A stretch of DNA of 64,000 bases, taken from an uncultured bacterium. Its GTDB lineage: Bacteria > Desulfobacterota > BSN033 > UBA1163. The first letter of the stretch is position 1, and each line of letters opens with the position of its first letter. The notes under the pieces are model-generated. The model ran no database searches, was not told the origin of the DNA, and saw nothing but the letters and a program-made list of their open reading frames with translations. A program made the position numbers and the translations under genes. The DNA lies in the NCBI GenBank assembly GCA_938002255.1, contig CALLAL010000011.1, positions 1 through 64,000 on the forward strand, read 5' to 3'. Positions 1 to 64,000 of the stretch are shown piece after piece.

Positions 1-1269
1 AAGCTTTCGGGGAAGGAGCTGAACAAAAGTTTTGATGGCAGACAGAGGATTCTTGATCTCATGGGCCAGCCCTGCGGAGAGGGTTCCGAGTGCAGCCAGG
101 CGGTCTGCCTGCCGGAGTTTCTCCTCGAGGGCTTTGATCTCGGTGATGTCCTCAAACACGGCCAACACGCCGATCTTCTTCTCCTCTCCATCTGTAAGGA
201 CAGAGGTGCTTACGGTTAACCAGATCGATGCTTCATCTTTTTTCATCTCAATTTCAGAATGGACAACGTTCCTTTCTTGCAAAGAAGTCTCAACCATTAT
301 TTGATAAAGGGGGTGGGAGTGACCCAACACATCGACCATTAACGATCCCGCACATTCCTCTTTCTTTTTTCCAAAAACCTGTTCAGCCTTTTTATTAAGG
401 GTGACGATTCTCATTTCTGAATCTACAGTGATGAGTCCGTTTGTCATTGAAGAAAGGATGTTATCGGTATAAGCCTTCAGGGAACTGATCTGCCAGAGTC
501 GGTTCTCCAATTCCTCCCGATGGAGACGAATCTGTTCAATCATATAATTAAAATTCTTTCCTAATTCTTCGATCTCGTCTCCTGTGCGAATGTCAATCTT
601 CTGCTTCAGGTCACCTTTTGCTGCTGAAATGGTCGTTTTTACCAATTCGGAGATGGGGCGGGTGATTCGTCTGGCAAAGAAGACCGATCCGATCATGCCG
701 AGGATGATGGCAACAAGCCCCAGAAGGAGAAGATTGAGGCGGGTCTTCATAATCTGGCTGGACATCCTCTCTAAGGAGAGGCCAATCCGAATGGTCCCCC
801 ATTTCTCCTGTGACTCTTTGATATAAACCGGGATGGAGATATCCAGGCCTTTGACTCCTCTTTCTCCATGGAGAATCGGTTGAATGAGCGGAGCGGTCGC
901 TCTCATCGCCTTCTCACTCACCTCATCCATCAGGGTTGTTCCCTGTTTTTCATCGTGCTGAGGATAGGCGGCAACTTTATTCTCTTTGTCATGGATGATC
1001 ACATAGAGGACATCCTCCTCAAGAGCCACTCGTTCCGCATTCTGTGCGAGGACGATGTAGTTATAGGTGAGAAGGGCATTTGTACTCAGGGCGGCCAGAT
1101 GCCTGGCCATGGTGATGCCCCGTTTCTGAGCTTCCTCCTGGATTGTTTCAGACTGCCGCTTCTCGACCAGGAGGATAACAAGGGCCATGACAAAAAGAAG
1201 GATGAGTGTGGAGTAAAGGATGAGTCTTGTTTGGAGGAGAATCGATTTCGAATCTTTTTGAAAATTCAT
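1..1269 (-). CDS. PAS/HAMP sensor histidine kinase (NtrB/AtoS type), 3' end outside window
   Basis: This is the N-terminal ~420 residues of a membrane sensor kinase; the catalytic ATPase domain lies beyond the window edge. Read from the sequence in order: a short cytoplasmic start, TM1 (about residues 15-36), a periplasmic sensor region of ~130 residues, TM2 ([12 protein letters not shown]), a HAMP linker, a PAS domain ([16 protein letters not shown]), and the H-box [19 protein letters not shown] with the phosphoacceptor at about His403. The H-box style is typical of kinases that pair with sigma-54 response regulators, and one is encoded at 3427-4812. Its ATG overlaps the TGA of the peptide-binding protein gene (ATGA), so the two are translationally coupled. 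The natural ligand is not known; the coupling suggests that the binding protein supplies the signal. Confidence 0.9.
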
Positions 1270-2876
1270 CACTTCATCAGCCAGATCTTCTTCATCGGGA
1301 TGTAAGGACCGCCAAGAGCGCTCACCTCGATGCCTCTGACATAGGGTTGATAGACCATCTGAAAGAGATGGTTTACCATGGGCACGATGGGTGCATCATC
1401 GAGGATGGTCTCTTCAATCTTTCGATACATCTCCATCCGTTTCAGATAATCCCTCTCTGCCCTTGCCTGATCCAGCAGTCGATCCACCTCGGGATTGTGG
1501 TAATTGGTGTAATTGTATTTTGATTTGGAATGAAAAAGGGTCCAAAGAAAATTATCTGGATCCGGAAAATCCGCATACCAGGCATAAATAAAGACCGGTG
1601 TTTTGTTTGCCCTCAGCATTGATTCGAAATTGGGCCAATTTGTTTCAAAATTGATTGCCGTCACAATATCTAATTTTTTCAGCTGAGATTTGATCTCATA
1701 TAGTTCTTTCTGGGCGGCATCTGATTTTGAGGCACTCCAGACTTCAATAACAGGTTTTTCCTTTCCATAACCCGATTCCATTAAAAACTTTCTTGCAAGA
1801 GTTTCATTATAGGAATAGGGTTCTCTTTTAGGATCGTATCCGGGCATTCCAGGCGGAAGTATGGTCTTGGCCAGGTTGAATTGATTCTTGTGGAGTTCTG
1901 AGATAATGAATTTTTTATCAATAGCTAAACTAATTGCCTTTCGTAGTTTTTTATCATCCAGGGGTTTATTTCTCAAATTAAATCCATAGAACCTTAAAGA
2001 AAGAAGAGGTTTCTGAACGAATGGATATTGTCTCTGTTTCAGGACTTCCTCTATCTCGTCAGGAGGTATAAAGGATTCTTCCAACCTCCCTTCTTTAAAA
2101 TCAGTAAAAATCTTTTCTCTGGGTGCACCATGATATATCTTAAAAATGACCTTATTTAGAAAGGGCCTTCCTTCAAAATAGTCAGGGTTGACTTCAAGGA
2201 CTATCTCCTCTCCCTCTTTCATTGAAATAAACTTAAATGGGCCTGTGCCAACAGGAAATTTTCCAAAATCCGTTCCAGGTTTTTCGACTTCCTCCCTGGG
2301 TAATACCTTAAACTTGTTCATCCCTAAAATTGAAAGGAATGGAGAATAGGGCTCTGTGAGGTTAATCTGGAAGGTATATTGATCAATTGCTTTCAGGCCT
2401 TTTACATTCGGTGCCCTTCTCTCCTGAAATTCTTTAAAGCCAACCACTTTCTCCAGGAAAGGAGCCGCAGGGGATTTTATTTGGGGATCGATGATTCGTG
2501 TGAAGGAATAAACGAAGTCATCGGCAACAACTTCTCTTCCATTATGAAAATTAACTCCCTCTCTTAAAAAGAAGGTATAAGTAAGGCCATCGGGAGAAAC
2601 CTTCCAGGATCTGGCTATGGCAGGAACGACATTCAGATCTTTATCAAATTGAACCAGGCCATCAAAAACCTGTTGAATTATAGTAACTGCATACAAATCA
2701 ATAGCAAGAGCGGGATCAAGAGTTTTAGGGTTAAACTCGAGAGGCCTTCGATAGGTTCCTCCTATCTTGAACGGTTCAGTTTTTTTCTCTTCAGAAAAAA
2801 GATTTACTTGGAAAATAAGGACAATTGCCAAAATAAACAAGGAGAATAGAGAAAGAAAGTAGGATCTCTTTTGCAT
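1269..2876 (-). CDS. Extracellular solute-binding protein family 5 (OppA/DppA-like peptide-binding protein)
   Basis: A 535-aa periplasmic binding protein of SBP family 5, which binds oligopeptides or nickel chelates. Family features seen: [24 protein letters not shown] near the start, [20 protein letters not shown], the [10 protein letters not shown] stretch, [14 protein letters not shown], and a C-terminal [15 protein letters not shown] region. The N-terminus ([21 protein letters not shown]) is a strong export signal, but it has no lipobox cysteine and only a poor signal-peptidase site, so it may stay as an inner-membrane anchor. No permease or ATPase gene adjoins it. Instead it shares an ATGA overlap with a sensor kinase and follows a tiny secreted-peptide gene. 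I infer a role as ligand receptor for the kinase more than as a transporter subunit, although an unlinked transporter could use it. Confidence 0.9.
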
Positions 2877-2924
2877 GTGGATTCAGGACATCTTAAGGAT
2901 TTAAAGATTTCAGGATAGTTAATA

Positions 2925-2953
2925 GTTATAGGAGGAAAAAGTTAGGATGTCAA
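2925..2953 (-). promoter_or_regulatory. Sigma-70 promoter for binding protein-kinase operon
   Basis: On the minus strand there is an exact -35 box TTGACA (2948-2953), a 17-nt spacer and a -10 box TATAAC (2925-2930), about 48 nt upstream of the binding-protein ATG. It lies just downstream of the small-peptide terminator, so the receptor and kinase appear to be expressed independently of the peptide gene. Confidence 0.7.
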
Positions 2954-2962
2954 AGGGGGAAT

Positions 2963-2999
2963 CAAAAAAAGAAAGCATAACCAGAATTGGATATGCTTC
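2963..2999 (-). terminator. Rho-independent terminator of the small-peptide gene
   Basis: Reading the minus strand, AAGCATA (2992-2998) pairs with TATGCTT (2973-2979). The stem is extended by CCA/TGG pairs around an ATTC loop, and a run of seven T follows (2964-2970). It sits 33 nt after the stop codon of the 29-aa gene and should end a transcript of about 205 nt. Confidence 0.75.
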
Positions 3000-3031
3000 C
3001 TTGAACGAGTTATTGCAATAAAGAGTAAAAT

Positions 3032-3121
3032 TTACCAACCACCTCCCTCAGCCAGAACCGGGAGCACGTAAGCCATCACAGAAAGGGCGATGATGGCCAG
3101 CTCGATTGCAATCTTCTTCAT
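3032..3121 (-). CDS. 29-aa secreted-peptide precursor (candidate pheromone, mature end EGGGW)
   Basis: An ORF of 29 codons. It begins MKK, continues as a hydrophobic core (IAIELAIIALSVMAYVL) and ends PVLA-EGGGW. A V-L-A signal-peptidase I site after residue 24 would leave a secreted pentapeptide EGGGW, so almost the whole product is signal peptide. The start is set by an exceptional Shine-Dalgarno: TAAGGAGGTGATCC ends one base before the ATG and matches the complement of the usual 16S rRNA 3' end over 13-14 nt, with AGGAGG seven bases from the start codon. The gene has its own -24/-12 promoter and terminator and sits between a sigma-54 activator gene and a peptide-binding protein/sensor kinase pair. 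I do not recognise a named family. A signalling role is inferred; a small membrane peptide is the main alternative. Confidence 0.78.
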   Translation of the reverse strand: MKKIAIELAIIALSVMAYVLPVLAEGGGW

Positions 3122-3179
3122 GGGATCACCTCCTTATCAATGGATTTGAAATAGGAAAAGAGCGAATAACATATTATTG

Positions 3180-3196
3180 AGCAAGACAGATGCCGA
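3180..3196 (-). promoter_or_regulatory. Sigma-54 (-24/-12) promoter of the small-peptide gene
   Basis: The minus strand reads CGGCATCTGTCTTGCT: GG (3193-3194), exactly ten bases, then GC (3181-3182), with the TTGC -12 element intact and GGCA at -24. This matches the TGGCAC-N5-TTGC consensus closely. Transcription would begin near 3169, leaving a ~48-nt leader before the ATG at 3121. The gene just upstream encodes a sigma-54 activator, which strengthens the call. Confidence 0.75.
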
Positions 3197-3248
3197 AAAA
3201 AAAAGAGAAGAAATTTTTTACTGAAGAGGGTTGAAGAGGGGTGTTATG

Positions 3249-3273
3249 ACAGGGTTTTAACAGATTGCCCTGT
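3249..3273. promoter_or_regulatory. Palindrome, candidate activator-binding site
   Basis: ACAGGG (3249-3254) and CCCTGT (3268-3273) form an inverted repeat with a 13-nt spacer, about 90 bp upstream of the predicted sigma-54 start site. A related half-site, ACAGGGTAACAG, lies near 3390. NtrC-type activators often bind such sites. A plus-strand terminator reading (a T run follows) is also possible, but no plus-strand gene ends here. Confidence 0.4.
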
Positions 3274-3357
3274 TTTTTGATCTGCGTGATCCCGATTCGT
3301 TTGATTGCCTATGATGATGGGCAGGAAGATTAAAAAAGAAAACTGTTGAGAAGAAAA

Positions 3358-3374
3358 GTAGTCGTTTTGACTAC
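3358..3374. promoter_or_regulatory. Palindrome GTAGTC-N5-GACTAC: enhancer site or terminator
   Basis: A perfect 6-bp inverted repeat (GTAGTCGTTTTGACTAC) lies about 195 bp upstream of the predicted sigma-54 start site and 53 bp after the stop of the response-regulator gene. Its distance suits an upstream activating sequence. On the minus strand it is followed by TTTTCTTCTC, so it could equally be a weak intrinsic terminator for the regulator gene. Confidence 0.4.
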
Positions 3375-3426
3375 ATGAGTTTGCATTGCACAGGGTAACA
3401 GGCAATTCACTTCAAAATGGGCAGGC

Positions 3427-4812
3427 TCATCCTTCACCCTTCTTGAACTGGATACCCAATTGTTTGGCTTTCTGGAGGAGGGTGTTTCGATGAATCTTGA
3501 GAATTCTTGCTGTCTCGGTCTGATTCCACTGACAGGCTTCAAGAACATTGAGGATGATTCGCCTTTCCACAGCTTCCCTGATCCTGATGAAGCCCTTCTC
3601 CTTTTCAGTCATCTCCTGAATGCTCTGCTTTGCATCCATCAGGATATCGAGGGGGATATGTTTGATATCGATCCATTCACCCTCTGAGGAAAGGACCACT
3701 ATTCGCTCAATCAGATTCTCAAGCTCGCGGATATTCCCTGGCCAATGATATTGGTTAAGGGCATCCAGTGCTTTTTCTGTAACTCCTAAAATGTTTTTAT
3801 GAAAAAGGTTGTTGAATTTACGAATGAAATGGTTGACCAAAAGAGGCATGTCTTCCTTCCTTGCCCTGAGTGGAGGGATGAAGATGGGAACGACATTAAG
3901 CCGGAAGTAGAGATCTTGCCTAAATTTCTCTTTCTTGACTGCCTCTTCAAGGTTGATATTCGTTGCCGAAATGACCCGAATGTCCACTTTTATAGGTTTA
4001 TTCGAGCCAACCCGTTCAATCTCTTTTTCCTGAAGAACCCGGAGTAACTTCGCCTGAAGGTCAGACCGCAGGGCAGAGACCTCATCAAGAAAGAGGGTTC
4101 CTCCGTTGGCATGCTCAAACTTCCCGATTGTTCGGGTATGGGCTCCGGTAAAGGCTCCTTTCTCATGGCCGAACATTTCGCTCTCCATTAATTCGGAAGG
4201 AATGGCAGCACAGTTGATCGCTACGAAAGGCCCTTTCCTCCAGCTTCCCTGTCGATGGATGGCCCGTGCGACCAGTTCCTTACCCGTTCCGCTTTCTCCG
4301 GTGATCAACACATTGGTCGTCGTCAGGGCCACCTTCTTAATGAGCTCAAAAATTTCGAGCATCGACTTATTCTGACTGATGATCTGATCAAAACCGCGAG
4401 AAGCTTCAACCTCCCCGCGCAGGAAATCCAGTTCCCTGTGGAGTTTCTGCTGACTGATGGCGCGATTGACGGTCGAAAGGATATCATCAGGCTCATAGGG
4501 CTTAGTGATGTAGTCGTAAGCTCCCAATCGGATGGCGTCGACTGCCTTTCGGGCGAGGTTGAGCGCAGAGACCATGATAACATCCACAGTTTCGTCCAGC
4601 TCTTTGATTCTGCGAAGGACTTCCAATCCATCCATGCCAGGCATATTGACATCGAGCAGGATAAGATCGACGGATTCTTTCTGAAAGATTTCCAACGCCT
4701 CCGCACCGCTTCCCGCACTGAGGATGTGATACTCATCCTCAAGGATCACCTCGAGGGACTGCCTGGCTCCAGGGTCGTCATCGACTATTAAGATGGTCGG
4801 TTTAATTCCCAT
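3427..4812 (-). CDS. Sigma-54-dependent response regulator (NtrC family)
   Basis: A 461-aa three-domain activator. The receiver domain (about 5-120) has the acidic pocket DDD at 11-13 and phosphoacceptor Asp54 in LLDVNMPGMDG. The AAA+ domain follows with Walker A GESGTGKE, the sigma-54-contact loop GAFTGA, Walker B GGTLFLDEV and the R-finger region FRQDLYFRLNV. A C-terminal Fis-type helix-turn-helix (NQTETARILKIHRNTLLQKA) binds DNA. Phosphorylation would let it remodel sigma-54 holoenzyme at -24/-12 promoters, and one lies just downstream before the 29-aa peptide gene. The partner kinase is probably the one at 1-1269. There is no clear Shine-Dalgarno before the ATG. Confidence 0.96.
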   Translation of the reverse strand: MGIKPTILIVDDDPGARQSLEVILEDEYHILSAGSGAEALEIFQKESVDLILLDVNMPGMDGLEVLRRIKELDETVDVIMVSALNLARKAVDAIRLGAYDYITKPYEPDDILSTVNRAISQQKLHRELDFLRGEVEASRGFDQIISQNKSMLEIFELIKKVALTTTNVLITGESGTGKELVARAIHRQGSWRKGPFVAINCAAIPSELMESEMFGHEKGAFTGAHTRTIGKFEHANGGTLFLDEVSALRSDLQAKLLRVLQEKEIERVGSNKPIKVDIRVISATNINLEEAVKKEKFRQDLYFRLNVVPIFIPPLRARKEDMPLLVNHFIRKFNNLFHKNILGVTEKALDALNQYHWPGNIRELENLIERIVVLSSEGEWIDIKHIPLDILMDAKQSIQEMTEKEKGFIRIREAVERRIILNVLEACQWNQTETARILKIHRNTLLQKAKQLGIQFKKGEG

Positions 4813-4820
4813 TGCTCGTC

Positions 4821-4850
4821 ACTATAAAAGGAAGAGGCTTTTTTCGTCAA
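4821..4850 (-). promoter_or_regulatory. Sigma-70 promoter of the response-regulator gene (possibly leaderless)
   Basis: On the minus strand TTGACG (4845-4850), an 18-nt spacer and TATAGT (4821-4826). The -10 box ends only 8 nt before the ATG at 4812, so the transcript would start at or within a few bases of the start codon. This fits the missing Shine-Dalgarno. Confidence 0.5.
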
Positions 4851-4901
4851 GACATACAGAGAGCTGAATAAACCCAAATAGTGCATTATTTCTGTTCAAA
4901 T

Positions 4902-5067
4902 GGGCAAGGGCGATCCGTTCGGAAAGGCTTCGAGGCAAACCTTTTCCCGTTTCAGCACCACCGTTTCGCTTTCCTTCCGGGATTGACGTTCAGTGAAGTT
5001 TCCCGTTTTCCGTAACATGATAAAAAAACCGCCATTCGAAGCCTTGAAGAGGGGATGGCCCTTGCCC
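4902..5067. repeat. 166-bp element with imperfect inverted ends
   Basis: The ends are GGGCAAGGGC(G)ATCC on the left and its complement on the right (GGATGGCCCTTGCCC). The similarity continues inward to AAGGCTTCGA, giving about 30 bp of imperfect terminal inverted repeat. There is no ORF inside and no convincing target duplication. It fills most of the ~320-bp gap between the response regulator and the B3/4 gene. It could be a MITE-like remnant or a large structured palindrome. Confidence 0.5.
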
Positions 5068-5136
5068 GTTTTTGTAACTGGTGAGTCAATTGACTTTTTG
5101 TAGAAGGGATGTTAGTTGAAACGAGAGGGAGGTAAA

Positions 5137-5850
5137 ATGTATTTTTCTATTCAGAAGGAGCTTTTCGATCTTTTGCCTGATCTTGCGATTGGAATGGTCG
5201 TGGCAATGGGTCTGGATAACACTCAACCTTCCAAAGAGATTGATCACCTCCTCCAGCAAGCCATCGAGGAGTTGAAAAAGAATTTCACGGTGGATAAGCC
5301 TCAGGATCATCCGAGGATCAAACCATGGAGAATAGCCTTTGCTAAAATTGGAATTTCGGGAAGCAAATTTCCCAGTTCTGTCGAATCGATGGCAAGGAGG
5401 ATCCTCAGGGGAGATCCCTTCCCAAAAATCAATCCCCTGGTGGATCTTTACAACAGCATTTCCCTGAAGTATCTCGTTCCCATGGGCGGCCATGATCTCA
5501 ATACGCTTCAAGGAAATATCCATCTTTGTTTCGCGGAGGGATGGGAACCTTTTACCCCTATGGGTGGGGGAGAGACGGTAATCGTTCCCAAAGGGGAACT
5601 GGTCTATCGAGATGACCAGGAGGTTCTGACCAGGAATTGGGTCTGGCGTCAGTGTGAGAAGGATAAGGCTACTGAAAAGACAAGAAATATCTTCATCCCG
5701 ATCGATGTGTTAGGGGAGGTGGGATGCGATCTGGCTGAAGTCATTATACAGGACCTTTCTGAAACGATCCCAAAATACTTAGGCGGAACCCTCTTTTCTT
5801 CAATTCTTAATAAAGAGCACCCTTCCGTGGAATTCTCTCTTTCCACATAG
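5137..5850 (+). CDS. B3/B4 tRNA-binding-domain protein (phenylalanyl-tRNA synthetase beta-like)
   Basis: A 237-aa protein of the free-standing B3/4 domain family, related to the editing-region fold of the PheRS beta chain. Characteristic stretches are GSKFPSSVESMARRIL, LVDLYNSISLKYLVPMGGHD and the late GGGETVIVPKGELVYRDD. Members are thought to act on mischarged tRNA or amino-acid derivatives, but the substrate is not established. I chose ATG 5137 because GAGGGAGG ends 4 nt upstream; an in-frame TTG at 5116 has no such signal. It is a single-gene unit closed by the terminator at 5857-5881. Confidence 0.85.
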   Translation: MYFSIQKELFDLLPDLAIGMVVAMGLDNTQPSKEIDHLLQQAIEELKKNFTVDKPQDHPRIKPWRIAFAKIGISGSKFPSSVESMARRILRGDPFPKINPLVDLYNSISLKYLVPMGGHDLNTLQGNIHLCFAEGWEPFTPMGGGETVIVPKGELVYRDDQEVLTRNWVWRQCEKDKATEKTRNIFIPIDVLGEVGCDLAEVIIQDLSETIPKYLGGTLFSSILNKEHPSVEFSLST

Positions 5851-5856
5851 AAAAAA

Positions 5857-5881
5857 AGGGAAGAGCATTCTCTTCCCTTTA
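5857..5881. terminator. Bidirectional hairpin terminator
   Basis: AAAGGGAAGAG-CATT-CTCTTCCCTTT is a perfect stem with a 4-nt loop between two converging genes. On the minus strand it is followed by a run of T (complement of the A run from 5851), so it should end the small lipoprotein gene at 5930-6088 efficiently and the B3/4 gene less so. Confidence 0.75.
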
Positions 5882-5929
5882 AAATATGACTCTTTCCTCT
5901 AGAGGATTGATGAGCTTCTTTTTGCGAGA

Positions 5930-6088
5930 TTAGAAGCCTTTCTTCTGGATTTCGGCTAAGCCCTCATCCACTGTAAATACGGCACCACATTTCGGGCATT
6001 TAATCTTGGTGTCGCCTGGTGTCCCACACCCGAAAGAAAAAATTGCCAACATCGCCAATGCCAAAACGATACTCACCATTCTCTTCAT
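5930..6088 (-). CDS. Small (52-aa) exported zinc-ribbon protein, possible lipoprotein
   Basis: Starts MKRMVSIVLALAMLAIFSFGC, a signal sequence with Cys21 that may be lipid-modified (the lipobox is not canonical), followed by a short mature part carrying a Cys-X2-Cys knuckle (Cys31, Cys34 in KCPKCGAVF). The Shine-Dalgarno is strong (AAAGGAGGTGAAG, 4 nt before the ATG). Function is unknown; one CxxC pair could bind metal as a dimer or act as a redox thiol. It is followed by the hairpin at 5857-5881. Confidence 0.75.
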   Translation of the reverse strand: MKRMVSIVLALAMLAIFSFGCGTPGDTKIKCPKCGAVFTVDEGLAEIQKKGF

Positions 6089-6211
6089 TAACTTCACCTC
6101 CTTTCATTCAGTAATCCTTCTCAAGCTCCCTGTAAATACAGACCTATCGAATAACAAAATTCCCTATTGATTGTCAAGAAAAAAATGTTAGTTAAATTCA
6201 TTACCCTTCAG

Positions 6212-6280
6212 CTATTTCTTCTTCGACTTCGGTTTCTTGGTGGTCTTCGTGGCCTTCCCATGTGTCTTTCCGCAAGCCAT
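6212..6280 (-). CDS. 22-aa lysine-rich peptide
   Basis: A very short ORF beginning MACGKTHGKATK and ending in a lysine-rich tail (KKPKSKKK). It is supported mainly by a strong Shine-Dalgarno, GGAGGAGGTGAT, placed 6 nt before the ATG. Nothing identifies its role; nine of 22 residues are lysine, which suggests nucleic-acid or membrane-surface binding. It precedes the 52-aa zinc-ribbon gene on the same strand by ~120 nt. Confidence 0.5.
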   Translation of the reverse strand: MACGKTHGKATKTTKKPKSKKK

Positions 6281-6335
6281 GATCCAATCACCTCCTCCAA
6301 AAAGAGTTAATTATTTATCCCCTTAAATTTATTAT

Positions 6336-6364
6336 TTGTCAAGAAAATTTTTTTCAGTTATATA
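6336..6364 (+). promoter_or_regulatory. Sigma-70 promoter of the kor operon
   Basis: TTGTCA (6336-6341), a 17-nt spacer and TATATA (6359-6364), about 58 nt upstream of korA. This is the best match in the short AT-rich gap between the 22-aa peptide gene and korA. Confidence 0.55.
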
Positions 6365-6422
6365 GGGGCAAGGAGTTTCATTTCTGTAGGTATACCCTAT
6401 TTCAAAAGGGCCGACGATCTCT

Positions 6423-7562
6423 ATGCCATCTAAATGGGTCAAGACTCCCTTTCCGAAAGGGAGGTACTATTTTTCAGGTAATGAGGCAGCAGCCGAAGGG
6501 GCGATTGCAGCAGGATGCCGGTTTTATGCGGGTTATCCCATTACCCCTTCGAGTGAATTGATGGAACGTATGGCTGTTCGGTTGCAAGAGGTTGGGGGTG
6601 TCTTCATCCAGATGGAGGATGAGATTGCTTCCATTTCTGCGGTGATAGGTGCTTCCTGGGCGGGTGCTAAAGCCATGACCGCTACCTCCGGGCCCGGTTT
6701 CAGTCTCATGCAGGAGTCGATCGGATATGCTGCGTTTACCGAAACCCCCTGTGTCATTATCGATGTCCAGAGGGCAGGGCCATGTACCGGACAGGCCACT
6801 AAAGTTGGCAGCGGAGATATCATGCAAGCCAAATGGGGATCTCACGGAGATTATCAGGTGATTGCCCTTTCTCCTTGGTCTTCACAGGAGATGTATGATC
6901 TAACGCTTCGGGCCTTCAATCTCAGCGAAACCTATCGGGTTCCGACGATGGTCATGGCAGATGAAGCCATTGGCCACCTCAGAGAAACCATTCAAATTCC
7001 CTCCAGAGTTGAGATCTTCGATAGAATGAAGAGGAAAGGCAGGGCTCCTTTTGATTCCGAAGAAGAGGATGGTGTGCCTCCTATGCCCTCTTTTGGTGAA
7101 GGGGAGCGACTTGCGGTGACTGGATCAACCCATGATGGATTTGGATTCCGAAAAACGGATGATCCCCAAGTTCATGCGAGACTGGTTTCACGGATTAATA
7201 AAAAGATTTTAAATCATAGAAGAACCATCATTGAAACAGAGGATTATCTTATTGAGGATGCCGAAATTGCTCTCATCACCTATGGATTTACCGCTCGCAC
7301 CAGCCTTTATGTTGTTAAACGCTTAAGAAAAGAGGATTGGAAGATCGGAATGTTAAGATTAAAAACGCTCTGGCCCTTTCCAGACGAAGCTGTCGCTCAA
7401 TTGGGAAAGCGGGTAAGGAAGATTCTGGTACCGGAGATGAACCTTGGGCAGGTGGCAGGAGAAGTCCGAAAGTATGTCCCTTGCGATGTGCACTCCCTGA
7501 CTCAGACTAATGGGGAAGTGATCAGACCAGACGTGCTTATAGAAACATTGAGAAGAATGTAG
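6423..7562 (+). CDS. korA: 2-oxoacid:ferredoxin oxidoreductase alpha subunit (KorA)
   Basis: A 379-aa alpha subunit of the KorABCD type. Seen in order: the substrate-site motif GYPITPSSELMERM (about 38-51), MEDEIASISAVIGAS and the TSGPGFSLMQE stretch typical of the PFOR family N-domain, then a C-terminal transketolase-like domain (ALITYGFTARTS). With KorB it oxidatively decarboxylates a 2-oxoacid such as 2-oxoglutarate to acyl-CoA, reducing ferredoxin in the cytoplasm. It heads an operon with korB (37-nt gap), korC, a GltD-like oxidoreductase, a ferredoxin gene and pxpA. The exact 2-oxoacid cannot be read from sequence; 2-oxoglutarate or branched-chain 2-oxoacids fit the amino-acid genes nearby. 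Confidence 0.95.
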   Translation: MPSKWVKTPFPKGRYYFSGNEAAAEGAIAAGCRFYAGYPITPSSELMERMAVRLQEVGGVFIQMEDEIASISAVIGASWAGAKAMTATSGPGFSLMQESIGYAAFTETPCVIIDVQRAGPCTGQATKVGSGDIMQAKWGSHGDYQVIALSPWSSQEMYDLTLRAFNLSETYRVPTMVMADEAIGHLRETIQIPSRVEIFDRMKRKGRAPFDSEEEDGVPPMPSFGEGERLAVTGSTHDGFGFRKTDDPQVHARLVSRINKKILNHRRTIIETEDYLIEDAEIALITYGFTARTSLYVVKRLRKEDWKIGMLRLKTLWPFPDEAVAQLGKRVRKILVPEMNLGQVAGEVRKYVPCDVHSLTQTNGEVIRPDVLIETLRRM

Positions 7563-7599
7563 GGGGATTGGTGGGTGTGGAGATTATGATGGAGCGACA

Positions 7600-8358
7600 A
7601 TGACAAGAGCACTTGAAAAATATATCCGTCCAGGGGTCAAGTCCACTCCTTTCTGTCCGGGATGTGGCCACGGCATCCTCATGGGCCTCATCCTCAGAGC
7701 CATCGACGATCTCAAGATGGAGATGAAGAAGATGCTCTTCGTTTCAGGTATTGGCTGTGCTGCTTGGATTCCCAGTCCCCATTACAATGGAGATACCCTT
7801 CATACGTTGCACGGAAGAGCGATTGCCTTTGCTACCGGGGCCAAACTTTATAACCCTGATCTCTGTGTGATGGTGGTAAGCGGTGATGGAGATCTTTCCT
7901 CTATTGGTGGAAATCACCTGATCCATGCTGCACGGCGGAACATCGATCTGAAGGTGATCTGTGCCAATAATATGATCTACGGCATGACTGGAGGGCAGGT
8001 AGCCTCGACGACCCCAAAAGGATCAAGGACCTCTACCACTGGAGAAGGAAATCCCTATCGTCCCTTTGATCTCTGTAAGCTGGTTGAAGGAGCAGGGGCT
8101 ACCTATGTGGCACGCTTTTCAGTTACTCAGCCAATCTTACTCATCCAATCCATCAAGAAGGCGATCCTTCATAAAGGATTCTCCTTCATCGATGTCCTCT
8201 CTCCTTGTCCAACCCAATATGGGAGGCGCAATCGTCTTGATCGGCCTGATGAGATGATGAAGGATCTCATCAGGCGATGTATTCTCGAAGAGGAGATAGA
8301 AGGGTTGACGGAGGAGGAACGGGCCGAGAAGATCATCACAGGAGAATTCTTATCATGA
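7600..8358 (+). CDS. korB: 2-oxoacid:ferredoxin oxidoreductase beta subunit (KorB)
   Basis: A 252-aa thiamine-diphosphate-binding subunit. CPGCGHG (Cys19, Cys22) contributes cluster ligands, GIGCAAW carries the conserved cysteine seen in this family, and VVSGDGDLSSIGGNHL is the thiamine-diphosphate/Mg motif. CANNMIYGMTGGQVASTTPKG is a hallmark of the Kor beta chain. It pairs with KorA as the catalytic core. Its stop overlaps the korC start (ATGA), so expression of the two is coupled. Confidence 0.95.
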   Translation: MTRALEKYIRPGVKSTPFCPGCGHGILMGLILRAIDDLKMEMKKMLFVSGIGCAAWIPSPHYNGDTLHTLHGRAIAFATGAKLYNPDLCVMVVSGDGDLSSIGGNHLIHAARRNIDLKVICANNMIYGMTGGQVASTTPKGSRTSTTGEGNPYRPFDLCKLVEGAGATYVARFSVTQPILLIQSIKKAILHKGFSFIDVLSPCPTQYGRRNRLDRPDEMMKDLIRRCILEEEIEGLTEEERAEKIITGEFLS

Positions 8359-8903
8359 CCGGAATCAAGCAAGTTCGGCTCAGCGGTTTCGGTGGCCAGG
8401 GTGTCGTCCTTGCAGGTCTCCTCTTAGGTCAAGCAGGGGTTTTCGATGGGAAATATATCTCTGGATCCAACTCGTATGGGGCTCAGGCAAGGGGATCAGG
8501 CTGTAAATCGGAAGTGATCTTCTCGGACGGTCCGGTGGATTTTCCGCATCTAACAACAGCGGATATTCTCGTAGCCATGTCCCAGGGAGCCTACGATCTC
8601 TATTGTCAGGATGTCAAAAAGGAATCTGGACTCATCCTCTACGATCAGGGATTTGTGACTCCAAGGGAAGATCTAAGAGTAAAACATCTCGCCATTCCTG
8701 CTACCGACGTCTCAATCAAAAGATTGAAAAATAAGCAGGCGGCGAATATTGTTTTTTTAGGGGCTCTTATCGAAGTAACCCATATCGTTTCTCCGAAAGC
8801 CATTCGCAAGGCAATTTTGGTCCATGTGGGAGAACGTTTCCAATCTCTCAATCTGAAAGCCCTTCGGGTCGGCATGGAGCTGGGGAGGAAGATGGATGGT
8901 TGA
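8355..8903 (+). CDS. korC: 2-oxoacid:ferredoxin oxidoreductase gamma subunit (KorC)
   Basis: A 182-aa gamma subunit with the N-terminal GFGGQGVVLAGLLLG motif (about 11-25) and SNSYGAQARGSGCKSEV, both typical of the PFOR gamma family. It starts at ATG 8355, within the korB stop, which is the coupled start and gives the usual family length. The end overlaps the next gene by 8 nt. It completes the CoA-dependent oxidoreductase with the ferredoxin-like KorD encoded at 10356. Confidence 0.94.
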   Translation: MTGIKQVRLSGFGGQGVVLAGLLLGQAGVFDGKYISGSNSYGAQARGSGCKSEVIFSDGPVDFPHLTTADILVAMSQGAYDLYCQDVKKESGLILYDQGFVTPREDLRVKHLAIPATDVSIKRLKNKQAANIVFLGALIEVTHIVSPKAIRKAILVHVGERFQSLNLKALRVGMELGRKMDG

Positions 8904-10275
8904 AGGAAGAACCCACCGCCCGGTCATCCATGCTACGAAATGTCACAGTTGTGATGTATGCCTCAGAGGATGTCCCGCTGAGTTCATCCAGGAATATCGA
9001 ACAGAAGAAGAAAGTCTCCGCGGGACTCTCTACCGGGGTAAGCTAGCTTTTCAAAAATCACAGGATAAGATTCCTCTTCCTCCCTGCCAGCAAGCCTGTC
9101 CCATTCATCAGGATGCCAGGGGTTACGTCGCCCTCATTGCAAAAGGAAAGTTTAAAGAAGCCCTTGATCTGGTCCGTGAGGTCAATCCCCTGCCAGCCGT
9201 CTGTGGATTCATCTGTCACCATCCCTGCGAGGAAGCCTGTCTGAGAGAGGACGTGGATCACTCTGTTCCTATCCGGCTTTTGAAACGGTTTATTGCAGAG
9301 TATGGTCGGGAGAGAAAAGAGGTTAAGAAGGGATCGAAGAAAAAGAAGCAAACCATCTTGGTCGTTGGCTCAGGCCCTGCAGGCCTTGCCTGCGCTAATG
9401 ACCTGTGTCTGATGGGCTTCAAGGTGACAATCTTTGAAGCCTTGCCTGTTCTAGGCGGAATGCTTCGGGTAGGCATACCCGAATTTCGACTGCCTCGAGA
9501 AGTCCTCCAGATGGAGATCGAAGCCATCAGGGAATTGGGCGTTGAGATGAAGACCGATCATTTTTTCCGTTTCGATGGAAATGGCAGAACTCTGAAGAGA
9601 TCCGGTTTTGATGCCATCTTTCTTTCAATGGGAGCCCACCGGAGTTCCACTCTGAATGTTCCTGGTGAATCTCTCCGTGGCATTTTCCCGGGAGTGGAAT
9701 TTTTGAGAGAGATTAACCTTGGAAAACAGGTGGAGACAGGAAAAAAAGTCGCCGTGATCGGCGGTGGCAATGTGGCTATTGATGTTGCCCGCTCAGCGCT
9801 TCGCCTTGGCGCAAAGAAGGTTGACCTTTACTATCGACGATCAAAAAAAGAGATGCCTGCCATACCTGAAGAAGTGGACGAAGCCATCCGAGAAGGAGTG
9901 AACATTCATTTTCTTACGGCTCCAGTCAGAATGATTGGCAAAAACGGAAAGGTTGTCGGGATGGAATGTATCCGAATGCGTCTTGGAGAGCCTGATGAGA
10001 AGGGCAGGAGAAAACCGATCCCAATTCAAGGCTCCAATTTCAAAGTGGATGCCGAAATGATTATCGCAGCCGTTGGCCAGAAGGTCGATCCAAAACCATT
10101 AAAGGGACTGGACATGAATCCGGATGGAACGATTCGAGTCGATTCAAAAACGGGTCAGACCAATCTAAAGGGAGTGTTTGCTGGCGGAGATATGGTCACT
10201 GGACCTGGCTGGGCTATTGATGCTATTGCCTCAGGGAAGAAAGCCGCAAAGTCTATTGAGGAATATCTCAAATAG
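8896..10275 (+). CDS. GltD-like FAD/NAD(P) oxidoreductase with N-terminal 4Fe-4S motif
   Basis: A 459-aa protein of the glutamate-synthase small-chain/NfnB family. An N-terminal Cys16-X2-Cys19-X2-Cys22-X3-Cys26-Pro ferredoxin motif comes first. The family dihydropyrimidine-dehydrogenase-like segment follows (CQQACPIH; CGFICHHPCEEACLRED), then the FAD Rossmann motif VVGSGPAGLACA and the NAD(P) motif VIGGGNVAIDVARSA. The C-terminal GVFAGGDMVTGPGWAIDAIASGKKAA closes the FAD site. It overlaps korC by 8 nt and sits inside the kor operon, so it probably moves electrons between ferredoxin and NAD(P). A large-subunit partner for true glutamate synthase is absent here. Confidence 0.9.
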   Translation: MVEGRTHRPVIHATKCHSCDVCLRGCPAEFIQEYRTEEESLRGTLYRGKLAFQKSQDKIPLPPCQQACPIHQDARGYVALIAKGKFKEALDLVREVNPLPAVCGFICHHPCEEACLREDVDHSVPIRLLKRFIAEYGRERKEVKKGSKKKKQTILVVGSGPAGLACANDLCLMGFKVTIFEALPVLGGMLRVGIPEFRLPREVLQMEIEAIRELGVEMKTDHFFRFDGNGRTLKRSGFDAIFLSMGAHRSSTLNVPGESLRGIFPGVEFLREINLGKQVETGKKVAVIGGGNVAIDVARSALRLGAKKVDLYYRRSKKEMPAIPEEVDEAIREGVNIHFLTAPVRMIGKNGKVVGMECIRMRLGEPDEKGRRKPIPIQGSNFKVDAEMIIAAVGQKVDPKPLKGLDMNPDGTIRVDSKTGQTNLKGVFAGGDMVTGPGWAIDAIASGKKAAKSIEEYLK

Positions 10276-10324
10276 CTTATTTAGATTCGGATTTCGGATG
10301 ACATAAGATGACATAATAAGTTAC

Positions 10325-10342
10325 CGCAGGCTTTAGCCTGTG
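10325..10342. repeat. REP-like palindrome
   Basis: CGCAGGCTTTAGCCTGTG is a compact palindrome with a 2-nt loop in the 80-nt gap between the oxidoreductase and korD. The GCAGGCT/AGCCTGC core resembles dispersed intergenic palindromes seen in many bacterial genomes. A mRNA-stability or processing role within the operon is possible. Confidence 0.4.
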
Positions 10343-10355
10343 AGGAACATGGGAT

Positions 10356-10673
10356 ATGACTAGGGAATGTAAAAAAGAGACCCTGCGCAAAGTAAAGCAC
10401 AAGACCCTTCCGGTCAAGATGAGAAAAAGTTTTATTCCTGTCGAATATGGGTTTCAAAAAGAGGAGGCCCTTCAGGAAGCCAATCGTTGTCTCAGCCTGA
10501 GGGAGTGCCAATACTGTGATATCTGTGGTCTTCTTTGCCCGGATCTTTGCATCACTCGGGATGAGAAAACAGGCGAAGTCCTGATCGATCTCAATTATTG
10601 CAAGGGATGCGGGATTTGCGCCGCCGTTTGCCCCAAAGGGGCCATTGAGATGGTCTTGGAGGAAGAAAGATGA
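10356..10673 (+). CDS. korD: 2x[4Fe-4S] ferredoxin subunit (KorD)
   Basis: A 105-aa ferredoxin with two cluster motifs, CQYCDICGLLCPDLC and CKGCGICAAVCPKG, near the C-terminus, and a ~45-residue N-terminal extension. This is the delta subunit that passes electrons from the KorAB thiamine site to soluble ferredoxin. The gene order A-B-C-oxidoreductase-D is less usual than D-A-B-C. Its end overlaps the pxpA start by 4 nt (ATGA). Confidence 0.9.
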   Translation: MTRECKKETLRKVKHKTLPVKMRKSFIPVEYGFQKEEALQEANRCLSLRECQYCDICGLLCPDLCITRDEKTGEVLIDLNYCKGCGICAAVCPKGAIEMVLEEER

Positions 10674-11455
10674 GTAAACGGATGCAGATCGATTTAAATT
10701 CCGATGTTGGAGAGAGTTTTGGTATCTACAAACTTGGACTGGATGAGGAAGTGATTCCCCATCTCACCTCTGCAAACATTGGCTGCGGTTTTCATGGAGG
10801 CGATCCTGCAGTGATGCGAAAAACGGTTGCCCTGGCCAAACAGTATGGCGTTGAGGTGGGAGCCCATCCGGGTTTTCCAGATCTGATCGGTTTCGGAAGA
10901 AGGAATATGGATGCCACGCTTGAGGAGATTCAGGATTACATTCTTTATCAAACAGGAGCCCTCCAGGCTTTTGCCCATTCTCAGGGACTCAGACTGCAGC
11001 ATATCAAAGCACATGGAGCCCTTTATAACATGGCTGTTGCCAATCCGAAGATCTGGGAAACCATGGCAACCGTCATCTCCAAACTGGACAAAGAGATCAT
11101 TCTCGTTGTTCTGGCCTCTTCAAACAACGAGCCTCTTCTTGATATGGGAAAAAGATATGGCATTCGCATCGCCCTCGAGGCCTTTCCTGACCGAGCCTAT
11201 CATAGGGATGGCACTCTGGTTTCACGAAGGGAGAAAGGAGCGGTGATCCATGATCATGAGGTAGTGGTTAAAAGAGCGCTAAAAATGGCACTTGAAGGAA
11301 AGGTGACTGCCATTGACGGGACGGAGATTGACCTCCGACCGGACACGCTCTGCGTTCATGGCGACAATCCCGCTGCGGTCATGGGGGTTAAAAGAATCCG
11401 TGAGGAGATGAAGGCAGCCGGCGTTAAAGTGATCGCCATGAAGTGGTTCGTTTGA
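10670..11455 (+). CDS. pxpA: LamB/YcsF family 5-oxoprolinase subunit A
   Basis: A 261-aa protein with the YcsF signature at its start (DLNSDVGESFG), GCGFHGGDP, VGAHPGFPDLIGFGRR and KAHGALYN, then EAFPDRAYHRDGTLVSR and CVHGDNPAA. PxpA works with PxpB and PxpC to hydrolyse 5-oxoproline to glutamate using ATP; no pxpB or pxpC is seen in this window. Its translational coupling to korD links 5-oxoproline/glutamate use to 2-oxoacid oxidation. A DUF1445/D-glutamate-cyclase-family gene, often found with ycsF, occurs at 62650. Confidence 0.93.
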   Translation: MSKRMQIDLNSDVGESFGIYKLGLDEEVIPHLTSANIGCGFHGGDPAVMRKTVALAKQYGVEVGAHPGFPDLIGFGRRNMDATLEEIQDYILYQTGALQAFAHSQGLRLQHIKAHGALYNMAVANPKIWETMATVISKLDKEIILVVLASSNNEPLLDMGKRYGIRIALEAFPDRAYHRDGTLVSRREKGAVIHDHEVVVKRALKMALEGKVTAIDGTEIDLRPDTLCVHGDNPAAVMGVKRIREEMKAAGVKVIAMKWFV

Positions 11456-11472
11456 AGACCTCTAAAGCGTTT

Positions 11473-12177
11473 TTATAATCCCAGGAAGGCTTTTTTGACG
11501 ATGTCGGATTGGAGCAGTTCAACTCCCTTGCCGGAGTGGATGGTTCGACCCGTCTGAAGGATATACCCTCGATCAGCAATTTCAAGCGCTTCACGAACAT
11601 TTTGCTCGACAAGAAGAATGGTATACCCCTCTTCTTTTAGAAGGGAGATGGTTTTAAAGAGTTCGGTCACCAGTTTCGGCATCAATCCGAGGGAAGGTTC
11701 ATCGAGCATGAGTAACTTGGGCCGGATCATCAGACCCCGACCGATGGCGAGCATCTGTTGTTCTCCACCACTGAGGGTTTCACCTCTCTGCTTATGTCGT
11801 TCTTTCAACCTCGGAAAGAGCTGATAGACATGTTCCAGATGTTCTCTCACCTCTTTTTCAGAATCGGAGGTGAAGGCTCCGAGGAGAAGGTTTTCCTCCA
11901 CCGTTAACGGACCAAAGATTCGTCTTGACTCAGGCACATAGACTACGCCCATCCTCACAATTTTTGCTGTTTCCTCCCGGGTAATCTCTCTCTCATTGAA
12001 AAGGATGGTGCCTGAAACAGGAGTGACGCCTCCAATGATAGCTTTTAAAGTTGTACTTTTCCCAGAACCATTGGCCCCTACCATGACCACCAGTTCCCCC
12101 TGGTTGACCTCGAGGGAAACCTCATGGAGGGCTGGAATTCCTTCATAATGGACCTGAATTCTATCGACCTTTAGCAT
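11473..12177 (-). CDS. livF: Branched-chain amino acid ABC transporter ATPase LivF
   Basis: A 234-aa ATPase with Walker A GANGSGKST, the signature LSGGEQQM, and Walker B LLMLDEPSLGLMPK, ending with the LivF-type ILLVEQNVREALEIADRGYIL. With LivG it drives uptake through LivHM. I start it at ATG 12177 (MLKVDRIQVHYEG), which overlaps the livG end by 17 nt; a longer reading frame upstream lies inside livG. It is the last gene of the first liv operon and converges on pxpA. Confidence 0.93.
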   Translation of the reverse strand: MLKVDRIQVHYEGIPALHEVSLEVNQGELVVMVGANGSGKSTTLKAIIGGVTPVSGTILFNEREITREETAKIVRMGVVYVPESRRIFGPLTVEENLLLGAFTSDSEKEVREHLEHVYQLFPRLKERHKQRGETLSGGEQQMLAIGRGLMIRPKLLMLDEPSLGLMPKLVTELFKTISLLKEEGYTILLVEQNVREALEIADRGYILQTGRTIHSGKGVELLQSDIVKKAFLGL

Positions 12178-12889
12178 ATCTCTCACCGAGGTAAGCCTCA
12201 ACCACCTTATCCTGTCGGGCCACCTCTTCAGGTCGGCCTTCTGCAATTTTCTTCCCAGCAGCCATGACGATTACCCGTTCAGAGATGGTCATGATGAACT
12301 CCATCACATGCTCTGTGAGAAAAAGGGTTAACTTTCTCTCTTCCTTGAATCTCTGCAGGGTTCGAATGATCTCCTTTGTTTCAAGAGGATTGAGCCCTGC
12401 AGCCAACTCATCTAACATCAGGAGTTTTGGTTTTGTGGCGATAGCCCGTGCGAGTTCAATCCGCTTCTGGACCGAAATGGGAAGGCCAGAGGGGAGTTCT
12501 TTTCCAAATTCTGTGAGACCCATCAGATTTAAGATTTCCCGGGCCTCTTTCTTGGCAACCTGTCGTTCGTTGGTCCGGCAGAATGCTCCAATCATGACAT
12601 TCTCTTCAACCGTCAGATTGGGCATGATCTTCATTCCCTGAAAAGTTCTGGCAATCCCTTCCCGGGTGACCAAGTGGGGAGGCCATCCAGCAATATCCTT
12701 TCCTTCAAACAAGATTTTTCCAGCCGTGGGTTTGTAGTAACCAGCAATGCAATTAAAAAGGGTGGACTTACCTGCTCCATTTGGGCCGATCAGACCGAGG
12801 ACTTCGCCCTCCTGGAGTTCAAAGGAGATATCTCCATTGGCCACCAGGCCACCAAATGCTTTTACAAGATTTTTCACCTCGAGCATCAT
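12161..12889 (-). CDS. livG: Branched-chain amino acid ABC transporter ATPase LivG
   Basis: A 242-aa ATPase: Walker A GPNGAGKST, the LivG-type GIARTFQGMKIMPNLTVEENV, a degenerate signature PISVQKRIELARA and Walker B LLMLDELAAGLNP. The second Walker B residue after Asp-Glu is Leu and the signature lacks the usual LSGGQ, which is uncommon though the catalytic Glu is kept. It starts at ATG 12889 or the adjacent ATG 12886 (AGGG is better spaced for the latter), 4 nt after livM. Confidence 0.9.
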   Translation of the reverse strand: MMLEVKNLVKAFGGLVANGDISFELQEGEVLGLIGPNGAGKSTLFNCIAGYYKPTAGKILFEGKDIAGWPPHLVTREGIARTFQGMKIMPNLTVEENVMIGAFCRTNERQVAKKEAREILNLMGLTEFGKELPSGLPISVQKRIELARAIATKPKLLMLDELAAGLNPLETKEIIRTLQRFKEERKLTLFLTEHVMEFIMTISERVIVMAAGKKIAEGRPEEVARQDKVVEAYLGERYAKGR

Positions 12890-12893
12890 TTCC

Positions 12894-13895
12894 CTATCTT
12901 GTTTCCTTCTTGATTTTACGCTCGATGATTCCCCAGATTCCTCTCGGTTCTTTGGCTGCAATGACCATCATGATCACAGCGTAAACCATAAAGTCAATAC
13001 CCAATCGTTTCTGAGCTCCGAGCCAGGCGCCAAGATACATATCAAGGGGAATAAGAATGGCCGCCCCGATGATGGGTCCCCATATGGAACCCGCTCCTCC
13101 CACCATAACCGTCATGGCGATCAAAATTGAAAGATCGAGAGGCATGACCGCATCTGGATCGATGTAGAGGTAGTAAACCGCCATGAAACTTCCACCTAAT
13201 GCTCCCAGACCACCCGTGATCGTGTAATTGACCACTTTGGTCCGATAGACATTAATCCCGAGACTGGCAGCGGCCTCCTCGTTATCTCTGACGGCCTGGA
13301 CGGCGTAACCCAATTTTGATTTTCGGAACCAATTCATAAAGAAAAATTGTAAAAGGAAGAGAAAGAAAATAAAGTAATGGTAATAGATGGGAGAGTTGAA
13401 CTGCATGTAAACAAAATCGGCGCCTGATCGAATCGGAATCTCTACACCCCGAGCTCCCCCAGTCCAGTCCCAAAAGATGAAAAGTTCCTTCCAGACCAGA
13501 GCCACACAGAGCGTGGCAATAGCAAAATAATGGCCTTTTAATCGGAACATTGGATAGGCAATCGCAAAGGATTCCGCTGCAGCGATGATCATCCCGGGAA
13601 TGATGGTGAGCCAGAAGGGGACCTTCCACCACACAATCATCAAGGCTGTGGCGTAGGCTCCAAACCCAACATTTTTAGCCTGTCCGAGATCGACCTGACC
13701 TCCATAGCCTCCGATGAGATTCCATCCCAGACCAAAGAGAGCAAAGAGAAGAAATTTGATCGCCACCGCCCTGCCATAGGCAGAGGTGACAATCCATGGA
13801 AAGATGAGAATGATGAGGATGAAAATTAAAAACCCGACTCTCTCGAAACGGGGTCGGTCATTAAAGAAGAAGATGTCTGTCAGCAACTGCCCCAT
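12894..13895 (-). CDS. livM: Branched-chain amino acid ABC transporter permease LivM
   Basis: A 333-aa inner-membrane permease of the LivM type with about 8-10 hydrophobic segments. Recognisable stretches are LLFALFGLGWNLIGGYGGQVDLGQA, the EAA-like AVRDNEEAAASLGINVYRTKV and MTVMVGGAGSIWGPIIGAA. The ATG at 13895 directly follows the livH stop (TGAGATG). It forms the channel with LivH. Confidence 0.92.
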   Translation of the reverse strand: MGQLLTDIFFFNDRPRFERVGFLIFILIILIFPWIVTSAYGRAVAIKFLLFALFGLGWNLIGGYGGQVDLGQAKNVGFGAYATALMIVWWKVPFWLTIIPGMIIAAAESFAIAYPMFRLKGHYFAIATLCVALVWKELFIFWDWTGGARGVEIPIRSGADFVYMQFNSPIYYHYFIFFLFLLQFFFMNWFRKSKLGYAVQAVRDNEEAAASLGINVYRTKVVNYTITGGLGALGGSFMAVYYLYIDPDAVMPLDLSILIAMTVMVGGAGSIWGPIIGAAILIPLDMYLGAWLGAQKRLGIDFMVYAVIMMVIAAKEPRGIWGIIERKIKKETR

Positions 13896-13896
13896 C

Positions 13897-14754
13897 TCAC
13901 CACCCGAAGAGGCCTCTGGGTCTGAAGACCACCACCAGGAAGTAGACGACATAGATAAAGGAGAACTTCAGTTCGCTCACCAATTGACCGCTGATGACCA
14001 TGATCAGACCGATGATGATGCCAGCGACAAAAGCTCCAAGAATGCTTCCAAAACCTCCTAAGGCTACTGTAGCAAAGGCAATAAGGGTAAAGAGCATCCC
14101 TACAGTAGGTGTTACATAATAGAAATGAGCCAGAAGCGCACCAGCGAGAGCCACGGTTGCCCCTCCGATCCCCCAGGCAAGGGCATTCATCCCTTTAGTG
14201 TCGATTCCCATATATTTAGCCGCTTCGGCATCAATAGAGGTTGCCCGCAATCCCCTCCCTAATTTTGTTCGATAGATCATCCAGTAGATGGCCGCAAAGG
14301 CAAGGAGGCAAACTCCTGCAGAAAAGATCTTGCTTGCGTCCACATTGACCCATCCCATGGAAAGCGTCTTTCCCACGAGAATTCCCTGTTTCACAGACCG
14401 AACATCCGGAGTAAAAATATACATGGCGAGATAGCGGAGAAAGAGCATTAGTCCAAACGTTCCAAAGAGTTGGGCCACCATCGGACCTCGAAGAATTCGA
14501 TGAATGAGAATATGGTAACTTCCGATGCCTAAAAGATATCCAGCACCTGCAGCGATAGGAAGGGAGATCAGAGGGTCGAGGTGAAGGAAGGTGGAGAGAA
14601 GGTAGGCGATGTACATCCCCATCATGAGGAATTCACCATGGGCGAAATTGACAATGTTCATTACGCCGAAGATGAGTGATAGACCTAAGGCAATCAGCGC
14701 AAAGATCAAGCCCATTAGAACGCCATAAACAAGCAGTTGAGCCGTTAGTTCCAT
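13897..14754 (-). CDS. livH: Branched-chain amino acid ABC transporter permease LivH
   Basis: A 285-aa permease with the LivH hallmark LGLSLIFGVMNIVNFAHGEFLMMGMY near the N-terminus, the coupling-loop region GRGLRATSIDAEAAKYMGID and the C-terminal LGGFGSILGAFVAGIIIG. It forms the membrane channel with LivM. A long stem-loop at 14768-14817 separates it from the binding-protein gene, as often seen where the binding protein is made in excess. Confidence 0.93.
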   Translation of the reverse strand: MELTAQLLVYGVLMGLIFALIALGLSLIFGVMNIVNFAHGEFLMMGMYIAYLLSTFLHLDPLISLPIAAGAGYLLGIGSYHILIHRILRGPMVAQLFGTFGLMLFLRYLAMYIFTPDVRSVKQGILVGKTLSMGWVNVDASKIFSAGVCLLAFAAIYWMIYRTKLGRGLRATSIDAEAAKYMGIDTKGMNALAWGIGGATVALAGALLAHFYYVTPTVGMLFTLIAFATVALGGFGSILGAFVAGIIIGLIMVISGQLVSELKFSFIYVVYFLVVVFRPRGLFGW

Positions 14755-14767
14755 AGGTTTTAAAAAA

Positions 14768-14817
14768 GTAGGGAACGGTTTGTCACGGTTGAATCGTATC
14801 GACAGACCGTTCCCTAC
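14768..14817. repeat. 17-bp inverted repeat (intercistronic stem-loop)
   Basis: GTAGGGAACGGTTTGTC (14768-14784) pairs with GACAGACCGTTCCCTAC (14801-14817), one G-U/mismatch in 17, with a 16-nt loop. It lies between livK and livH. It is probably an RNA stem that protects livK mRNA or partly terminates transcription; the arms also look like a mobile REP-type palindrome. Confidence 0.65.
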
Positions 14818-14826
14818 AGAAAAAAT

Positions 14827-16137
14827 TTACTTCCACCCTGCAAAGGGGTAGATCAACCTGCTTGTAGCCATTTCAAAGGGAAAGACGATCTCGGGTTTCC
14901 CGTCTGGATAGCCTTGATACTGAATGATGATTCCACTTCCTAATTCGTTCTGATTGGTATCTCCAGGGAAGGGAGAACCGAATTTTACCCCTTTCCAGGG
15001 CATGATCAATTCCTTTCCAGGGATATGAAGTTCATTGAGGGCTTTCTGGAGAGCCTTTGGATCGGTTGATTTGGCAGCATTGAGGGCGTGTGCCCAGACT
15101 TGGACTCCGATGAAATCCCGTGCTGAGCTTCCATCAAAGTCGAAGCCGCTTCTTTCTTTATAAATCTTGTTGATCCGGTCAGCCTCTGGTTTCACTTTTC
15201 CAAGAACAGATGAAAAAACGTCGCGGCTGACAATGCCGTTTACATCTGCTCCCAAAGTCTTCCAGAAATCGGGCTGGATGAATCCAGCATTCTGACCCCA
15301 AATCAATCTGGGGGTTGCCTTCATTTCCTTGAGTGCCTTGATGAAGAGGATGGCATCCGATACATAAGAGGCAAAAAGAAAGGTGGGGGCTTTGGAAGCC
15401 GTCAGTTTCCTCGCCTCGCTGGTCAGGTCCGTCGCTTTATGGGGATATTTGAATGATTCGGCAATCTTCCATCCTCTCTCTTTAGCAAATTTTTCGATTT
15501 CAGCCAATGACGCAGCTCCCCATTCTGTATTCTCAGCAGCCACTGCAAGAGGTTCGAGTTCACTTTTGGGAACGGCCTTAACTCCTTGCGCCTTTCCTGC
15601 CACAAGGCCATCAAGAAAGTCAAAGAGGTCTCTTGTAAACCAGGTCTCGTGGGGGGTCACTCGCCAGAACCACTTGAATCCTCTTTTGCTTAAATCAGGG
15701 GATGTCGAATCGGGATTAACAAAAGGGATTCCTGCCCGTTCAGCCTCCACAGAGGCGGTTTTAGTGACCGCACTCTGGTAGGCTCCCATTAGACCAACGA
15801 CTTTTTCATCTTCAATCAGTCTCTTCGCCTGTTCTGCTCCCCAGGCTGGATCTCCCCGAGAGTCAGAAAAGATCAATTTGATTTTAGCACCACCCAATCC
15901 AGGAATACCTTCCCACTCCGCAATGGGAATTCCTATGCCTGGATACTTCTTGTTGACGATATCTGCGGCCAGCTCCGCTCCCTCTTTTAGGCTCTTTCCG
16001 ATCGGAGCAAGGGGGCCGGATAGGGGAAGGATGACTCCAATCTTAACTTCTTTCTGCGCCAGCGAAAGATTGGGTAAAACCAGGAAGAGAGAGAAAAGAA
16101 CGATCAAAGAAAACATTCCCATTTTTTTCCATGTCAT
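14827..16137 (-). CDS. Branched-chain amino acid ABC transporter binding protein LivK-like
   Basis: A 436-aa periplasmic binding protein of the Peripla_BP_6 family. It has a Sec signal (MFSLIVLFSLFLVLPNLSLA, cleavage after SLA) and then KEVKIGVILPLSGPLAPIGKSLKEGAEL, the classic start of this family. The ATG at 16137 has GGAGGG upstream and gives a proper signal peptide, so I prefer it to the longer frame. Ligand could be branched-chain or other amino acids, amides or aromatic acids. It is the first full gene of the first liv operon. Confidence 0.9.
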   Translation of the reverse strand: MTWKKMGMFSLIVLFSLFLVLPNLSLAQKEVKIGVILPLSGPLAPIGKSLKEGAELAADIVNKKYPGIGIPIAEWEGIPGLGGAKIKLIFSDSRGDPAWGAEQAKRLIEDEKVVGLMGAYQSAVTKTASVEAERAGIPFVNPDSTSPDLSKRGFKWFWRVTPHETWFTRDLFDFLDGLVAGKAQGVKAVPKSELEPLAVAAENTEWGAASLAEIEKFAKERGWKIAESFKYPHKATDLTSEARKLTASKAPTFLFASYVSDAILFIKALKEMKATPRLIWGQNAGFIQPDFWKTLGADVNGIVSRDVFSSVLGKVKPEADRINKIYKERSGFDFDGSSARDFIGVQVWAHALNAAKSTDPKALQKALNELHIPGKELIMPWKGVKFGSPFPGDTNQNELGSGIIIQYQGYPDGKPEIVFPFEMATSRLIYPFAGWK

Positions 16138-16178
16138 AAATTCTACCCTCCTTTCAAAGGATGCCTTAACACAATCGG

Positions 16179-16205
16179 CTATTGAACGGATCGTTTTTGA
16201 CTCAT
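16179..16205 (-). other. Possible 8-codon leader ORF upstream of livK-like gene
   Basis: ATG 16205 begins MSQKRSVQ then stops. It is preceded by a very strong Shine-Dalgarno (AAGGAGGTGAAAG), stronger than that of the binding-protein gene 40 nt downstream. It may be a leader peptide tuning livK translation, or just a fortuitous start. Confidence 0.35.
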
Positions 16206-16328
16206 CTTTCACCTCCTTTTCCCTTCATGTTCCATTTAAAACGAACATATTTTTACTGATATGGATTGAAAAAGTCAATCTTAATTTTTTATTGCCTTCC
16301 TTCGATTTTCCCTGTAAGATTAAGAGCG

Positions 16329-17501
16329 ATGGAATGGGAACGCTTTTTAAATAAGAAAGAACTGGTCGATTTGACCCGCCGACTCATTCAGATCCCAACG
16401 GAGAATCCCCCTGGCAACGAGAAGGAGGCTTTTCTCTTCTTACAACCCCTGCTCTCCAAGATGGGGTTTCAAGTGAGGGTCTTTCTTTCTCCTAAAGGGA
16501 GATACAATTTCATTGCTGAAAGAAGATGGGGAAAAGGAGGCCGAAGGCTCATCTTCAACGGCCATCTCGATGTCGTGCCAGCAGGAGATTCCTCTCAATG
16601 GAAATATCCTCCGTTTGGTGGAAGACTTTCAAAGGGAAGGGTTTATGGTCGTGGGGCCTCTGACATGAAGGGTGGGATCACCTCTTTTCTTCACGCTATC
16701 TCTATGCTTGACCGTTCCCACATGTCTCCTGGTCAAGGAAGCCTTAGCCTCCATCTTGTCTCCGATGAAGAATCCCATGGCCATCAAGGGATGGGATTTC
16801 TTGCGACTCAAAGGATCATACGAGCAGATGCCGCCATTGTGGGAGAGCCAACCCATCTTGATTTAATCATTGCTCAGAAAGGAGCGCTCTGGATCAGAAT
16901 TTCCACTTTTGGGAAATCGGCGCATGGTTCGAGACCCGGCCAAGGTATCAATGCCATTGACAAGATGATGAGGATTATGAACCAACTTTATGCTATCCCC
17001 CTTCTAAAAGAACACTCTTTGCTCGGAAAACCGACGATCAATATCGGCAAGATTCAGGGCGGAACGAAGATCAATATGGTTCCGGATCGATGTGAGATTG
17101 AAGTGGATCTGAGACTGTTACCCAATCAGAAGAAGGGAGAGATTTTTAACCAGATAAGAGAGGTCATGGAATCTTTTCGAAGCCAGGATCCTCTATTAAA
17201 ATACCAGATTGAAGAAATCGATTATGCAGAGCCCTCAGAAATTAATCCTGAAGAGGAGATCGTTCAGATCGGCCTCGAAGCAGGCCAGGAGGTGAGAGGA
17301 GAAAAGCCTGGGGTGAGAGGGTTTTCCGGATTTACTGATGCTCGCTTCTATATCCATCAGTTTCACATCCCCACTTTGATCTTGGGTCCCGGCGAGACAG
17401 ATCAATCCCATACAACGGATGAATCTGTAGAAGTCGATGCGCTGGTTCAGGCAGCCCGAATTTATGCAAGGTTTATGGTTAAATTTTTTAAGATGAGTTA
17501 G
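16329..17501 (+). CDS. M20 family metallopeptidase (ArgE/DapE-like)
   Basis: A 390-aa zinc hydrolase. Metal ligands are in the motifs FNGHLDVVPAGD (His, Asp), GRGASDMKGG (Asp) and SDEESHGHQGMG (catalytic Glu pair), with the terminal His in GPGETDQSHTTDESV. The dimerisation domain lies between. Relatives remove N-acyl groups from amino acids (acetylornithine, succinyl-diaminopimelate) or cleave small peptides; the substrate is not set by sequence. It diverges from livK and is followed after 4 nt by an isochorismatase-fold hydrolase, so a role in releasing imported amino-acid derivatives is likely. The start at 16329 gives the normal family N-terminus. Confidence 0.9.
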   Translation: MEWERFLNKKELVDLTRRLIQIPTENPPGNEKEAFLFLQPLLSKMGFQVRVFLSPKGRYNFIAERRWGKGGRRLIFNGHLDVVPAGDSSQWKYPPFGGRLSKGRVYGRGASDMKGGITSFLHAISMLDRSHMSPGQGSLSLHLVSDEESHGHQGMGFLATQRIIRADAAIVGEPTHLDLIIAQKGALWIRISTFGKSAHGSRPGQGINAIDKMMRIMNQLYAIPLLKEHSLLGKPTINIGKIQGGTKINMVPDRCEIEVDLRLLPNQKKGEIFNQIREVMESFRSQDPLLKYQIEEIDYAEPSEINPEEEIVQIGLEAGQEVRGEKPGVRGFSGFTDARFYIHQFHIPTLILGPGETDQSHTTDESVEVDALVQAARIYARFMVKFFKMS

Positions 17502-17505
17502 TGGA

Positions 17506-18120
17506 ATGAAACTTTCTCCTGGCAAGATGATAGAAGAGCTGAAACCCTACCGAGTAAGGGAAGCGACTGTGGATTCCAAGAAGGCTTGCCTTCTTGTCAT
17601 CGATCTTCAGAATTATTTCAAACAGATTGTTCAACCCGTCCTGAAAAATATCTTAAAGGTTATTCAATTTTGCCGACAAAAGAATATTCCCATTGTCTTC
17701 ACTCAGCATGGCCATACCCATCCCTCCACAGATGGTGGAACTCTGGGAGAGTGGTGGGGGGAGTTGATCATGGCCGGGACAGATGACTGGAAATTTCTCC
17801 CGGAAATCATCCTTGAGGAAAGGGATATCCTCTTACCCAAAAAGCGCTATAGCGCCTTTTTTGAAACCGATCTGGATGAGAAACTTCGGTCAAGGGGGAT
17901 CAAAGATGTAATCATCTCGGGCGTGATGACCAATCTCTGTTGTGAAACCACAGCCCGGGATGCTTTCATGAGGGATTACCGCGTCTTTGTGCTCATCGAC
18001 GGAACTGCCACCCGAAAGAGCGATCTCCATCTTGCCTCTTTGAAAAACCTTGGTTTTGGATTCGCTTATCTCCTCACCTGTGAAGAGTTGATTGAGAGAC
18101 TGAAGCTCAACGCAGGCTAA
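17506..18120 (+). CDS. Isochorismatase-family cysteine hydrolase
   Basis: A 204-aa hydrolase with the family triad: Asp33 (LVIDLQNYF), a Lys at 112-113 (LPKKRYSAF) and Cys145 (GVMTNLCCETTARDA). Such enzymes hydrolyse amides or ureas such as nicotinamide, carbamoyl-amino acids or related compounds. It lies 4 nt after the M20 peptidase gene and shares its operon, which suggests stepwise hydrolysis of an N-acyl or N-carbamoyl amino acid. It converges on the aminotransferase gene with a 3-nt gap. Confidence 0.9.
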   Translation: MKLSPGKMIEELKPYRVREATVDSKKACLLVIDLQNYFKQIVQPVLKNILKVIQFCRQKNIPIVFTQHGHTHPSTDGGTLGEWWGELIMAGTDDWKFLPEIILEERDILLPKKRYSAFFETDLDEKLRSRGIKDVIISGVMTNLCCETTARDAFMRDYRVFVLIDGTATRKSDLHLASLKNLGFGFAYLLTCEELIERLKLNAG

Positions 18121-18123
18121 AAC

Positions 18124-19482
18124 CTAAGACGACTGCCTCGGCTTTACTTCCTTTGTAACTTTCCTCAGGACCTCCTCTAAAATGGTGAGAGCAGTGTCAG
18201 CTTCGCTTTGGGTGATGATCAGGGGGGGAACAAGGCGGACGGTATTTTCGCCACATCCGAGGATAAGCAGTCCCCTCTCAAAACAATCTTGGATGACACG
18301 GTTTCGCTCTTCGATAGCTTTCTCTCTGGTTTCCCGATCTCTGACCAGTTCTATCCCTATCATCAGTCCCTTTCCCCTCACTTCGCCGATTAATTCGAAT
18401 TGGTTCTGTAGTTCTTTCAATCTCCCCAAAACGTAATCTCCTATCTTTATTGTATTCTGGATGAGTCCCTCCTCTAAGAGAGTGATGGTTGTTAAGGCAG
18501 CCTGACAACTGATCGGATTACCACCAAATGTACTTGCGTGAGAACCAGGAACCCAATCCATCACCTCTGCTTGAGAGACGGTGGCGCCCAGAGGCATTCC
18601 GGATGCAATGCCTTTTGCCAGGGCAATGATATCAGGGACCACCCCCCAATGTTCGATCGCCATCATCTTTCCTGTCCTTCCCATGCCTGTTTGTACCTCA
18701 TCCACCACAAATAGAATACCAAACTCCCTGGCCAGTTTATATAGTTTTTGATGAAATTCCGGTGGAGGAACGATATATCCTCCTTCTCCTTGAATCGGTT
18801 CAACGAAGATCGCGGCTACTTCTTCCGGAGGGATACTCCGTTTGAAGAGATCCTCGCGAATCCAATCAACACACGCTACTTCACATTTTGGATATTGAAG
18901 ATGGTAGGGACACCGGTAGCAGTAAGCATAAGGGATATGGGTGATCCCGGGCACCAATGGAGAGAAACCTCTCTCATGAATCACCTTGCTTGCTGTTAAC
19001 GAGAGAGCCCCCATCGTCCGTCCATGGAAGGCTCCCAAAAAGGCAAGGACTCTTGGGCGTTTGGTATGATATCGTGCCAATTTCAAAGCGGCTTCAATTG
19101 CCTCTGCTCCAGAATTACCGAAAAAGACCCTCTTCTCTTTTGGGCCTGGGGTAATCTCTCCTAATTTTTGAGCAAGGGTGGACTGCACATCATAATAAAA
19201 ATCTGTTCCAGACATGTGGATGAATTGTTCAGCCTGTTTTTGGATGGCTTCCACCACTTTAGGATGGCAGTGACCCGTGTTACAAACAGCGATTCCTGAA
19301 GTGAAATCGAGGAACCGATTCGAATCAACATCTTCTACCATGATACCTATGGCTCGCTTCACCACCAGGGGATAGACACGAGTATAGGATTGGGAGACAT
19401 ATTTTTGGTCTTTTTCCAGAACTTTTTTTGCTTCAGGTCCTGGCAGCTCAGTCTTTACAAAAGGGATGTTCTCCTTCATCAT
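18124..19482 (-). CDS. Class-III PLP aminotransferase (acetylornithine/4-aminobutyrate type)
   Basis: A 452-aa fold-type I aminotransferase. It shows FLDFTSGIAVCNTGHCHPKVV, the phosphate-site GNSGAEAIEAALKLAR, VDEVQTGMGRTG with the PLP-contacting Asp, and the Schiff-base Lys in IIALAKGIASGMPLGA. An insert with cysteines (YCYRCPYHLQYPKCEVAC) is unusual among GabT/ArgD enzymes and could bind metal. It probably moves an omega-amino group to 2-oxoglutarate, fitting the adjacent amino-acid uptake and kor genes. A GGAGG Shine-Dalgarno precedes the ATG. Confidence 0.92.
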   Translation of the reverse strand: MMKENIPFVKTELPGPEAKKVLEKDQKYVSQSYTRVYPLVVKRAIGIMVEDVDSNRFLDFTSGIAVCNTGHCHPKVVEAIQKQAEQFIHMSGTDFYYDVQSTLAQKLGEITPGPKEKRVFFGNSGAEAIEAALKLARYHTKRPRVLAFLGAFHGRTMGALSLTASKVIHERGFSPLVPGITHIPYAYCYRCPYHLQYPKCEVACVDWIREDLFKRSIPPEEVAAIFVEPIQGEGGYIVPPPEFHQKLYKLAREFGILFVVDEVQTGMGRTGKMMAIEHWGVVPDIIALAKGIASGMPLGATVSQAEVMDWVPGSHASTFGGNPISCQAALTTITLLEEGLIQNTIKIGDYVLGRLKELQNQFELIGEVRGKGLMIGIELVRDRETREKAIEERNRVIQDCFERGLLILGCGENTVRLVPPLIITQSEADTALTILEEVLRKVTKEVKPRQSS

Positions 19483-19717
19483 GGTTTCCTCCCTGTCAAT
19501 TTTTTTATATATGGCTATTCACTGGTATTCCCATAAGATGAAAAGATTCCGGTGTAAGAATTATTCTCTCATTTGAAAATCGACAACCGCCACCTTTCAT
19601 TAACCCTACAGGTATCTTTCCCTTTACTGCGATATACGAAACCTTAACTAATTTATTTCATCATAAAGGATTTGAGAAATTTAGAAAAGAGATTTTTTGT
19701 TATAGAAACTTATGGAC

Positions 19718-20359
19718 CTAATTGTTGGACAAAAGGTAGGCCAGGTTATCCAGGATGGTGGTGAAAAAGACATCTTTGACCACAAATCCTTCGGGAACGA
19801 CGATCTGGGTTGGAGCAAAATTCAGAATGCCTCTCACCCCTGCCTCTACAAGGAGATCAGCCACGCTCTGGGCTTCTGAAGGTGGGGTAGTGATGAGACC
19901 GATTTCGATCTTTCTCTCTTTGGCAATCTCTTTGAGTCGATTGACATGAAAAATTTCAACCGGCTTTCCTAACTTTTCTGAGACCCTTCCAATGACTTTG
20001 GGAGGATCAATATCAAAGGAGGCAACAATTTTATAATTCTGTTTGAGAAAATCTTTGTATGAGAGAAGGGCAGAACCCAAATTTCCAACGCCGATTACAG
20101 CCATTCTCCATTCTTTGTTCGAGCCAAGAATTCTTTTGATATCATTGAGCAGATTTTTCACGTGGTATCCCACGCCTCGAATGCCAAACTCACCAAAATA
20201 AGCGAGATCCTTACGGACCTGGGCAGCATTAACCATGCAGCGACTGGCTAATTGGGCTGAAGAAACAACTTCTTCTCCAGATTCTTCCATCTCTTCTAAA
20301 CACCTTGAATATCTTGATAATCTTCTGATAGTTGCTTCTGGAATTTTTTGATATTTCAA
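19718..20359 (-). CDS. rex: Redox-sensing transcriptional repressor Rex
   Basis: A 213-aa Rex protein. The N-terminal winged helix (KIPEATIRRLSRYSRCLEEM; SSAQLASRCMVNAAQVRKDLAYFG) is followed by a Rossmann domain with GVGNLGSAL that senses the NADH/NAD ratio, and a C-terminal swapped helix (TTILDNLAYLL). Rex represses fermentation and respiration genes until NADH rises. I choose the TTG at 20359 because AAGGAG lies 8 nt upstream; a GTG at 20377 lacks a signal. The Shine-Dalgarno is inside a Rex operator (20362-20379), so the gene should repress itself. It neighbours the multiheme cytochrome genes. Confidence 0.94.
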   Translation of the reverse strand: MKYQKIPEATIRRLSRYSRCLEEMEESGEEVVSSAQLASRCMVNAAQVRKDLAYFGEFGIRGVGYHVKNLLNDIKRILGSNKEWRMAVIGVGNLGSALLSYKDFLKQNYKIVASFDIDPPKVIGRVSEKLGKPVEIFHVNRLKEIAKERKIEIGLITTPPSEAQSVADLLVEAGVRGILNFAPTQIVVPEGFVVKDVFFTTILDNLAYLLSNN

Positions 20360-20361
20360 TT

Positions 20362-20379
20362 TTGTGACTCCTTTCACAA
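20362..20379. promoter_or_regulatory. Rex operator at rex
   Basis: TTGTGACTCCTTTCACAA is an 18-bp palindrome with the same half-sites and spacing as the Rex consensus (TTGTGA-N6-TCACAA). It lies between the rex promoter and start codon and contains the Shine-Dalgarno AAGGAG. A further half-site, TTGTGAA, lies at about 20384. Confidence 0.8.
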
Positions 20380-20391
20380 AACTTGTGAAGA

Positions 20392-20419
20392 ATTTAATAA
20401 ATTCTTATTCCTTTGTCAA
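20392..20419 (-). promoter_or_regulatory. Sigma-70 promoter of rex
   Basis: On the minus strand TTGACA (20414-20419), a 16-nt spacer and TTAAAT (20392-20397), just upstream of the Rex operator. The MITE at 20439 ends about 20 bp upstream of the -35 box. Confidence 0.5.
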
Positions 20420-20438
20420 GTCTTTCGTTAATAGGAGG

Positions 20439-20661
20439 GTAACCCCTCAGTGATGGGGTGTTTTCGGTTTAAAAGGGTTGGGACGTTCCTCCTCCAAAAC
20501 CTTGAATAGCGGTTATAAAGGGTTACCCTCATCGGGGCCCTCATGCCCTTTGAATCGGATTTTTTTTGAATCAGATTGGGTCGTTTTGACGAACAGAGGT
20601 TTCGCTACAAGGTTTTTCCGAAGCAACCTCCCAACCTTTTTTTCTTTAACTGATGGGTTAC
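20439..20661. mobile_element. IS66-like MITE, copy 1 (223 bp)
   Basis: A non-coding element with terminal inverted repeats GTAACCCCTCAGT (left) and GTAACCCATCAGT (right, complement). It is flanked by ATAGGAGG and ATAGGGGG, an 8-bp target duplication with one mismatch. Termini starting GTAA and 8-bp duplications are features of the IS66 family. A nearly identical copy in the same orientation is at 26385-26610. No transposase is present here. Confidence 0.8.
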
Positions 20662-20675
20662 ATAGGGGGCGGGAA

Positions 20676-20728
20676 GTTAAAAAGTCGGCCTTTTGCACAA
20701 TAAAAGTTTAAACGGCCGGCTTTTTAAC
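20676..20728. terminator. Large hairpin downstream of multiheme cytochrome gene
   Basis: GTTAAAAAGTCGGCC (20676-20690) pairs with GGCCGGCTTTTTAAC (20714-20728), one mismatch in 15, with a 23-nt loop. It begins 18 nt after the cytochrome stop on the minus strand and can terminate in both directions. Confidence 0.65.
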
Positions 20729-20745
20729 CTAATAAAATTAAATAG

Positions 20746-22956
20746 TTATTTAGAATCTTTTTTCTGTCTCCTCTTTTTTTCCAGTTGTCTGATCGCTTCA
20801 TCGAGACGTTGATTTGCAAATTCAATCAACTCCTCCATATACGCGAGGTTATGAATTCCTTTGCCAGTCTTTACCAGATTATAATTAAACTCCGCCTCCC
20901 CGAAGGGTTTCCGGTATACAAAGGTATGACCGCCCCTCAGTTCCATCCTTCTGATCTCTTCCCTAACCTTTGCGATCTTAGGTTCTACTTTCTTTATAAA
21001 TTCATCGGACGTTGTCCTCCATTGTACAAGCTTATCACCGTAACTCTGGTCGTGACATTCGATGCAACGTTTCTTGATGTCATCAAAGGAATCCTTCTTT
21101 TTTGCAGGCACCCCGCGATGACAATCAATGCATTCGACCACATCTAACTTAACACTTGGAATCGTTTTAGCGCCAATCCCGCCTTTTCCATGAAATAACC
21201 GTTTGACCGAAACGTGGCAGTCTTCACATTTGACTTTCTTCAATTGTTTTCCATGATGACAATCCTTACAATTCTTTAAAAAGGTTTTCCCATGATTTTC
21301 ACGAGGGGAATGGCAATCCATACATTTCATGTTCTTTTTGAGCACATGGGTATCGTGGGAAAATTTGATGTCATTGAAAGGAACATCCCTTTTTTCAACT
21401 CCAATATGACAGAGAGTCGTGCAGGTCATCTCGGTCTTAAATTCTTTTGGTTGGTGACTCCTGTCAAGGGCGGCCAGTGCCTGTTCGGTTTTGCTATTGG
21501 CCACATTGAGGAGTTTAAAGGCATATTCAATATTATGGGCGCCTTTCCCTAGATGGACGAAATTGTAATTGTGGCGCGCCTCATTCAGAAAGTTTTGTGC
21601 CTTTTTAAACTCAGGGGATCTCAATCGGTCCTTTTCCCCTTCCAGAAGCATTCTCTCCACATTCGAGATTCGCTGACTCGTTTCGATCTTTGCCTTTGAG
21701 AGAAGGGCCTGCCACTGTTTCAGGGTCTCATCAAATCCCTCTCCATGACAGGCGACACACGACTCTCCCATGGCCCGTTCCACATATTTTGTAGTGTAAA
21801 TGGCAGCCCGGCTTTCTTCTCCTTTCCGATGACAGGCCACGCAATCGACATTGGCCATATACATCAGACTCGGAGAGTCAGGAACGCCAATTCCACCTGT
21901 TCCACGATAAAAATCCCTTGGAGCCAAATGCATCTCCTTGCTGTGGCATTTATCGCAGACTGTGGGAGAGTGAACCATGGTTAGAATCGGCCCGATCTCG
22001 TGTCGAATATGTGAGTGGCAATCCGCACATTCGATCTTACGGTCGGTGACATGCTTTTTATGCATGAATTGAGAGGTGTATCTGGTTGTCAGGATATCCG
22101 GTTCATTATGGCACTGAACGCATTTCCCTTCTGGGATCCGGCCATCCCCTTGAATCACATTGACATGGCATCGCTCGCATTCCACTCCTCTCGCAATATA
22201 CTTCTGGTGGTTGAAGTTCCAGCCTTTGATCTTAATATCTCCTTTGGGCTCTACATGGCATGAAACACAACTTCCCACTGCACAGGAGATGCACTCCTCT
22301 TCTCCCTTCTGGCCTGCCTGAAAGTAATGGCAGATGAAGCAGTTGATTTCGTGGACAGTTAGATGGGCACCTTGAACAAGCTGGGCATGACAGCTCGTGC
22401 ACCGGAGTTTCATGCCTCTTCTCAATTCTTCAAGATGTTTTCCATGGGAGAAGACGACATTCTTGTAAACCATATCTTTCTGGAGGTGCTCAATCTTATG
22501 GCATCCCTTCTGGAGGCAACTGGCATCGCTGATTTCCGCATGGGGTTTGCTGGGCCTCTTGCCCGAGAGAAAATAGGCGAGGGAGACTTGGCCATCCACC
22601 CATTTTCCTTTCAGATGGTTGATCAGGCCTGGCTCATAATGGCACCTAATACAGGCCACATGGCGGTGGCTGGAGGCCCTCCACGACTCCATATAAACAT
22701 CCATCTGGTGACAGAGGCCACAGAAGGTTGAGCTTTCTGTAAACTTGAGAACTGCGAGCGAAAGAATGAGAAAGAGGATAACACAGACGACCAGTGAGGT
22801 TTTAATGGCCCGGCTATGTTCCAGAGTCCCCTTTTGAAAACTGATATAAACATTGATCCAAAAGTCTCGGATGAGTTGATAGGCCTCTTTAATGTTTTCA
22901 AGTCGATAGAAATCCTTATATCGGATCAAAAAAAAAGGGAGTTTAAATTTTTTCAT
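20746..22956 (-). CDS. Membrane-anchored multiheme cytochrome c (16 CXXCH plus two atypical heme motifs)
   Basis: A 736-aa protein. One membrane helix (about 53-70) is followed by a NapC/NirT-like start (STFCGLCHQMDVYMESW; CIRCHYEPG), then a long periplasmic array. I count 16 CXXCH motifs plus one CX4CH (CLQKGCH) and one CX3CH (CTTLCH). Two similar modules with an unmarked helical segment occur (residues ~420-500 and ~660-730, both with FNYNLV or YNFVHLGKGAHNIEYAFK-like text). NapC-type anchors usually accept electrons from menaquinol. It probably shuttles electrons from the quinone pool or from the CbcL-like protein at 24273 to a periplasmic or outer acceptor; the acceptor is unknown. Confidence 0.9.
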   Translation of the reverse strand: MKKFKLPFFLIRYKDFYRLENIKEAYQLIRDFWINVYISFQKGTLEHSRAIKTSLVVCVILFLILSLAVLKFTESSTFCGLCHQMDVYMESWRASSHRHVACIRCHYEPGLINHLKGKWVDGQVSLAYFLSGKRPSKPHAEISDASCLQKGCHKIEHLQKDMVYKNVVFSHGKHLEELRRGMKLRCTSCHAQLVQGAHLTVHEINCFICHYFQAGQKGEEECISCAVGSCVSCHVEPKGDIKIKGWNFNHQKYIARGVECERCHVNVIQGDGRIPEGKCVQCHNEPDILTTRYTSQFMHKKHVTDRKIECADCHSHIRHEIGPILTMVHSPTVCDKCHSKEMHLAPRDFYRGTGGIGVPDSPSLMYMANVDCVACHRKGEESRAAIYTTKYVERAMGESCVACHGEGFDETLKQWQALLSKAKIETSQRISNVERMLLEGEKDRLRSPEFKKAQNFLNEARHNYNFVHLGKGAHNIEYAFKLLNVANSKTEQALAALDRSHQPKEFKTEMTCTTLCHIGVEKRDVPFNDIKFSHDTHVLKKNMKCMDCHSPRENHGKTFLKNCKDCHHGKQLKKVKCEDCHVSVKRLFHGKGGIGAKTIPSVKLDVVECIDCHRGVPAKKKDSFDDIKKRCIECHDQSYGDKLVQWRTTSDEFIKKVEPKIAKVREEIRRMELRGGHTFVYRKPFGEAEFNYNLVKTGKGIHNLAYMEELIEFANQRLDEAIRQLEKKRRQKKDSK

Positions 22957-23190
22957 AGGACCCCCACCCCTCTTAATTTAATGTTTTATTTACCATGATT
23001 TCAATTTTTTTTCAACAAAAGGGAATAAGAGATTAAAAAACTATTTTGAACGATCCTGAGAAGAGGTCTATCGATTTAAATCCCTCAGGATAGGACTAAA
23101 TGTGGTATTGATTTTAAAGTCGGGGTTCTATAAAATAGAATCGAATGGTCAAGCCCCCCTGATCTCTTTCAAAAAGGAGTATCATTTATT

Positions 23191-23346
23191 ATGTCTAAAT
23201 TGATTATCGGACTATTGATCATTGTCCTGCTTGCCCTATTCTTTCTCATGTTCTGGATTGTTGTATTGAGTGCCTCCCTTATTCTCTTTGGAAGAAAGGG
23301 TAAGAGAAAGAAATCCCTCATCAGTGAAAGTGAAGGAATCCCCTGA
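23191..23346 (+). CDS. Small (51-aa) single-span membrane protein
   Basis: A start with AAGGAG 11 nt upstream, a long hydrophobic helix (LIIGLLIIVLLALFFLMFWI and on to about residue 33) and a basic/polar tail (GRKGKRKKS). Nothing identifies it. It lies divergent from the multiheme cytochrome and 11 nt before the DUF1684 gene. A candidate promoter TTGATT-N17-TAAAAT lies ~70 nt upstream. Confidence 0.6.
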   Translation: MSKLIIGLLIIVLLALFFLMFWIVVLSASLILFGRKGKRKKSLISESEGIP

Positions 23347-23357
23347 GTAGGAGTGGG

Positions 23358-23993
23358 ATGAGTAAAGAAACCAAATGCATTCTCTTTCTAATCACCTGTC
23401 TTCTTCCTTTCCTCTGGGTGAGCAACAGTGGCTTCTCTCTGTTAAAAGAAAAAGAGGATCCAATGGAGAAGAGGGAGGAGAAAATCAGGCATTTTCGAGA
23501 AAAGAGAGACCATTTTTTTAAAGAAGACCCCAACTCTCCGCTCAAAGAGGACGCTAAAAAAAATTTCAAAGGCCTGGTTTATTATCCGATCGACTTGAAA
23601 TATGCAGTGATCGGATCAATTGAAAAATATCCCACAGAGCCTAAACCCCTCTATATAAACCTTCCGACGAATAAAGAGGGGAAAAAAAGATATATCAAAT
23701 ACGGTCGTTTCAAATTCAAACTGGGTGGGATTGAATATTTCCTTCATATCTACCGACCCCTTGGCGGCGGAGACCTCTTCCTCCCCTTCAAAGACAAAAG
23801 CGCGGGGATTGAAACCTATCCGAAAGGCCGTTATCTTCCTATAGAACCAATGCCAGACGGAAAAGTTCTGATCGACTTCAACCGCGCCTACAACCCCTTC
23901 TGTGAATATAATGAAAAATTTATCTGCCCCTTTGCCCCAGAGGAGAACTGGCTCGATATTGAGATCCGCGCAGGCGAGAAAAGGTATAGATGA
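23358..23993 (+). CDS. DUF1684 family exported protein
   Basis: A 211-aa protein with an N-terminal signal sequence (CILFLITCLLPFLWVS). The DUF1684 signature follows: HFREKRDHFFKEDPNSPL, FKGLVYYPIDLKYAV, LFLPFKDKSAGIETYPKGRYL and the closing IDFNRAYNPFCEYNEKFICP. The family's function is unknown; the conserved C-terminal cysteine pair (CEYNEKFIC) may bind metal. AGGAG precedes the ATG. Its stop overlaps a short cytochrome-like frame at 23990. Confidence 0.85.
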   Translation: MSKETKCILFLITCLLPFLWVSNSGFSLLKEKEDPMEKREEKIRHFREKRDHFFKEDPNSPLKEDAKKNFKGLVYYPIDLKYAVIGSIEKYPTEPKPLYINLPTNKEGKKRYIKYGRFKFKLGGIEYFLHIYRPLGGGDLFLPFKDKSAGIETYPKGRYLPIEPMPDGKVLIDFNRAYNPFCEYNEKFICPFAPEENWLDIEIRAGEKRYR

Positions 23994-24172
23994 AGCTATG
24001 TGTCGATGAAGTCCCTTTCTTGCTCAGAGGGGTCCAATGTGAAGCGTGCCATGGCCCCGGGAAAGGGCATCCGGGAAAAGGGAGAATGGAAAGAAAGACG
24101 ACTCTGAGTACCTGCCGGAATTGCCACACTAAAGATCAGTGCCCCACTTTTAATTATGCGGTCTGCCTCTAA
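23990..24172 (+). pseudogene. Remnant of a multiheme cytochrome c (c554-like)
   Basis: A 60-codon frame with two heme motifs (CEACHGPGKGH and CRNCHTKDQCPTFNY). These match the C-terminal end of cytochrome c554-type proteins, but the export signal and the upstream heme motifs are missing and the frame stops soon after. It lies in an ATGA overlap with the DUF1684 gene. I take it as a degraded gene; a real small diheme protein is unlikely because nothing would export it for heme attachment. Confidence 0.6.
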
Positions 24173-24272
24173 AAAATCGGGGAAATCACCCAATAACAAA
24201 TTTCACGCATGGGACCAAATTTTCCGAATGAAAGATTCGTTCTATTCGTTTTCATTCGTGTCATTCAAGTTC

Positions 24273-26243
24273 TTATCCAAGGAATTCCCAGGCAATTAGA
24301 AAGATACAGAATAACCCAATAGCCAGCATGGCAAATCCCATCACATTTGAAAAGAGATCTACCCAGGCACTTGGATATTTTCTTCGATAAAGTTCCAGGT
24401 TTTTCTGAGCCACTAATCTCTTATACTGTTCGGGTCTCTCTTCAACCAGTTCGTACTTGGGGAGTCTTCCTGTAAAAATCACTGGGTCAAAGGGGAATTT
24501 AGACGGCCTGAAATGGGTGTTGAAGAAATGAACCGTAAAGATAAAGCCCGAAGCGAGAAGGGCTTCATCTGAATGAACGATAGTTGCAATATTAAACACC
24601 CATCCTGGCAAGAAAATGGCAAAAGCCTCTGGGAACCAGAGCATTAGGCCGGATAGCCCGATGGCAAACATTCCCCAGAATACAGCCAGAAAGTCGAATT
24701 TCTCCCAGTAAGTCCAGCGGTCAAATTGAGGTTTTGGGCCTTTGTTAAAGAACCAGCGGATCATTCCAACAATGTCCTGTATATCTTTCCAACGTGGGCA
24801 GAGGGACTCAGGTCCAAAAAGTTTCTGGAAAAAGTTTGGATTTCCAGGAAGTTTCTTGTAAAAGAGAAAATAGAATATATAGGCAAGTGCCGCTCCGAAA
24901 TAGAGAAAAGTGATTGCTGCTGCAATCCGATGGATCAACCCTGCCATTTCAGCCCCGCCCAAAAAGGCCATCAATCCTTTAGCCCATGGGGCATGGGAAA
25001 ATTTTAGGGGTAATCCGGTCAAGACCAGGCCGATAAAGGTCACCATCATCGTAAAATGGAGGAGAATATCAAACAGGCTGAAACGACGATACATCAGGCC
25101 GGCCTCTTCCAATTTGACATGATGGATGGGAAAGAAGATCCCTTGGGATCTCAATTCCCTCTTCTCCCAGAAATCTTTTCTCCACCAGAGAATTGTATGG
25201 AGCCAAAACATGCTAAACACGGAAACGAGCAGGGTGGTCATGATGACAAAGGTCCAGTAAAAAACAGGATGTTTTTCGGGATCATTATGGGTGGCATGGG
25301 CAATCCACATCACGAAATTGGTATTGGCCCGTGGATGGCATTTCCCGCAGGTTTCAACAAGGCGATCGTCAGAAACCATCGATTTTGGATCGTCTCTCGG
25401 TAAAATACTATGAAAACCATGACAATCTGCACAGCCTGCAACGAGTGTGGGATAACCCAATCTTTCGACTTTACCATGATAACTTTCAAAATAGGTCTGT
25501 GCGGCAATGGGAAAGACTTTATTTCTTTCCATCATCTCCTTGTTATCATGACACTTCAAACAGACATCGGTATGGAACTCTTTTCGGAATTGAGCCACCT
25601 CGGGCTCATCCCCCTTCAAAAGGGGGATTTTATGAAGACCATGACAATCACTGCAATCCGGAGAATCCGGGTTTCCTGCAAGAACCGATTTGCCATGAAC
25701 GCTCTCAAGATAACCGTCGTCCGCATGGCAAGCCGTGCATTTGTCAATCACCCTTTTCTTATCCCGATTCCATGGGGTCATCTCATGTATGTCTTTATGA
25801 CAATCTTTACATTGAATATCATTGATAAAATGAGCGCTTGCGTAATGCTCGGCTCCCTCTTTTTTATGGCAACGATGGCAGGTGACGGGTTCTGTATGAA
25901 TTCGGCCCCCTTTTGCCTTCGTATGTGTTTTGACATCCGTAATATCCCAGTGACAACTATTACAGGAATTGGCTCCGTGAACCGACTGGGCAAATTTTCT
26001 TTCATTGATCTTGTCGCCGTGACAGCCAAGGCATTCCGAATTGTCAATGCATTCGTAGCAATAATCCCTGCCTCTGATAATAAATTTCTCTCCCTTTTTG
26101 GCTGATTCAGGAAGCTTGGCCACGGCTGCGGGTTTGGGTGCCTCCTTCTTTTCAGGTGTGGCTCCCCACATGATACTCAGACTCAAATAGAGTGCAACGA
26201 TAAAACCGAGAAGAAGAATTACAAAGATTTTCTTAAATGTCAT
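24273..26243 (-). CDS. CbcL-like fusion: nine-heme cytochrome c plus cytochrome b membrane domain
   Basis: A 656-aa protein with an N-terminal membrane signal, a periplasmic region with nine CXXCH motifs (from CLGCH near residue 71 to CGKCH near 303), then about five membrane helices with histidines placed as in the HydB/Nqo4-type cytochrome b fold (FSLFDILLHFTMMVTF, LIHRIAAAITFLYF, ATIVHSDEALLASGFIFTVHFF). The same architecture is known from Geobacter CbcL, a menaquinol oxidoreductase used in low-potential metal respiration. I infer menaquinol oxidation and electron delivery to the periplasm. It lies in the block bracketed by the two MITEs, on the same strand as the 736-aa cytochrome. Confidence 0.88.
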   Translation of the reverse strand: MTFKKIFVILLLGFIVALYLSLSIMWGATPEKKEAPKPAAVAKLPESAKKGEKFIIRGRDYCYECIDNSECLGCHGDKINERKFAQSVHGANSCNSCHWDITDVKTHTKAKGGRIHTEPVTCHRCHKKEGAEHYASAHFINDIQCKDCHKDIHEMTPWNRDKKRVIDKCTACHADDGYLESVHGKSVLAGNPDSPDCSDCHGLHKIPLLKGDEPEVAQFRKEFHTDVCLKCHDNKEMMERNKVFPIAAQTYFESYHGKVERLGYPTLVAGCADCHGFHSILPRDDPKSMVSDDRLVETCGKCHPRANTNFVMWIAHATHNDPEKHPVFYWTFVIMTTLLVSVFSMFWLHTILWWRKDFWEKRELRSQGIFFPIHHVKLEEAGLMYRRFSLFDILLHFTMMVTFIGLVLTGLPLKFSHAPWAKGLMAFLGGAEMAGLIHRIAAAITFLYFGAALAYIFYFLFYKKLPGNPNFFQKLFGPESLCPRWKDIQDIVGMIRWFFNKGPKPQFDRWTYWEKFDFLAVFWGMFAIGLSGLMLWFPEAFAIFLPGWVFNIATIVHSDEALLASGFIFTVHFFNTHFRPSKFPFDPVIFTGRLPKYELVEERPEQYKRLVAQKNLELYRRKYPSAWVDLFSNVMGFAMLAIGLFCIFLIAWEFLG

Positions 26244-26384
26244 TTTTACACTCCCCCCATTTAGAAATGATTATGGATACCCCTTTAAAATTTATATGGT
26301 TTTCTTTTGTGAGTTATTGAGAGGATAAATGTGATTTTTTTAACATAACAAAAAATTGAAGTCAACAAATTTTTAAATTAGGAT

Positions 26385-26610
26385 GTAATCACTCAGTGAT
26401 GGGGTGTTTTCAGTTTAAAAGGGTTGGAACGTTCCTCCTCCAAAACCTTGAATAGCGGTTATAAAAGGTTACCCTCATCGGGGCCCTCATGCCCTTTGAA
26501 TCGGTTTTTTTTGAATCAGATTGGGTCGTTTTGACGAACAGAGGTGTCGCTACAAGGTTTTTCCGAAGCAACCTCCCAACCCTTTTTTATTTCTTTAACT
26601 GAGGGGTTAC
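26385..26610. mobile_element. IS66-like MITE, copy 2 (226 bp)
   Basis: Same element as 20439-20661 and in the same orientation. The right end (complement) is GTAACCCCTCAGT and the left end is GTAATCACTCAGT. It is flanked by a perfect 8-bp target duplication ATTAGGAT (26377-26384 and 26611-26618). Insertion upstream of the CbcL-like gene leaves ~140 bp for that gene's promoter. Confidence 0.85.
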
Positions 26611-26680
26611 ATTAGGATAATAGATAGATGACTTGACAATTTTCTTTGGACGATTATTTATTTGTTTGGAGGTGGTTTTT

Positions 26681-27034
26681 ATGCCTACTTATGCCTACCG
26701 GGCGGTCGATATGGAAAAGAGTTGCAACCACTGCCGTAAGGGCTTTGAAAGCATCCAGAGGATGATAGACCCTCCCTTGACAGAATGTCCGCGTTGCAAC
26801 AATCCAATCTCCCGGGTTCTTTTTGTACCAACGGTGGTCATTAAAGGAAGCCCGGTCACTGAAACGGACCGGAAGATCAAAGAGTACGAAAAAGAGGGTA
26901 TGTGGAGCCATGCTGCCGAACTTGCCGACAAAGAGGCAGAGAAAACGAAGAGAGAAGATCTTAGAGTCCGCGCATTAGAGGATTACAAAAAGGCAGGTTA
27001 CGACTTTGACAAATACGATACTGAAAAATATTAA
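26681..27034 (+). CDS. FmdB-type zinc-ribbon protein
   Basis: A 117-aa protein beginning MPTYAYRAVD with two CxxC knuckles (CNHC, CPRC), the FmdB/CxxC_CXXC_SSSS family pattern, followed by a charged helical tail (about 70-117). FmdB-like proteins are presumed transcription regulators, but evidence is thin. GGAGGTGG lies 5-7 nt before ATG 26681, which I prefer to an earlier ATG at 26633. It is followed immediately by fxsA. Confidence 0.85.
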   Translation: MPTYAYRAVDMEKSCNHCRKGFESIQRMIDPPLTECPRCNNPISRVLFVPTVVIKGSPVTETDRKIKEYEKEGMWSHAAELADKEAEKTKREDLRVRALEDYKKAGYDFDKYDTEKY

Positions 27035-27430
27035 ATGATAATGGCTAAACTCCTTCTTTTTTTCGTTGTCACTCCGTTTGTGGAACTTATGCTTCTCATT
27101 GAGATCGGAAAAACCATTGGTACCCTTGAGGTCATTCTCCTCACCGTACTCACCGGCATTGCCGGAGCAGCGCTTGCAAAATCTCAGGGCTTTTCTGTCG
27201 TGAGAAAGATGCAGCAGGAGATGGCTGAAGGAAGGATACCCGCCTCCAACCTGATCGATGGCGCTATGATCCTCATTGGAGGGATTCTCCTTCTCACTCC
27301 TGGGGTTCTCACCGATCTGTTCGGACTCTTTCTTCTGGTCCCGAGGAGCCAAACTCTGTTGAAAAAGACCCTGACGAGATGGATTATCCGTCAAGTTGAA
27401 AAAGGCCAGATTCACATCCATATTGACTAG
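27035..27430 (+). CDS. fxsA: FxsA family membrane protein
   Basis: A 131-aa protein with the FxsA pattern: TPFVELMLLIEIGKTIG, a membrane hairpin rich in LTVLTGIAGAALAKSQG, and GGILLLTPGVLTDLFGL. Known members are inner-membrane proteins that relieve phage T7 exclusion by F plasmids; the cellular role is unclear. It abuts the zinc-ribbon gene and is followed by an ABC-F gene 5 nt later, so the three form an operon. Confidence 0.9.
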   Translation: MIMAKLLLFFVVTPFVELMLLIEIGKTIGTLEVILLTVLTGIAGAALAKSQGFSVVRKMQQEMAEGRIPASNLIDGAMILIGGILLLTPGVLTDLFGLFLLVPRSQTLLKKTLTRWIIRQVEKGQIHIHID

Positions 27431-27435
27431 CGTCG

Positions 27436-29427
27436 ATGATCACTCTTAACCAGATTCAGAAACAGTTCGGAAGCAGGGTCCTTTTCAGGGACTGTTCGCT
27501 ACAGATTGGAGCAAGAGACCGCATTGGTCTGATCGGTCCCAATGGTTCAGGCAAAACGACCCTCTTCCGAATGATTCTCGGAGAAGAGCCAATAGATGGC
27601 GGAGAGATTCTCATCGCCAAGGGCGTCAGGATGGGCTACCTCCCGCAGGAAGTGATCACGTTTAGAGGGAATACAGTTCTGGGTGAAGTCCTCAAGGGTG
27701 CCTCCCAGATCACCTCCCTTCAGGACAAGATGAAGATTCTCGAAGAAGAGCTCTCCGCGATCGGAGCCCCCGAAGTGCAGGAAAAACTGGCAAAGGAGTA
27801 TGGAAAACTCCACGAACACTACACCGTGCTCGGAGGGTACGGTCTGGAGGCGGAGGCAAAACAGATTCTCCATGGATTGGGTTTCAGGGAAAGAGATCTT
27901 AACCGGAAGACCGATGAGCTGAGCGGGGGATGGCTAATGCGAATTGCTCTGTCGAAAATCCTTCTTCAATCTCCGGACCTCCTTCTCCTCGATGAACCGA
28001 CCAACCACCTTGACCTCGAATCCCTTATCTGGCTTGAACACTTTCTGACCAATTATCCTGGTGCAATGGTGATCGTCTCCCACGACCGGGTCTTTCTCAA
28101 CCACCTTGTTGATCAAATTGCAGAAATCGATGGCGAAAAGATCGATCTCTACCACGGCAACTACGACCACTACCTGAAAGAGAAAGAAAACCGAAAAGAG
28201 ATTCTGGAAGCGACTTACAAGACCCAGCAGAGGAAGATCGAGCAGACTGAAAAGTTTATTGAACGATTCCGAGCCAAGAATACAAAGTCGAGTCAGGTTC
28301 AGAGCCGGATTAAGATGCTCGAGAAGATCGAACGGATCGAATTGCCCAGAGAGAGAAAAGAGATCCGGTTCGAATTTCCCGCTCCAAAAAGAAGCGGACA
28401 CAGGGTCATTGAGGTCAAGAACCTCCACAAGCGATACGGAGAGACCGTGGTCTATCAGGGGATCGACCTCACCCTCTTCCGGGGAGACAAGGTTGCTCTG
28501 GTAGGACCCAATGGCGCGGGCAAATCGACTCTGTTAAAGATCCTGGCCGGTGTGCTCGATTACGAACAGGGCGAAGTGTATCTCGGAAAGGATGTCACCC
28601 GGGCCTACTTTGCACAGCACCAATTTGATCTCCTCCATCCTGAACAGACCGTTTACGAAGAACTTCTTTCCATTGCCACGGATGAAAGTCAGACACAGCT
28701 TCGAACTCTGCTTGGAACCTTTCTTTTCAGTGGGGAGGATATTGAGAAGAAAGTCTCTGTTTTAAGCGGAGGGGAGAAGAGCCGTCTCGTCCTTGCCAAA
28801 ATGCTTCTCAAGCCCGCTAATTTATTACTGCTCGACGAGCCCACAAGCCATCTCGATATAGCCTCGAGAAATGTGTTGGAGATGGCTTTGAAGCAATTTC
28901 AGGGAACAATCTGTCTCATCACCCATGATCGACATCTCATCAATCAGATTGCCACCAAGGTGATTGAAATCGACCGGGGAGTTCCGAATATCTATCTCGG
29001 AAATTACGATGATTACCTTTATAAAAAACAACAGTTCCAGAAAGGGATAGAGAGCTCTATCAGAACCACAGTCCAATCGACTCATGAATCTGAATCTTAT
29101 GTCCCATTTCGAAAGAAATCTTTATCTAAAACAAAGGGGGAGCGGCGAAAGAGGGCGCAAGAGATGGATCAGTTTCGGAGGCAAATTTCGAACCTTGAGA
29201 AACGATTTCAAGAGGTAGAGCAATCCCTTGATGAAGCGACCATGAAGCTGGATCATCTCAACCAGAAACTCTCCGACCCAAATCTCTATCTCAATCCCAA
29301 AGAGACTTATGAGACGATTGATGCTCAAAAGCAGGTTAAAGAGCAGGTTAAAGAACTCACTCAGCTCTGGGAATTCCTCGCCCTCGAACTCGAAGAACTG
29401 AAGGTGATGAATAAGGTTGATTTGTAA
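27436..29427 (+). CDS. ABC-F family ATPase (Uup/YheS-like)
   Basis: A 663-aa soluble protein with two ABC domains: Walker A GPNGSGKTT and GPNGAGKST, signatures LSGGWLMRIALSK and LSGGEKSRLVLAK, Walker B LLLLDEPTNHLD and LLLLDEPTSHLD. A P-site-tRNA-interaction-type linker (KFIERFRAKNTKSSQVQSR) joins them and a C-terminal coiled coil (about 570-650) follows. ABC-F proteins act on the ribosome in translation control or antibiotic protection. No membrane domain is present. The C-terminal coiled coil favours the Uup/YheS branch over EttA. Confidence 0.93.
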   Translation: MITLNQIQKQFGSRVLFRDCSLQIGARDRIGLIGPNGSGKTTLFRMILGEEPIDGGEILIAKGVRMGYLPQEVITFRGNTVLGEVLKGASQITSLQDKMKILEEELSAIGAPEVQEKLAKEYGKLHEHYTVLGGYGLEAEAKQILHGLGFRERDLNRKTDELSGGWLMRIALSKILLQSPDLLLLDEPTNHLDLESLIWLEHFLTNYPGAMVIVSHDRVFLNHLVDQIAEIDGEKIDLYHGNYDHYLKEKENRKEILEATYKTQQRKIEQTEKFIERFRAKNTKSSQVQSRIKMLEKIERIELPRERKEIRFEFPAPKRSGHRVIEVKNLHKRYGETVVYQGIDLTLFRGDKVALVGPNGAGKSTLLKILAGVLDYEQGEVYLGKDVTRAYFAQHQFDLLHPEQTVYEELLSIATDESQTQLRTLLGTFLFSGEDIEKKVSVLSGGEKSRLVLAKMLLKPANLLLLDEPTSHLDIASRNVLEMALKQFQGTICLITHDRHLINQIATKVIEIDRGVPNIYLGNYDDYLYKKQQFQKGIESSIRTTVQSTHESESYVPFRKKSLSKTKGERRKRAQEMDQFRRQISNLEKRFQEVEQSLDEATMKLDHLNQKLSDPNLYLNPKETYETIDAQKQVKEQVKELTQLWEFLALELEELKVMNKVDL

Positions 29428-29466
29428 GCCAGGGAGGCCAACCTCTCAATGTTAGTGTGATCCCGA

Positions 29467-30003
29467 TTGACACCTAAATATATTGATCCTATGTTACATT
29501 CCGGGAAGGTCAAGATGGATGAGGTGATCCTGAAAGGATATATCCCCGGGGCGATTGGAAGATTGACGGAGCTTCACGGGATCTATTACCACCAGGACTG
29601 GGGGTTTGGACTCTTTTTTGAAGCCAAAGTGGCAACGGAGATGTCTGAGTTCCTCAGCCGGTTTGACCCCTCACGCGATGGCTTCTGGATCCTCTGTAAA
29701 AACGACCGGGTGGAGGGTGGGATTGCGATCGATGGAGTCAATGGAGTAACAGCAGGGGCTCATCTTCGATGGTTCATTCTCTCATTGGAAGTGCGGGGGC
29801 GCGGTTTCGGTCATCGATTAATGGAAGAAGCAATCTTTTTCTGTAAAAAGAACGGTTACAAAAGGATCTACCTCAACACCTTTGAAGGACTTCATCCGGC
29901 TAGACATCTCTATGAGAAATTTGGATTTAAACTTGCTCATCAGGCTGAAGGGACCCAGTGGGGAACCAGAGTCCTCGAACAGAGATTCGAACTTTATCTT
30001 TGA
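29467..30003 (+). CDS. GNAT family N-acetyltransferase
   Basis: A 178-aa acetyltransferase. The acetyl-CoA loop is LEVRGRGFGHRLMEEA (about 116-131) and the C-terminal motif B is YLNTFEGLHPARHLYEKFGF. The start has HGIYYHQDWGFGLFFEAKVA, the form found in GNAT domains fused to or near MarR regulators. The substrate is unknown. It follows the ABC-F gene by 39 nt on the same strand; the start codon choice is uncertain. Confidence 0.82.
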   Translation: MTPKYIDPMLHSGKVKMDEVILKGYIPGAIGRLTELHGIYYHQDWGFGLFFEAKVATEMSEFLSRFDPSRDGFWILCKNDRVEGGIAIDGVNGVTAGAHLRWFILSLEVRGRGFGHRLMEEAIFFCKKNGYKRIYLNTFEGLHPARHLYEKFGFKLAHQAEGTQWGTRVLEQRFELYL

Positions 30004-30054
30004 AAATCCTTAACAGTTGAAATGGAGAGTGATCATTATACCAGGAGGTTCTTT

Positions 30055-31308
30055 ATGGGAAAAAAGAGATGGAGGATAGGCATGGGTTTATTGGGGATTT
30101 GTTTTTTTCTTATTTCTTCACTCGGATTAGCCCAGGACAAACCGGTTAAATTGGGAATCATGTTCATCATGTCGGGCCCTATGGGAGGCTATGGGAAACA
30201 TGGGATGCAAGCGGTCCAACTTGCCCTGGACGAGATCAATGCCCAGGGTGGAATTCTCGGGAGGAAAGTGGAAGCGATTTTCGAAGATACAAAACTTCAA
30301 GCTCCCAGGGGAGCAGACATTGCAAAGAAATTTATTCTGGAGGATAAGGTCGATTTTATCATAGGTCCTACCTCCAGCGGGGTTGCAGTCGCGGTATCAA
30401 AAGTGAGTACGGAACATAAGAAAATCTTGGTCTTAACACAAGCTGCGGCTGATTCTTTGACCGGGGATCAATTCAGTCGTTACCAGTTTGCTACCCTTAG
30501 CAATGCCATGATGCACTCCCGTGCCGGCGCCTATTATGTGTCTTCCAAACCTTATAAACGTTGGATGTGCATAGGCCCTAACTACAATTATGGCTGGGAT
30601 TCCTGGGCCCAATTTAAGACCAAGCTTAGGCAATTGCGACCGGATGTTGAGTTTGTTGGAGAACTTTGGCCCAAATTGATGGAGAAGGATTTTACCCCTT
30701 TTATCCAGAAGATTTTAGAGGCAAAACCTGAAGCAGTCTGGTCACCTCTCTGGGGTATGGATGCGGTCAACTTCATCAAACAGGGTTTACCCTCAGGGCT
30801 TTTTGACAAGATTAAGTTTGCCTTCCCAGACGGAGCTGCTCTGGAGACGCTTATGCCCCTTGGCAAGGACATGCCCAATGGGATTTATGTTGCAGCCCGG
30901 TATTTTTTCCTGACCCCGGATACTGAGAAGAATAGACAATTCGTCAAAACCTATATGGAGAGATTCAAAGACTACCCTGATTACATGGCGGTTGAGACCT
31001 ATGCGGGTGTTTACTTTATCAAAGCGGCGATCGAACGGGCAGGGACCCTGGACACGGAAAAGCTGATCGAGGCTATCGAAAAAGAACCCTTGGCATGGGA
31101 AACGCCTGAAGGCTGGAAGATAATGAGGAAAGAAGACCACGCTGTGGTGGAGGATGTTATATGGGGTGAGACGATTTATAGCGAGAAGTATGGGTTTGCG
31201 ATTCTCAAAAATATGCAGGCGATTCAGGGAGAGGAAATCTGTAGAACACCCCAAGAATTGAAAGAAGTTCGTGCCAATTATGAGAAGAAGCTAAAAGAAA
31301 GAAAATAG
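30055..31308 (+). CDS. Orphan ABC transporter substrate-binding protein (Peripla_BP_6)
   Basis: A 417-aa exported binding protein: signal peptide ending SSLGLAQ, then KPVKLGIMFIMSGPMGGYGKHGMQAVQLALDEINAQGG. It differs from both liv cluster binding proteins and has no permease or ATPase gene beside it. AGGAGG is 5 nt before ATG 30055, so the earlier in-frame ATG at 30022 is less likely. Ligand unknown; it may serve one of the liv systems in this window or one elsewhere. Confidence 0.88.
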   Translation: MGKKRWRIGMGLLGICFFLISSLGLAQDKPVKLGIMFIMSGPMGGYGKHGMQAVQLALDEINAQGGILGRKVEAIFEDTKLQAPRGADIAKKFILEDKVDFIIGPTSSGVAVAVSKVSTEHKKILVLTQAAADSLTGDQFSRYQFATLSNAMMHSRAGAYYVSSKPYKRWMCIGPNYNYGWDSWAQFKTKLRQLRPDVEFVGELWPKLMEKDFTPFIQKILEAKPEAVWSPLWGMDAVNFIKQGLPSGLFDKIKFAFPDGAALETLMPLGKDMPNGIYVAARYFFLTPDTEKNRQFVKTYMERFKDYPDYMAVETYAGVYFIKAAIERAGTLDTEKLIEAIEKEPLAWETPEGWKIMRKEDHAVVEDVIWGETIYSEKYGFAILKNMQAIQGEEICRTPQELKEVRANYEKKLKERK

Positions 31309-31315
31309 AGCTCCG

Positions 31316-31336
31316 CTTGGTATCGATGATACCAAG
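31316..31336. terminator. Perfect 9-bp hairpin after the binding-protein gene
   Basis: CTTGGTATC-GAT-GATACCAAG lies 8 nt after the stop codon. The following bases are AGAAAACCTTTTCC, so the U-tract is poor. It may work as a weak terminator or 3' stabilising stem. Confidence 0.5.
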
Positions 31337-31467
31337 AGAAAACCTTTTCCCTCAAAAAGGATAAGGGGGTTGTTTTTTATACACTTTGGGCCCCCAAAAA
31401 TTGATCCTGTTTGAGAAAAAATGCCGATTGGGTAGAAAAAATAAAGAAACCTGGAACTTTTCGAAAT

Positions 31468-31496
31468 TTGACAAACACCATAAAATCATTTAATAT
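31468..31496 (+). promoter_or_regulatory. Sigma-70 promoter of rplU operon
   Basis: TTGACA (31468-31473), a 17-nt spacer and TAATAT (31491-31496), about 27 nt upstream of the rplU ATG. The rest of the ~215-bp gap before rplU holds the hairpin at 31316 and nothing else recognised. Confidence 0.65.
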
Positions 31497-31523
31497 TACC
31501 TGATAATTTTTTGGAGGATTACG

Positions 31524-31838
31524 ATGTTTGCTGTATTGAAAACAGGCGGTAAAGAGTACCGGGTCGCCCAGGGCGATGTGATCCGGGTGGAGAAACTGAA
31601 AGGGAAGGTTGGGGACCAGGTCACCCTGAGAGATGTTTTAATGGTTGCCGGAGAGGGTGAAACTCATGTAGGCACACCCACTTTGAGCAATGCTGTCATC
31701 ACGGGTGAGATTGTCCGTGAGGCAAAGGCAAAGAAGGTCCTTACCTATAAGATGAAAAGACGGAAGAATTATCGTCGGATGAAAGGACATCGACAGACGT
31801 ATACTTATTTAAAGATCAATGAGATCAACTTAGGTTAG
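31524..31838 (+). CDS. rplU: 50S ribosomal protein L21
   Basis: A 104-aa L21 protein beginning [25 protein letters not shown], with the conserved end [19 protein letters not shown] that contacts 23S rRNA. TTGGAGGAT precedes the ATG. It heads the usual rplU-rpmA-obgE group. Confidence 0.97.
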
Positions 31839-31867
31839 ACCAAGAAAAACCTCTGGAGGGGAGTGTT

Positions 31868-32134
31868 ATGGCACACAAGAAGGCAGGAGGTAGTTCGCGT
31901 AACGGCCGTGATAGCGCTGGACAGCGTTTAGGTGTCAAACGGTTCAGTGGTCAATTCGTACAGCCTGGCAGTATCCTGGTCCGTCAGAAAGGGTCCCGGA
32001 TCTACCCCGGAGAGAATGTGGGCATGGGGAAAGATTACACCCTCTTTGCTAAAATCGAAGGAATAGTCAAATACGAGAACAAGGGAAGAGATAAAAAACA
32101 GGTGAGTGTTTATGCCCCTGGAGCTTCTGGTTAG
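31868..32134 (+). CDS. rpmA: 50S ribosomal protein L27
   Basis: An 88-aa L27 with the family N-terminus [23 protein letters not shown], the segment that reaches the peptidyl-transferase centre, followed by [21 protein letters not shown]. There is no N-terminal processing extension of the Firmicutes kind. CTGGAGGGGAG lies upstream of the ATG. Confidence 0.97.
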
Positions 32135-32189
32135 CCAAAGTCAAGCCTTAATATTTCCAGGTGCAGAGAACCCCTTCAGCCTGCAATGA

Positions 32190-33230
<1,041 letters not shown>

Positions 33231-33271
33231 AAAAAACGGAATGTATCGATTCCATTCATTCCAATAAGCTT

Positions 33272-34414
33272 ATGCAAGGGACAACCAAAGAGATACGGAA
33301 AAAGGTTTTGGAGAAAGCAAGAAGGATTGTGGTCAAAGTCGGTTCGAGCGTCCTTGCTTCTGTGGAAAGGGGGCTTCATTATGAGACCTTTGCCCAATTG
33401 ACCAAAGAGATTTCAGAATTGAAGCGTCAGGGCTATGAAATCCTCCTGGTTTCATCCGGCGCCATTGCTGCTGGTATGGAGAAACTGGGCTATAAAACAA
33501 GACCTCAATCGATTACCCAGAAACAGGCGACAGCAGCCGTGGGGCAGAGCCGGCTAATTCATATCTATGAGAACTACTTTTCCCGCTACCAGCAGAGGGT
33601 TGCCCAGATTCTTCTCACTCATGATGATTTGAGCCATCGGAGGAGATTTCTCAATGCCAGGAATACCCTACTGATGCTCCTCGACCTGGGGATTATTCCG
33701 ATTATCAACGAGAATGATACGGTGGTCGTGGATGAGATTAAGGTTGGGGACAACGATAACCTCTCCGCTCTCATTACCAACCTGATTGAGGCGGATCTTC
33801 TAATCATCCTGTCCGATATCGAAGGAATCTGTGATAAAGATCCGAGAAATCACCCTGATGCTCGATGTATCTCTTTGATTGAGGATATTGATGCCGATAT
33901 GGGTGCTATTCCAGGAGGCACAAAGAGTCAGATGAGTGTGGGTGGGATGGTGAGTAAAATCCAGGCAGCCCGAAAGGCTTCGCGCTTCGGAATCCCTACG
34001 GTGGTTGCCAGTGGAACGAGAAAAGAAGTCCTCCGGCACATCCTAAAAGGAAAAGAGGTTGGAACCCTGATCCTACCAAAGGGAAGTACCTTAAGCAGCC
34101 GAAAACATTGGATTGCCTTTAATCTCAAGCCTAAAGGTGATCTGATTGTGGATGAAGGAGCCAAAAAGGCGATTGTCCTGCGAGGGAAGAGTCTTCTCCC
34201 CTCAGGCGTCACAGAGGTAAGAGGGATATTTGATCGAGGCGATTCGGTTTCCTGTATTGGACCTCGGGGAAAAGAATTTGCCAGAGGATTAGTCAACTAT
34301 AGCCTTCAAGAACTTGAAAAGATTAAAGGTCACCGGACCGGAGAGATTGAAAAGATTCTTGGCTATAAGTATTCAGACGAAGTAATTCACAGAGACGACC
34401 TGGTCATCTTATAA
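33272..34414 (+). CDS. proB: Glutamate 5-kinase
   Basis: A 380-aa enzyme for the first step of proline synthesis, phosphorylating L-glutamate. The amino-acid-kinase domain shows VVKVGSSVLAS, LVSSGAIAAGMEKLG, PIINENDTVVVDEI and GTKSQMSVGGMVSKIQAA. A C-terminal PUA domain (from about 285: GDLIVDEGAKKAIVLRGKSLLPSGV) is present, as in the long form. It lies 10 nt before proA, so the two are co-expressed. Confidence 0.96.
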   Translation: MQGTTKEIRKKVLEKARRIVVKVGSSVLASVERGLHYETFAQLTKEISELKRQGYEILLVSSGAIAAGMEKLGYKTRPQSITQKQATAAVGQSRLIHIYENYFSRYQQRVAQILLTHDDLSHRRRFLNARNTLLMLLDLGIIPIINENDTVVVDEIKVGDNDNLSALITNLIEADLLIILSDIEGICDKDPRNHPDARCISLIEDIDADMGAIPGGTKSQMSVGGMVSKIQAARKASRFGIPTVVASGTRKEVLRHILKGKEVGTLILPKGSTLSSRKHWIAFNLKPKGDLIVDEGAKKAIVLRGKSLLPSGVTEVRGIFDRGDSVSCIGPRGKEFARGLVNYSLQELEKIKGHRTGEIEKILGYKYSDEVIHRDDLVIL

Positions 34415-34424
34415 GAAATAGCTT

Positions 34425-35681
34425 ATGGATCAAAAGTTAGACGTGAAAGAGATGGCTCGAAAAGCCAAAGAAGTTTCTCGAGTCTTGGGAAAGCTATCAA
34501 CCCTGAAGAAGAACAGAGCCCTTCTTGAAATGGCAAAAGGTCTCGAGGAGAACCAGAATTTCCTGTTCGAAGCGAACAGAACAGACCTTCTCGCAGGGGA
34601 GAAGGCCTGTCTCTCCTCAGCCATGATAGATCGTTTAAGAATCACTCCCGCCGTCATCCATTCGATGGCAACAGGCCTTCGAGAGGTGGCAAATCTTCCA
34701 GATCCTGTAGGCGAGATCGTCAAGATGTGGCGAAGGCCGAATGGGTTGACCGTAGGAAGAATGAGAATTCCGATTGGAGTCATCGGGATCATTTACGAAT
34801 CGAGGCCCAACGTCACTGCAGATGCAGCAGGTCTCTGCCTGAAATCGGGGAATGCCATTCTTCTTCGAGGAGGTTCCGAGGCTTTTTATTCCAATCAGGC
34901 GATTGTCCGAATCCTACAAAACGCCTTAAGCAAAGCAGAGATTCCAGAGGAAGCCATTCAGGTCTTTTCTTGTAGGGATCGGGAGACGATTGAGGAGATG
35001 CTCCAACTTGAGGAAGACATCGACCTCATCATCCCGAGGGGAGGAGAATCTCTGATCCGATTTGTAGCCACCCATTCTAAGATTCCGGTGATTAAACACT
35101 ATAAGGGGGTCTGCCACATCTTTGTTGATGAAACTGCAGACCAGGAGAAGGCTCTCCCTATCTGTCTTAACGCTAAAATCCAGAGGCCTGGAGTATGCAA
35201 TGCCATGGAGACGCTCCTTGTCCATGAGAAGGTTGCAGAAGAGTTTTTGCCTAAAATTGCTGAACCCCTTCAAAAGAACGGGGTAGAACTACGAGGGTGT
35301 TCAAGGACCTTGAAGGTTTTGCCTGGAATCAAAGAGGCAAAAGAAGAAGATTGGTATGAAGAGTATTTAGACCTCATTCTCTCCATTCGGATCGTCAAGG
35401 GAATTGAAGAAGCCATCGAACATATCACCACCTACGGATCTCTTCATACGGAGGCCATCCTCACCCGAGATTACGAGAACGCCCAACGGTTTTTGAGGGA
35501 GGTGAATTCTTCCTGTGTGCTGGTCAATGCTTCAACCAGATTCAATGATGGATTTGAACTCGGTCTCGGTGCAGAGATGGGAATCAGCACCTCCAAACTC
35601 CATGCTTTTGGTCCTATGGGACTGGAGGAATTAACGACGACCAAATTTATTGTCTATGGAGAAGGCCAAATCCGAGTGTAA
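34425..35681 (+). CDS. proA: Gamma-glutamyl phosphate reductase
   Basis: A 418-aa NADPH-dependent reductase that makes glutamate-5-semialdehyde. It carries [36 protein letters not shown], the [13 protein letters not shown] motif and the catalytic-Cys segment [15 protein letters not shown], then [13 protein letters not shown]. It follows proB and precedes nadD by ~130 nt. Confidence 0.97.
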
Positions 35682-35814
35682 ATAAATGGGGCATGAAATT
35701 TTGGAATAATAACCTATTGAAAAACCAGAGGAAAATATTGTATAAACCTAACCCGGTCTTCCAACCATCCATGATTTTAAAAAATAGGAAACGGAAGCCA
35801 AAAGGAGACAGGCG

Positions 35815-36492
35815 ATAGAGAAAAAAACCGCAACCAGTAAGAAAAAGGTTGGGCTCTTTGGAGGAACCTTTAATCCCATCCATATTGGCCATCTTAGGGG
35901 AGCGGAGGAGGTCCGGCAGGATTTTCATCTGGATGAAGTTATTTTTATTCCTGCAGCCATTCCTCCCCATAAAGCGATGGATGAGATCATCGATGCCCAA
36001 TATCGCCTAGAGATGGTCCGACTGGCGATTACCTCCAATCCCTTCTTTTCAGTCTCTGACATTGAACTTGTAAGGCCCGGTAAATCCTATTCCATAGACA
36101 CCCTTCGCCATTTTTGTGAGGGACGTTCGGATTCCTTCTTCTTTATTTTAGGAGGAGATGCTTTCATTGACATAGAGACCTGGAGGGATTTTCAAAACCT
36201 CTTCACTTTCTGTCATTTTATTGTGATGGCGAAACCGGGCTTCCATAAAACCCCCATTGCTTCTCAACTTCCGGCGGCTCTCGCTTCGTCGTTTCAATAT
36301 GATCTCGAGTCAAACGTTTGGGTCCATCGTTCAGGCCACTTTCTCTATTTCAAGGAGATCTCCTTTCTGGATATCTCTTCGACGAAAATTAGGGAATTCA
36401 TTGAGCAAAGGAAGTCTGTGAAATATCTCATCCCAAAGGAGGTAGAAACGTATATCGATCAACATGGGCTATACCAGAAAAAACTTAGATGA
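35815..36492 (+). CDS. nadD: Nicotinate-nucleotide adenylyltransferase, apparent ATA start
   Basis: A 225-aa NadD: KKVGLFGGTFNPIHIGHL near the start holds the nucleotide-binding GGTFNPIHxGH motif, and DISSTKIRE is the second signature. The conserved N-terminus lies upstream of the first in-frame ATG (35977), so that start would delete the active site. Between the in-frame TAG at 35785 and the motif there is no ATG, GTG or TTG. The best candidate is ATA at 35815, 7 nt after AAGGAG. It overlaps the TAG that ends a 15-codon frame from ATG 35771, which would permit reinitiation. A point error in the sequence is the alternative. The enzyme adenylylates nicotinate mononucleotide for NAD synthesis. 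Confidence 0.85.
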   Translation: MEKKTATSKKKVGLFGGTFNPIHIGHLRGAEEVRQDFHLDEVIFIPAAIPPHKAMDEIIDAQYRLEMVRLAITSNPFFSVSDIELVRPGKSYSIDTLRHFCEGRSDSFFFILGGDAFIDIETWRDFQNLFTFCHFIVMAKPGFHKTPIASQLPAALASSFQYDLESNVWVHRSGHFLYFKEISFLDISSTKIREFIEQRKSVKYLIPKEVETYIDQHGLYQKKLR

Positions 36493-36521
36493 GGAACGTT
36501 TTCTTCGTGTTGCTTTTTTTA

Positions 36522-36549
36522 TTGTCTTCCTATTTTTTTCTGGTATAAT
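36522..36549 (+). promoter_or_regulatory. Sigma-70 promoter of rsfS operon
   Basis: TTGTCT (36522-36527), a 16-nt spacer and a perfect TATAAT (36544-36549) with an upstream TGG, about 31 nt before the rsfS ATG. It lies in the gap after nadD. Confidence 0.7.
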
Positions 36550-36580
36550 GCTACACTCGAAATCATTTTAACCGGAGGAT

Positions 36581-36946
36581 ATGGCGACCGATTCAAAGAC
36601 CAAATTGTTTCTTTGTTTAAAAGCAGCGCTTCAAAAGAAAGCCTTAGACCCGGTTCTGCTTGATATGAAAGGAATCTCGTCGGTGACGGACTATTTTCTT
36701 CTTTGCACCGGGAAATCCGATCGCCAGGTCCAGGCCATTGCCAGGTCAATTGAGGAAACCCTGGAACCTTTAGGAATTCGACCCCTCGGCCAAGAAGGGG
36801 TAACTCAAGGAAAATGGATTCTCATGGATTATAACGATGTGGTGGTGCATATCTTCTTAGACCCTGTCAGAAAATTTTATGATTTAGAAGGGATCTGGTT
36901 CGATGCACCTCGCCTGAAGGTCGAGGAGGAGGCAGATCTTGGCTAA
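36581..36946 (+). CDS. rsfS: Ribosomal silencing factor RsfS
   Basis: A 121-aa RsfS/Iojap protein with the family pattern: DPVLLDMKGISSVTDYFLLCTGKSDRQVQAIARSI and the end GKWILMDYNDVVVHIFLDPVRKFYDLEGIW. It binds L14 and blocks subunit joining under starvation. The nadD-rsfS order is conserved in many bacteria. CCGGAGGAT precedes the ATG; the end overlaps the next gene by 8 nt. Confidence 0.96.
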   Translation: MATDSKTKLFLCLKAALQKKALDPVLLDMKGISSVTDYFLLCTGKSDRQVQAIARSIEETLEPLGIRPLGQEGVTQGKWILMDYNDVVVHIFLDPVRKFYDLEGIWFDAPRLKVEEEADLG

Positions 36947-37430
36947 CAAACAGAGGGCGAAGAAACCACTTAAAACGAAGCCTCAGCTTCTGAAAAAAGA
37001 GAAAAAGAAAGGAATTGAACCGACTAAAAAGATGAAACAGGATTTCAATCAAGAATCAAAGAATGAAGGAAGTGTTCTCGATCAAAAGACTCTGTCCCGC
37101 TTTAAAAAGATTCTCTTAAAGGAAAGGGAGCAGATTGTCGGAGAAGTTAAACAGACCTATGAATCTTCTCAAGAAGTGGGTCAAAATGGAATCCAAGACA
37201 TTGGAGATGAGGCGGCGAATATTTATAACAAACAGATTTTGCTTAGCCTCAATGAGAGCGAACGTAAGAGACTCCAAGAGGTGGATGAAGCTCTGGACCG
37301 GATTGCCAATGGGACCTACGGCATTTGTGAGGAGTGCGGTTGTTCTATCAGCCTCAAACGCCTTGAGGTTCGCCCAGTGGCCAAGTATTGTGTGGCCTGC
37401 TTATCCAAAATGGAGAAGGGGAGACTCTGA
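36939..37430 (+). CDS. DksA/TraR-type C4 zinc-finger protein
   Basis: A 163-aa protein starting at TTG 36939 inside the rsfS end. A Lys-rich N-terminus (about 1-45) is followed by the DksA coiled coil (LLKEREQIVGEVKQTYESSQ) and the zinc finger CEECGCSISLKRL...YCVAC. In DksA the coiled-coil tip enters the RNA polymerase secondary channel to modulate rRNA and stringent-response promoters. The DxxDxA acidic tip is only partly matched (DIGDEAAN), so the functional class is not certain. Confidence 0.88.
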   Translation: MANKQRAKKPLKTKPQLLKKEKKKGIEPTKKMKQDFNQESKNEGSVLDQKTLSRFKKILLKEREQIVGEVKQTYESSQEVGQNGIQDIGDEAANIYNKQILLSLNESERKRLQEVDEALDRIANGTYGICEECGCSISLKRLEVRPVAKYCVACLSKMEKGRL

Positions 37431-37433
37431 GAG

Positions 37434-38813
37434 ATGCTGGTGAAACTTCTTTTCATTATCATTCTTGGTCTGATCTCGATCTTTTGCTGGCTCTCTTTAA
37501 CCAATCCCTTAGAAGTCCAATTTCGGTTTTTTGGAAGGATTGTCCCCACCGATCTTTCCACCCTGATGATCACCTCTTTTGTCTTGGGTGCCCTCCTTGT
37601 ATTTATCAGCACCTTAGCCCGGGATGTCAGACGTTCGATCGAGAATTATCGCCAAGTCCGAAGGCGAAAGAAGGAGCAGTCGATTAAAGAAGAGCTGAAC
37701 AAAGGCATGGAAGACCTCCTCCGGGGCGATTTGGTGAAAGCCAAGACCCATTTTACAGAGGTTCTGAAACAGGATCCCTTTCAAAAGGACCTCTATCTAA
37801 AACTTTCAGAGATCTCCGTTCAGGAAGGCAATGATGAGGAGGCTCTTCATTGGCTGGAACGAGCCAGATGGATCGACCATAAAAATGTCGAGATTCCCCT
37901 TCGGCAGGCTGAACTCTACCTTCGTTTGAAACGTCAGGAGGAAGCCATTCGGACTCTCAAACGGGCCTTAAGGTTGGACGAGACCAATCTCATGGCCATG
38001 AAGCGTCTCAGGGAAATCTATCGAGAGAGCCGAAAATGGGAGGAGGCCATCCGGGTCCAGAAGTCTATCCTTAAACTGGTTAAAGGAAAACCGATGGAGG
38101 ACGAAGAGCACCTTTTCTATCTGGGGTTGAAATACGAGCATGCCTTCGATCTGCTCAGCCGAGGTGAGGAGGATGACCTCGAGGATGCATTAAAAATTGC
38201 AAAAGAGATTGTCCGAGAAGGAAAAACGTTTCAACCCGGATTTGTCTTGTTGGGGGATGTCTATCTTCGGATTGGAAAATGGGCTTCTGCCGGCAAAGTT
38301 TGGGGAAAAAGTTTCAGACGCTTTAAATCGATTATCTTCATCCTCCGCTTAGAAGACCTTTACCTGAGCCGCGAGGATCCAAGTACATTACTTCGAATCT
38401 ATCAAAGAACCTTGGAGCATGATCCCGAGAACTGGATGGTCTCGTTCTTCTATGCGAAACTCTGTTTAAGGCTGGAAATGCTAGATGAAGCTTTGGAAGA
38501 AATCAATACCATCAGTTTAAGACAGAAGGATTTCCCTGCCCTCCACCGGATTCTTGCAGAGATTTATCTTCATAAAAAAGATTTTAGCCGGGCCGCTCAG
38601 GAGTTTGAAAAGACCTTCGAATTGAGTGGGACGACCTATCTCCCCTTTGTTTGCCAGGTCTGTGAAAGGGAGTCAAAGGAGTGGGTTGCCTACTGCCCAC
38701 AATGCCATCATTGGTCGACCTATACCATTCGAGAGGTTGAAAAAATTACCCCTCTTCTACCCCCCTCCCGCCCCTTTTCTCAAAGAGCTTTTTTCTCCCT
38801 TGAAGAAAGATAG
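37434..38813 (+). CDS. LapA-LapB fusion: membrane anchor, TPR repeats and C-terminal rubredoxin-like knuckle
   Basis: A 459-aa protein. Residues 1-65 form a LapA/DUF1049 domain with two helices (LFIIILGLISIFCWLSL; LMITSFVLGALLVFISTLA). From about 85 to 410 come at least eight TPR-like repeats (AKTHFTEVLKQDPFQKDLYLKL and on). The end has a four-Cys rubredoxin-like motif CQVCERESKEWVAYCPQC. In gamma-proteobacteria LapA and LapB are separate genes that set LPS synthesis by guiding LpxC to FtsH; here they are one chain. A related function is inferred. Confidence 0.88.
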   Translation: MLVKLLFIIILGLISIFCWLSLTNPLEVQFRFFGRIVPTDLSTLMITSFVLGALLVFISTLARDVRRSIENYRQVRRRKKEQSIKEELNKGMEDLLRGDLVKAKTHFTEVLKQDPFQKDLYLKLSEISVQEGNDEEALHWLERARWIDHKNVEIPLRQAELYLRLKRQEEAIRTLKRALRLDETNLMAMKRLREIYRESRKWEEAIRVQKSILKLVKGKPMEDEEHLFYLGLKYEHAFDLLSRGEEDDLEDALKIAKEIVREGKTFQPGFVLLGDVYLRIGKWASAGKVWGKSFRRFKSIIFILRLEDLYLSREDPSTLLRIYQRTLEHDPENWMVSFFYAKLCLRLEMLDEALEEINTISLRQKDFPALHRILAEIYLHKKDFSRAAQEFEKTFELSGTTYLPFVCQVCERESKEWVAYCPQCHHWSTYTIREVEKITPLLPPSRPFSQRAFFSLEER

Positions 38814-38839
38814 AAGAGGATCCTCATTGATGGGAAGCA

Positions 38840-39568
38840 ATGCGTGTTTTAGTAAAATCGTTACTCCACTGGATTTTGCCTTCTCAATGTTACTGCTGTG
38901 AAACCTTATTAGAAGTAGGTCAACCGGGGATCTGTCCAGCCTGCCTCTCAACGATTCGATGGATTGAACCTCCCTTTTGTACGCGCTGTGGAGTTCCTTT
39001 CCCCTCCAGGGTGGGAGAAAATCATCTCTGTGGGGGTTGTTTGACCCGAAGAAGATATTTTACAATAGCAAGGGCTATTGGCTACTATGAGGGGTCCCTT
39101 CGAGAAGTCCTTCATCGATGGAAATATGAAGAGAAGACTTATGTGACGTCCTTCTTTGGAGAAAAATTGGAAGAAGGGTTCTTTCGGTATTGGCCCCGTC
39201 CGTCCTTCGATCTCATCATCCCCGTTCCGCTTCACCCCAAACGTCTCAAGGAGCGAGGGTTTAATCAGGCCCTTCTCCTCGTGAAGGAGCTCAGCCGAAG
39301 GACTCGGATACCTTATGCGAAGAGGATTCTTCAGAAGAAGATTCCCACTCCTCCTCAAGTTCTTTTAAATGGGGAAGCGAGGGATAAAGGGGTACGGGGG
39401 TCTTTCCATATCCAAAACGCAGAAGAGATAAGACGAAAAAGGATCTTACTGGTCGATGATGTCTATACCACAGGGGCAACGGTCAATGAATGTTCTAGGC
39501 TGTTACTGAAAGCAGGAGCAGAGCAGATTGATGTCCTGACCCTTGCTCATGCGGTCCTTCACCACTAA
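38840..39568 (+). CDS. comF: ComF family phosphoribosyltransferase-like protein
   Basis: A 242-aa ComF protein: an N-terminal zinc ribbon (CYCCETLLEVGQPGICPACL then CTRCGVPF and CGGC), the YYEGSLREVLHRWKYEEK segment, and the type-I PRPP motif ILLVDDVYTTGATVNEC. Members assist DNA uptake in naturally competent bacteria, but many carriers are not competent and the general role is unknown. Confidence 0.92.
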   Translation: MRVLVKSLLHWILPSQCYCCETLLEVGQPGICPACLSTIRWIEPPFCTRCGVPFPSRVGENHLCGGCLTRRRYFTIARAIGYYEGSLREVLHRWKYEEKTYVTSFFGEKLEEGFFRYWPRPSFDLIIPVPLHPKRLKERGFNQALLLVKELSRRTRIPYAKRILQKKIPTPPQVLLNGEARDKGVRGSFHIQNAEEIRRKRILLVDDVYTTGATVNECSRLLLKAGAEQIDVLTLAHAVLHH

Positions 39569-39621
39569 CAGGGAATTCTAATGGCTAAGGAAAGGGGTTA
39601 GGAAACCTTCTTAAAAACGGA

Positions 39622-42600
39622 ATGAGGCATCCAACGAAATTAAGACTGATTTGGATTATCCTTCCTCTATTTCTTGTAGGGCTTTTTCTCTTTTGGGCTA
39701 TCTCTTATCTTTTAGATCCCAACCTTTACCGCACGGCTCTTGAGAAAACCCTTACCGACCAACTTGGAAGAGACGTGACGTTGGGGAAGGCCACCCTCGG
39801 TTTCTCAAGGGGGGTCGGCCTATCCTTTGAGGATGTTCGGATTAAAGATCGTTCTCAATCCTTTGATCTTTTTTATTCGAAGAAATTGATCTTAACCGTT
39901 AGCCTCCTTCCTCTTCTCAGGAAGGAAGTCCAATGGAAGCGGATTACCCTTGAGAAGCCTGTCTTTCGCCTCTCCCGAGACGCATCCGGGAGATTCAACT
40001 TTTATGACACACCCTTGAAGGAGGAGGCATGGAAGACCTCTCAAACCAAGATTGTAGAGATCCTCACCACCCTATTCGGCGGTTCTCTACGGATTCGGTC
40101 AGGAGAGGTTTTCTTTTCTGATGAATCCTTTGGAGGATCTCCTCACCTGACAGAGATTCATTCCCTCGAACTTCATCTTTCCAAAATCGCCTTTCATCAC
40201 CCTTTTCCCTTCCGGATGAGTGGAAAGGTGATCCATTCACAACGGGAAGGAAAGTTTTCTATCTCCGGGATGATCAAAAACATCTCTGAAGAGATTGACC
40301 TTTCCAAGGGGAGTGTTCAGGCTCAGGTCGACGTTAGGGGAATCGATGTGTTTCATTTCTGGCCTTATCTCAAACCTCTACTCCCAATGAATACGATTGC
40401 AGGAACCCTTGATCTAAAAATCAAATACCAAGGAGACCTCGCAGGCCCCTTTAAGGCCTCAGCCCAAGTTCATCTGAAAGAGGTGATTTACGATCACCCG
40501 AAGGTCTTTGCCTACCGCTTCACTCCTAAATGGGTTCGCCTTGAATTTGAAGCTACCTATGACCGGAAGACTTTTGGAGTCCCCCAATTTTCTATCGAAT
40601 TGCCTGAGATTCACGTGAAGGGGAAAGGGAAAATTTATGGAATCGGAACGGAAAGAATGGGCCTGGAGGCAGAAGCCTCAACCAATCTCTTTGATATTGC
40701 CGATGGGAGAAGATATATTCCTTTCCGGATTATTACTCCAAGTGTTTCTGATCCTCTCTTTCGGGCCGAAGGAAGTGGTCCTGTTCAGGTTCTCTCGGTC
40801 AAGCTTTCCGGAACGATCCCGGAGATTGATCATTGTGATGAGTTGCGAAATGCCCATGTCTTAACGGTTGAGATGAAAGTCCTTGGCGCTCGATTAAAAC
40901 TTCCCTGGAATCTGCCTGCCCTTGAAGGCCTCAAAGCCCATCTGTTATTTAAGGGAGGCCATCTTCATATGAACGATATTCATGGGAAGGTTTTCCATTC
41001 CAGGATCGAGCGGGCTCAAGGCGTTTTTTACGAACTGTTGCAAGTGCCAACCCTTGATGTTCAGGGCCAAGGAGAATTCCAACTGACCGATTTTTCCTCT
41101 TTGTTGAAAACCGAGATCTTTGCGGATGAGGCAGAGGTGCTCCATGGACTTGAACCAATTACCTTTCAATCGGGAAAAGCCGATTATCAGCTTTCCGTTC
41201 GAGGGAAACTTAAATCTCCCCTTCATTTTCAGCATCAGGGAAGTTATTTTCTCTCCAAAGTTCGTCTCATCCATGCCCAGATTCCTTTCAGTATTGCCAT
41301 CGAGGAAGGGAGATTGAATCTCTCGAATGGGGAGGTTCGATGGTCTGATGGGAAAATCGAATTTGGCCATTCTTCTCTTCTGACCCATGGTTTATGGAAA
41401 AGCGGGGGTACCCTTGACATGATCACTCGAGGGAAGGTCGATCTTAAAAACCTCTTCGCCCTTTCGCAATCCTCCCTTTTTCCGAAAGAGACACGCCTCA
41501 AGATCGAGAAGATACAGAGCCTTTCAGGCACAGGTCAGATTGCCTTCCGGGGAAGGAGGACGATCCCAACTCAGCCGTTTTCCTACGATGTTGAACTTTC
41601 CCCCAGAGAAGCCTCTTTCCTGATAAGAGGTTATTCTCATCCGATTCTCCTTCGAGAGGGTTCTCTCTCTTTGTCCCGTGAGGGGATCGTCTTTTCCAAA
41701 TTAAAGATCCAGTCCTTAAATTCATCGCTTCTTTTGGATGGAACCGTAAAGCAGAAGTTGTGGAATCTCCTAACCGCTGGTTTTGTGGATCTGAGACAGA
41801 TTCACACCTTGCTCAGAATGCCCTTCTTTCCAGATTCAATTCGAACCCAAATGGATGAAGTCCAGGATCTTGCTGGTGGGATGGACCTTCGCTTAACATG
41901 GACCGGGAGCATTGAACAGGGATTAGACGCGATCCGAGAAGGAGAGATCTCATTGAAAGGAGTCTCTTTGCGACATCGGAAAATTCCTGCTCCTCTCTCA
42001 CAGATCGAGGGAAACCTTCTCTTCTCTCCTCAATTGATTCAATGGAATCGACTGAAAGGAAAGCTCGTGGATTCAACCCTGATCCTATCGGGAGTCGCTC
42101 CACGTTTCCAAACTAGGCCCAAGGGAACCGGAGCAGAAAACGTTCGCAAGCTTTTTCTGCAACTGACCTCTACACACCTTGACCTCGATCTATTTTTCCC
42201 CAAACACGAACCTACCTCTCCGGTCTCTTTTAAGAAAATCGGGGAGTGGCTCTCCCTCTGGACGATGGAAGGAACCATGGAGATTCAGGAAGGGAGGTTC
42301 CGAAATTTTTATTTTAAAAACTTCAAATGTGAAATGAAGACGCTTGATGGGAAGTTAATGCTCCGTCCTTTTGAACTAAAAGCCTTTGATGGAAATCTCT
42401 GGGGTGAAGCCTGGCTTCAACCCTCTGAAGATGGGATTCGGTTTGAAATCACTCCTCGCCTTTCTCACTTGGAAGTCACCCCTTTTCTACGAACCCTTCT
42501 GAATAAAGAAGAAGAGGAAAAGATGTCTGTCACAGGAAGGATCTATGTGGATCGGGTTCAGCTCCGTGGAGAAGGAGAGACCCTTCAGAAGATGAAAGAA

Positions 42601-43122
42601 TCTCTTCAGGGAGCGTTAAGACTCGAACTCGAGAATGGGGTTATCGAAAGAGGGAATATCCTGGCAAAGATCTTTTCCATCCTCAATGTCTCTCAGCTCT
42701 TTAAGGGAAGACTTCCTGATTTAAAGACAAGGGGGCTTCCCTATCAGCGCATCTCCGCAACCTTTCGAATCAAAGACGGCGTTGCTTTCACAGAGGATTT
42801 TTTGGTCGATAGCGACGCCATGAGGATTACGGCCGTCGGAAATTTGGATTTGGGTAGGAATCGGATCGATATAAAAGTTGGAGTCCATCCGCTTGGCACG
42901 GTTGATACGATCTTAAGCAACATTCCCATTGCAGGCTATATCCTCACCGGAAAGGATAAAGCCTTCCTCTCTTATGTCTATGAGGTCAAGGGAGACCTCG
43001 ACGACCCTAAGATTGAACCCATTCCCTTTAAGGCGGTTGGGGAGGGTCTTATCGGCATATTCAAACGCCTTCTTGAAACTCCATTGAGACCCTTTCAGAA
43101 GCATCAATCGAATAATAAATAG
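39622..43122 (+). CDS. AsmA-family large envelope protein
   Basis: A 1166-aa protein with one N-terminal membrane anchor (LIWIILPLFLVGLFLFWAISYLL) and a long periplasmic beta-rich body with the AsmA start (LDPNLYRTALEKTLTDQLGRDVTLGKATLGFSRGVGLSFEDVRI). The C-terminal AsmA_2-type region contains GNLDLGRNRIDIKVGVHPLGTVDTILSNIPIAGYILTG. AsmA/TamB/YhdP-like proteins are thought to bridge the periplasm and move phospholipids to the outer membrane. This is inferred from family. It lies downstream of comF on the same strand. Confidence 0.9.
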   Translation: MRHPTKLRLIWIILPLFLVGLFLFWAISYLLDPNLYRTALEKTLTDQLGRDVTLGKATLGFSRGVGLSFEDVRIKDRSQSFDLFYSKKLILTVSLLPLLRKEVQWKRITLEKPVFRLSRDASGRFNFYDTPLKEEAWKTSQTKIVEILTTLFGGSLRIRSGEVFFSDESFGGSPHLTEIHSLELHLSKIAFHHPFPFRMSGKVIHSQREGKFSISGMIKNISEEIDLSKGSVQAQVDVRGIDVFHFWPYLKPLLPMNTIAGTLDLKIKYQGDLAGPFKASAQVHLKEVIYDHPKVFAYRFTPKWVRLEFEATYDRKTFGVPQFSIELPEIHVKGKGKIYGIGTERMGLEAEASTNLFDIADGRRYIPFRIITPSVSDPLFRAEGSGPVQVLSVKLSGTIPEIDHCDELRNAHVLTVEMKVLGARLKLPWNLPALEGLKAHLLFKGGHLHMNDIHGKVFHSRIERAQGVFYELLQVPTLDVQGQGEFQLTDFSSLLKTEIFADEAEVLHGLEPITFQSGKADYQLSVRGKLKSPLHFQHQGSYFLSKVRLIHAQIPFSIAIEEGRLNLSNGEVRWSDGKIEFGHSSLLTHGLWKSGGTLDMITRGKVDLKNLFALSQSSLFPKETRLKIEKIQSLSGTGQIAFRGRRTIPTQPFSYDVELSPREASFLIRGYSHPILLREGSLSLSREGIVFSKLKIQSLNSSLLLDGTVKQKLWNLLTAGFVDLRQIHTLLRMPFFPDSIRTQMDEVQDLAGGMDLRLTWTGSIEQGLDAIREGEISLKGVSLRHRKIPAPLSQIEGNLLFSPQLIQWNRLKGKLVDSTLILSGVAPRFQTRPKGTGAENVRKLFLQLTSTHLDLDLFFPKHEPTSPVSFKKIGEWLSLWTMEGTMEIQEGRFRNFYFKNFKCEMKTLDGKLMLRPFELKAFDGNLWGEAWLQPSEDGIRFEITPRLSHLEVTPFLRTLLNKEEEEKMSVTGRIYVDRVQLRGEGETLQKMKESLQGALRLELENGVIERGNILAKIFSILNVSQLFKGRLPDLKTRGLPYQRISATFRIKDGVAFTEDFLVDSDAMRITAVGNLDLGRNRIDIKVGVHPLGTVDTILSNIPIAGYILTGKDKAFLSYVYEVKGDLDDPKIEPIPFKAVGEGLIGIFKRLLETPLRPFQKHQSNNK

Positions 43123-43204
43123 GATGTGATGAACAAGCCTATCGCTCGATGGGGGATAAAAATTTTGAAAACACTAATGTTTTTTTCACAAAGTTAATTT
43201 TCCC

Positions 43205-43232
43205 TTGACAAATCACAACATGTTGTTGTATT
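43205..43232 (+). promoter_or_regulatory. nrdD promoter with a 12-bp palindrome in the spacer
   Basis: TTGACA (43205-43210) with a weak -10 near 43227-43232 (TGTATT). The spacer contains ACAACATGTTGT (43215-43226), a perfect palindrome that could bind a repressor such as NrdR, though it does not match the usual NrdR box well. Confidence 0.45.
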
Positions 43233-43307
43233 GAATAGCGGTCATACTAAATATAGCCCATCATTAATCCTAACATCGCCAAAATTCACATTCCAAGGGA
43301 TACGAAA

Positions 43308-45473
43308 ATGTCAAATGTAATTGGAATCAAAGAGGAACGGAAAAATTTGAAAGTTGGGGACTCGACTCTACGACAAGAGTTCGAAACAACCGATATGGCT
43401 CTTTTTGTTCGCACCTCTGAAGAGTCGATGAACGATTGGAATCGCCAGAGGATTGTTGATGCCCTGATCCGGGAGACCTATATTGACGCCGGTACAGCGA
43501 AAGAGATCGCCAAAGAGGTAGAAGATCTTATCTTCTCCTCTAAGATCAAGATGATTACCGCCCCTCTGATCCGCGAACTGGTTAACACCAAATTGATCGA
43601 AAGAGGATTGGAACAAGCCCGTAAAATGCACACCCGTCTGGGAATGCCTCTCTATGATGTGGATCAACTCATTCTCCATCCTAACAAGGAAAATGCAAAT
43701 GTTCCTCACGGGCCAGAGGCGACTAACCTTACCCTTGCGGAAAGGATCAAGAAAGAGTATGCGCTTCTTTCTGTTTTCTCTCAAGAAACTGCAGATGCCC
43801 ATATGAGGGGGGATATTCATCTCCACGATCTCGGGTTTGTAGACCGTCCCTATTGCAGTGGGCAATCTCTCGAGTATATCAAGCGATTTGGCCTTAGCCT
43901 CCCCAATTCGATCGCCATGGCCAAGCCTGCAAAACATCCGGAAGTGCTTCTCGCTCATATGGTGAAATTTGCAGCTGCTCTGCAGAGCAACTTCGCCGGA
44001 GCCATCGGCTGGGATTCGGTCAATCTATTCTTTGCTCCTTACCTGGTGGGAATGTCAGACCGCGACCTCGAGCAATTGGCGCAGATGATGATCTTCGAAT
44101 TTTCCCAGCAGGCGGTTGCCCGGGGAGGTCAAGCGATCTTTACAGACCTCAATCTCTACTGGGAGGTTCCCAAACATTTTGAAAACGTTCCTGCCATTGG
44201 GCCCGGAGGAGTGACCACCGGAAAGAATTACAGCGACTATCTCAGGGAATCTCAACGGTTTGCTTGGGCCCTCTTCAATGTCTATCTGGATGGAGATGGA
44301 TCTGGGAGGCCTTTTTTCTTTCCCAAACCTCTCGTTCATATTACAGAGAAATTCTTCCAGACCCCTGGCCATTTCGATTTTCTTCATCATATCTGTGAAG
44401 TTGCTTCAGAAAAGGGGAATACGTATTTTGTCCTCGATCGAGGAGAGACTGCGAAAATCTCAGAATGCTGTCGCCTTAGCTTTAAACTGGAGCAATCCGA
44501 TCTCGAAGATGCCAAAGAACCCTGGAAGATGCGATATTGTGCCCTTCAGAATGTCACACTCAATCTTCCAAGAATTGCCTACCTCGCCAAAGGGGAGGAT
44601 ACCCGACTGTTTGCCCACCTGACAGAGTTCATCGAAATTGCGGTCAAGGCGCACCTCGAGAAGAAAGCTTTTATTGAAAAGCTTCTCTCCATCGGTGAGC
44701 GAGGCCCGCTTGCTCTCCTCGCGATGAATCGGGATGGTTCTCCTTATCTTAGAATGCATCGCGTAAGCTATCTCATCGGGATGGTGGGATTGAATGAAAT
44801 GGTTCAAATCCATACGGGGCAGGAGATGCACCAGTCCAAACAGGCCTTTAAATTCGGTCTGAAGGTGATTGCTCATATGAAACTGCTCGTAGATAAGATG
44901 AGCGAACGTTACGGCATGCATTTTGTTCTTGAACAGACGCCTGCTGAATCAACGGCTTATCGGTTTGCCAAACTTGATCTCCGATATCATTCTCCTCAAT
45001 CGGGACACATCGTTAAAGGAGACCTTTCCAAAGGAGAGGTTTACTATACCAATTCAACCTACCTCAATAATAGTGCTGTCCTGAATCCCATTGAACGGGT
45101 CAGGCAGGAAGGACTCTTCCATCCCCTGATTGAAGCGGGCGCCTTGACCCATATCTGGTTGGGTGAAGCAAAACCTTCTAAAACGTCGCTTGCCAATTTT
45201 GTGATCAAGACCTTTCGACAGACGCAAAATGACCAGATTGCTTTTTCTCCTGAGTTTACAACCTGTAATGCATGCAATCGAACGAGCAGGGGGCTCCGAT
45301 CCATTTGCTCTTACTGTGGCTCAAAAGAGGTGGATGGGATCACCCGAATCACTGGTTACTTCACCAAACTCTCCAGCTGGAACAAGGGAAAGCTTGGTGA
45401 ACTTCGAAACCGCTATCGAAACCAGGCCTACCTTCAAACTAAAGAGGGAGATACCGTTCTGATGGCTGGATAA
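43308..45473 (+). CDS. nrdD: Anaerobic ribonucleoside-triphosphate reductase
   Basis: A 721-aa class III reductase that makes deoxynucleotides without oxygen. An ATP-cone-like N-terminal region (about 40-105: NRQRIVDALIRETYIDAGT) is followed by the barrel with GDIHLHDLGFVDRPYCSGQS, SNFAGAIGWDSVNLFFAPY and LDRGETAKISECCRL. The C-terminus holds the zinc knuckle (CNACNRTSRGLRSICSYCG) and the glycyl-radical loop RITGYFTKLSSWNKGKLGEL. It is expressed with a thioredoxin-like protein and the activase NrdG. Confidence 0.96.
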   Translation: MSNVIGIKEERKNLKVGDSTLRQEFETTDMALFVRTSEESMNDWNRQRIVDALIRETYIDAGTAKEIAKEVEDLIFSSKIKMITAPLIRELVNTKLIERGLEQARKMHTRLGMPLYDVDQLILHPNKENANVPHGPEATNLTLAERIKKEYALLSVFSQETADAHMRGDIHLHDLGFVDRPYCSGQSLEYIKRFGLSLPNSIAMAKPAKHPEVLLAHMVKFAAALQSNFAGAIGWDSVNLFFAPYLVGMSDRDLEQLAQMMIFEFSQQAVARGGQAIFTDLNLYWEVPKHFENVPAIGPGGVTTGKNYSDYLRESQRFAWALFNVYLDGDGSGRPFFFPKPLVHITEKFFQTPGHFDFLHHICEVASEKGNTYFVLDRGETAKISECCRLSFKLEQSDLEDAKEPWKMRYCALQNVTLNLPRIAYLAKGEDTRLFAHLTEFIEIAVKAHLEKKAFIEKLLSIGERGPLALLAMNRDGSPYLRMHRVSYLIGMVGLNEMVQIHTGQEMHQSKQAFKFGLKVIAHMKLLVDKMSERYGMHFVLEQTPAESTAYRFAKLDLRYHSPQSGHIVKGDLSKGEVYYTNSTYLNNSAVLNPIERVRQEGLFHPLIEAGALTHIWLGEAKPSKTSLANFVIKTFRQTQNDQIAFSPEFTTCNACNRTSRGLRSICSYCGSKEVDGITRITGYFTKLSSWNKGKLGELRNRYRNQAYLQTKEGDTVLMAG

Positions 45474-45495
45474 CTGCCGGATGTGACAACACGAT

Positions 45496-45535
45496 AGAAC
45501 GGTAGACCAAGAACAATCCGTTCATCAACCGTTCT
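45496..45535 (+). terminator. Hairpin between nrdD and the thioredoxin-like gene
   Basis: AGAACGGT (45496-45503) pairs with ACCGTTCT (45528-45535); GTCGTTTTATTTTC follows within 10 nt. It may be a partial terminator that lowers expression of the genes after nrdD. Confidence 0.4.
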
Positions 45536-45570
45536 GACTTCGTCGTTTTATTTTCTTTCAAGGAGCGCCC

Positions 45571-45837
45571 ATGGAATCGATTAAAATCTTTGTGAAAGCC
45601 AAATGCCCGAGATGTCCTGCTGCTAAAGAGATTGGAATCGAGCTGGAGAAAGAGGGCGTCCCGGTTTTTCATTATGATCTGGACACCCTTGACGGCCTTG
45701 CAGAGGCCTCCTTCTATAGTGTTCTCTCCACTCCAACTTTCATCATTGAGGATGAAGAAGAGAGGGAGTTAGCCAGCTGGAGAGGGATGGTGCCAACCCT
45801 CCAGGAGATCAAACAGTATCTCTCCCTGGGCAGATGA
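45571..45837 (+). CDS. NrdH/glutaredoxin-like thioredoxin-fold protein
   Basis: An 88-aa protein with the redox motif CPRC near residue 12 (KAKCPRCPAAKEIG), a cis-proline loop (LSTPTFIIEDEEE) and a C-terminal helix. Lying between nrdD and nrdG, it probably supplies electrons to the reductase or protects the activase; class III enzymes usually use formate, so the redox role is of interest. CAAGGAG precedes the ATG. Confidence 0.88.
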   Translation: MESIKIFVKAKCPRCPAAKEIGIELEKEGVPVFHYDLDTLDGLAEASFYSVLSTPTFIIEDEEERELASWRGMVPTLQEIKQYLSLGR

Positions 45838-45946
45838 AATGTTTCCCTGGGGTCCTCCTGAGCCATCCATCCGAAACGGAAAGAATGGAAGGGCGGGACA
45901 GGGTTTGGGGTTTCCTCCTCCTGGGAGAGGAGCGTTGAATTTAACG

Positions 45947-46627
45947 ATGGTGGAGATTAAAGGATTTCTGGAGACGTCTTTTATCGAATGGCCGGGAAGG
46001 ATCTGTGCGGTTCTTTTCCTGCCTCATTGCAACTTTCGTTGTCCCTATTGTCATAACCATCCCTTGATCTTCTATCCGGAAGAGTTTGTTTCTATCGCCC
46101 TGGAAGATGTGCTTGGTCGACTGCAGTCTTTCGAGGGATGGATTGACGGAGTCTGTATCACAGGTGGGGAACCCACGCTTCATCCCGATCTTTCCAATTT
46201 GATTCATCAACTGAAAGCCAGAGGGTTTCCAGTGAAACTGGATACCAATGGGTCCAACCCAGACATCATTGAAAGACTTCTTGAGGAGAGGACCATTGAC
46301 GTTATTTCCATGGACGTGAAAGCGCCGCTCGATCCATTCAGCTACCGAAAAGCAGTGGGGAGTCCGGTCGACTTTCACCGGATCTTAAGATCCATTGAGA
46401 TTATCAAACGAGGAAAGGTTGAGTACCAATTTCGAATGACCGTTGTTCCAACGCTCCATGGCATGGAGGAAATTCAGACATTGGCAAAACAATTACGTGT
46501 AGGTCCAAGGTTCATCCTTCAGAATTTTAACCCAGAGAATCCATTGGATGAATCTTTGCGAAGAATCCATCCTTATGATCCGGCTTTCTTAAAAGAGATT
46601 GAACATCAGATCCAGGCCATTGGATGA
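45947..46627 (+). CDS. nrdG: Anaerobic ribonucleotide reductase activating protein (radical SAM)
   Basis: A 226-aa radical-SAM enzyme. CNFRCPYCHN holds the three cysteines that bind the [4Fe-4S] cluster, and ITGGEPTLHPDL is the SAM-binding GGE motif. It generates the glycyl radical on NrdD. The start at ATG 45947 (VEIKGFLETSFIEWPGR) matches the family; a proline/glycine-rich extension from 45839 is not typical, although a TTG at 45935 is also possible. Confidence 0.93.
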   Translation: MVEIKGFLETSFIEWPGRICAVLFLPHCNFRCPYCHNHPLIFYPEEFVSIALEDVLGRLQSFEGWIDGVCITGGEPTLHPDLSNLIHQLKARGFPVKLDTNGSNPDIIERLLEERTIDVISMDVKAPLDPFSYRKAVGSPVDFHRILRSIEIIKRGKVEYQFRMTVVPTLHGMEEIQTLAKQLRVGPRFILQNFNPENPLDESLRRIHPYDPAFLKEIEHQIQAIG

Positions 46628-46724
46628 ACGGGTAGAACCTTTGAAAGATAAATTGTTAAACCAAATTTGATATATCTCATCATATCTCAAGATTTTAAGC
46701 TCTCTTCCTGGAAAAGAGGTCGAG

Positions 46725-47726
46725 ATGACTACAGAGGTCTTGGAGAGAGAAAGCCGTTTGTTTAAGTCCCTTCTTGAGGTTCTCCCTGATCCTTTCTTTG
46801 TTCTTAATTGTAAAGGGGAGATTTTGCAGGTCAATTCGAAGGGAAGTGAACTTTTGGGCTATGCTCCAGAGACCCTTCAGGGAAAGGCCTTCATCGACCT
46901 CATTGCCTCTGAAGACCTGCGAGTTTTCCACGAAGGCTTCGAGAAAATGGGTCAGGGATTAACCCTCTTCCTAAACCTTCGAGTGATCCATCATCTGAAG
47001 GAAGAAATTCCTGTCGTCTGCTCGGGGTCTCTTCGTGGAGAAGCCTACTGGATCTCCTTAAAAGATCTTAGGGAGAAGATCCGGATGATGGAGGAAAAGG
47101 AAAAAGTAAAACAGATGCTCATGGAAGTCACTCGGGAAAGAGATCAATATGCGAAAGAATTGCAGGTGATGCGGGATCTCATGAGAGAGAAGACCCGAGA
47201 AGTAGAAAAGATGAAGGAGGAGGCCATCCTGCTTTCCTATACAGACGACCTCACCGGTATCTATAACCACAGGTTTTTTATTCACCAATTGACTCTCGAG
47301 GTAGAGCGTCAGAAGCGATATGCTTCCCCTCTCTCTCTGCTCATGATCGACATCGACTATTTTAAGCATTATAACGATCACAACGGACATCTGGCTGGTG
47401 ATGAGGCGTTAAAAGGGATTGCCCTTCGAATTCAGCATGGGGTACGCCAAAGCGATATCGTTGCCCGCTATGGAGGAGAGGAATTTGTCGCCATCCTGGT
47501 CAACACGGGAAAAGATCAAGCCATAGAGATTGCAGAAAGGGTGAGGAAGATCGTTGCTGAGGCGTCTTTTCCCAATGAGAAAGAACAGCCCAATGGGGAT
47601 CTGACGGTGAGTATCGGCGTAGCCACTTTTGCCCCCCCCGTCTCTACCCTTACGGATCTGATCCGTGCGGCCGACAACGCCCTTTATCGGGCTAAGAGGG
47701 CAGGACGAAATCGTGTTGAGGGATGA
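46725..47726 (+). CDS. PAS-GGDEF diguanylate cyclase
   Basis: A 333-aa soluble cyclase. A PAS domain (about 12-105), a coiled-coil linker (about 115-170) and a GGDEF domain (about 175-333) are seen. The active motif is RYGGEEF and the inhibitory I-site RQSD lies exactly five residues upstream, so it should make c-di-GMP and be feedback-inhibited. DIDYFKHYNDHNGH is the metal/substrate segment. A PilZ receptor-type protein is at 52035. It is followed 1 nt later by mutT. Confidence 0.94.
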   Translation: MTTEVLERESRLFKSLLEVLPDPFFVLNCKGEILQVNSKGSELLGYAPETLQGKAFIDLIASEDLRVFHEGFEKMGQGLTLFLNLRVIHHLKEEIPVVCSGSLRGEAYWISLKDLREKIRMMEEKEKVKQMLMEVTRERDQYAKELQVMRDLMREKTREVEKMKEEAILLSYTDDLTGIYNHRFFIHQLTLEVERQKRYASPLSLLMIDIDYFKHYNDHNGHLAGDEALKGIALRIQHGVRQSDIVARYGGEEFVAILVNTGKDQAIEIAERVRKIVAEASFPNEKEQPNGDLTVSIGVATFAPPVSTLTDLIRAADNALYRAKRAGRNRVEG

Positions 47727-47727
47727 G

Positions 47728-48165
47728 ATGAAAACGATCTTGGTGGCAGCGGGGGTGATGATTCAACAGGAAAGAGTGCTGGTGACTCAGAGGAAGAAAG
47801 AGTCCATCCGTGGGTTGCTCTGGGAATTCCCAGGAGGGAAAGTGAGAGAGGGTGAGGATCCCAGAAAGGCCCTTCGAAGGGAGTTGATGGAGGAACTTGA
47901 CATTGAGGTAGAGGTTGGAAAACCATTGGAAGTGGTCTTCTATGTCTATCCAGAATATCCGGTTTTGCTTCTCGCTTTCTGGTGCCACCTCCAACAGGGA
48001 ATTCCAAAACCTTTGGGATGTCAAGACCTACGCTGGGTCCCTTATGAGGAGTTAAACCTTCTGCCTATAGCGCCTGCGGATGAGCCCATTCGGCAACACC
48101 TTCTCTGTTGCAAAAGGTTGAGCGGACCGTCTGCTTGCTCTCCACCTTACCCCCATTGCCCTTGA
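47728..48165 (+). CDS. Nudix hydrolase, MutT-like
   Basis: A 145-aa Nudix enzyme with the box GGKVREGEDPRKALRRELMEEL (Gly-x5-Glu-x7-Arg-Glu-x2-Glu-Glu) and the MutT-type start VAAGVMIQQERVLVTQRKKE. It may remove 8-oxo-dGTP. I start it at 47728, one base after the diguanylate cyclase stop, with GAGGG as Shine-Dalgarno. The end has a cysteine-rich tail (CCKRLSGPSACSPPYPHC) not typical of MutT. Confidence 0.9.
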   Translation: MKTILVAAGVMIQQERVLVTQRKKESIRGLLWEFPGGKVREGEDPRKALRRELMEELDIEVEVGKPLEVVFYVYPEYPVLLLAFWCHLQQGIPKPLGCQDLRWVPYEELNLLPIAPADEPIRQHLLCCKRLSGPSACSPPYPHCP

Positions 48166-48328
48166 GGGCTGGGGATGGGGGATGCTTTTGCCCGTCATTC
48201 CTTCCAGGTTCCCATAGATTTGTTCCTTCTTCTCCTTTCATGGAGTTTGGTCCATCTTCACAGTCCCTCGTGCGAACGGGGTGAAAAAGGGTGTTTAAAT
48301 TAAAATCCTATGGGGGAGGAGGATTTCG

Positions 48329-49180
48329 ATGTCCAAAGATCCGCTTCAGCGATATGCGGAGAGCCTTCAAAGGACGATTGAGCATAACTTCAATTATCTC
48401 AAAGAAGCAGTCGAGAACTTCAAGGGACTCTGCCAGATTGTCACTCCTGAAAAAAGGGTTCCTCAGGATGTAATCATTGATATCCGTGAGCTCTATAAAG
48501 AGATTCGGGATCGACTCACAGAGATTAAAGCCATCCAACAAGTTCTTCAGGGTAAATATAGGCAGTATTACCGCCGGGATTCGATTCGTGATAAATCGAT
48601 TTTGGAATTTGGTTTTTTAGTTAAAAATCTTTATTCAAAGGTGGAATATACCTTGCTCCAAAAGCAAGCCATAGCTCATCCACAACAGAGCCATTCCCCC
48701 AAACAGGAGAAGAGGAGTTTTCCATCTCAATGGTTTCATTCCAAAGAACACCAGGTTACATTGATGCGAAATCTCCGGATACTTCATGAACTCGATTATG
48801 AACTCCCCAAATCTTCAGAAACATCGGAGAAACGGGAGGTTCTTCAGGGGCAAAAACGACATCTTACCCTCTTTTGTTTGAAAGGAGAGCCAGGGGTTGT
48901 TGAGACGATCCATGCTCGATTACGGTTACGGGAACATGATCTCCTCGAACGTTATTCCCAGGATGAACTCCATGGATTGCTCACCCATCTACGAGAGGTG
49001 GATCCGGAAGAGGTTGAGAGAATTTTTCAACGGCTGATTCAGCATGAGGAGTTTTCAGAGCTTCGATGTCTCTTGATGTTCGTAAATAATCCTGCGCTTC
49101 TCGAGAGCCAACTCATGGAAAGAATTCGAGAGACCCTTCAAGGGATGGAAAAAGGGGAGGTAAAGACTCTGAAGATTTAG
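48329..49180 (+). CDS. Helical protein of unknown function
   Basis: A 283-aa soluble protein I do not recognise. It is rich in amphipathic helix: a heptad-like N-terminal half (DPLQRYAESLQRTIEHNFNYL; RELYKEIRDRLTEI), a Lys/Ser/Gln-rich linker (about 115-140), and a C-terminal helical region (LLERYSQDELHGLLTHLREV). No signal peptide or membrane helix. A good Shine-Dalgarno (GGGGGAGGA) precedes the ATG. The gap 48166-48328 holds nothing I can recognise. Confidence 0.8.
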   Translation: MSKDPLQRYAESLQRTIEHNFNYLKEAVENFKGLCQIVTPEKRVPQDVIIDIRELYKEIRDRLTEIKAIQQVLQGKYRQYYRRDSIRDKSILEFGFLVKNLYSKVEYTLLQKQAIAHPQQSHSPKQEKRSFPSQWFHSKEHQVTLMRNLRILHELDYELPKSSETSEKREVLQGQKRHLTLFCLKGEPGVVETIHARLRLREHDLLERYSQDELHGLLTHLREVDPEEVERIFQRLIQHEEFSELRCLLMFVNNPALLESQLMERIRETLQGMEKGEVKTLKI

Positions 49181-49255
49181 AAATTATCTCAAACGGTTAA
49201 TGAGAACATACCACAAAGAATTTCCTTGTTACCAATGAGATTTCTTTTTTTTCGT

Positions 49256-49284
49256 TTGACACCTTTGGGGCAAACCGTTATAAA
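49256..49284 (+). promoter_or_regulatory. Sigma-70 promoter of MgtE-N/NRAMP pair
   Basis: TTGACA (49256-49261), a 17-nt spacer and TATAAA (49279-49284), about 50 nt upstream of the MgtE-N/CBS gene. Confidence 0.7.
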
Positions 49285-49333
49285 GGGTCTTGAGCCCAAA
49301 CCAAACCTTTAAATATCTAAAAGATCCCCAATC

Positions 49334-50584
49334 ATGGACCAGAACCTGAGACAGTTTTACTTCTTTAGTGAATTTTTAAATCGAAAGGTCTACACGCTTG
49401 CCCAAAACAGAGTTGGTAAAATCGTTGATATGGTTGCCGAGAGAGTGGATCCTTATCCCTTAATTCTGGGAATGATCATTCGGACCCGAAAAAGAGAAAA
49501 ATTCTTTCTTCCATGGGAAAAGATCGTGCAAGTCGAGCCCCTCCTTCTCTTTTCTGATGGAGGTCTTCTCGATCTGAGCCAATCAGTTGCGACACAGGAT
49601 GCCATCCTGCTTCGGGATGAGGTGATGGATAAACAGATTGTGGACACCTACGGAGCCAAGGTGGTGAGAGTCAACGATCTTCACTTTTTAAAGGTAGAGT
49701 CCCGATTGAGGTTGGTCCATGTCGATGTGGGATTCCGGGGGTTAATGAGACGGGTGGGTTGGGAAAAAGCTGTCGATCGGGTGCTCGAATGGCTTTTTTC
49801 CTATAAGCTCCCCAATCAATTTATCTCCTGGAAGTATGTTCAACTCCTCTCTGGCTCTGACTTGCTTCACCTGAGCGTTTCTCAGAAGAAGCTGTCCCAC
49901 CTCCATCCGGCAGATCTTGCCGATATCATCGAGGATTTAAGCAGTCACGAACGGTCTGCTATTTTTCACGCCCTCGATCCTGAGACTGCTGCTGAGACGT
50001 TGGAAGAGATTGATCCAAAAATTCAGAAGGCCCTCATCGAGACCATTCCGATAGAAAAGGCGTCGGATATTGTAGAAGAGATGTCTCCTAGCGACGCGGT
50101 GGATCTCTTGGCCGATCTTCCAGAGGAAAGGGCAGAGGAAATTCTGGAAGGAATGGAACAAGAAAAGGCAGAGGATCTGAGGGAGCTTCTCGTCCATCCA
50201 GAAGAGACTGCGGGTGGACTGATGACCACAGCTTATCTCTGCCTGACACCTGAGGTGACTGTCGATTCGGCGATTGCCCGATTAAAGGCTGAAGCCCCTC
50301 ACCTGGATATCATGGATTACATCTACATTGTGGACGAAGGGGAGGGCCTCCAGGGGGTGGTCAGCATCCGAGATCTTCTCACAGCTCAGCCGAATCAACG
50401 TTTATCCGAAATTCAATTTCCCAGAGTGGTCAGCGTCAAACTGGATGATGATCAAAAAGAAGTGGTTGAGGCCTTTGCAAAATATGGATTTCGAGCCCTC
50501 CCCGTCGTCGATGACGAAAATCATCTGAAAGGGGTGATTGGATTCCGAAATGTTTTAGATGTTCTTGCACCGGATGCAGGATAG
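49334..50584 (+). CDS. MgtE-N/CBS-domain protein lacking a channel domain
   Basis: A 416-aa soluble protein. An N-terminal PRC-barrel-like region (NRKVYTLAQNRVGKIVDMVAE; FFLPWEKIVQVEP) comes first, then the MgtE-N superhelix (LHPADLADIIEDLSSHERSAIFHAL and on to residue ~290) and a pair of CBS domains (about 300-416). In MgtE these parts form the cytoplasmic magnesium sensor that gates the channel; here the membrane part is absent. It lies right before an NRAMP-like carrier gene, so it probably acts as its separate regulatory subunit. Confidence 0.9.
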   Translation: MDQNLRQFYFFSEFLNRKVYTLAQNRVGKIVDMVAERVDPYPLILGMIIRTRKREKFFLPWEKIVQVEPLLLFSDGGLLDLSQSVATQDAILLRDEVMDKQIVDTYGAKVVRVNDLHFLKVESRLRLVHVDVGFRGLMRRVGWEKAVDRVLEWLFSYKLPNQFISWKYVQLLSGSDLLHLSVSQKKLSHLHPADLADIIEDLSSHERSAIFHALDPETAAETLEEIDPKIQKALIETIPIEKASDIVEEMSPSDAVDLLADLPEERAEEILEGMEQEKAEDLRELLVHPEETAGGLMTTAYLCLTPEVTVDSAIARLKAEAPHLDIMDYIYIVDEGEGLQGVVSIRDLLTAQPNQRLSEIQFPRVVSVKLDDDQKEVVEAFAKYGFRALPVVDDENHLKGVIGFRNVLDVLAPDAG

Positions 50585-50673
50585 TTGTGGAAGTATATCC
50601 TCACCCGATTCCAATCTTCCGCTTATTCACCCGATACCATTTAAAGTTTCAGGTAACGCAGATTAGGCAGGCG

Positions 50674-51933
50674 ATGGTAGGCGATTATAAAAAGTTCGTT
50701 ACAAGTTCAAGACAGTCCCTCTGGCGAACAGTTGGCCTCTTCTTCATTCTGATGGGCCCAGGCATTATCACTTCGAATGTGGATAATGATGCGGGCGGCA
50801 TCACGACTTACTCTTTAGCGGGCGCTCAATTTGGGCTCAAACTGGTCTGGTCCTTGGTCCCCATTATGATCGTCCTCATTGTGATTCAGGAGATGTGTGC
50901 CCGAATGGGTGTGGTCACCGGCAAAGGTCTTTCAGATCTGATTCGGGAAAAATTCGGTGCCAAGATCACCTTTTACCTAATGATCGCCATGTTCTTGACC
51001 AACATGGGGAATGCCATCTCGAACTTTGCAGGTGTTGCTGCAGGGATGGAAATCTTTGGAGTGGATAAATTTATCTCTGTCCCTTTGAGCGCTTTTCTGG
51101 TCTGGTGGATGGTGGTCAAGGGGACCTACAAATCGGTAGAAAAGGCTTTTTTGATTGCCTGTGTCTTTTATGTCTCCTACATCATTACAGGCATTATCGT
51201 CAAGCCGGATTGGGATCACGTCATGAATCAGTTCCTCAGTCCCCAGATCAGCCTCGAGCCCTCGGAGATGACCATGATGATTGGTCTCGTAGGAACGACG
51301 ATTGCTCCCTGGATGCAATTCTATTTGCAGGCTTCGATTGTGGAAAAGGGGATCCAAATCGAGGATTACAAATTTGCCAGGTTCGATGTGGTGATGGGAT
51401 CAGTGGTTGTGCACATCGTCGCTTTTTTTATCATCCTCGTCTGTGCAGAAACCCTTTTTAAACACGGCGTTCAGATTGAAACGGCAAAAGATGCCGCTCT
51501 CTCCCTTGCCCCTTTGGCTGGCAAATACTGCACCTATCTCTTTGCCTTTGGATTAGTCAATGCCTCCCTCTTTGCAGCCTCTATTCTTCCGCTCTCTACG
51601 ACCTATCTGATCTGTGAGGGCCTGGGTTGGGAAGTAGGGATTGACAAGAAATTTGTAGAAGCTCCACAGTTTTATGGCATCTACACGTTGATCATTTTTT
51701 TAGGAGCAGGCATCATTCTCTACCCGGACCTTCCGCTCATTCCCATAATGTATTTTTCCCAAGTCATCAATGGTCTGGTCCTTCCCTTCATCCTCATCTT
51801 CATCCTCCTGCTGATTAACGATAAAAAATTGATGACGCGTTATACAAATGGACCTGTTTTCAATATCATCGCCTGGGTTACTTCCGTTGTTCTGATCGTC
51901 TTTACCTTCATTCTCTTTGTTCAGATGATTTAA
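50674..51933 (+). CDS. NRAMP-like metal ion transporter with altered TM1 motif
   Basis: A 419-aa membrane carrier with about 11 helices. The TM1 region reads GPGIITSNVDNDAGGITTYSLAGAQFG, in place of the DPGN metal motif of classical Mn/Fe NRAMP carriers, and the TM6 region reads TTIAPWMQFYLQAS without MPH. Such changes mark divergent family members, which may use other ions such as magnesium. Start at ATG 50674; an earlier GTG at 50587 would add 29 residues. It follows the MgtE-N/CBS gene directly. Confidence 0.88.
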   Translation: MVGDYKKFVTSSRQSLWRTVGLFFILMGPGIITSNVDNDAGGITTYSLAGAQFGLKLVWSLVPIMIVLIVIQEMCARMGVVTGKGLSDLIREKFGAKITFYLMIAMFLTNMGNAISNFAGVAAGMEIFGVDKFISVPLSAFLVWWMVVKGTYKSVEKAFLIACVFYVSYIITGIIVKPDWDHVMNQFLSPQISLEPSEMTMMIGLVGTTIAPWMQFYLQASIVEKGIQIEDYKFARFDVVMGSVVVHIVAFFIILVCAETLFKHGVQIETAKDAALSLAPLAGKYCTYLFAFGLVNASLFAASILPLSTTYLICEGLGWEVGIDKKFVEAPQFYGIYTLIIFLGAGIILYPDLPLIPIMYFSQVINGLVLPFILIFILLLINDKKLMTRYTNGPVFNIIAWVTSVVLIVFTFILFVQMI

Positions 51934-52034
51934 TTGGACTCCCACCGGCGGGGGGTCATCCATATTTGACAAAACGGGTCGAAGGATTTAAAGTTTGGAT
52001 TGCAAAGCTTGAAATGGGGGCAGAAGGCGTTTCG

Positions 52035-52493
52035 ATGGAGATTCTATTACTCTTCTTAGTGTTTCTATTTATCATCTGGTTTTGTTACTATTTTCTGAAA
52101 GTGGGCAAAGGCTCTGATATCGTTTTAACCTCCCCCGTGGCCTTTCCCCAGACCTCTCAGGAGAGTAAGCGGAAACATCCCAGAACAACGGTCAACTGGC
52201 CTGTTTCTATGGAAACCGCTGATGGAATCGTTGAGGGTGAAATCAAGAATATCAGTCTGGGAGGGGCATTTATCTGTTGTGAACATCCCTTATCCATAGG
52301 AGTGGTCTTTCGCCTGACAATGAAAGCGCCAGACGGTGAGCCGATTGAAGCCTCCGCCAGAGTCGTGTGGTCGAATAGTCATCTACCCAAAGAAAAGGTG
52401 ATTCATCGGGGAATGGGCGTTCAATTCCTTAAGATGTCGGATCGACATCTTCATTGTGTCCGCGGGCTCTTTTCGCCTTCAGAGCTTAAATAG
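52035..52493 (+). CDS. Membrane-anchored PilZ-domain protein
   Basis: A 152-aa protein: one N-terminal helix (EILLLFLVFLFIIWFCYYFL) and a C-terminal PilZ domain with RKHPRTTVNWPV and NISLGGAFI. PilZ normally binds c-di-GMP through an RxxxR and D/NxSxxG pair. Only one Arg of the RxxxR motif is obvious (KRKHPR), so binding is likely but not certain. Start chosen at 52035 (AGAAGG 7 nt upstream). A GGDEF cyclase is at 46725. Confidence 0.87.
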   Translation: MEILLLFLVFLFIIWFCYYFLKVGKGSDIVLTSPVAFPQTSQESKRKHPRTTVNWPVSMETADGIVEGEIKNISLGGAFICCEHPLSIGVVFRLTMKAPDGEPIEASARVVWSNSHLPKEKVIHRGMGVQFLKMSDRHLHCVRGLFSPSELK

Positions 52494-52503
52494 AAATGAA
52501 TGG

Positions 52504-53232
52504 TCATCCCCCTAAATAGAGGCGTCGGACATCGGGGTTTTGAAGAAGGTCCTGACCCTTTCCCTCAAACTTGTTTCTTCCCATCTCCAAGACATAGGCA
52601 TAATCTGAATATCCAAGAACCATCGCTGCCTTTTGCTCCACAATGAGGCAGGGAAGCCCTGAGTTTTTAATCTCCACGATCTTTTCAAATACGGTTTTGA
52701 CCCATTTAGGTGATAACCCAAGAGAGGGCTCGTCGAGAAGAAGGAGTTTGGGCTGGATCATCATCGCCCTAGCCAGGGAGAGCATCTGCTGTTCTCCTCC
52801 ACTCATCTGGGCGGCCTTTCTCCTCTTTCGCTCCATCAACCAGGGAAAGAGTTGATAGACCTGGGCCACTGCTTTCTCTTTCTCCTTTCGGTCCTTAATG
52901 GTCCAGGCACCCATATCGAGGTGTTCCTGAACGGTCATATCGGGAAAGATAACCCGTCCCTGAGGATTGAAAGCCATTCCTTTCTCAACCCTCTGATAAG
53001 GAGCCGTGTGGGTCACCTCTTCATTCAAAAAGATCACCTTCCCAGAAGTGACTTTCAGAAGGCCTGCCGCTGCTTTGAGCACGGTTGATTTTCCGGCCCC
53101 GTTGGGTCCGATCAAACCAACGATTTCGCCCTTTCTCACGGTCAGGGAGACGCCGTGGAGAATTTCCATCTTCCCGTAGCCAGAGACTAGGCCATCAAGG
53201 ATTAAAATTTTTTCTTCACTTCTTGCCATCAT
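52504..53232 (-). CDS. livF: Branched-chain amino acid ABC transporter ATPase LivF (second cluster)
   Basis: A 242-aa ATPase: Walker A GPNGAGKST, signature MSGGEQQMLSLARAM, Walker B LLLLDEPSLGLSPK and the LivF-type CLIVEQKAAMVLGYSDYAYVL. The ATG at 53232 overlaps the livG stop (ATGA). It is the last gene of the second liv operon and converges on the PilZ gene. Confidence 0.92.
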   Translation of the reverse strand: MMARSEEKILILDGLVSGYGKMEILHGVSLTVRKGEIVGLIGPNGAGKSTVLKAAAGLLKVTSGKVIFLNEEVTHTAPYQRVEKGMAFNPQGRVIFPDMTVQEHLDMGAWTIKDRKEKEKAVAQVYQLFPWLMERKRRKAAQMSGGEQQMLSLARAMMIQPKLLLLDEPSLGLSPKWVKTVFEKIVEIKNSGLPCLIVEQKAAMVLGYSDYAYVLEMGRNKFEGKGQDLLQNPDVRRLYLGG

Positions 53233-53963
53233 CTTCCAAAATAGTGTTCCAGCAGGCTTTCGTCCTCCAGGATCAAGCGACAATTTCCCTCTGCGATCTT
53301 CTGTCCATAGTTGAGAGCAATCGCATTCTGGCAGTGATTCATAATGACACTCATATCGTGTTCGACAATGATGAAGGTCTTGCCTGCCTCGTTGAGTTGA
53401 TGGATCAATGCCATCAATTCGTTCTGGAGTGTAGGATTGATGCCAGCGGCAGGTTCGTCAAGCAGGATGAGTTCAGCATCGAGCATCAACACTTGGGCAA
53501 GGGAGAGGAGTTTCTGCTGGCCGAAGGAGAGATCAGAGGCATAATGGTCCTTTTTCTCTATAAGCCTTACCAGATGGAGGAGTTCGATAGCCTTCTCCAT
53601 CACCTTCCTCTCCCTTCCCTTTCCCACAACGATGAGGTTTTCAAGAAGGGTCATCTTCGGAAAGATCCGGATGATCTGGTAGGTTCGGCCAATTCCTTTT
53701 CGGGCAATCTCATAGGGTTTCTTGCCTGTGATCTCCTCGCCTTTGAAGAAGACATGTCCGGAGTCAGGTTGAAGGACTCCGGTGATGAGGTTGAAAAGGG
53801 TTGTTTTGCCAGCCCCATTTGGACCGATTAGACCAGTGATCGAACCCTTCTCAATATCAAAGGAGCAATGATCCAGTGCTGCCACCTCACCGAACTTTTT
53901 CACCACATCTTCTACGCTAAGAAGAGGCTGTTGATTCATTTTGCTTTTATCACTCCTGCTCAT
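53229..53963 (-). CDS. livG: Branched-chain amino acid ABC transporter ATPase LivG (second cluster)
   Basis: A 244-aa ATPase with Walker A GPNGAGKTT, GIGRTYQIIRIFPKMTLLENL, the signature LSFGQQKLLSLAQVL and Walker B LILLDEPAAGINP, then FIIVEHDMSVIMNHC. Start 53963 (GGAAGAG just upstream) or ATG 53939. It follows livM by 15 nt. Confidence 0.92.
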   Translation of the reverse strand: MSRSDKSKMNQQPLLSVEDVVKKFGEVAALDHCSFDIEKGSITGLIGPNGAGKTTLFNLITGVLQPDSGHVFFKGEEITGKKPYEIARKGIGRTYQIIRIFPKMTLLENLIVVGKGRERKVMEKAIELLHLVRLIEKKDHYASDLSFGQQKLLSLAQVLMLDAELILLDEPAAGINPTLQNELMALIHQLNEAGKTFIIVEHDMSVIMNHCQNAIALNYGQKIAEGNCRLILEDESLLEHYFGR

Positions 53964-53978
53964 TCTCTTCCAGATAGG

Positions 53979-54950
53979 TTATATCTTCCTGATTTTAGGC
54001 AGTATCCCTTTCTCCTTCATCCAGCCTAAAACCCCTTGGGGGAAAAACAGGATCAATAAGATGAGAATTCCTCCGAAGATCGCCATATAGAGAAGAGTTA
54101 ATTCTGCCCAGAGGATTTCGTGAATAAACGTAAAGAGCGTTGCTCCGATGGCTGGACCAAAGACTGTCCCAACACCCCCAAAAAGGGTCATTACAATCGG
54201 GGTGAGGGTGAGATGAATCGTGAAGCCAAAGGATGGATCGATATAATTCTGGTACGTGAAATGGATCGCTCCTGCCAAACCTGTGAGAAAGGCGCTCAAG
54301 ACAAAGGCAATGATCTTAGCCCGTGTGGTATGAATGCCCAGTGTTTCCGCAGCCTGTTCATCCTCGCGAATGGCTATGAGTCGGAGCCCGAATTTGGAGG
54401 AGGTGATTTTGTAACAGATCAAGATGGTTAAGAAGGCAAGCAACAGGACTGACCAATAAAGCGTCGCGAGACTAATCCCTGCAACGAAGGGAACGCCTTT
54501 CCCACCATGGGTAAGGGGTTCAAGATATTCGGTCCCAAAGAGTTCTCTGGTTCCTTCGGTCAGCGCCACCATGGAGATGGCAAAGTAGACCCCTTTAATT
54601 CTGAGCAAGATAACCCCCACCCCAATGGAGATAATACTGATAAAGAGAGCTCCGATGGGCCAGGCAAAAAGCCAATGCCATTGATAATCGGCAATGAGAA
54701 GGCTACTTGCATATCCACTTACGCCGATGAACCAGGCAAGACCAAAATTGGTATAACCCGTCAGCCCCGAAAAGAGATTCCATCCGGAAGCATAGACGGT
54801 GAAGATCAAAATCTGGACCAGAAGGGTGATCCAGTAGTCCGTGGCATAAAAAGGAATCGAGATGAGAAAGATCATGAGGAGGGCTACTCCCATCAGCATC
54901 CCATTTCTATTCGTTAATGTTTTTATGTGAGGTATGCTCAGCCTAATCAT
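53979..54950 (-). CDS. livM: Branched-chain amino acid ABC transporter permease LivM (second cluster)
   Basis: A 323-aa permease with about nine hydrophobic segments, the LivM stretch ASGWNLFSGLTGYTNFGLAWFIG, the coupling loop AIREDEQAAETLGIHTTRAK and MTLFGGVGTVFGPAIGATL. The ATG overlaps the livH stop by 4 nt (ATGA). It shares the gene order of the first cluster but only moderate sequence likeness, so the two clusters probably have different ligands. Confidence 0.92.
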   Translation of the reverse strand: MIRLSIPHIKTLTNRNGMLMGVALLMIFLISIPFYATDYWITLLVQILIFTVYASGWNLFSGLTGYTNFGLAWFIGVSGYASSLLIADYQWHWLFAWPIGALFISIISIGVGVILLRIKGVYFAISMVALTEGTRELFGTEYLEPLTHGGKGVPFVAGISLATLYWSVLLLAFLTILICYKITSSKFGLRLIAIREDEQAAETLGIHTTRAKIIAFVLSAFLTGLAGAIHFTYQNYIDPSFGFTIHLTLTPIVMTLFGGVGTVFGPAIGATLFTFIHEILWAELTLLYMAIFGGILILLILFFPQGVLGWMKEKGILPKIRKI

Positions 54951-55798
54951 CTCTTAAACAACCCTGTGGGTCTGAACAGAAGAATGAGAAGAAGGGTGAC
55001 CGAAGGGATGATCTGTGCCATCTTGGCACTCCAATATTGAGTCACCAGACTCTCCAGCACTCCGATGATGAGCCCTCCGGCTAAGGCCCCTTGAATGTTT
55101 CCGAGTCCACCCAGGACAACGATCGCAAATGCCTTGGATACATAGCTGGCCCCCATCTGGGGGAAGATGACCCACTGAAGGCTGACAATCGCTCCTGCCG
55201 CTCCTGCGAGGGCAATCCCCATTCCAAAGGTGACCGCCCTCATTTTCATGGTGTTGATGCCACAGACCAACGCGACCTCAGGATTCTGCGAGGTGGCTCG
55301 GATTCCTTTTCCCATTTTCGAATATTTTAAAAAGACAAAGAGGGCTGCGGTGATGCTGAGGGCAAGAAAAAAGGAGAGGGTTTTGCTCTTGGCGAAAACC
55401 AATCCAAAGAATGGAAAATTACCCGTCAGATAGGGAACAGAGCGATAGGTGTTGGTCCAGAAGAACTGGGCCAGATTCCAGATAAGAATGGACATGCCGA
55501 AAGTCAGGATCAACGCGGAAAGCTCTGGTGCCTTAGTTAAGCGCTCGGTGACCCGCTTGTGAATCACTGTTCCACTAAAGAAGAAAACGGGAATGGCAAG
55601 AACCACTGAGAGGAGGGGATTCAGGTGAAGCAGGCTGAACGACCAGAAGGCGAAATAAGCGCCCAGCATGACGAACTCGCCATGGGCGATGTTGACGATT
55701 CCTACCACTCCCCAAACCAGAGTGAGACCCATCCCGACCAGGGCATAGACGGAGCCCAGCATCAATCCCCGGATGAGAGTCTCGATAAAGTTACCCAT
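54947..55798 (-). CDS. livH: Branched-chain amino acid ABC transporter permease LivH (second cluster)
   Basis: A 283-aa permease with LTLVWGVVGIVNIAHGEFVMLGAYFAF, the coupling loop GKGIRATSQNPEVALVCGIN and VVLGGLGNIQGALAGGLIIG. I start it at ATG 55798 with TTGGAGAAT upstream; this lies 17 nt downstream of the binding-protein stop. A longer frame from 55828 would run into that gene. Confidence 0.91.
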   Translation of the reverse strand: MGNFIETLIRGLMLGSVYALVGMGLTLVWGVVGIVNIAHGEFVMLGAYFAFWSFSLLHLNPLLSVVLAIPVFFFSGTVIHKRVTERLTKAPELSALILTFGMSILIWNLAQFFWTNTYRSVPYLTGNFPFFGLVFAKSKTLSFFLALSITAALFVFLKYSKMGKGIRATSQNPEVALVCGINTMKMRAVTFGMGIALAGAAGAIVSLQWVIFPQMGASYVSKAFAIVVLGGLGNIQGALAGGLIIGVLESLVTQYWSAKMAQIIPSVTLLLILLFRPTGLFKR

Positions 55799-55815
55799 AT
55801 TCTCCAATCGAAGCG

Positions 55816-57141
55816 TTACTTTCCCCATCCTGGGAAGGGATAGATGGCCTCGGCTGTTTTCGAACCTGCAGGATAGACAATCTGTTTCACCAAACCTTCT
55901 GTGGCGACCTGATTGGGCAGGAGTTTCTTAGGATCTGCTTTCTGCCACTGAATCAAGTTAGTTGCCTTTCCTATTTGCCAACCTGAATCCGGATGGCCCA
56001 GAGGATTCACTTCATATTCGCCGAAAATCGTGGTGGTTTTGATCGAATAAAGTTTATCCCTCAGGGCTTTCTTGTCTTCTATATTTCCCACTTCTTTTAC
56101 AGCTCGCTCTAAAATTTGTCCTGCGGCAAAACCAGCAGCTGCATGATAAGAGGGTTCGCTTTTATACTCATTGAGATAGGCTTTGTAGAATTCAAGGTTC
56201 CCAGGAATCTTCACAAAGGGTTCCCAGAAGGTTTCGCCCGTAACATATTGGGCATCCCCTTTGAGCGATTTGGTAAAGTCGGCAATCGCAGGCCCCACCA
56301 GAAATCCAAACATTTTGGGTGTGGCATTGACCGCTTTGGCTGCTTTGACCAATCCAATCGAATCAGGAAGATAACCACCACCTAAAATCAGGTCCGGTTT
56401 CTGAGACCAGGCCTTTGACATGATAGGCTCCCAGTCCGCAGTCTCTTTGGGATAGGCTTCGTCAAGCACTACCTGCATTCCCATCTCTTTAGCCTTGGCC
56501 ACAAGAGGTCGGGTCGCTCCAATGGGGAAGGCTGTATCCGAATAGATGAAGGCGACAGTTTTTGCTCCTTTCTCCTTCCCAAGCATAAGGCATCCAAAGA
56601 GATTCTTCCAAGCCGGAGGAAGCACTCCCACAAACCACTCTCTCTTTTTCCCTTCCCAGATAACCGGTGCATTGGCTAAAGGCGTGATGATGGGAATTTT
56701 GTAATCCTCTGCGAGAGGTGCAATGGCATTGGACACGGCACTTCCATAGGGTCCCAGAATGAGATCAACCTTGTCAGAGACAACCAGTTTTCGGATCAAT
56801 TTGATCGCCTCGCTTGGATCGCTTTTGTCATCATAGACGACAAACTCGACCCGCCTTCCAAGAAGTCCTGGACCTGGGCATCCCAGTTTTTCAACTTCGC
56901 CAAAGGTACAGCCTCGTTCGTTGATAATCTTGCCCCAGAGTTTATAGCCACCTACCTCAAGTTCTCCTTCACGAGCCCATGCTCCGGTAAGCGAAATAGC
57001 AACTCCAATCTTAATAGGAGATTTTGCTTGGGCGAACACTCTCCTTCCTAACAAGCCGCTCATCCCCAGAGCTGCTATTCCAATCCCTGCTGTCTTTAAA
57101 AAATCCCTTCGGCTCCACTTCCTCTTTCCGTCTTTTCTCAT
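55816..57141 (-). CDS. Tat-exported ABC transporter substrate-binding protein (second liv cluster)
   Basis: A 441-aa binding protein of the Peripla_BP_6 family. The N-terminus has a twin-arginine signal (WSRRDFLKTAGIGIAALGMSGLLG) ending in a VFAQA cleavage region, then SPIKIGVAISLTGAWAREGELEVGGYKL. Tat export means it folds before crossing the membrane, which differs from the Sec-type signals of the other two LIV-type binding proteins here. Ligand unknown. It is the first gene of the second liv operon. Confidence 0.92.
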   Translation of the reverse strand: MRKDGKRKWSRRDFLKTAGIGIAALGMSGLLGRRVFAQAKSPIKIGVAISLTGAWAREGELEVGGYKLWGKIINERGCTFGEVEKLGCPGPGLLGRRVEFVVYDDKSDPSEAIKLIRKLVVSDKVDLILGPYGSAVSNAIAPLAEDYKIPIITPLANAPVIWEGKKREWFVGVLPPAWKNLFGCLMLGKEKGAKTVAFIYSDTAFPIGATRPLVAKAKEMGMQVVLDEAYPKETADWEPIMSKAWSQKPDLILGGGYLPDSIGLVKAAKAVNATPKMFGFLVGPAIADFTKSLKGDAQYVTGETFWEPFVKIPGNLEFYKAYLNEYKSEPSYHAAAGFAAGQILERAVKEVGNIEDKKALRDKLYSIKTTTIFGEYEVNPLGHPDSGWQIGKATNLIQWQKADPKKLLPNQVATEGLVKQIVYPAGSKTAEAIYPFPGWGK

Positions 57142-57286
57142 ATCGATTCCCTCCTTTTTAATAATACCCTAAACACTCATGCCCTAAAAAGGCACCACGA
57201 AGGATGAAACTATATTGGATTAGCTTTAATATTCAATGGATGAGACCATCATGTAGACCTCGCAAAGAGGTGTTTTCTGTTGGAAG

Positions 57287-57388
57287 ACACGCTATATTGG
57301 CGTGTTCAATTGAGCGCTTCACCCTGTCTGACTAAACCCCTTTTCGACCTCCCGTTCCTCTTCTGAGGGGGTAAAAAAACGCTCAATT
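57287..57388. repeat. Two adjacent inverted repeats in the gap upstream of larB
   Basis: A short hairpin, ACACGC-TATATTG-GCGTGT (57287-57305), is followed by a wider inverted repeat, AATTGAGCG (57308-57316) with CGCTCAATT (57380-57388). They lie in the 350-bp divergent gap between the Tat binding protein and larB. No ORF is present. They may be regulator sites or a degraded small element. Confidence 0.4.
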
Positions 57389-57492
57389 TAGATCGTAGGA
57401 ATGGTCTATTTTCAGTAAAAATTAACAAAATCTTCCTTTTCTTGTCAAACTCCATTCCCTTGACTTTTTGCTGATTGACTGAATAGAATGTA

Positions 57493-58254
57493 ATGGAAAA
57501 TATGAATCAACAGAAATTGGAACTTCTTTTAAAAAATGTGAAAGCTGGCAGGATTTCCCTCGATCAAGCCTTGGCCCAGTTGAAGTCCCTTCCCTTTGAA
57601 GATATGGGCCATTCAAAGGTGGACCATCATCGAAGCTTACGAAAAGGTTTTCCAGAAGTGATCTGGGGAGAGGGGAAAACAGTTGATCAGATTCTCGCCA
57701 TTATGAAAGGACTGAAACAGAAAGGTCAGAACATCCTCCTCACCCGTCTTGAAGAGAAGAAGGCAAAGGCGATTCAAAGAGTTTTTCCAAAGAGCCGTTA
57801 CTCCCCCCTATCAAAAGTTCTCACCTTGCATACCCATCCGGTCAAGGTGGAGGGGAAGGGCACGATCCTTGTCATGACTGCAGGCACAAGCGATATCCCT
57901 GTGGCTGAAGAGGCTGCCATTACTGCGGAGATGATGGGGAATCGTGTAGAGACGCTTTACGATGTCGGCGTGGCAGGGATTCACAGATTGCTTTCACAAA
58001 AAAAGAGACTGGATGAGGCACGAGTTCTCATTGTTGTGGCAGGAATGGAGGGAGCCCTTCCCAGTGTGGTGGGAGGACTGGTGGACAAGCCGGTTATTGC
58101 TGTTCCCACAAGCATAGGTTACGGAGCCAGTTTCGGTGGAATGGCTGCATTGCTGGCGATGTTGAATTCCTGCGCATCGGGTGTAGCTGTGGTCAATATT
58201 AATAATGGGTTCGGAGCAGGCTATATTGCCAGCCTGATCAACCGGTTATCCTAA
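57493..58254 (+). CDS. larB: Nickel-pincer cofactor biosynthesis protein LarB
   Basis: A 253-aa LarB: a variable N-terminal helical region with FPEVIWGEGKTVDQI, then the AIR-carboxylase-like domain with MTAGTSDIPVAEEAAITAEMMG, VVAGMEGALPSVVGGLVDKPVIAVPTSIGYG and CASGVAVVNINNGFGAGYIA. LarB carboxylates nicotinate adenine dinucleotide to start synthesis of the nickel-pincer nucleotide of lactate racemase and related enzymes. No larC or larE is in this window. It is divergent from the second liv cluster. Confidence 0.93.
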   Translation: MENMNQQKLELLLKNVKAGRISLDQALAQLKSLPFEDMGHSKVDHHRSLRKGFPEVIWGEGKTVDQILAIMKGLKQKGQNILLTRLEEKKAKAIQRVFPKSRYSPLSKVLTLHTHPVKVEGKGTILVMTAGTSDIPVAEEAAITAEMMGNRVETLYDVGVAGIHRLLSQKKRLDEARVLIVVAGMEGALPSVVGGLVDKPVIAVPTSIGYGASFGGMAALLAMLNSCASGVAVVNINNGFGAGYIASLINRLS

Positions 58255-58307
58255 AAAGGGAATGGCTTGAATGATAGCCAATTACACGAGTCCATTGGAA
58301 TCTTAAA

Positions 58308-58934
58308 ATGAGCGGGGCGATGTGGATCAAATATGTGAACGAAGGAATTTCCCTATTGCTGCTCGTGGGGATCGGTTTTATTCTTTATCGGGGACTTAAA
58401 AAGAATCAGGGTTATCTTTCTGAAAGGGAAGAATTACTTAAACGCTATCTTCTCTTTCGGGGCGATATCCAGGTTCGATTGAAGGTGTTTGGAGGGGATG
58501 AACAGGCGTATCAAGAGCTCCTGAAGACCCTTTCGGAAAGCTGGAAAAATTTCAAAAAAACCTATGATCACTATCTGCTTTCCTTAGCTGAGAATACCAC
58601 AAAGGCAAAACGATGGATTATGCTTCTCGGATTTACCCTTCTGATGAATAGCGCCAGGCTTCTCATTGAAGAATATTACTTTTTTGGCATTCAGCCTCGA
58701 TTCTTTTATGTGGGAGGGCGAGAGCTCTCCAATTATGTTCTTGTCCTTCTCAGTTTCTTTTTGTTGAGGGCTCAAACACAAGGGTATCTCTCTTCCAGAG
58801 GGGAACCCATCAAAATGGAAAAGGAGATACTATTTTATTCCAATAGCCTTTCCGAAATCGGAGAGAAGGAAATTCTTTACAATGAATTTTCTCCTCTCGA
58901 AGAGATGGGAGCAGAAGATGGAAAAAAGGATTAG
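58308..58934 (+). CDS. Membrane protein of unknown function
   Basis: A 208-aa protein with an N-terminal helix (GISLLLLVGIGFILYRGL), a cytoplasmic helical segment (about 38-95), a second helix near 104-120 and a third near 139-156 (NYVLVLLSFFLLRA), and an acidic C-terminal tail. I do not recognise a family. It overlaps the next gene by 17 nt. Confidence 0.75.
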   Translation: MSGAMWIKYVNEGISLLLLVGIGFILYRGLKKNQGYLSEREELLKRYLLFRGDIQVRLKVFGGDEQAYQELLKTLSESWKNFKKTYDHYLLSLAENTTKAKRWIMLLGFTLLMNSARLLIEEYYFFGIQPRFFYVGGRELSNYVLVLLSFFLLRAQTQGYLSSRGEPIKMEKEILFYSNSLSEIGEKEILYNEFSPLEEMGAEDGKKD

Positions 58935-59292
58935 GATTCTTGTTGGAAACCTGAACGTCGAAGCCGCGTTGAATGACTCCAAGACGGCTCAACTGATCTG
59001 GGAGGCCTTGCCCATTGAAGCAAGGGGTAACACATGGGGAGAGGAGATCTATTTTGGTATTCCCGTCAAGACCGGATTGGAACCGGGAGCCAGGGACGTG
59101 GTTTCCTCTGGCGAATTGGGATATTGGCCAACCGGACACGCCTTCTGCATCTTTTTCGGTCCTACACCGGCAAGCCGGGGGGATGAGATCCGGGCGGCCA
59201 GCGCGGTCAATATCATTGGAAAGGTCATAGGAGACCCCAAAGTTTTTTTAAAGGTGAAGGATGGGGCAAAGATCACACTGGAGAAAGTTTGA
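58918..59292 (+). CDS. Cyclophilin-like fold protein (TM1367/DUF3830 type)
   Basis: A 124-aa protein with the cyclophilin-like pattern: an N-terminal strand (RIRILVGNLNVEAAL), WEALPIEARGNTWGEEIYFGIPV and ELGYWPTGHAFCIFFGPTPAS, then GKVIGDPKVFLKV. The fold resembles small cyclophilins but lacks known isomerase residues; function is unknown. Start at 58918, where GGGAG precedes the ATG. Confidence 0.85.
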   Translation: MEKRIRILVGNLNVEAALNDSKTAQLIWEALPIEARGNTWGEEIYFGIPVKTGLEPGARDVVSSGELGYWPTGHAFCIFFGPTPASRGDEIRAASAVNIIGKVIGDPKVFLKVKDGAKITLEKV

Positions 59293-59373
59293 AGCCCAAA
59301 TAGGCAATCCTTCATCAAAATTTCTCTCTGAACCCTGAGGTTTTTGTTTCATTTGAACGTTGGACTTTGACAT

Positions 59374-60030
59374 TTGACATTGAATCCATCTCGCATCCAG
59401 TTCTTCGAAAAGCTTGCGCCTTACTATGATCTCCTGTTAGATTTCCTCACCCTTGGAGGATATGCCACCTTTTTAAGAAAGGCGATTACGATTCTTTCGC
59501 CAAAGCAGGGCGAGAAAATCCTGGATCTTTGCTCGGGGACAGGTAGAGCTGTTTCTTGGATAGCTGATGGAGTTGGGTCGGAAGGTAAAGTCATAGGAAT
59601 GGATCTCTCTAAAAACATGATTGAGGTGGCAAGGCATCGATACGGGAAATCGAGAAACTCGATTTTTTTACTCCAGGATGTAACTCAATCCTGGGGATAT
59701 CAGAACTATTTTGATGGAATCTTGAATTCCTTTTCCCTTCACGAACTTCCCGAGAAATACCGCAGGAACGTTTTGGAGCAGTCCTACTTGGCCTTAAAAG
59801 AGAGAGGGAGATTAGTGATTGCTGACTTCAATCCGCAGGTTTCCGGGTGGGCCAGACTCCTCTCCCTTCTCTTTTTTAAACTGTTCGAAAAAAGAAACCT
59901 CAATTTTTTCGATTTTCATCAAAACGAAACCTTAAACCGAATAGGATTTAAGAGGACCAAGACGGTTTCGGTATTAGGGGGTGTTTTACAAATCACCCTC
60001 GCCTACAAGCACTCCATTCATTTGGGTTAA
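59374..60030 (+). CDS. Class I SAM-dependent methyltransferase (UbiE-like)
   Basis: A 218-aa methyltransferase. SAM motif I is LDLCSGTGRAV (about 50-60), followed by VIGMDLSKNMIEVARHRYG, DGILNSFSLHELPEKYR and the RLVIADFNPQ post-strand region. It resembles UbiE/MenG quinone methyltransferases but is short and divergent, so the substrate is not fixed. The start is uncertain (TTG 59374 or TTG 59380; no good Shine-Dalgarno). Its stop overlaps the EamA start by 1 nt. Confidence 0.82.
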   Translation: MTLNPSRIQFFEKLAPYYDLLLDFLTLGGYATFLRKAITILSPKQGEKILDLCSGTGRAVSWIADGVGSEGKVIGMDLSKNMIEVARHRYGKSRNSIFLLQDVTQSWGYQNYFDGILNSFSLHELPEKYRRNVLEQSYLALKERGRLVIADFNPQVSGWARLLSLLFFKLFEKRNLNFFDFHQNETLNRIGFKRTKTVSVLGGVLQITLAYKHSIHLG

Positions 60031-60911
60031 TGATGCAAAAGATGAAAGGAATGGTTTTTATTATTTTTTCTGCCATGTCCTTTGGAGCCATTGCCATTTT
60101 TGCAAAGACGGCCTATCAAGCGGGCTCAGATCCGATCAGTGTTCTTTTCTTCCGTTTTTCAATTGCCTCCATCGTCATGATCCCATGGATTATCTTGGGG
60201 AAGATTTCCTTTCCGCGCGGGCGATACCTTCTCGGTCTGATCTTGATGGGAGGAATTGGGTACGTAGGGATGTCTTTTTGTTATTTTACAGCGTTGACCA
60301 TGGCATCAGCAGGTCTGGTCGCTATTTTACTCTACCTTTATCCTGCCATTGTCACCTTCTTTTCCGCACTCTTATTTGAAGAGCAGATGACCAGAGCCAA
60401 AATCCTTGCTCTCTGTTTAGCCATCTTTGGCACTTTTTTAACCATTGGGCCTGAGGGGGGAGGCAGATTCCTCGGGATACTCTTAGCAATGAGTGCCCCG
60501 TTCATCTATGCTGCCTACATTCTCACCGGCAGCAGAATCCTGAAACAGGTTCCTGTGCTATCTTCTTCAACTGTGATCATGGTGTCTGCCAGTCTGGTCT
60601 TTGGCGGAGCCGTCCTCATCCAGGGTCTTCATTTGCCCAACACCTGGGTGGGGTGGGGAGGCATTCTGGGCATTGCCCTTTTTTCAACTGTTTTTGCCAT
60701 CGTCACTTTTTTTGCAGGTCTTGAACGAGTAGGACCGACAAACGCCTCTGTCCTTTCAACCTTCGAGCCCATCACCACAGTGGTTCTCGCTTCTCTTTTT
60801 TTCGGGGAAGAGGTGGGTCTCTTGAGAATCATTGGGGGAAGTCTCATTCTCGTGGCTGTGGTTCTTTTAGCCAGAGGCGAATTCAAATCAACCTCTCTGC
60901 AAAGGCAATAA
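60030..60911 (+). CDS. EamA/DMT-family transporter
   Basis: A 293-aa membrane protein with ten predicted helices in two EamA repeats (MSFGAIAIFAKTAYQAGSDPISVLFFRFSIASIVM and the second half ending ERVGPTNASVLSTFEPITTVVLASLFFGE). These permeases export amino acids, nucleotides or metabolites. The overlap TAATG couples it to the methyltransferase gene. Confidence 0.9.
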   Translation: MMQKMKGMVFIIFSAMSFGAIAIFAKTAYQAGSDPISVLFFRFSIASIVMIPWIILGKISFPRGRYLLGLILMGGIGYVGMSFCYFTALTMASAGLVAILLYLYPAIVTFFSALLFEEQMTRAKILALCLAIFGTFLTIGPEGGGRFLGILLAMSAPFIYAAYILTGSRILKQVPVLSSSTVIMVSASLVFGGAVLIQGLHLPNTWVGWGGILGIALFSTVFAIVTFFAGLERVGPTNASVLSTFEPITTVVLASLFFGEEVGLLRIIGGSLILVAVVLLARGEFKSTSLQRQ

Positions 60912-60986
60912 TCCCTTTCTTCGTAGTTGCTATTCCATGTTCGGCTAAGCTGGAGGAAGAATCTTAATGGAACATAGAAGGAGGCT

Positions 60987-61469
60987 TCACTTCTGAAGCT
61001 TTTGTAACTCTCTGATCTTCTCTAACGTATCTTTATAAATCTCGTCCTTTTCGGGATTAAGTGCGATGGCTTTAAGGGCTAATTGCTCTCCCTCATCAAG
61101 ATTTTTGCCTCTTATATAATAGAGCCAGGCGAGGTTGTTATAGGCGTCTGCGTTTTTTGGCTCTTTTCGAATCGCTTTCTTATAATATTTCTCTGCTTTG
61201 ACAAACTCTTTTTTTTGAAAATGGGCATTGCCAAGATAGAGATAAGCGATTGGCAGTTTTTTAGAGGCTGTCACGTATTCCTTAATGGCTTGGTCTAACT
61301 CGCCTTTTCGTTCATAGGCGACCCCTAAATTTAAATGTTCCTCAGGGGTGAGGGGATCTTTCAGAACGATGATTTTGAAAGAGGCACAACCGGACAAAAA
61401 ACATAGAGAGACGGAGATTAGAATAGAGCAATAGAACAAAGTCCTTTTCGTGAACATCCATCGGGTCAT
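60987..61469 (-). CDS. TPR lipoprotein
   Basis: A 160-aa protein with a lipoprotein signal (SVSLCFLSGC lipobox) and three to four TPR repeats (HLNLGVAYERKGELDQAIKEY; YLYLGNAHFQKKEFVKAEKYY; ADAYNNLAWLYYIRG). ATG 61469 overlaps the stop of the C39-peptidase-like gene (ATGA). It groups with the PA2778/PA2779 pair; the job is probably scaffolding at the outer or inner membrane. Confidence 0.88.
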   Translation of the reverse strand: MTRWMFTKRTLFYCSILISVSLCFLSGCASFKIIVLKDPLTPEEHLNLGVAYERKGELDQAIKEYVTASKKLPIAYLYLGNAHFQKKEFVKAEKYYKKAIRKEPKNADAYNNLAWLYYIRGKNLDEGEQLALKAIALNPEKDEIYKDTLEKIRELQKLQK

Positions 61470-62032
61470 GATAAAGGGTGGATCCAAAGCGTCCAGAAGT
61501 CTGTTTTTGACCAGGTTTTCATAAACCGCTTCAGAGAAATACGTTTAAAGGGCTCTTTCCCAGAGTGGGCAATGACTCCGTGTTCCCCGTAACCCAGGAC
61601 AACCATAAAGTGGTTCTGTTGATATATCAAAAAACCAAGGTCCACAAGGACAATTAGCGGATACCCTGAATGAATTTTAGATCTTACGTCCTCCATGCTT
61701 CCCTGATAGTAAATGGCTTTTAACCCTTTGCGTTTGGGGTATTCCATCATATCCAGCGTGAGCGTTCCTCTGGCAGCGGGGCTAAAGATCTCTTTCGCTA
61801 TTTCCTCAGGCGTAATGGGAATCCCCCAAAAATTAAAAACAGCCGCCAGGGAAGCAGGTCCGCACTGAAAATCTTCCTGCGGGAAGAAGGGAACATTGTG
61901 AATGATTCGAGGAGTATCAGATTCCCTTAGAAGTTGGGAATCCGTACAAGAGAACAGGCCAGGAAGGATGAAAATAAACAAGACGAGGCGCTTCTTAAAA
62001 GAAACGCCTCGTATGGAAAATCGTTTGAACAA
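61466..62032 (-). CDS. PA2778-family C39-like cysteine peptidase lipoprotein
   Basis: A 188-aa protein with a lipoprotein signal (LFIFILPGLFSC) and a C39-like fold: the catalytic Cys in FPQEDFQCGPASLAAVFNFWG, His in NHFMVVLGYGEHG and an Asp/Asn further on. PA2778 is a relative. Unlike bacteriocin-processing C39 domains it stands alone. It is coupled to the TPR lipoprotein gene and follows a PA2779-like gene, the typical trio. The substrate is unknown. Confidence 0.88.
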   Translation of the reverse strand: MFKRFSIRGVSFKKRLVLFIFILPGLFSCTDSQLLRESDTPRIIHNVPFFPQEDFQCGPASLAAVFNFWGIPITPEEIAKEIFSPAARGTLTLDMMEYPKRKGLKAIYYQGSMEDVRSKIHSGYPLIVLVDLGFLIYQQNHFMVVLGYGEHGVIAHSGKEPFKRISLKRFMKTWSKTDFWTLWIHPLS

Positions 62033-62083
62033 GGAACTAACCCATGGATATAGAAGAAAGGTGCCTTCCAGCCAACGTGAAGG

Positions 62084-62485
62084 CTACTTTTCTCTTTCGA
62101 TCACCACCCGATGACCCGTGACATAAAAATAGACGATTACCCCGATGGCCACCAGTATGAGAATCACTAACACCCAGGCCCAGCCATTTCCCCCAACCTT
62201 TAAGGTATCGAGATTGAGGGCGAGTTGATGGATCTGCTGATCATCGAGAGAGCTCAATTTTTTCTCGATTTCGTTAGGAGTAAAACCAAAGTCCTTCAAT
62301 CTCTCTCGAACCATCTTCATTTCGAGAACCTTGCGGATTTTTTCCAGATCGGAGGAGCGATCAACTGTTGAGAGAGAAATGGCTTCTGAAGGGGAAAAAC
62401 CCGCATAGAGTCTTGGCGTGATTCCGAGCACTACCATGGCGACCACCAAATAACACGAGACCCATTTCATCCATGATAATTTCAT
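62084..62485 (-). CDS. PA2779-family membrane protein
   Basis: A 133-aa protein with an N-terminal signal or helix (VSCYLVVAMVVLGITPRLYAG), a central helical part (DLEKIRKVLEMKMVRERLKDFGFTPNEIEKKL) and a C-terminal helix (GWAWVLVILILVAIGVIVYFY). The combination matches PA2779, normally next to PA2778-type peptidase genes, as here. AAAAGGAGGTG lies before the ATG. It may hold the peptidase at the membrane, but the function is unknown. Confidence 0.88.
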   Translation of the reverse strand: MKLSWMKWVSCYLVVAMVVLGITPRLYAGFSPSEAISLSTVDRSSDLEKIRKVLEMKMVRERLKDFGFTPNEIEKKLSSLDDQQIHQLALNLDTLKVGGNGWAWVLVILILVAIGVIVYFYVTGHRVVIEREK

Positions 62486-62649
62486 CTACAACACCTCCTT
62501 TTGAATTTTTTTACCATTTCTTCAAAACCCAGGGTGTGTCAATTGACGAAGTAAATACATCATAGGCGAAAACAAGGATCGTGTCAAGATTTATTGACCT
62601 TTGGTTCTTCCCTTGAAGAAGTCTTTTTTTTCTGATAAATTTTATTACT

Positions 62650-63441
62650 ATGAAGGATATCCGTCCACTTTCACCCAAAGAGATTCGTGCCTTGATCCGT
62701 CAGGGAAAGTGGGACAAACCCACAGCTGGACTGGCGATGGGCTATGCCCAGGCTAATCTGGTTATTCTCCCAGAGAAGTATGCCTTTGATTTCCTCCTCT
62801 TCTGCCAGAGAAATCCAAAACCCTGTCCTCTGCTTGAGGTTTTAGAGCCCGGGAGGTTCCGGACAGATTTTTTGTCACACGATGCTGACATCCGGACGGA
62901 TATTCCACGTTATAACATCTATCGAAATGGAGTACTTGAAGGAACGATCAAAGAGATCAAGTCTATTTGGAAGAAGGATTTTGTTAGCTTCCTTCTGGGA
63001 TGCAGTTTCTCTTTCGAAGAGGCCTTGGTCCGGGCAAAGATTCCTGTACGGCACATTGAGGAGAATAAAAATGTGCCAATGTTTATTTCGAACATTCCCT
63101 GTAAAACTGCTGGTGTTTTTCACGGTCCGATGGTGGTGACGATGCGGCCCATCCCCTCTGAACAGGTGAGCCGGGCGGTTCAGATTACTTCGCGATACGC
63201 TTCAGTTCATGGAGCGCCTGTCCATATTGGGGACCCTGCAAAGATTGGCATCCGGAGTCTCAGAAAACCCGATTTTGGAGATCCGGTAACGATCAAGAAG
63301 GATGAAATATCGGTCTTCTGGGCCTGTGGTGTGACACCCCAGGCCGTTGTGATGAGAGCCAAACCCGATTTCTGCGTTACCCATACCCCTGGCCACATGT
63401 TCATCTCTGACCTGCTCAACGAGGAGTTAGCCTGCCTTTAA
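62650..63441 (+). CDS. DUF1445 / D-glutamate cyclase family protein
   Basis: A 263-aa protein with the family markers: GKWDKPTAGLAMGYAQANLVILP near the start, HDADIRTDIPRYNIYRNG and FLLGCSFSFEEALVRAKIPVRH, then GDPVTIKKDEISVFWACGVTPQAV and CVTHTPGHMFISDL. One member makes 5-oxo-D-proline from D-glutamate; others are called putative hydro-lyases (YcsI). The pxpA gene at 10670 acts on 5-oxoproline, so both may be part of one pathway though 50 kb apart. It is followed by a class-III aminotransferase. Confidence 0.9.
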   Translation: MKDIRPLSPKEIRALIRQGKWDKPTAGLAMGYAQANLVILPEKYAFDFLLFCQRNPKPCPLLEVLEPGRFRTDFLSHDADIRTDIPRYNIYRNGVLEGTIKEIKSIWKKDFVSFLLGCSFSFEEALVRAKIPVRHIEENKNVPMFISNIPCKTAGVFHGPMVVTMRPIPSEQVSRAVQITSRYASVHGAPVHIGDPAKIGIRSLRKPDFGDPVTIKKDEISVFWACGVTPQAVVMRAKPDFCVTHTPGHMFISDLLNEELACL

Positions 63442-63474
63442 TAGAAATCTAAAGAATCAGAAGGGGAAATTCCA

Positions 63475-64000
63475 ATGGATAAAAGTGAAATCTATGAGAA
63501 GCACAAAAAATATTTAGCGCCCTGTGTCACTCACTATTATAAAGAGCCTGTGATATTTGAGAGAGGCAAAGGGAAATATCTCTACGACATTGATGGGAAG
63601 GAGTATCTCGACTTTTTTGGAGGGATCGTTACGATCAGCGTGGGGCATTGTGACGAGGAGATCACAGAGAAGGCCTGTGATCAGATGAGGAGGCTTCAGC
63701 ACACTTCCACCCTCTATCCCACCCTCCCCGTCCTTTTTCTTGCGGAGAAATTGGCAAAGATCACGCCGGGTCGATTGCAGAAGTCCTTCTTCACCAGTAG
63801 TGGAACCGAAGCGGTTGAAACCGCCATTCTCATTGCTCAACTTTATACGAAGAGCAATGAAGTGATTGCCCTTCGACACTGCTACAGCGGGCTATCCCTT
63901 CTGACCATGAATCTGACCGGCCATCAGAAGTGGCGTCTGGGAGGAAGTTCTGTTCCAGGAATCAAGCATGCTCACAACGCTTACTGCTTTCGGTGCGCTT
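63475..64000 (+). CDS. Class-III PLP aminotransferase, 3' end outside window (AGXT2-like)
   Basis: The first 175 residues of an aminotransferase: YLYDIDGKEYLDFFGGIVTISVGHC, the phosphate-site SSGTEAVETAILIAQLYT and RHCYSGLSLLTMNLTGH. It is close to alanine-glyoxylate/beta-alanine-type class III enzymes. The PLP-binding Lys lies outside the window. It ends in YCFRC, like the Cys-containing insert of the aminotransferase at 18124. AAGGGGAAA precedes the ATG, 33 nt after the DUF1445 gene. Confidence 0.9.
   Translation, partial: MDKSEIYEKHKKYLAPCVTHYYKEPVIFERGKGKYLYDIDGKEYLDFFGGIVTISVGHCDEEITEKACDQMRRLQHTSTLYPTLPVLFLAEKLAKITPGRLQKSFFTSSGTEAVETAILIAQLYTKSNEVIALRHCYSGLSLLTMNLTGHQKWRLGGSSVPGIKHAHNAYCFRCA

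Follow-up and report, generated by a model that had tools for sequence, protein, structure and literature searches.

The gene block on the minus strand at positions 1–4812 of the window (the whole 64,000-nucleotide stretch of DNA that was analysed, whose position 1 is base 1 of the contig) comprises genes for an NtrC-type response regulator, a 29-codon product, a family 5 solute-binding protein (SBP) and a histidine kinase (Table 1). On balance, the locus would appear to be a dedicated self-amplifying peptide-signalling circuit, leading from the peptide through the SBP, the kinase and the regulator back to the peptide. This reading draws on what the sequence and comparison with relatives show: a promoter, predicted enhancer sites and a terminator, together with a dedicated regulator, a conserved gene order and selection acting on the peptide.

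Table 1. Features of the peptide locus, in window coordinates.
Feature	Position	Strand	Basis
Histidine kinase gene (sCache-HAMP-PAS-HisKA), truncated at contig end	1..1272	-	Pfam; full-length orthologue at L015:8716-10548
Family 5 SBP gene (OppA/DppA type), predicted peptide binder	1269..2876	-	SBP_bac_5, 5e-87
σ70-like promoter TTGACA-N17-TATAAC for the SBP and kinase genes, distinct from the σ54 unit	2925..2953	-	Sequence; TTGACA...TATATA in genus relatives
Intrinsic terminator 3' of the peptide gene	2969..3002	-	-16.3 kcal/mol, z -5.0, U7 tail
29-aa peptide gene MKKIAIELAIIALSVMAYVLPVLAEGGGW	3032..3121	-	Signal-peptide-like leader, predicted cleavage between VLA and EGGGW; orthologues in related genomes
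Long Shine-Dalgarno TAAGGAGGTGATCC	3123..3136	-	Sequence; AAGGAGGTGAT invariant in genus alignment
σ54 (-24/-12) promoter TCGGCATCTGTCTTGCT	3180..3196	-	11/12 consensus; predicted transcript start ~3169
Palindrome ACAGGG-N13-CCCTGT, unsupported as enhancer	3249..3273	.	Near chance; not conserved
UAS2, predicted enhancer dyad TGCCCATCATCATAGGCA	3306..3323	-	127 bp upstream of -24 box; 125-127 in relatives
Palindrome GTAGTC-N5-GACTAC, likely weak terminator for the regulator gene	3358..3374	-	Terminator-like scan, hairpin; not conserved
UAS1, predicted enhancer dyad TGCCTGTTACCCTGTGCA, flanked by ATTGC...GCAAT	3387..3404	-	208 bp upstream of -24 box; TGC-N12-GCA-type dyad of relatives at 206-208
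Candidate third site TGCCCATTTTGAAGTGAA, weaker and 19 bp away from UAS1	3406..3423	-	9/12 only, tentative; distant loci show tandem sites at this 19-bp spacing
Response regulator gene, predicted activator	3427..4812	-	Pfam PF00072 receiver, PF00158 σ54-activator AAA+ (GAFTGA present), PF02954 Fis-type HTH

Judged by its match and its recurrence in relatives, the σ54 promoter is real and conserved. It is the sole match of at least 11/12 to YTGGCAY-N5-TTGCW on either strand of the window, in which the bare GG-N10-GC spacing, correctly described as exact here in an earlier note on this DNA, occurs 353 times. A box scoring 10–12/12 lies 75–105 bp 5' of the peptide ATG in 25 of 27 loci, the window included, with next-best sites of only 7–9; L166 (7) and L168 (9) fall short of this. 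The genome carries rpoN (PF04552, E = 6.5e-64). Downstream, the terminator hairpin was matched in stability by none of the shuffles, and equivalent hairpins follow the peptide gene in related loci. The peptide gene is thus the lone gene between the σ54 promoter and a terminator, as had been proposed.

The earlier note had further taken two palindromes, ACAGGG-N13-CCCTGT and GTAGTC-N5-GACTAC, to be NtrC-type enhancers. Both are present exactly as strings and at distances plausible for enhancers, but that they are the regulator's binding sites is very improbable. For arms with at least 3 G/C, 0.32 such palindromes are expected in shuffles and the probability of two or more is 0.067, a frequency that is near chance and only marginally unusual. 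Neither palindrome sits at a conserved position in the alignment of relatives, the conserved positions being taken by other dyads, and GTAGTC-N5-GACTAC has a terminator-like hairpin score (GTAGTCAAAACGACTAC TTTTCTTCTC) 53 nt past the regulator stop codon. The enhancers are instead likely to be the predicted dyads UAS1 and UAS2, perhaps with the third site, which were located by cross-genome comparison and not as palindromes picked out by eye. Most genus members have dyads of the TGC-N12-GCA type (for example TGCCAACAACTGTTGGCA) 206–208 and 125–127 bp upstream of the -24 box; those of G001/L130 have diverged, and L127, from a neighbouring genus, retains the first. UAS2 is the top dyad among all 135 offsets of the window's upstream region, with 7/9 pairs, and the dyad symmetry of UAS1 itself is weak (3/9 pairs in the 18-mer). 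On sequence alone the window's own sites are weak (best score p = 0.135); it is their position that supports them. Distant loci have the motif TGCACA-N6-TGTGCA, often present as a pair 19 bp apart.

The wiring of the regulator to the peptide gene is well supported by genome comparison. The regulator combines the receiver, σ54 AAA+ (with GAFTGA) and Fis-type HTH domains of the NtrC type, and its orthologues within the genus show 74–76% identity and the same arrangement, which is likewise found in more distant relatives. Regulator and peptide occur together in 8/8 regulator-bearing genomes of the genus (one partial), and neither is found in G003 or G007. Across 17 genomes, the exact TGCACA-N6-TGTGCA motif was observed 13 times; 11 of these copies are found at the peptide promoter, and the reversed control gave 0. 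The type of site also tracks the recognition helix of the adjacent regulator: (K/R)(I/V)HRNT is found with TGCACA, KISRNY with TGCCAACA, and RMNRSF with GTAT/ATAC. Synteny, co-loss and this covariation point to the adjacent regulator as a likely activator of the peptide gene. The earlier note's view of the peptide as the regulator's target stands to that extent and was incomplete, as the relatives have a second σ54 target. Beside the two extra TGCACA-N6-TGTGCA sites (G153:C13 and G418:C1), the usual position showed no convincing σ54 promoter.

In most readable loci (L015:10569-10777, L016:6864-7061, L131, L126 and others), the second σ54 promoter follows the kinase gene and precedes a stand-alone receiver-domain gene, and it carries the same species-type enhancer motif. 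The enhancer copies are TGCCAACAATCGTTGGCA and TTGGCATTCTATTTGCT in L015 and L016, and TGTTAACAATCGTTAACA in L131. Since the motif is nearly confined to the peptide promoter and recurs at this second promoter, the regulon would be small yet bigger than the peptide gene alone. In the window's own genome, the remainder of the kinase gene and the downstream receiver genes lie beyond the contig end and were not found elsewhere in the assembly. Further TGCCAACGATTGTTGGCA sites were noted in L193 (G002:C7:41527) and L192 (G001:C25:6174), with an 11/12 σ54 box ~127–131 bp off; downstream of these sites are a lipoprotein-like gene and the gene of an apparently secreted protein, RHS-type-like by eye. 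These are possible further regulon members, although the regulator of G001 itself goes with another type of site.

Contigs permitting, the order in relatives is the σ54 regulator, the σ54 promoter with the peptide gene and its terminator, the SBP, the Cache histidine kinase, the second σ54 promoter and the receiver-domain gene. In some loci, the response regulator was not seen beside the peptide gene; elsewhere the order is response regulator, peptide, SBP, histidine kinase and receiver. The SBP gene is directly 3' of the peptide gene in every locus with sufficient contig and the kinase gene comes next, so that the peptide gene is linked by gene order to dedicated putative receptor genes. An Rfam search of the window gave no match.

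The peptide consists of MKKIAIELAIIALSVMAYVLPVLA followed by EGGGW, that is, a type I signal-peptide-like leader and a Gly-rich tail of 5–6 residues, and its Shine-Dalgarno sequence is exceptionally long. By inspection of 25 peptides, the leader shows a basic n-region, a hydrophobic core and (V/A)-x-A, the last of which is invariant before the tail, as are a Pro, an Ala and one Gly (YxLPVLA-x-GGG). The predicted tails (EGGGW, DGSGY, TGGGW, NGGGGP, CGGGGP, RGGGGP, QGGGGA and similar) have masses of 445–505 Da, and several distant peptides have a Cys at +1. The family is present in other Desulfobacterota families, with 1–4 peptide copies per locus; it was detected in 12 of the 395 genomes sampled from the phylum and, for the class of G378, in 18 of 56. 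Comparison of the peptide with Pfam and NCBIfam gave nothing above the cut-off. Tandem copies in L124 (G307:C3) and L018/L165 coincide with assembly gaps or contig ends, and copy numbers are therefore probably underestimated. In L129 (G005:C232), a similar leader (MKKIAIELLIIAATVVASVAPVLACYGDWF...) was noted at ~4230 on the reverse strand, with no σ54 promoter and followed by a radical-SAM-like gene (by eye); this leader gene is possibly a modified-peptide offshoot.

The peptide is under purifying selection (pN/pS = 0.22 in 8 close orthologues), with stronger constraint on the leader (pN 0.065) than on the tail (pN 0.263). This is more conservation than a signal peptide alone would be expected to show, so the leader may have a function of its own. 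The product could remain uncleaved as a single-pass membrane peptide and, as MgrB does with PhoQ, exert feedback on its own kinase, often negatively, while the SBP and Cache kinase sense an unrelated outside ligand. The best argument for this reading is that conservation is highest in the membrane-spanning part of the peptide, and such a feedback loop would also fit the dedication of a regulator to one small membrane peptide. We nevertheless consider an uncleaved membrane peptide unlikely: the invariant Ala and the (V/A)-x-A beside the Gly-rich tail resemble a signal peptidase I site, the tandem copies (up to 4) suggest product dosage, and the neighbouring SBP belongs to the peptide-binding type.

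The best solved relatives of the SBP are mostly peptide-binding proteins (DppA 1.3e-49, PrgZ 3.6e-37). The Asp of its ADxPDPDNF motif, kept in 25/25 SBPs covering the stretch, aligns with the Asp of peptide-type SBPs, whose role in OppA and DppA is to bind the peptide amine. Membership of the SBP_bac_5 family and this aligned Asp are consistent with the OppA/DppA type. No transporter permease was noticed among the flanking genes listed, which are the annotated part of the flanking ORFs.

In the proposed autoinducing circuit, the 29-aa product would be exported via Sec and cut after VLA by signal peptidase I, freeing a Gly-rich peptide of 5–6 residues (here EGGGW, ~505 Da, a porin-permeable size). 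The periplasmic SBP would capture this peptide, and the SBP and peptide would together activate the neighbouring Cache-domain kinase, which would in turn phosphorylate the NtrC-type regulator. By binding the TGC-N12-GCA sites that precede the -24 box by ~125 and ~207 bp, the regulator would drive the σ54 promoter of the peptide, and the feedback would thus be positive and not negative. In relatives, it would also drive the second σ54 promoter of the receiver-domain gene, as an output or a reset. The receptor genes would be expressed from their own σ70-like promoter. We infer autoinduction, with the mature tail acting through the SBP on the kinase, from the gene content, the export signal, the tandem dosage and the separate σ70-like receptor promoter. 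The conservation of the leader, the Cys at +1 in several distant peptides and the weak sequence of the window's own enhancer sites count against this circuit, as does the possibility of a small ligand binding directly to the sCache domain, the peptide playing no part.

It is also conceivable, if rather improbable, that there is no autoinduction and that the secreted peptide is an end product (an effector, an antimicrobial, or a metal or nutrient ligand), switched on once the SBP and kinase detect oligopeptides of foreign origin or some other solute. A dedicated regulator with one strong target is also compatible with such a response gene, and SBPs are known kinase partners for nutrients (PMC7386598). 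Against this, a Gly-rich tail of 5–6 residues is small for an effector, the peptide gene adjoins a peptide-type SBP gene wherever the contig reaches, and the interval between the peptide and receptor genes showed no gene for export, immunity or maturation.

Signalling between cells by dedicated gene-encoded short peptides is classically Gram-positive, and Opp-type binding proteins sense peptide pheromones in the Gram-positive Phr and enterococcal cCF10/PrgZ systems. The predicted circuit resembles these in its small Sec-exported precursor, its mature peptide of similar length (5–7 residues there), its OppA-like binding protein and its autoinduction; it differs in its Gram-negative hosts, its σ54 promoter with an NtrC-type regulator and its membrane kinase, where the Gram-positive systems use import and a cytoplasmic receptor. 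In Pseudomonas syringae, the periplasmic SBP and two-component system AatJ-AauS-AauR respond to an outside small molecule (PMC7386598). An SBP acting with a two-component system on an outside small molecule is likewise proposed here from the genes; in contrast to AatJ-AauS-AauR, the SBP is of the peptide family, no transporter genes were noticed beside it, and the peptide gene is the main regulated target. The A-signal of Myxococcus xanthus, a former deltaproteobacterium, is a mixture of amino acids and peptides that serves as a density signal (PMC12288465), whereas the signal proposed here is a dedicated gene product. σ54 regulons of NtrC-family enhancer-binding proteins, similar to that predicted here, have been described in Desulfovibrio vulgaris, of the same broad bacterial group; the main text of that paper (PMC4641369) contains no terms for a peptide circuit or the TGCACA motif.

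A literature search of open-licence papers returned no matching system, and the components are known, while their combination looks to be undescribed in Gram-negative sulfur-cycle bacteria. We tentatively suggest, as a quite possible reading of the wider distribution, that this is a widespread ribosomal peptide-pheromone family of Gram-negative Desulfobacterota, in which XGG(G)Gx penta- and hexapeptides would arise by ordinary Sec processing, with an OppA-like co-receptor, a Cache kinase and σ54 self-amplification. If true, the locus would give uncultured syntrophic and sulfur-cycle bacteria peptide signalling, with a testable ligand of 5–6 residues and reporter promoters.

Two further very small genes with strong ribosome-binding sites were noted on the minus strand of the window. 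One, at 6208–6300, has a Lys-rich product (MACGKTHGKATKTTKKPKSKKK); the other, at 5930–6097, encodes a 55-aa lipoprotein-like CPKC protein, which is also present in L013.
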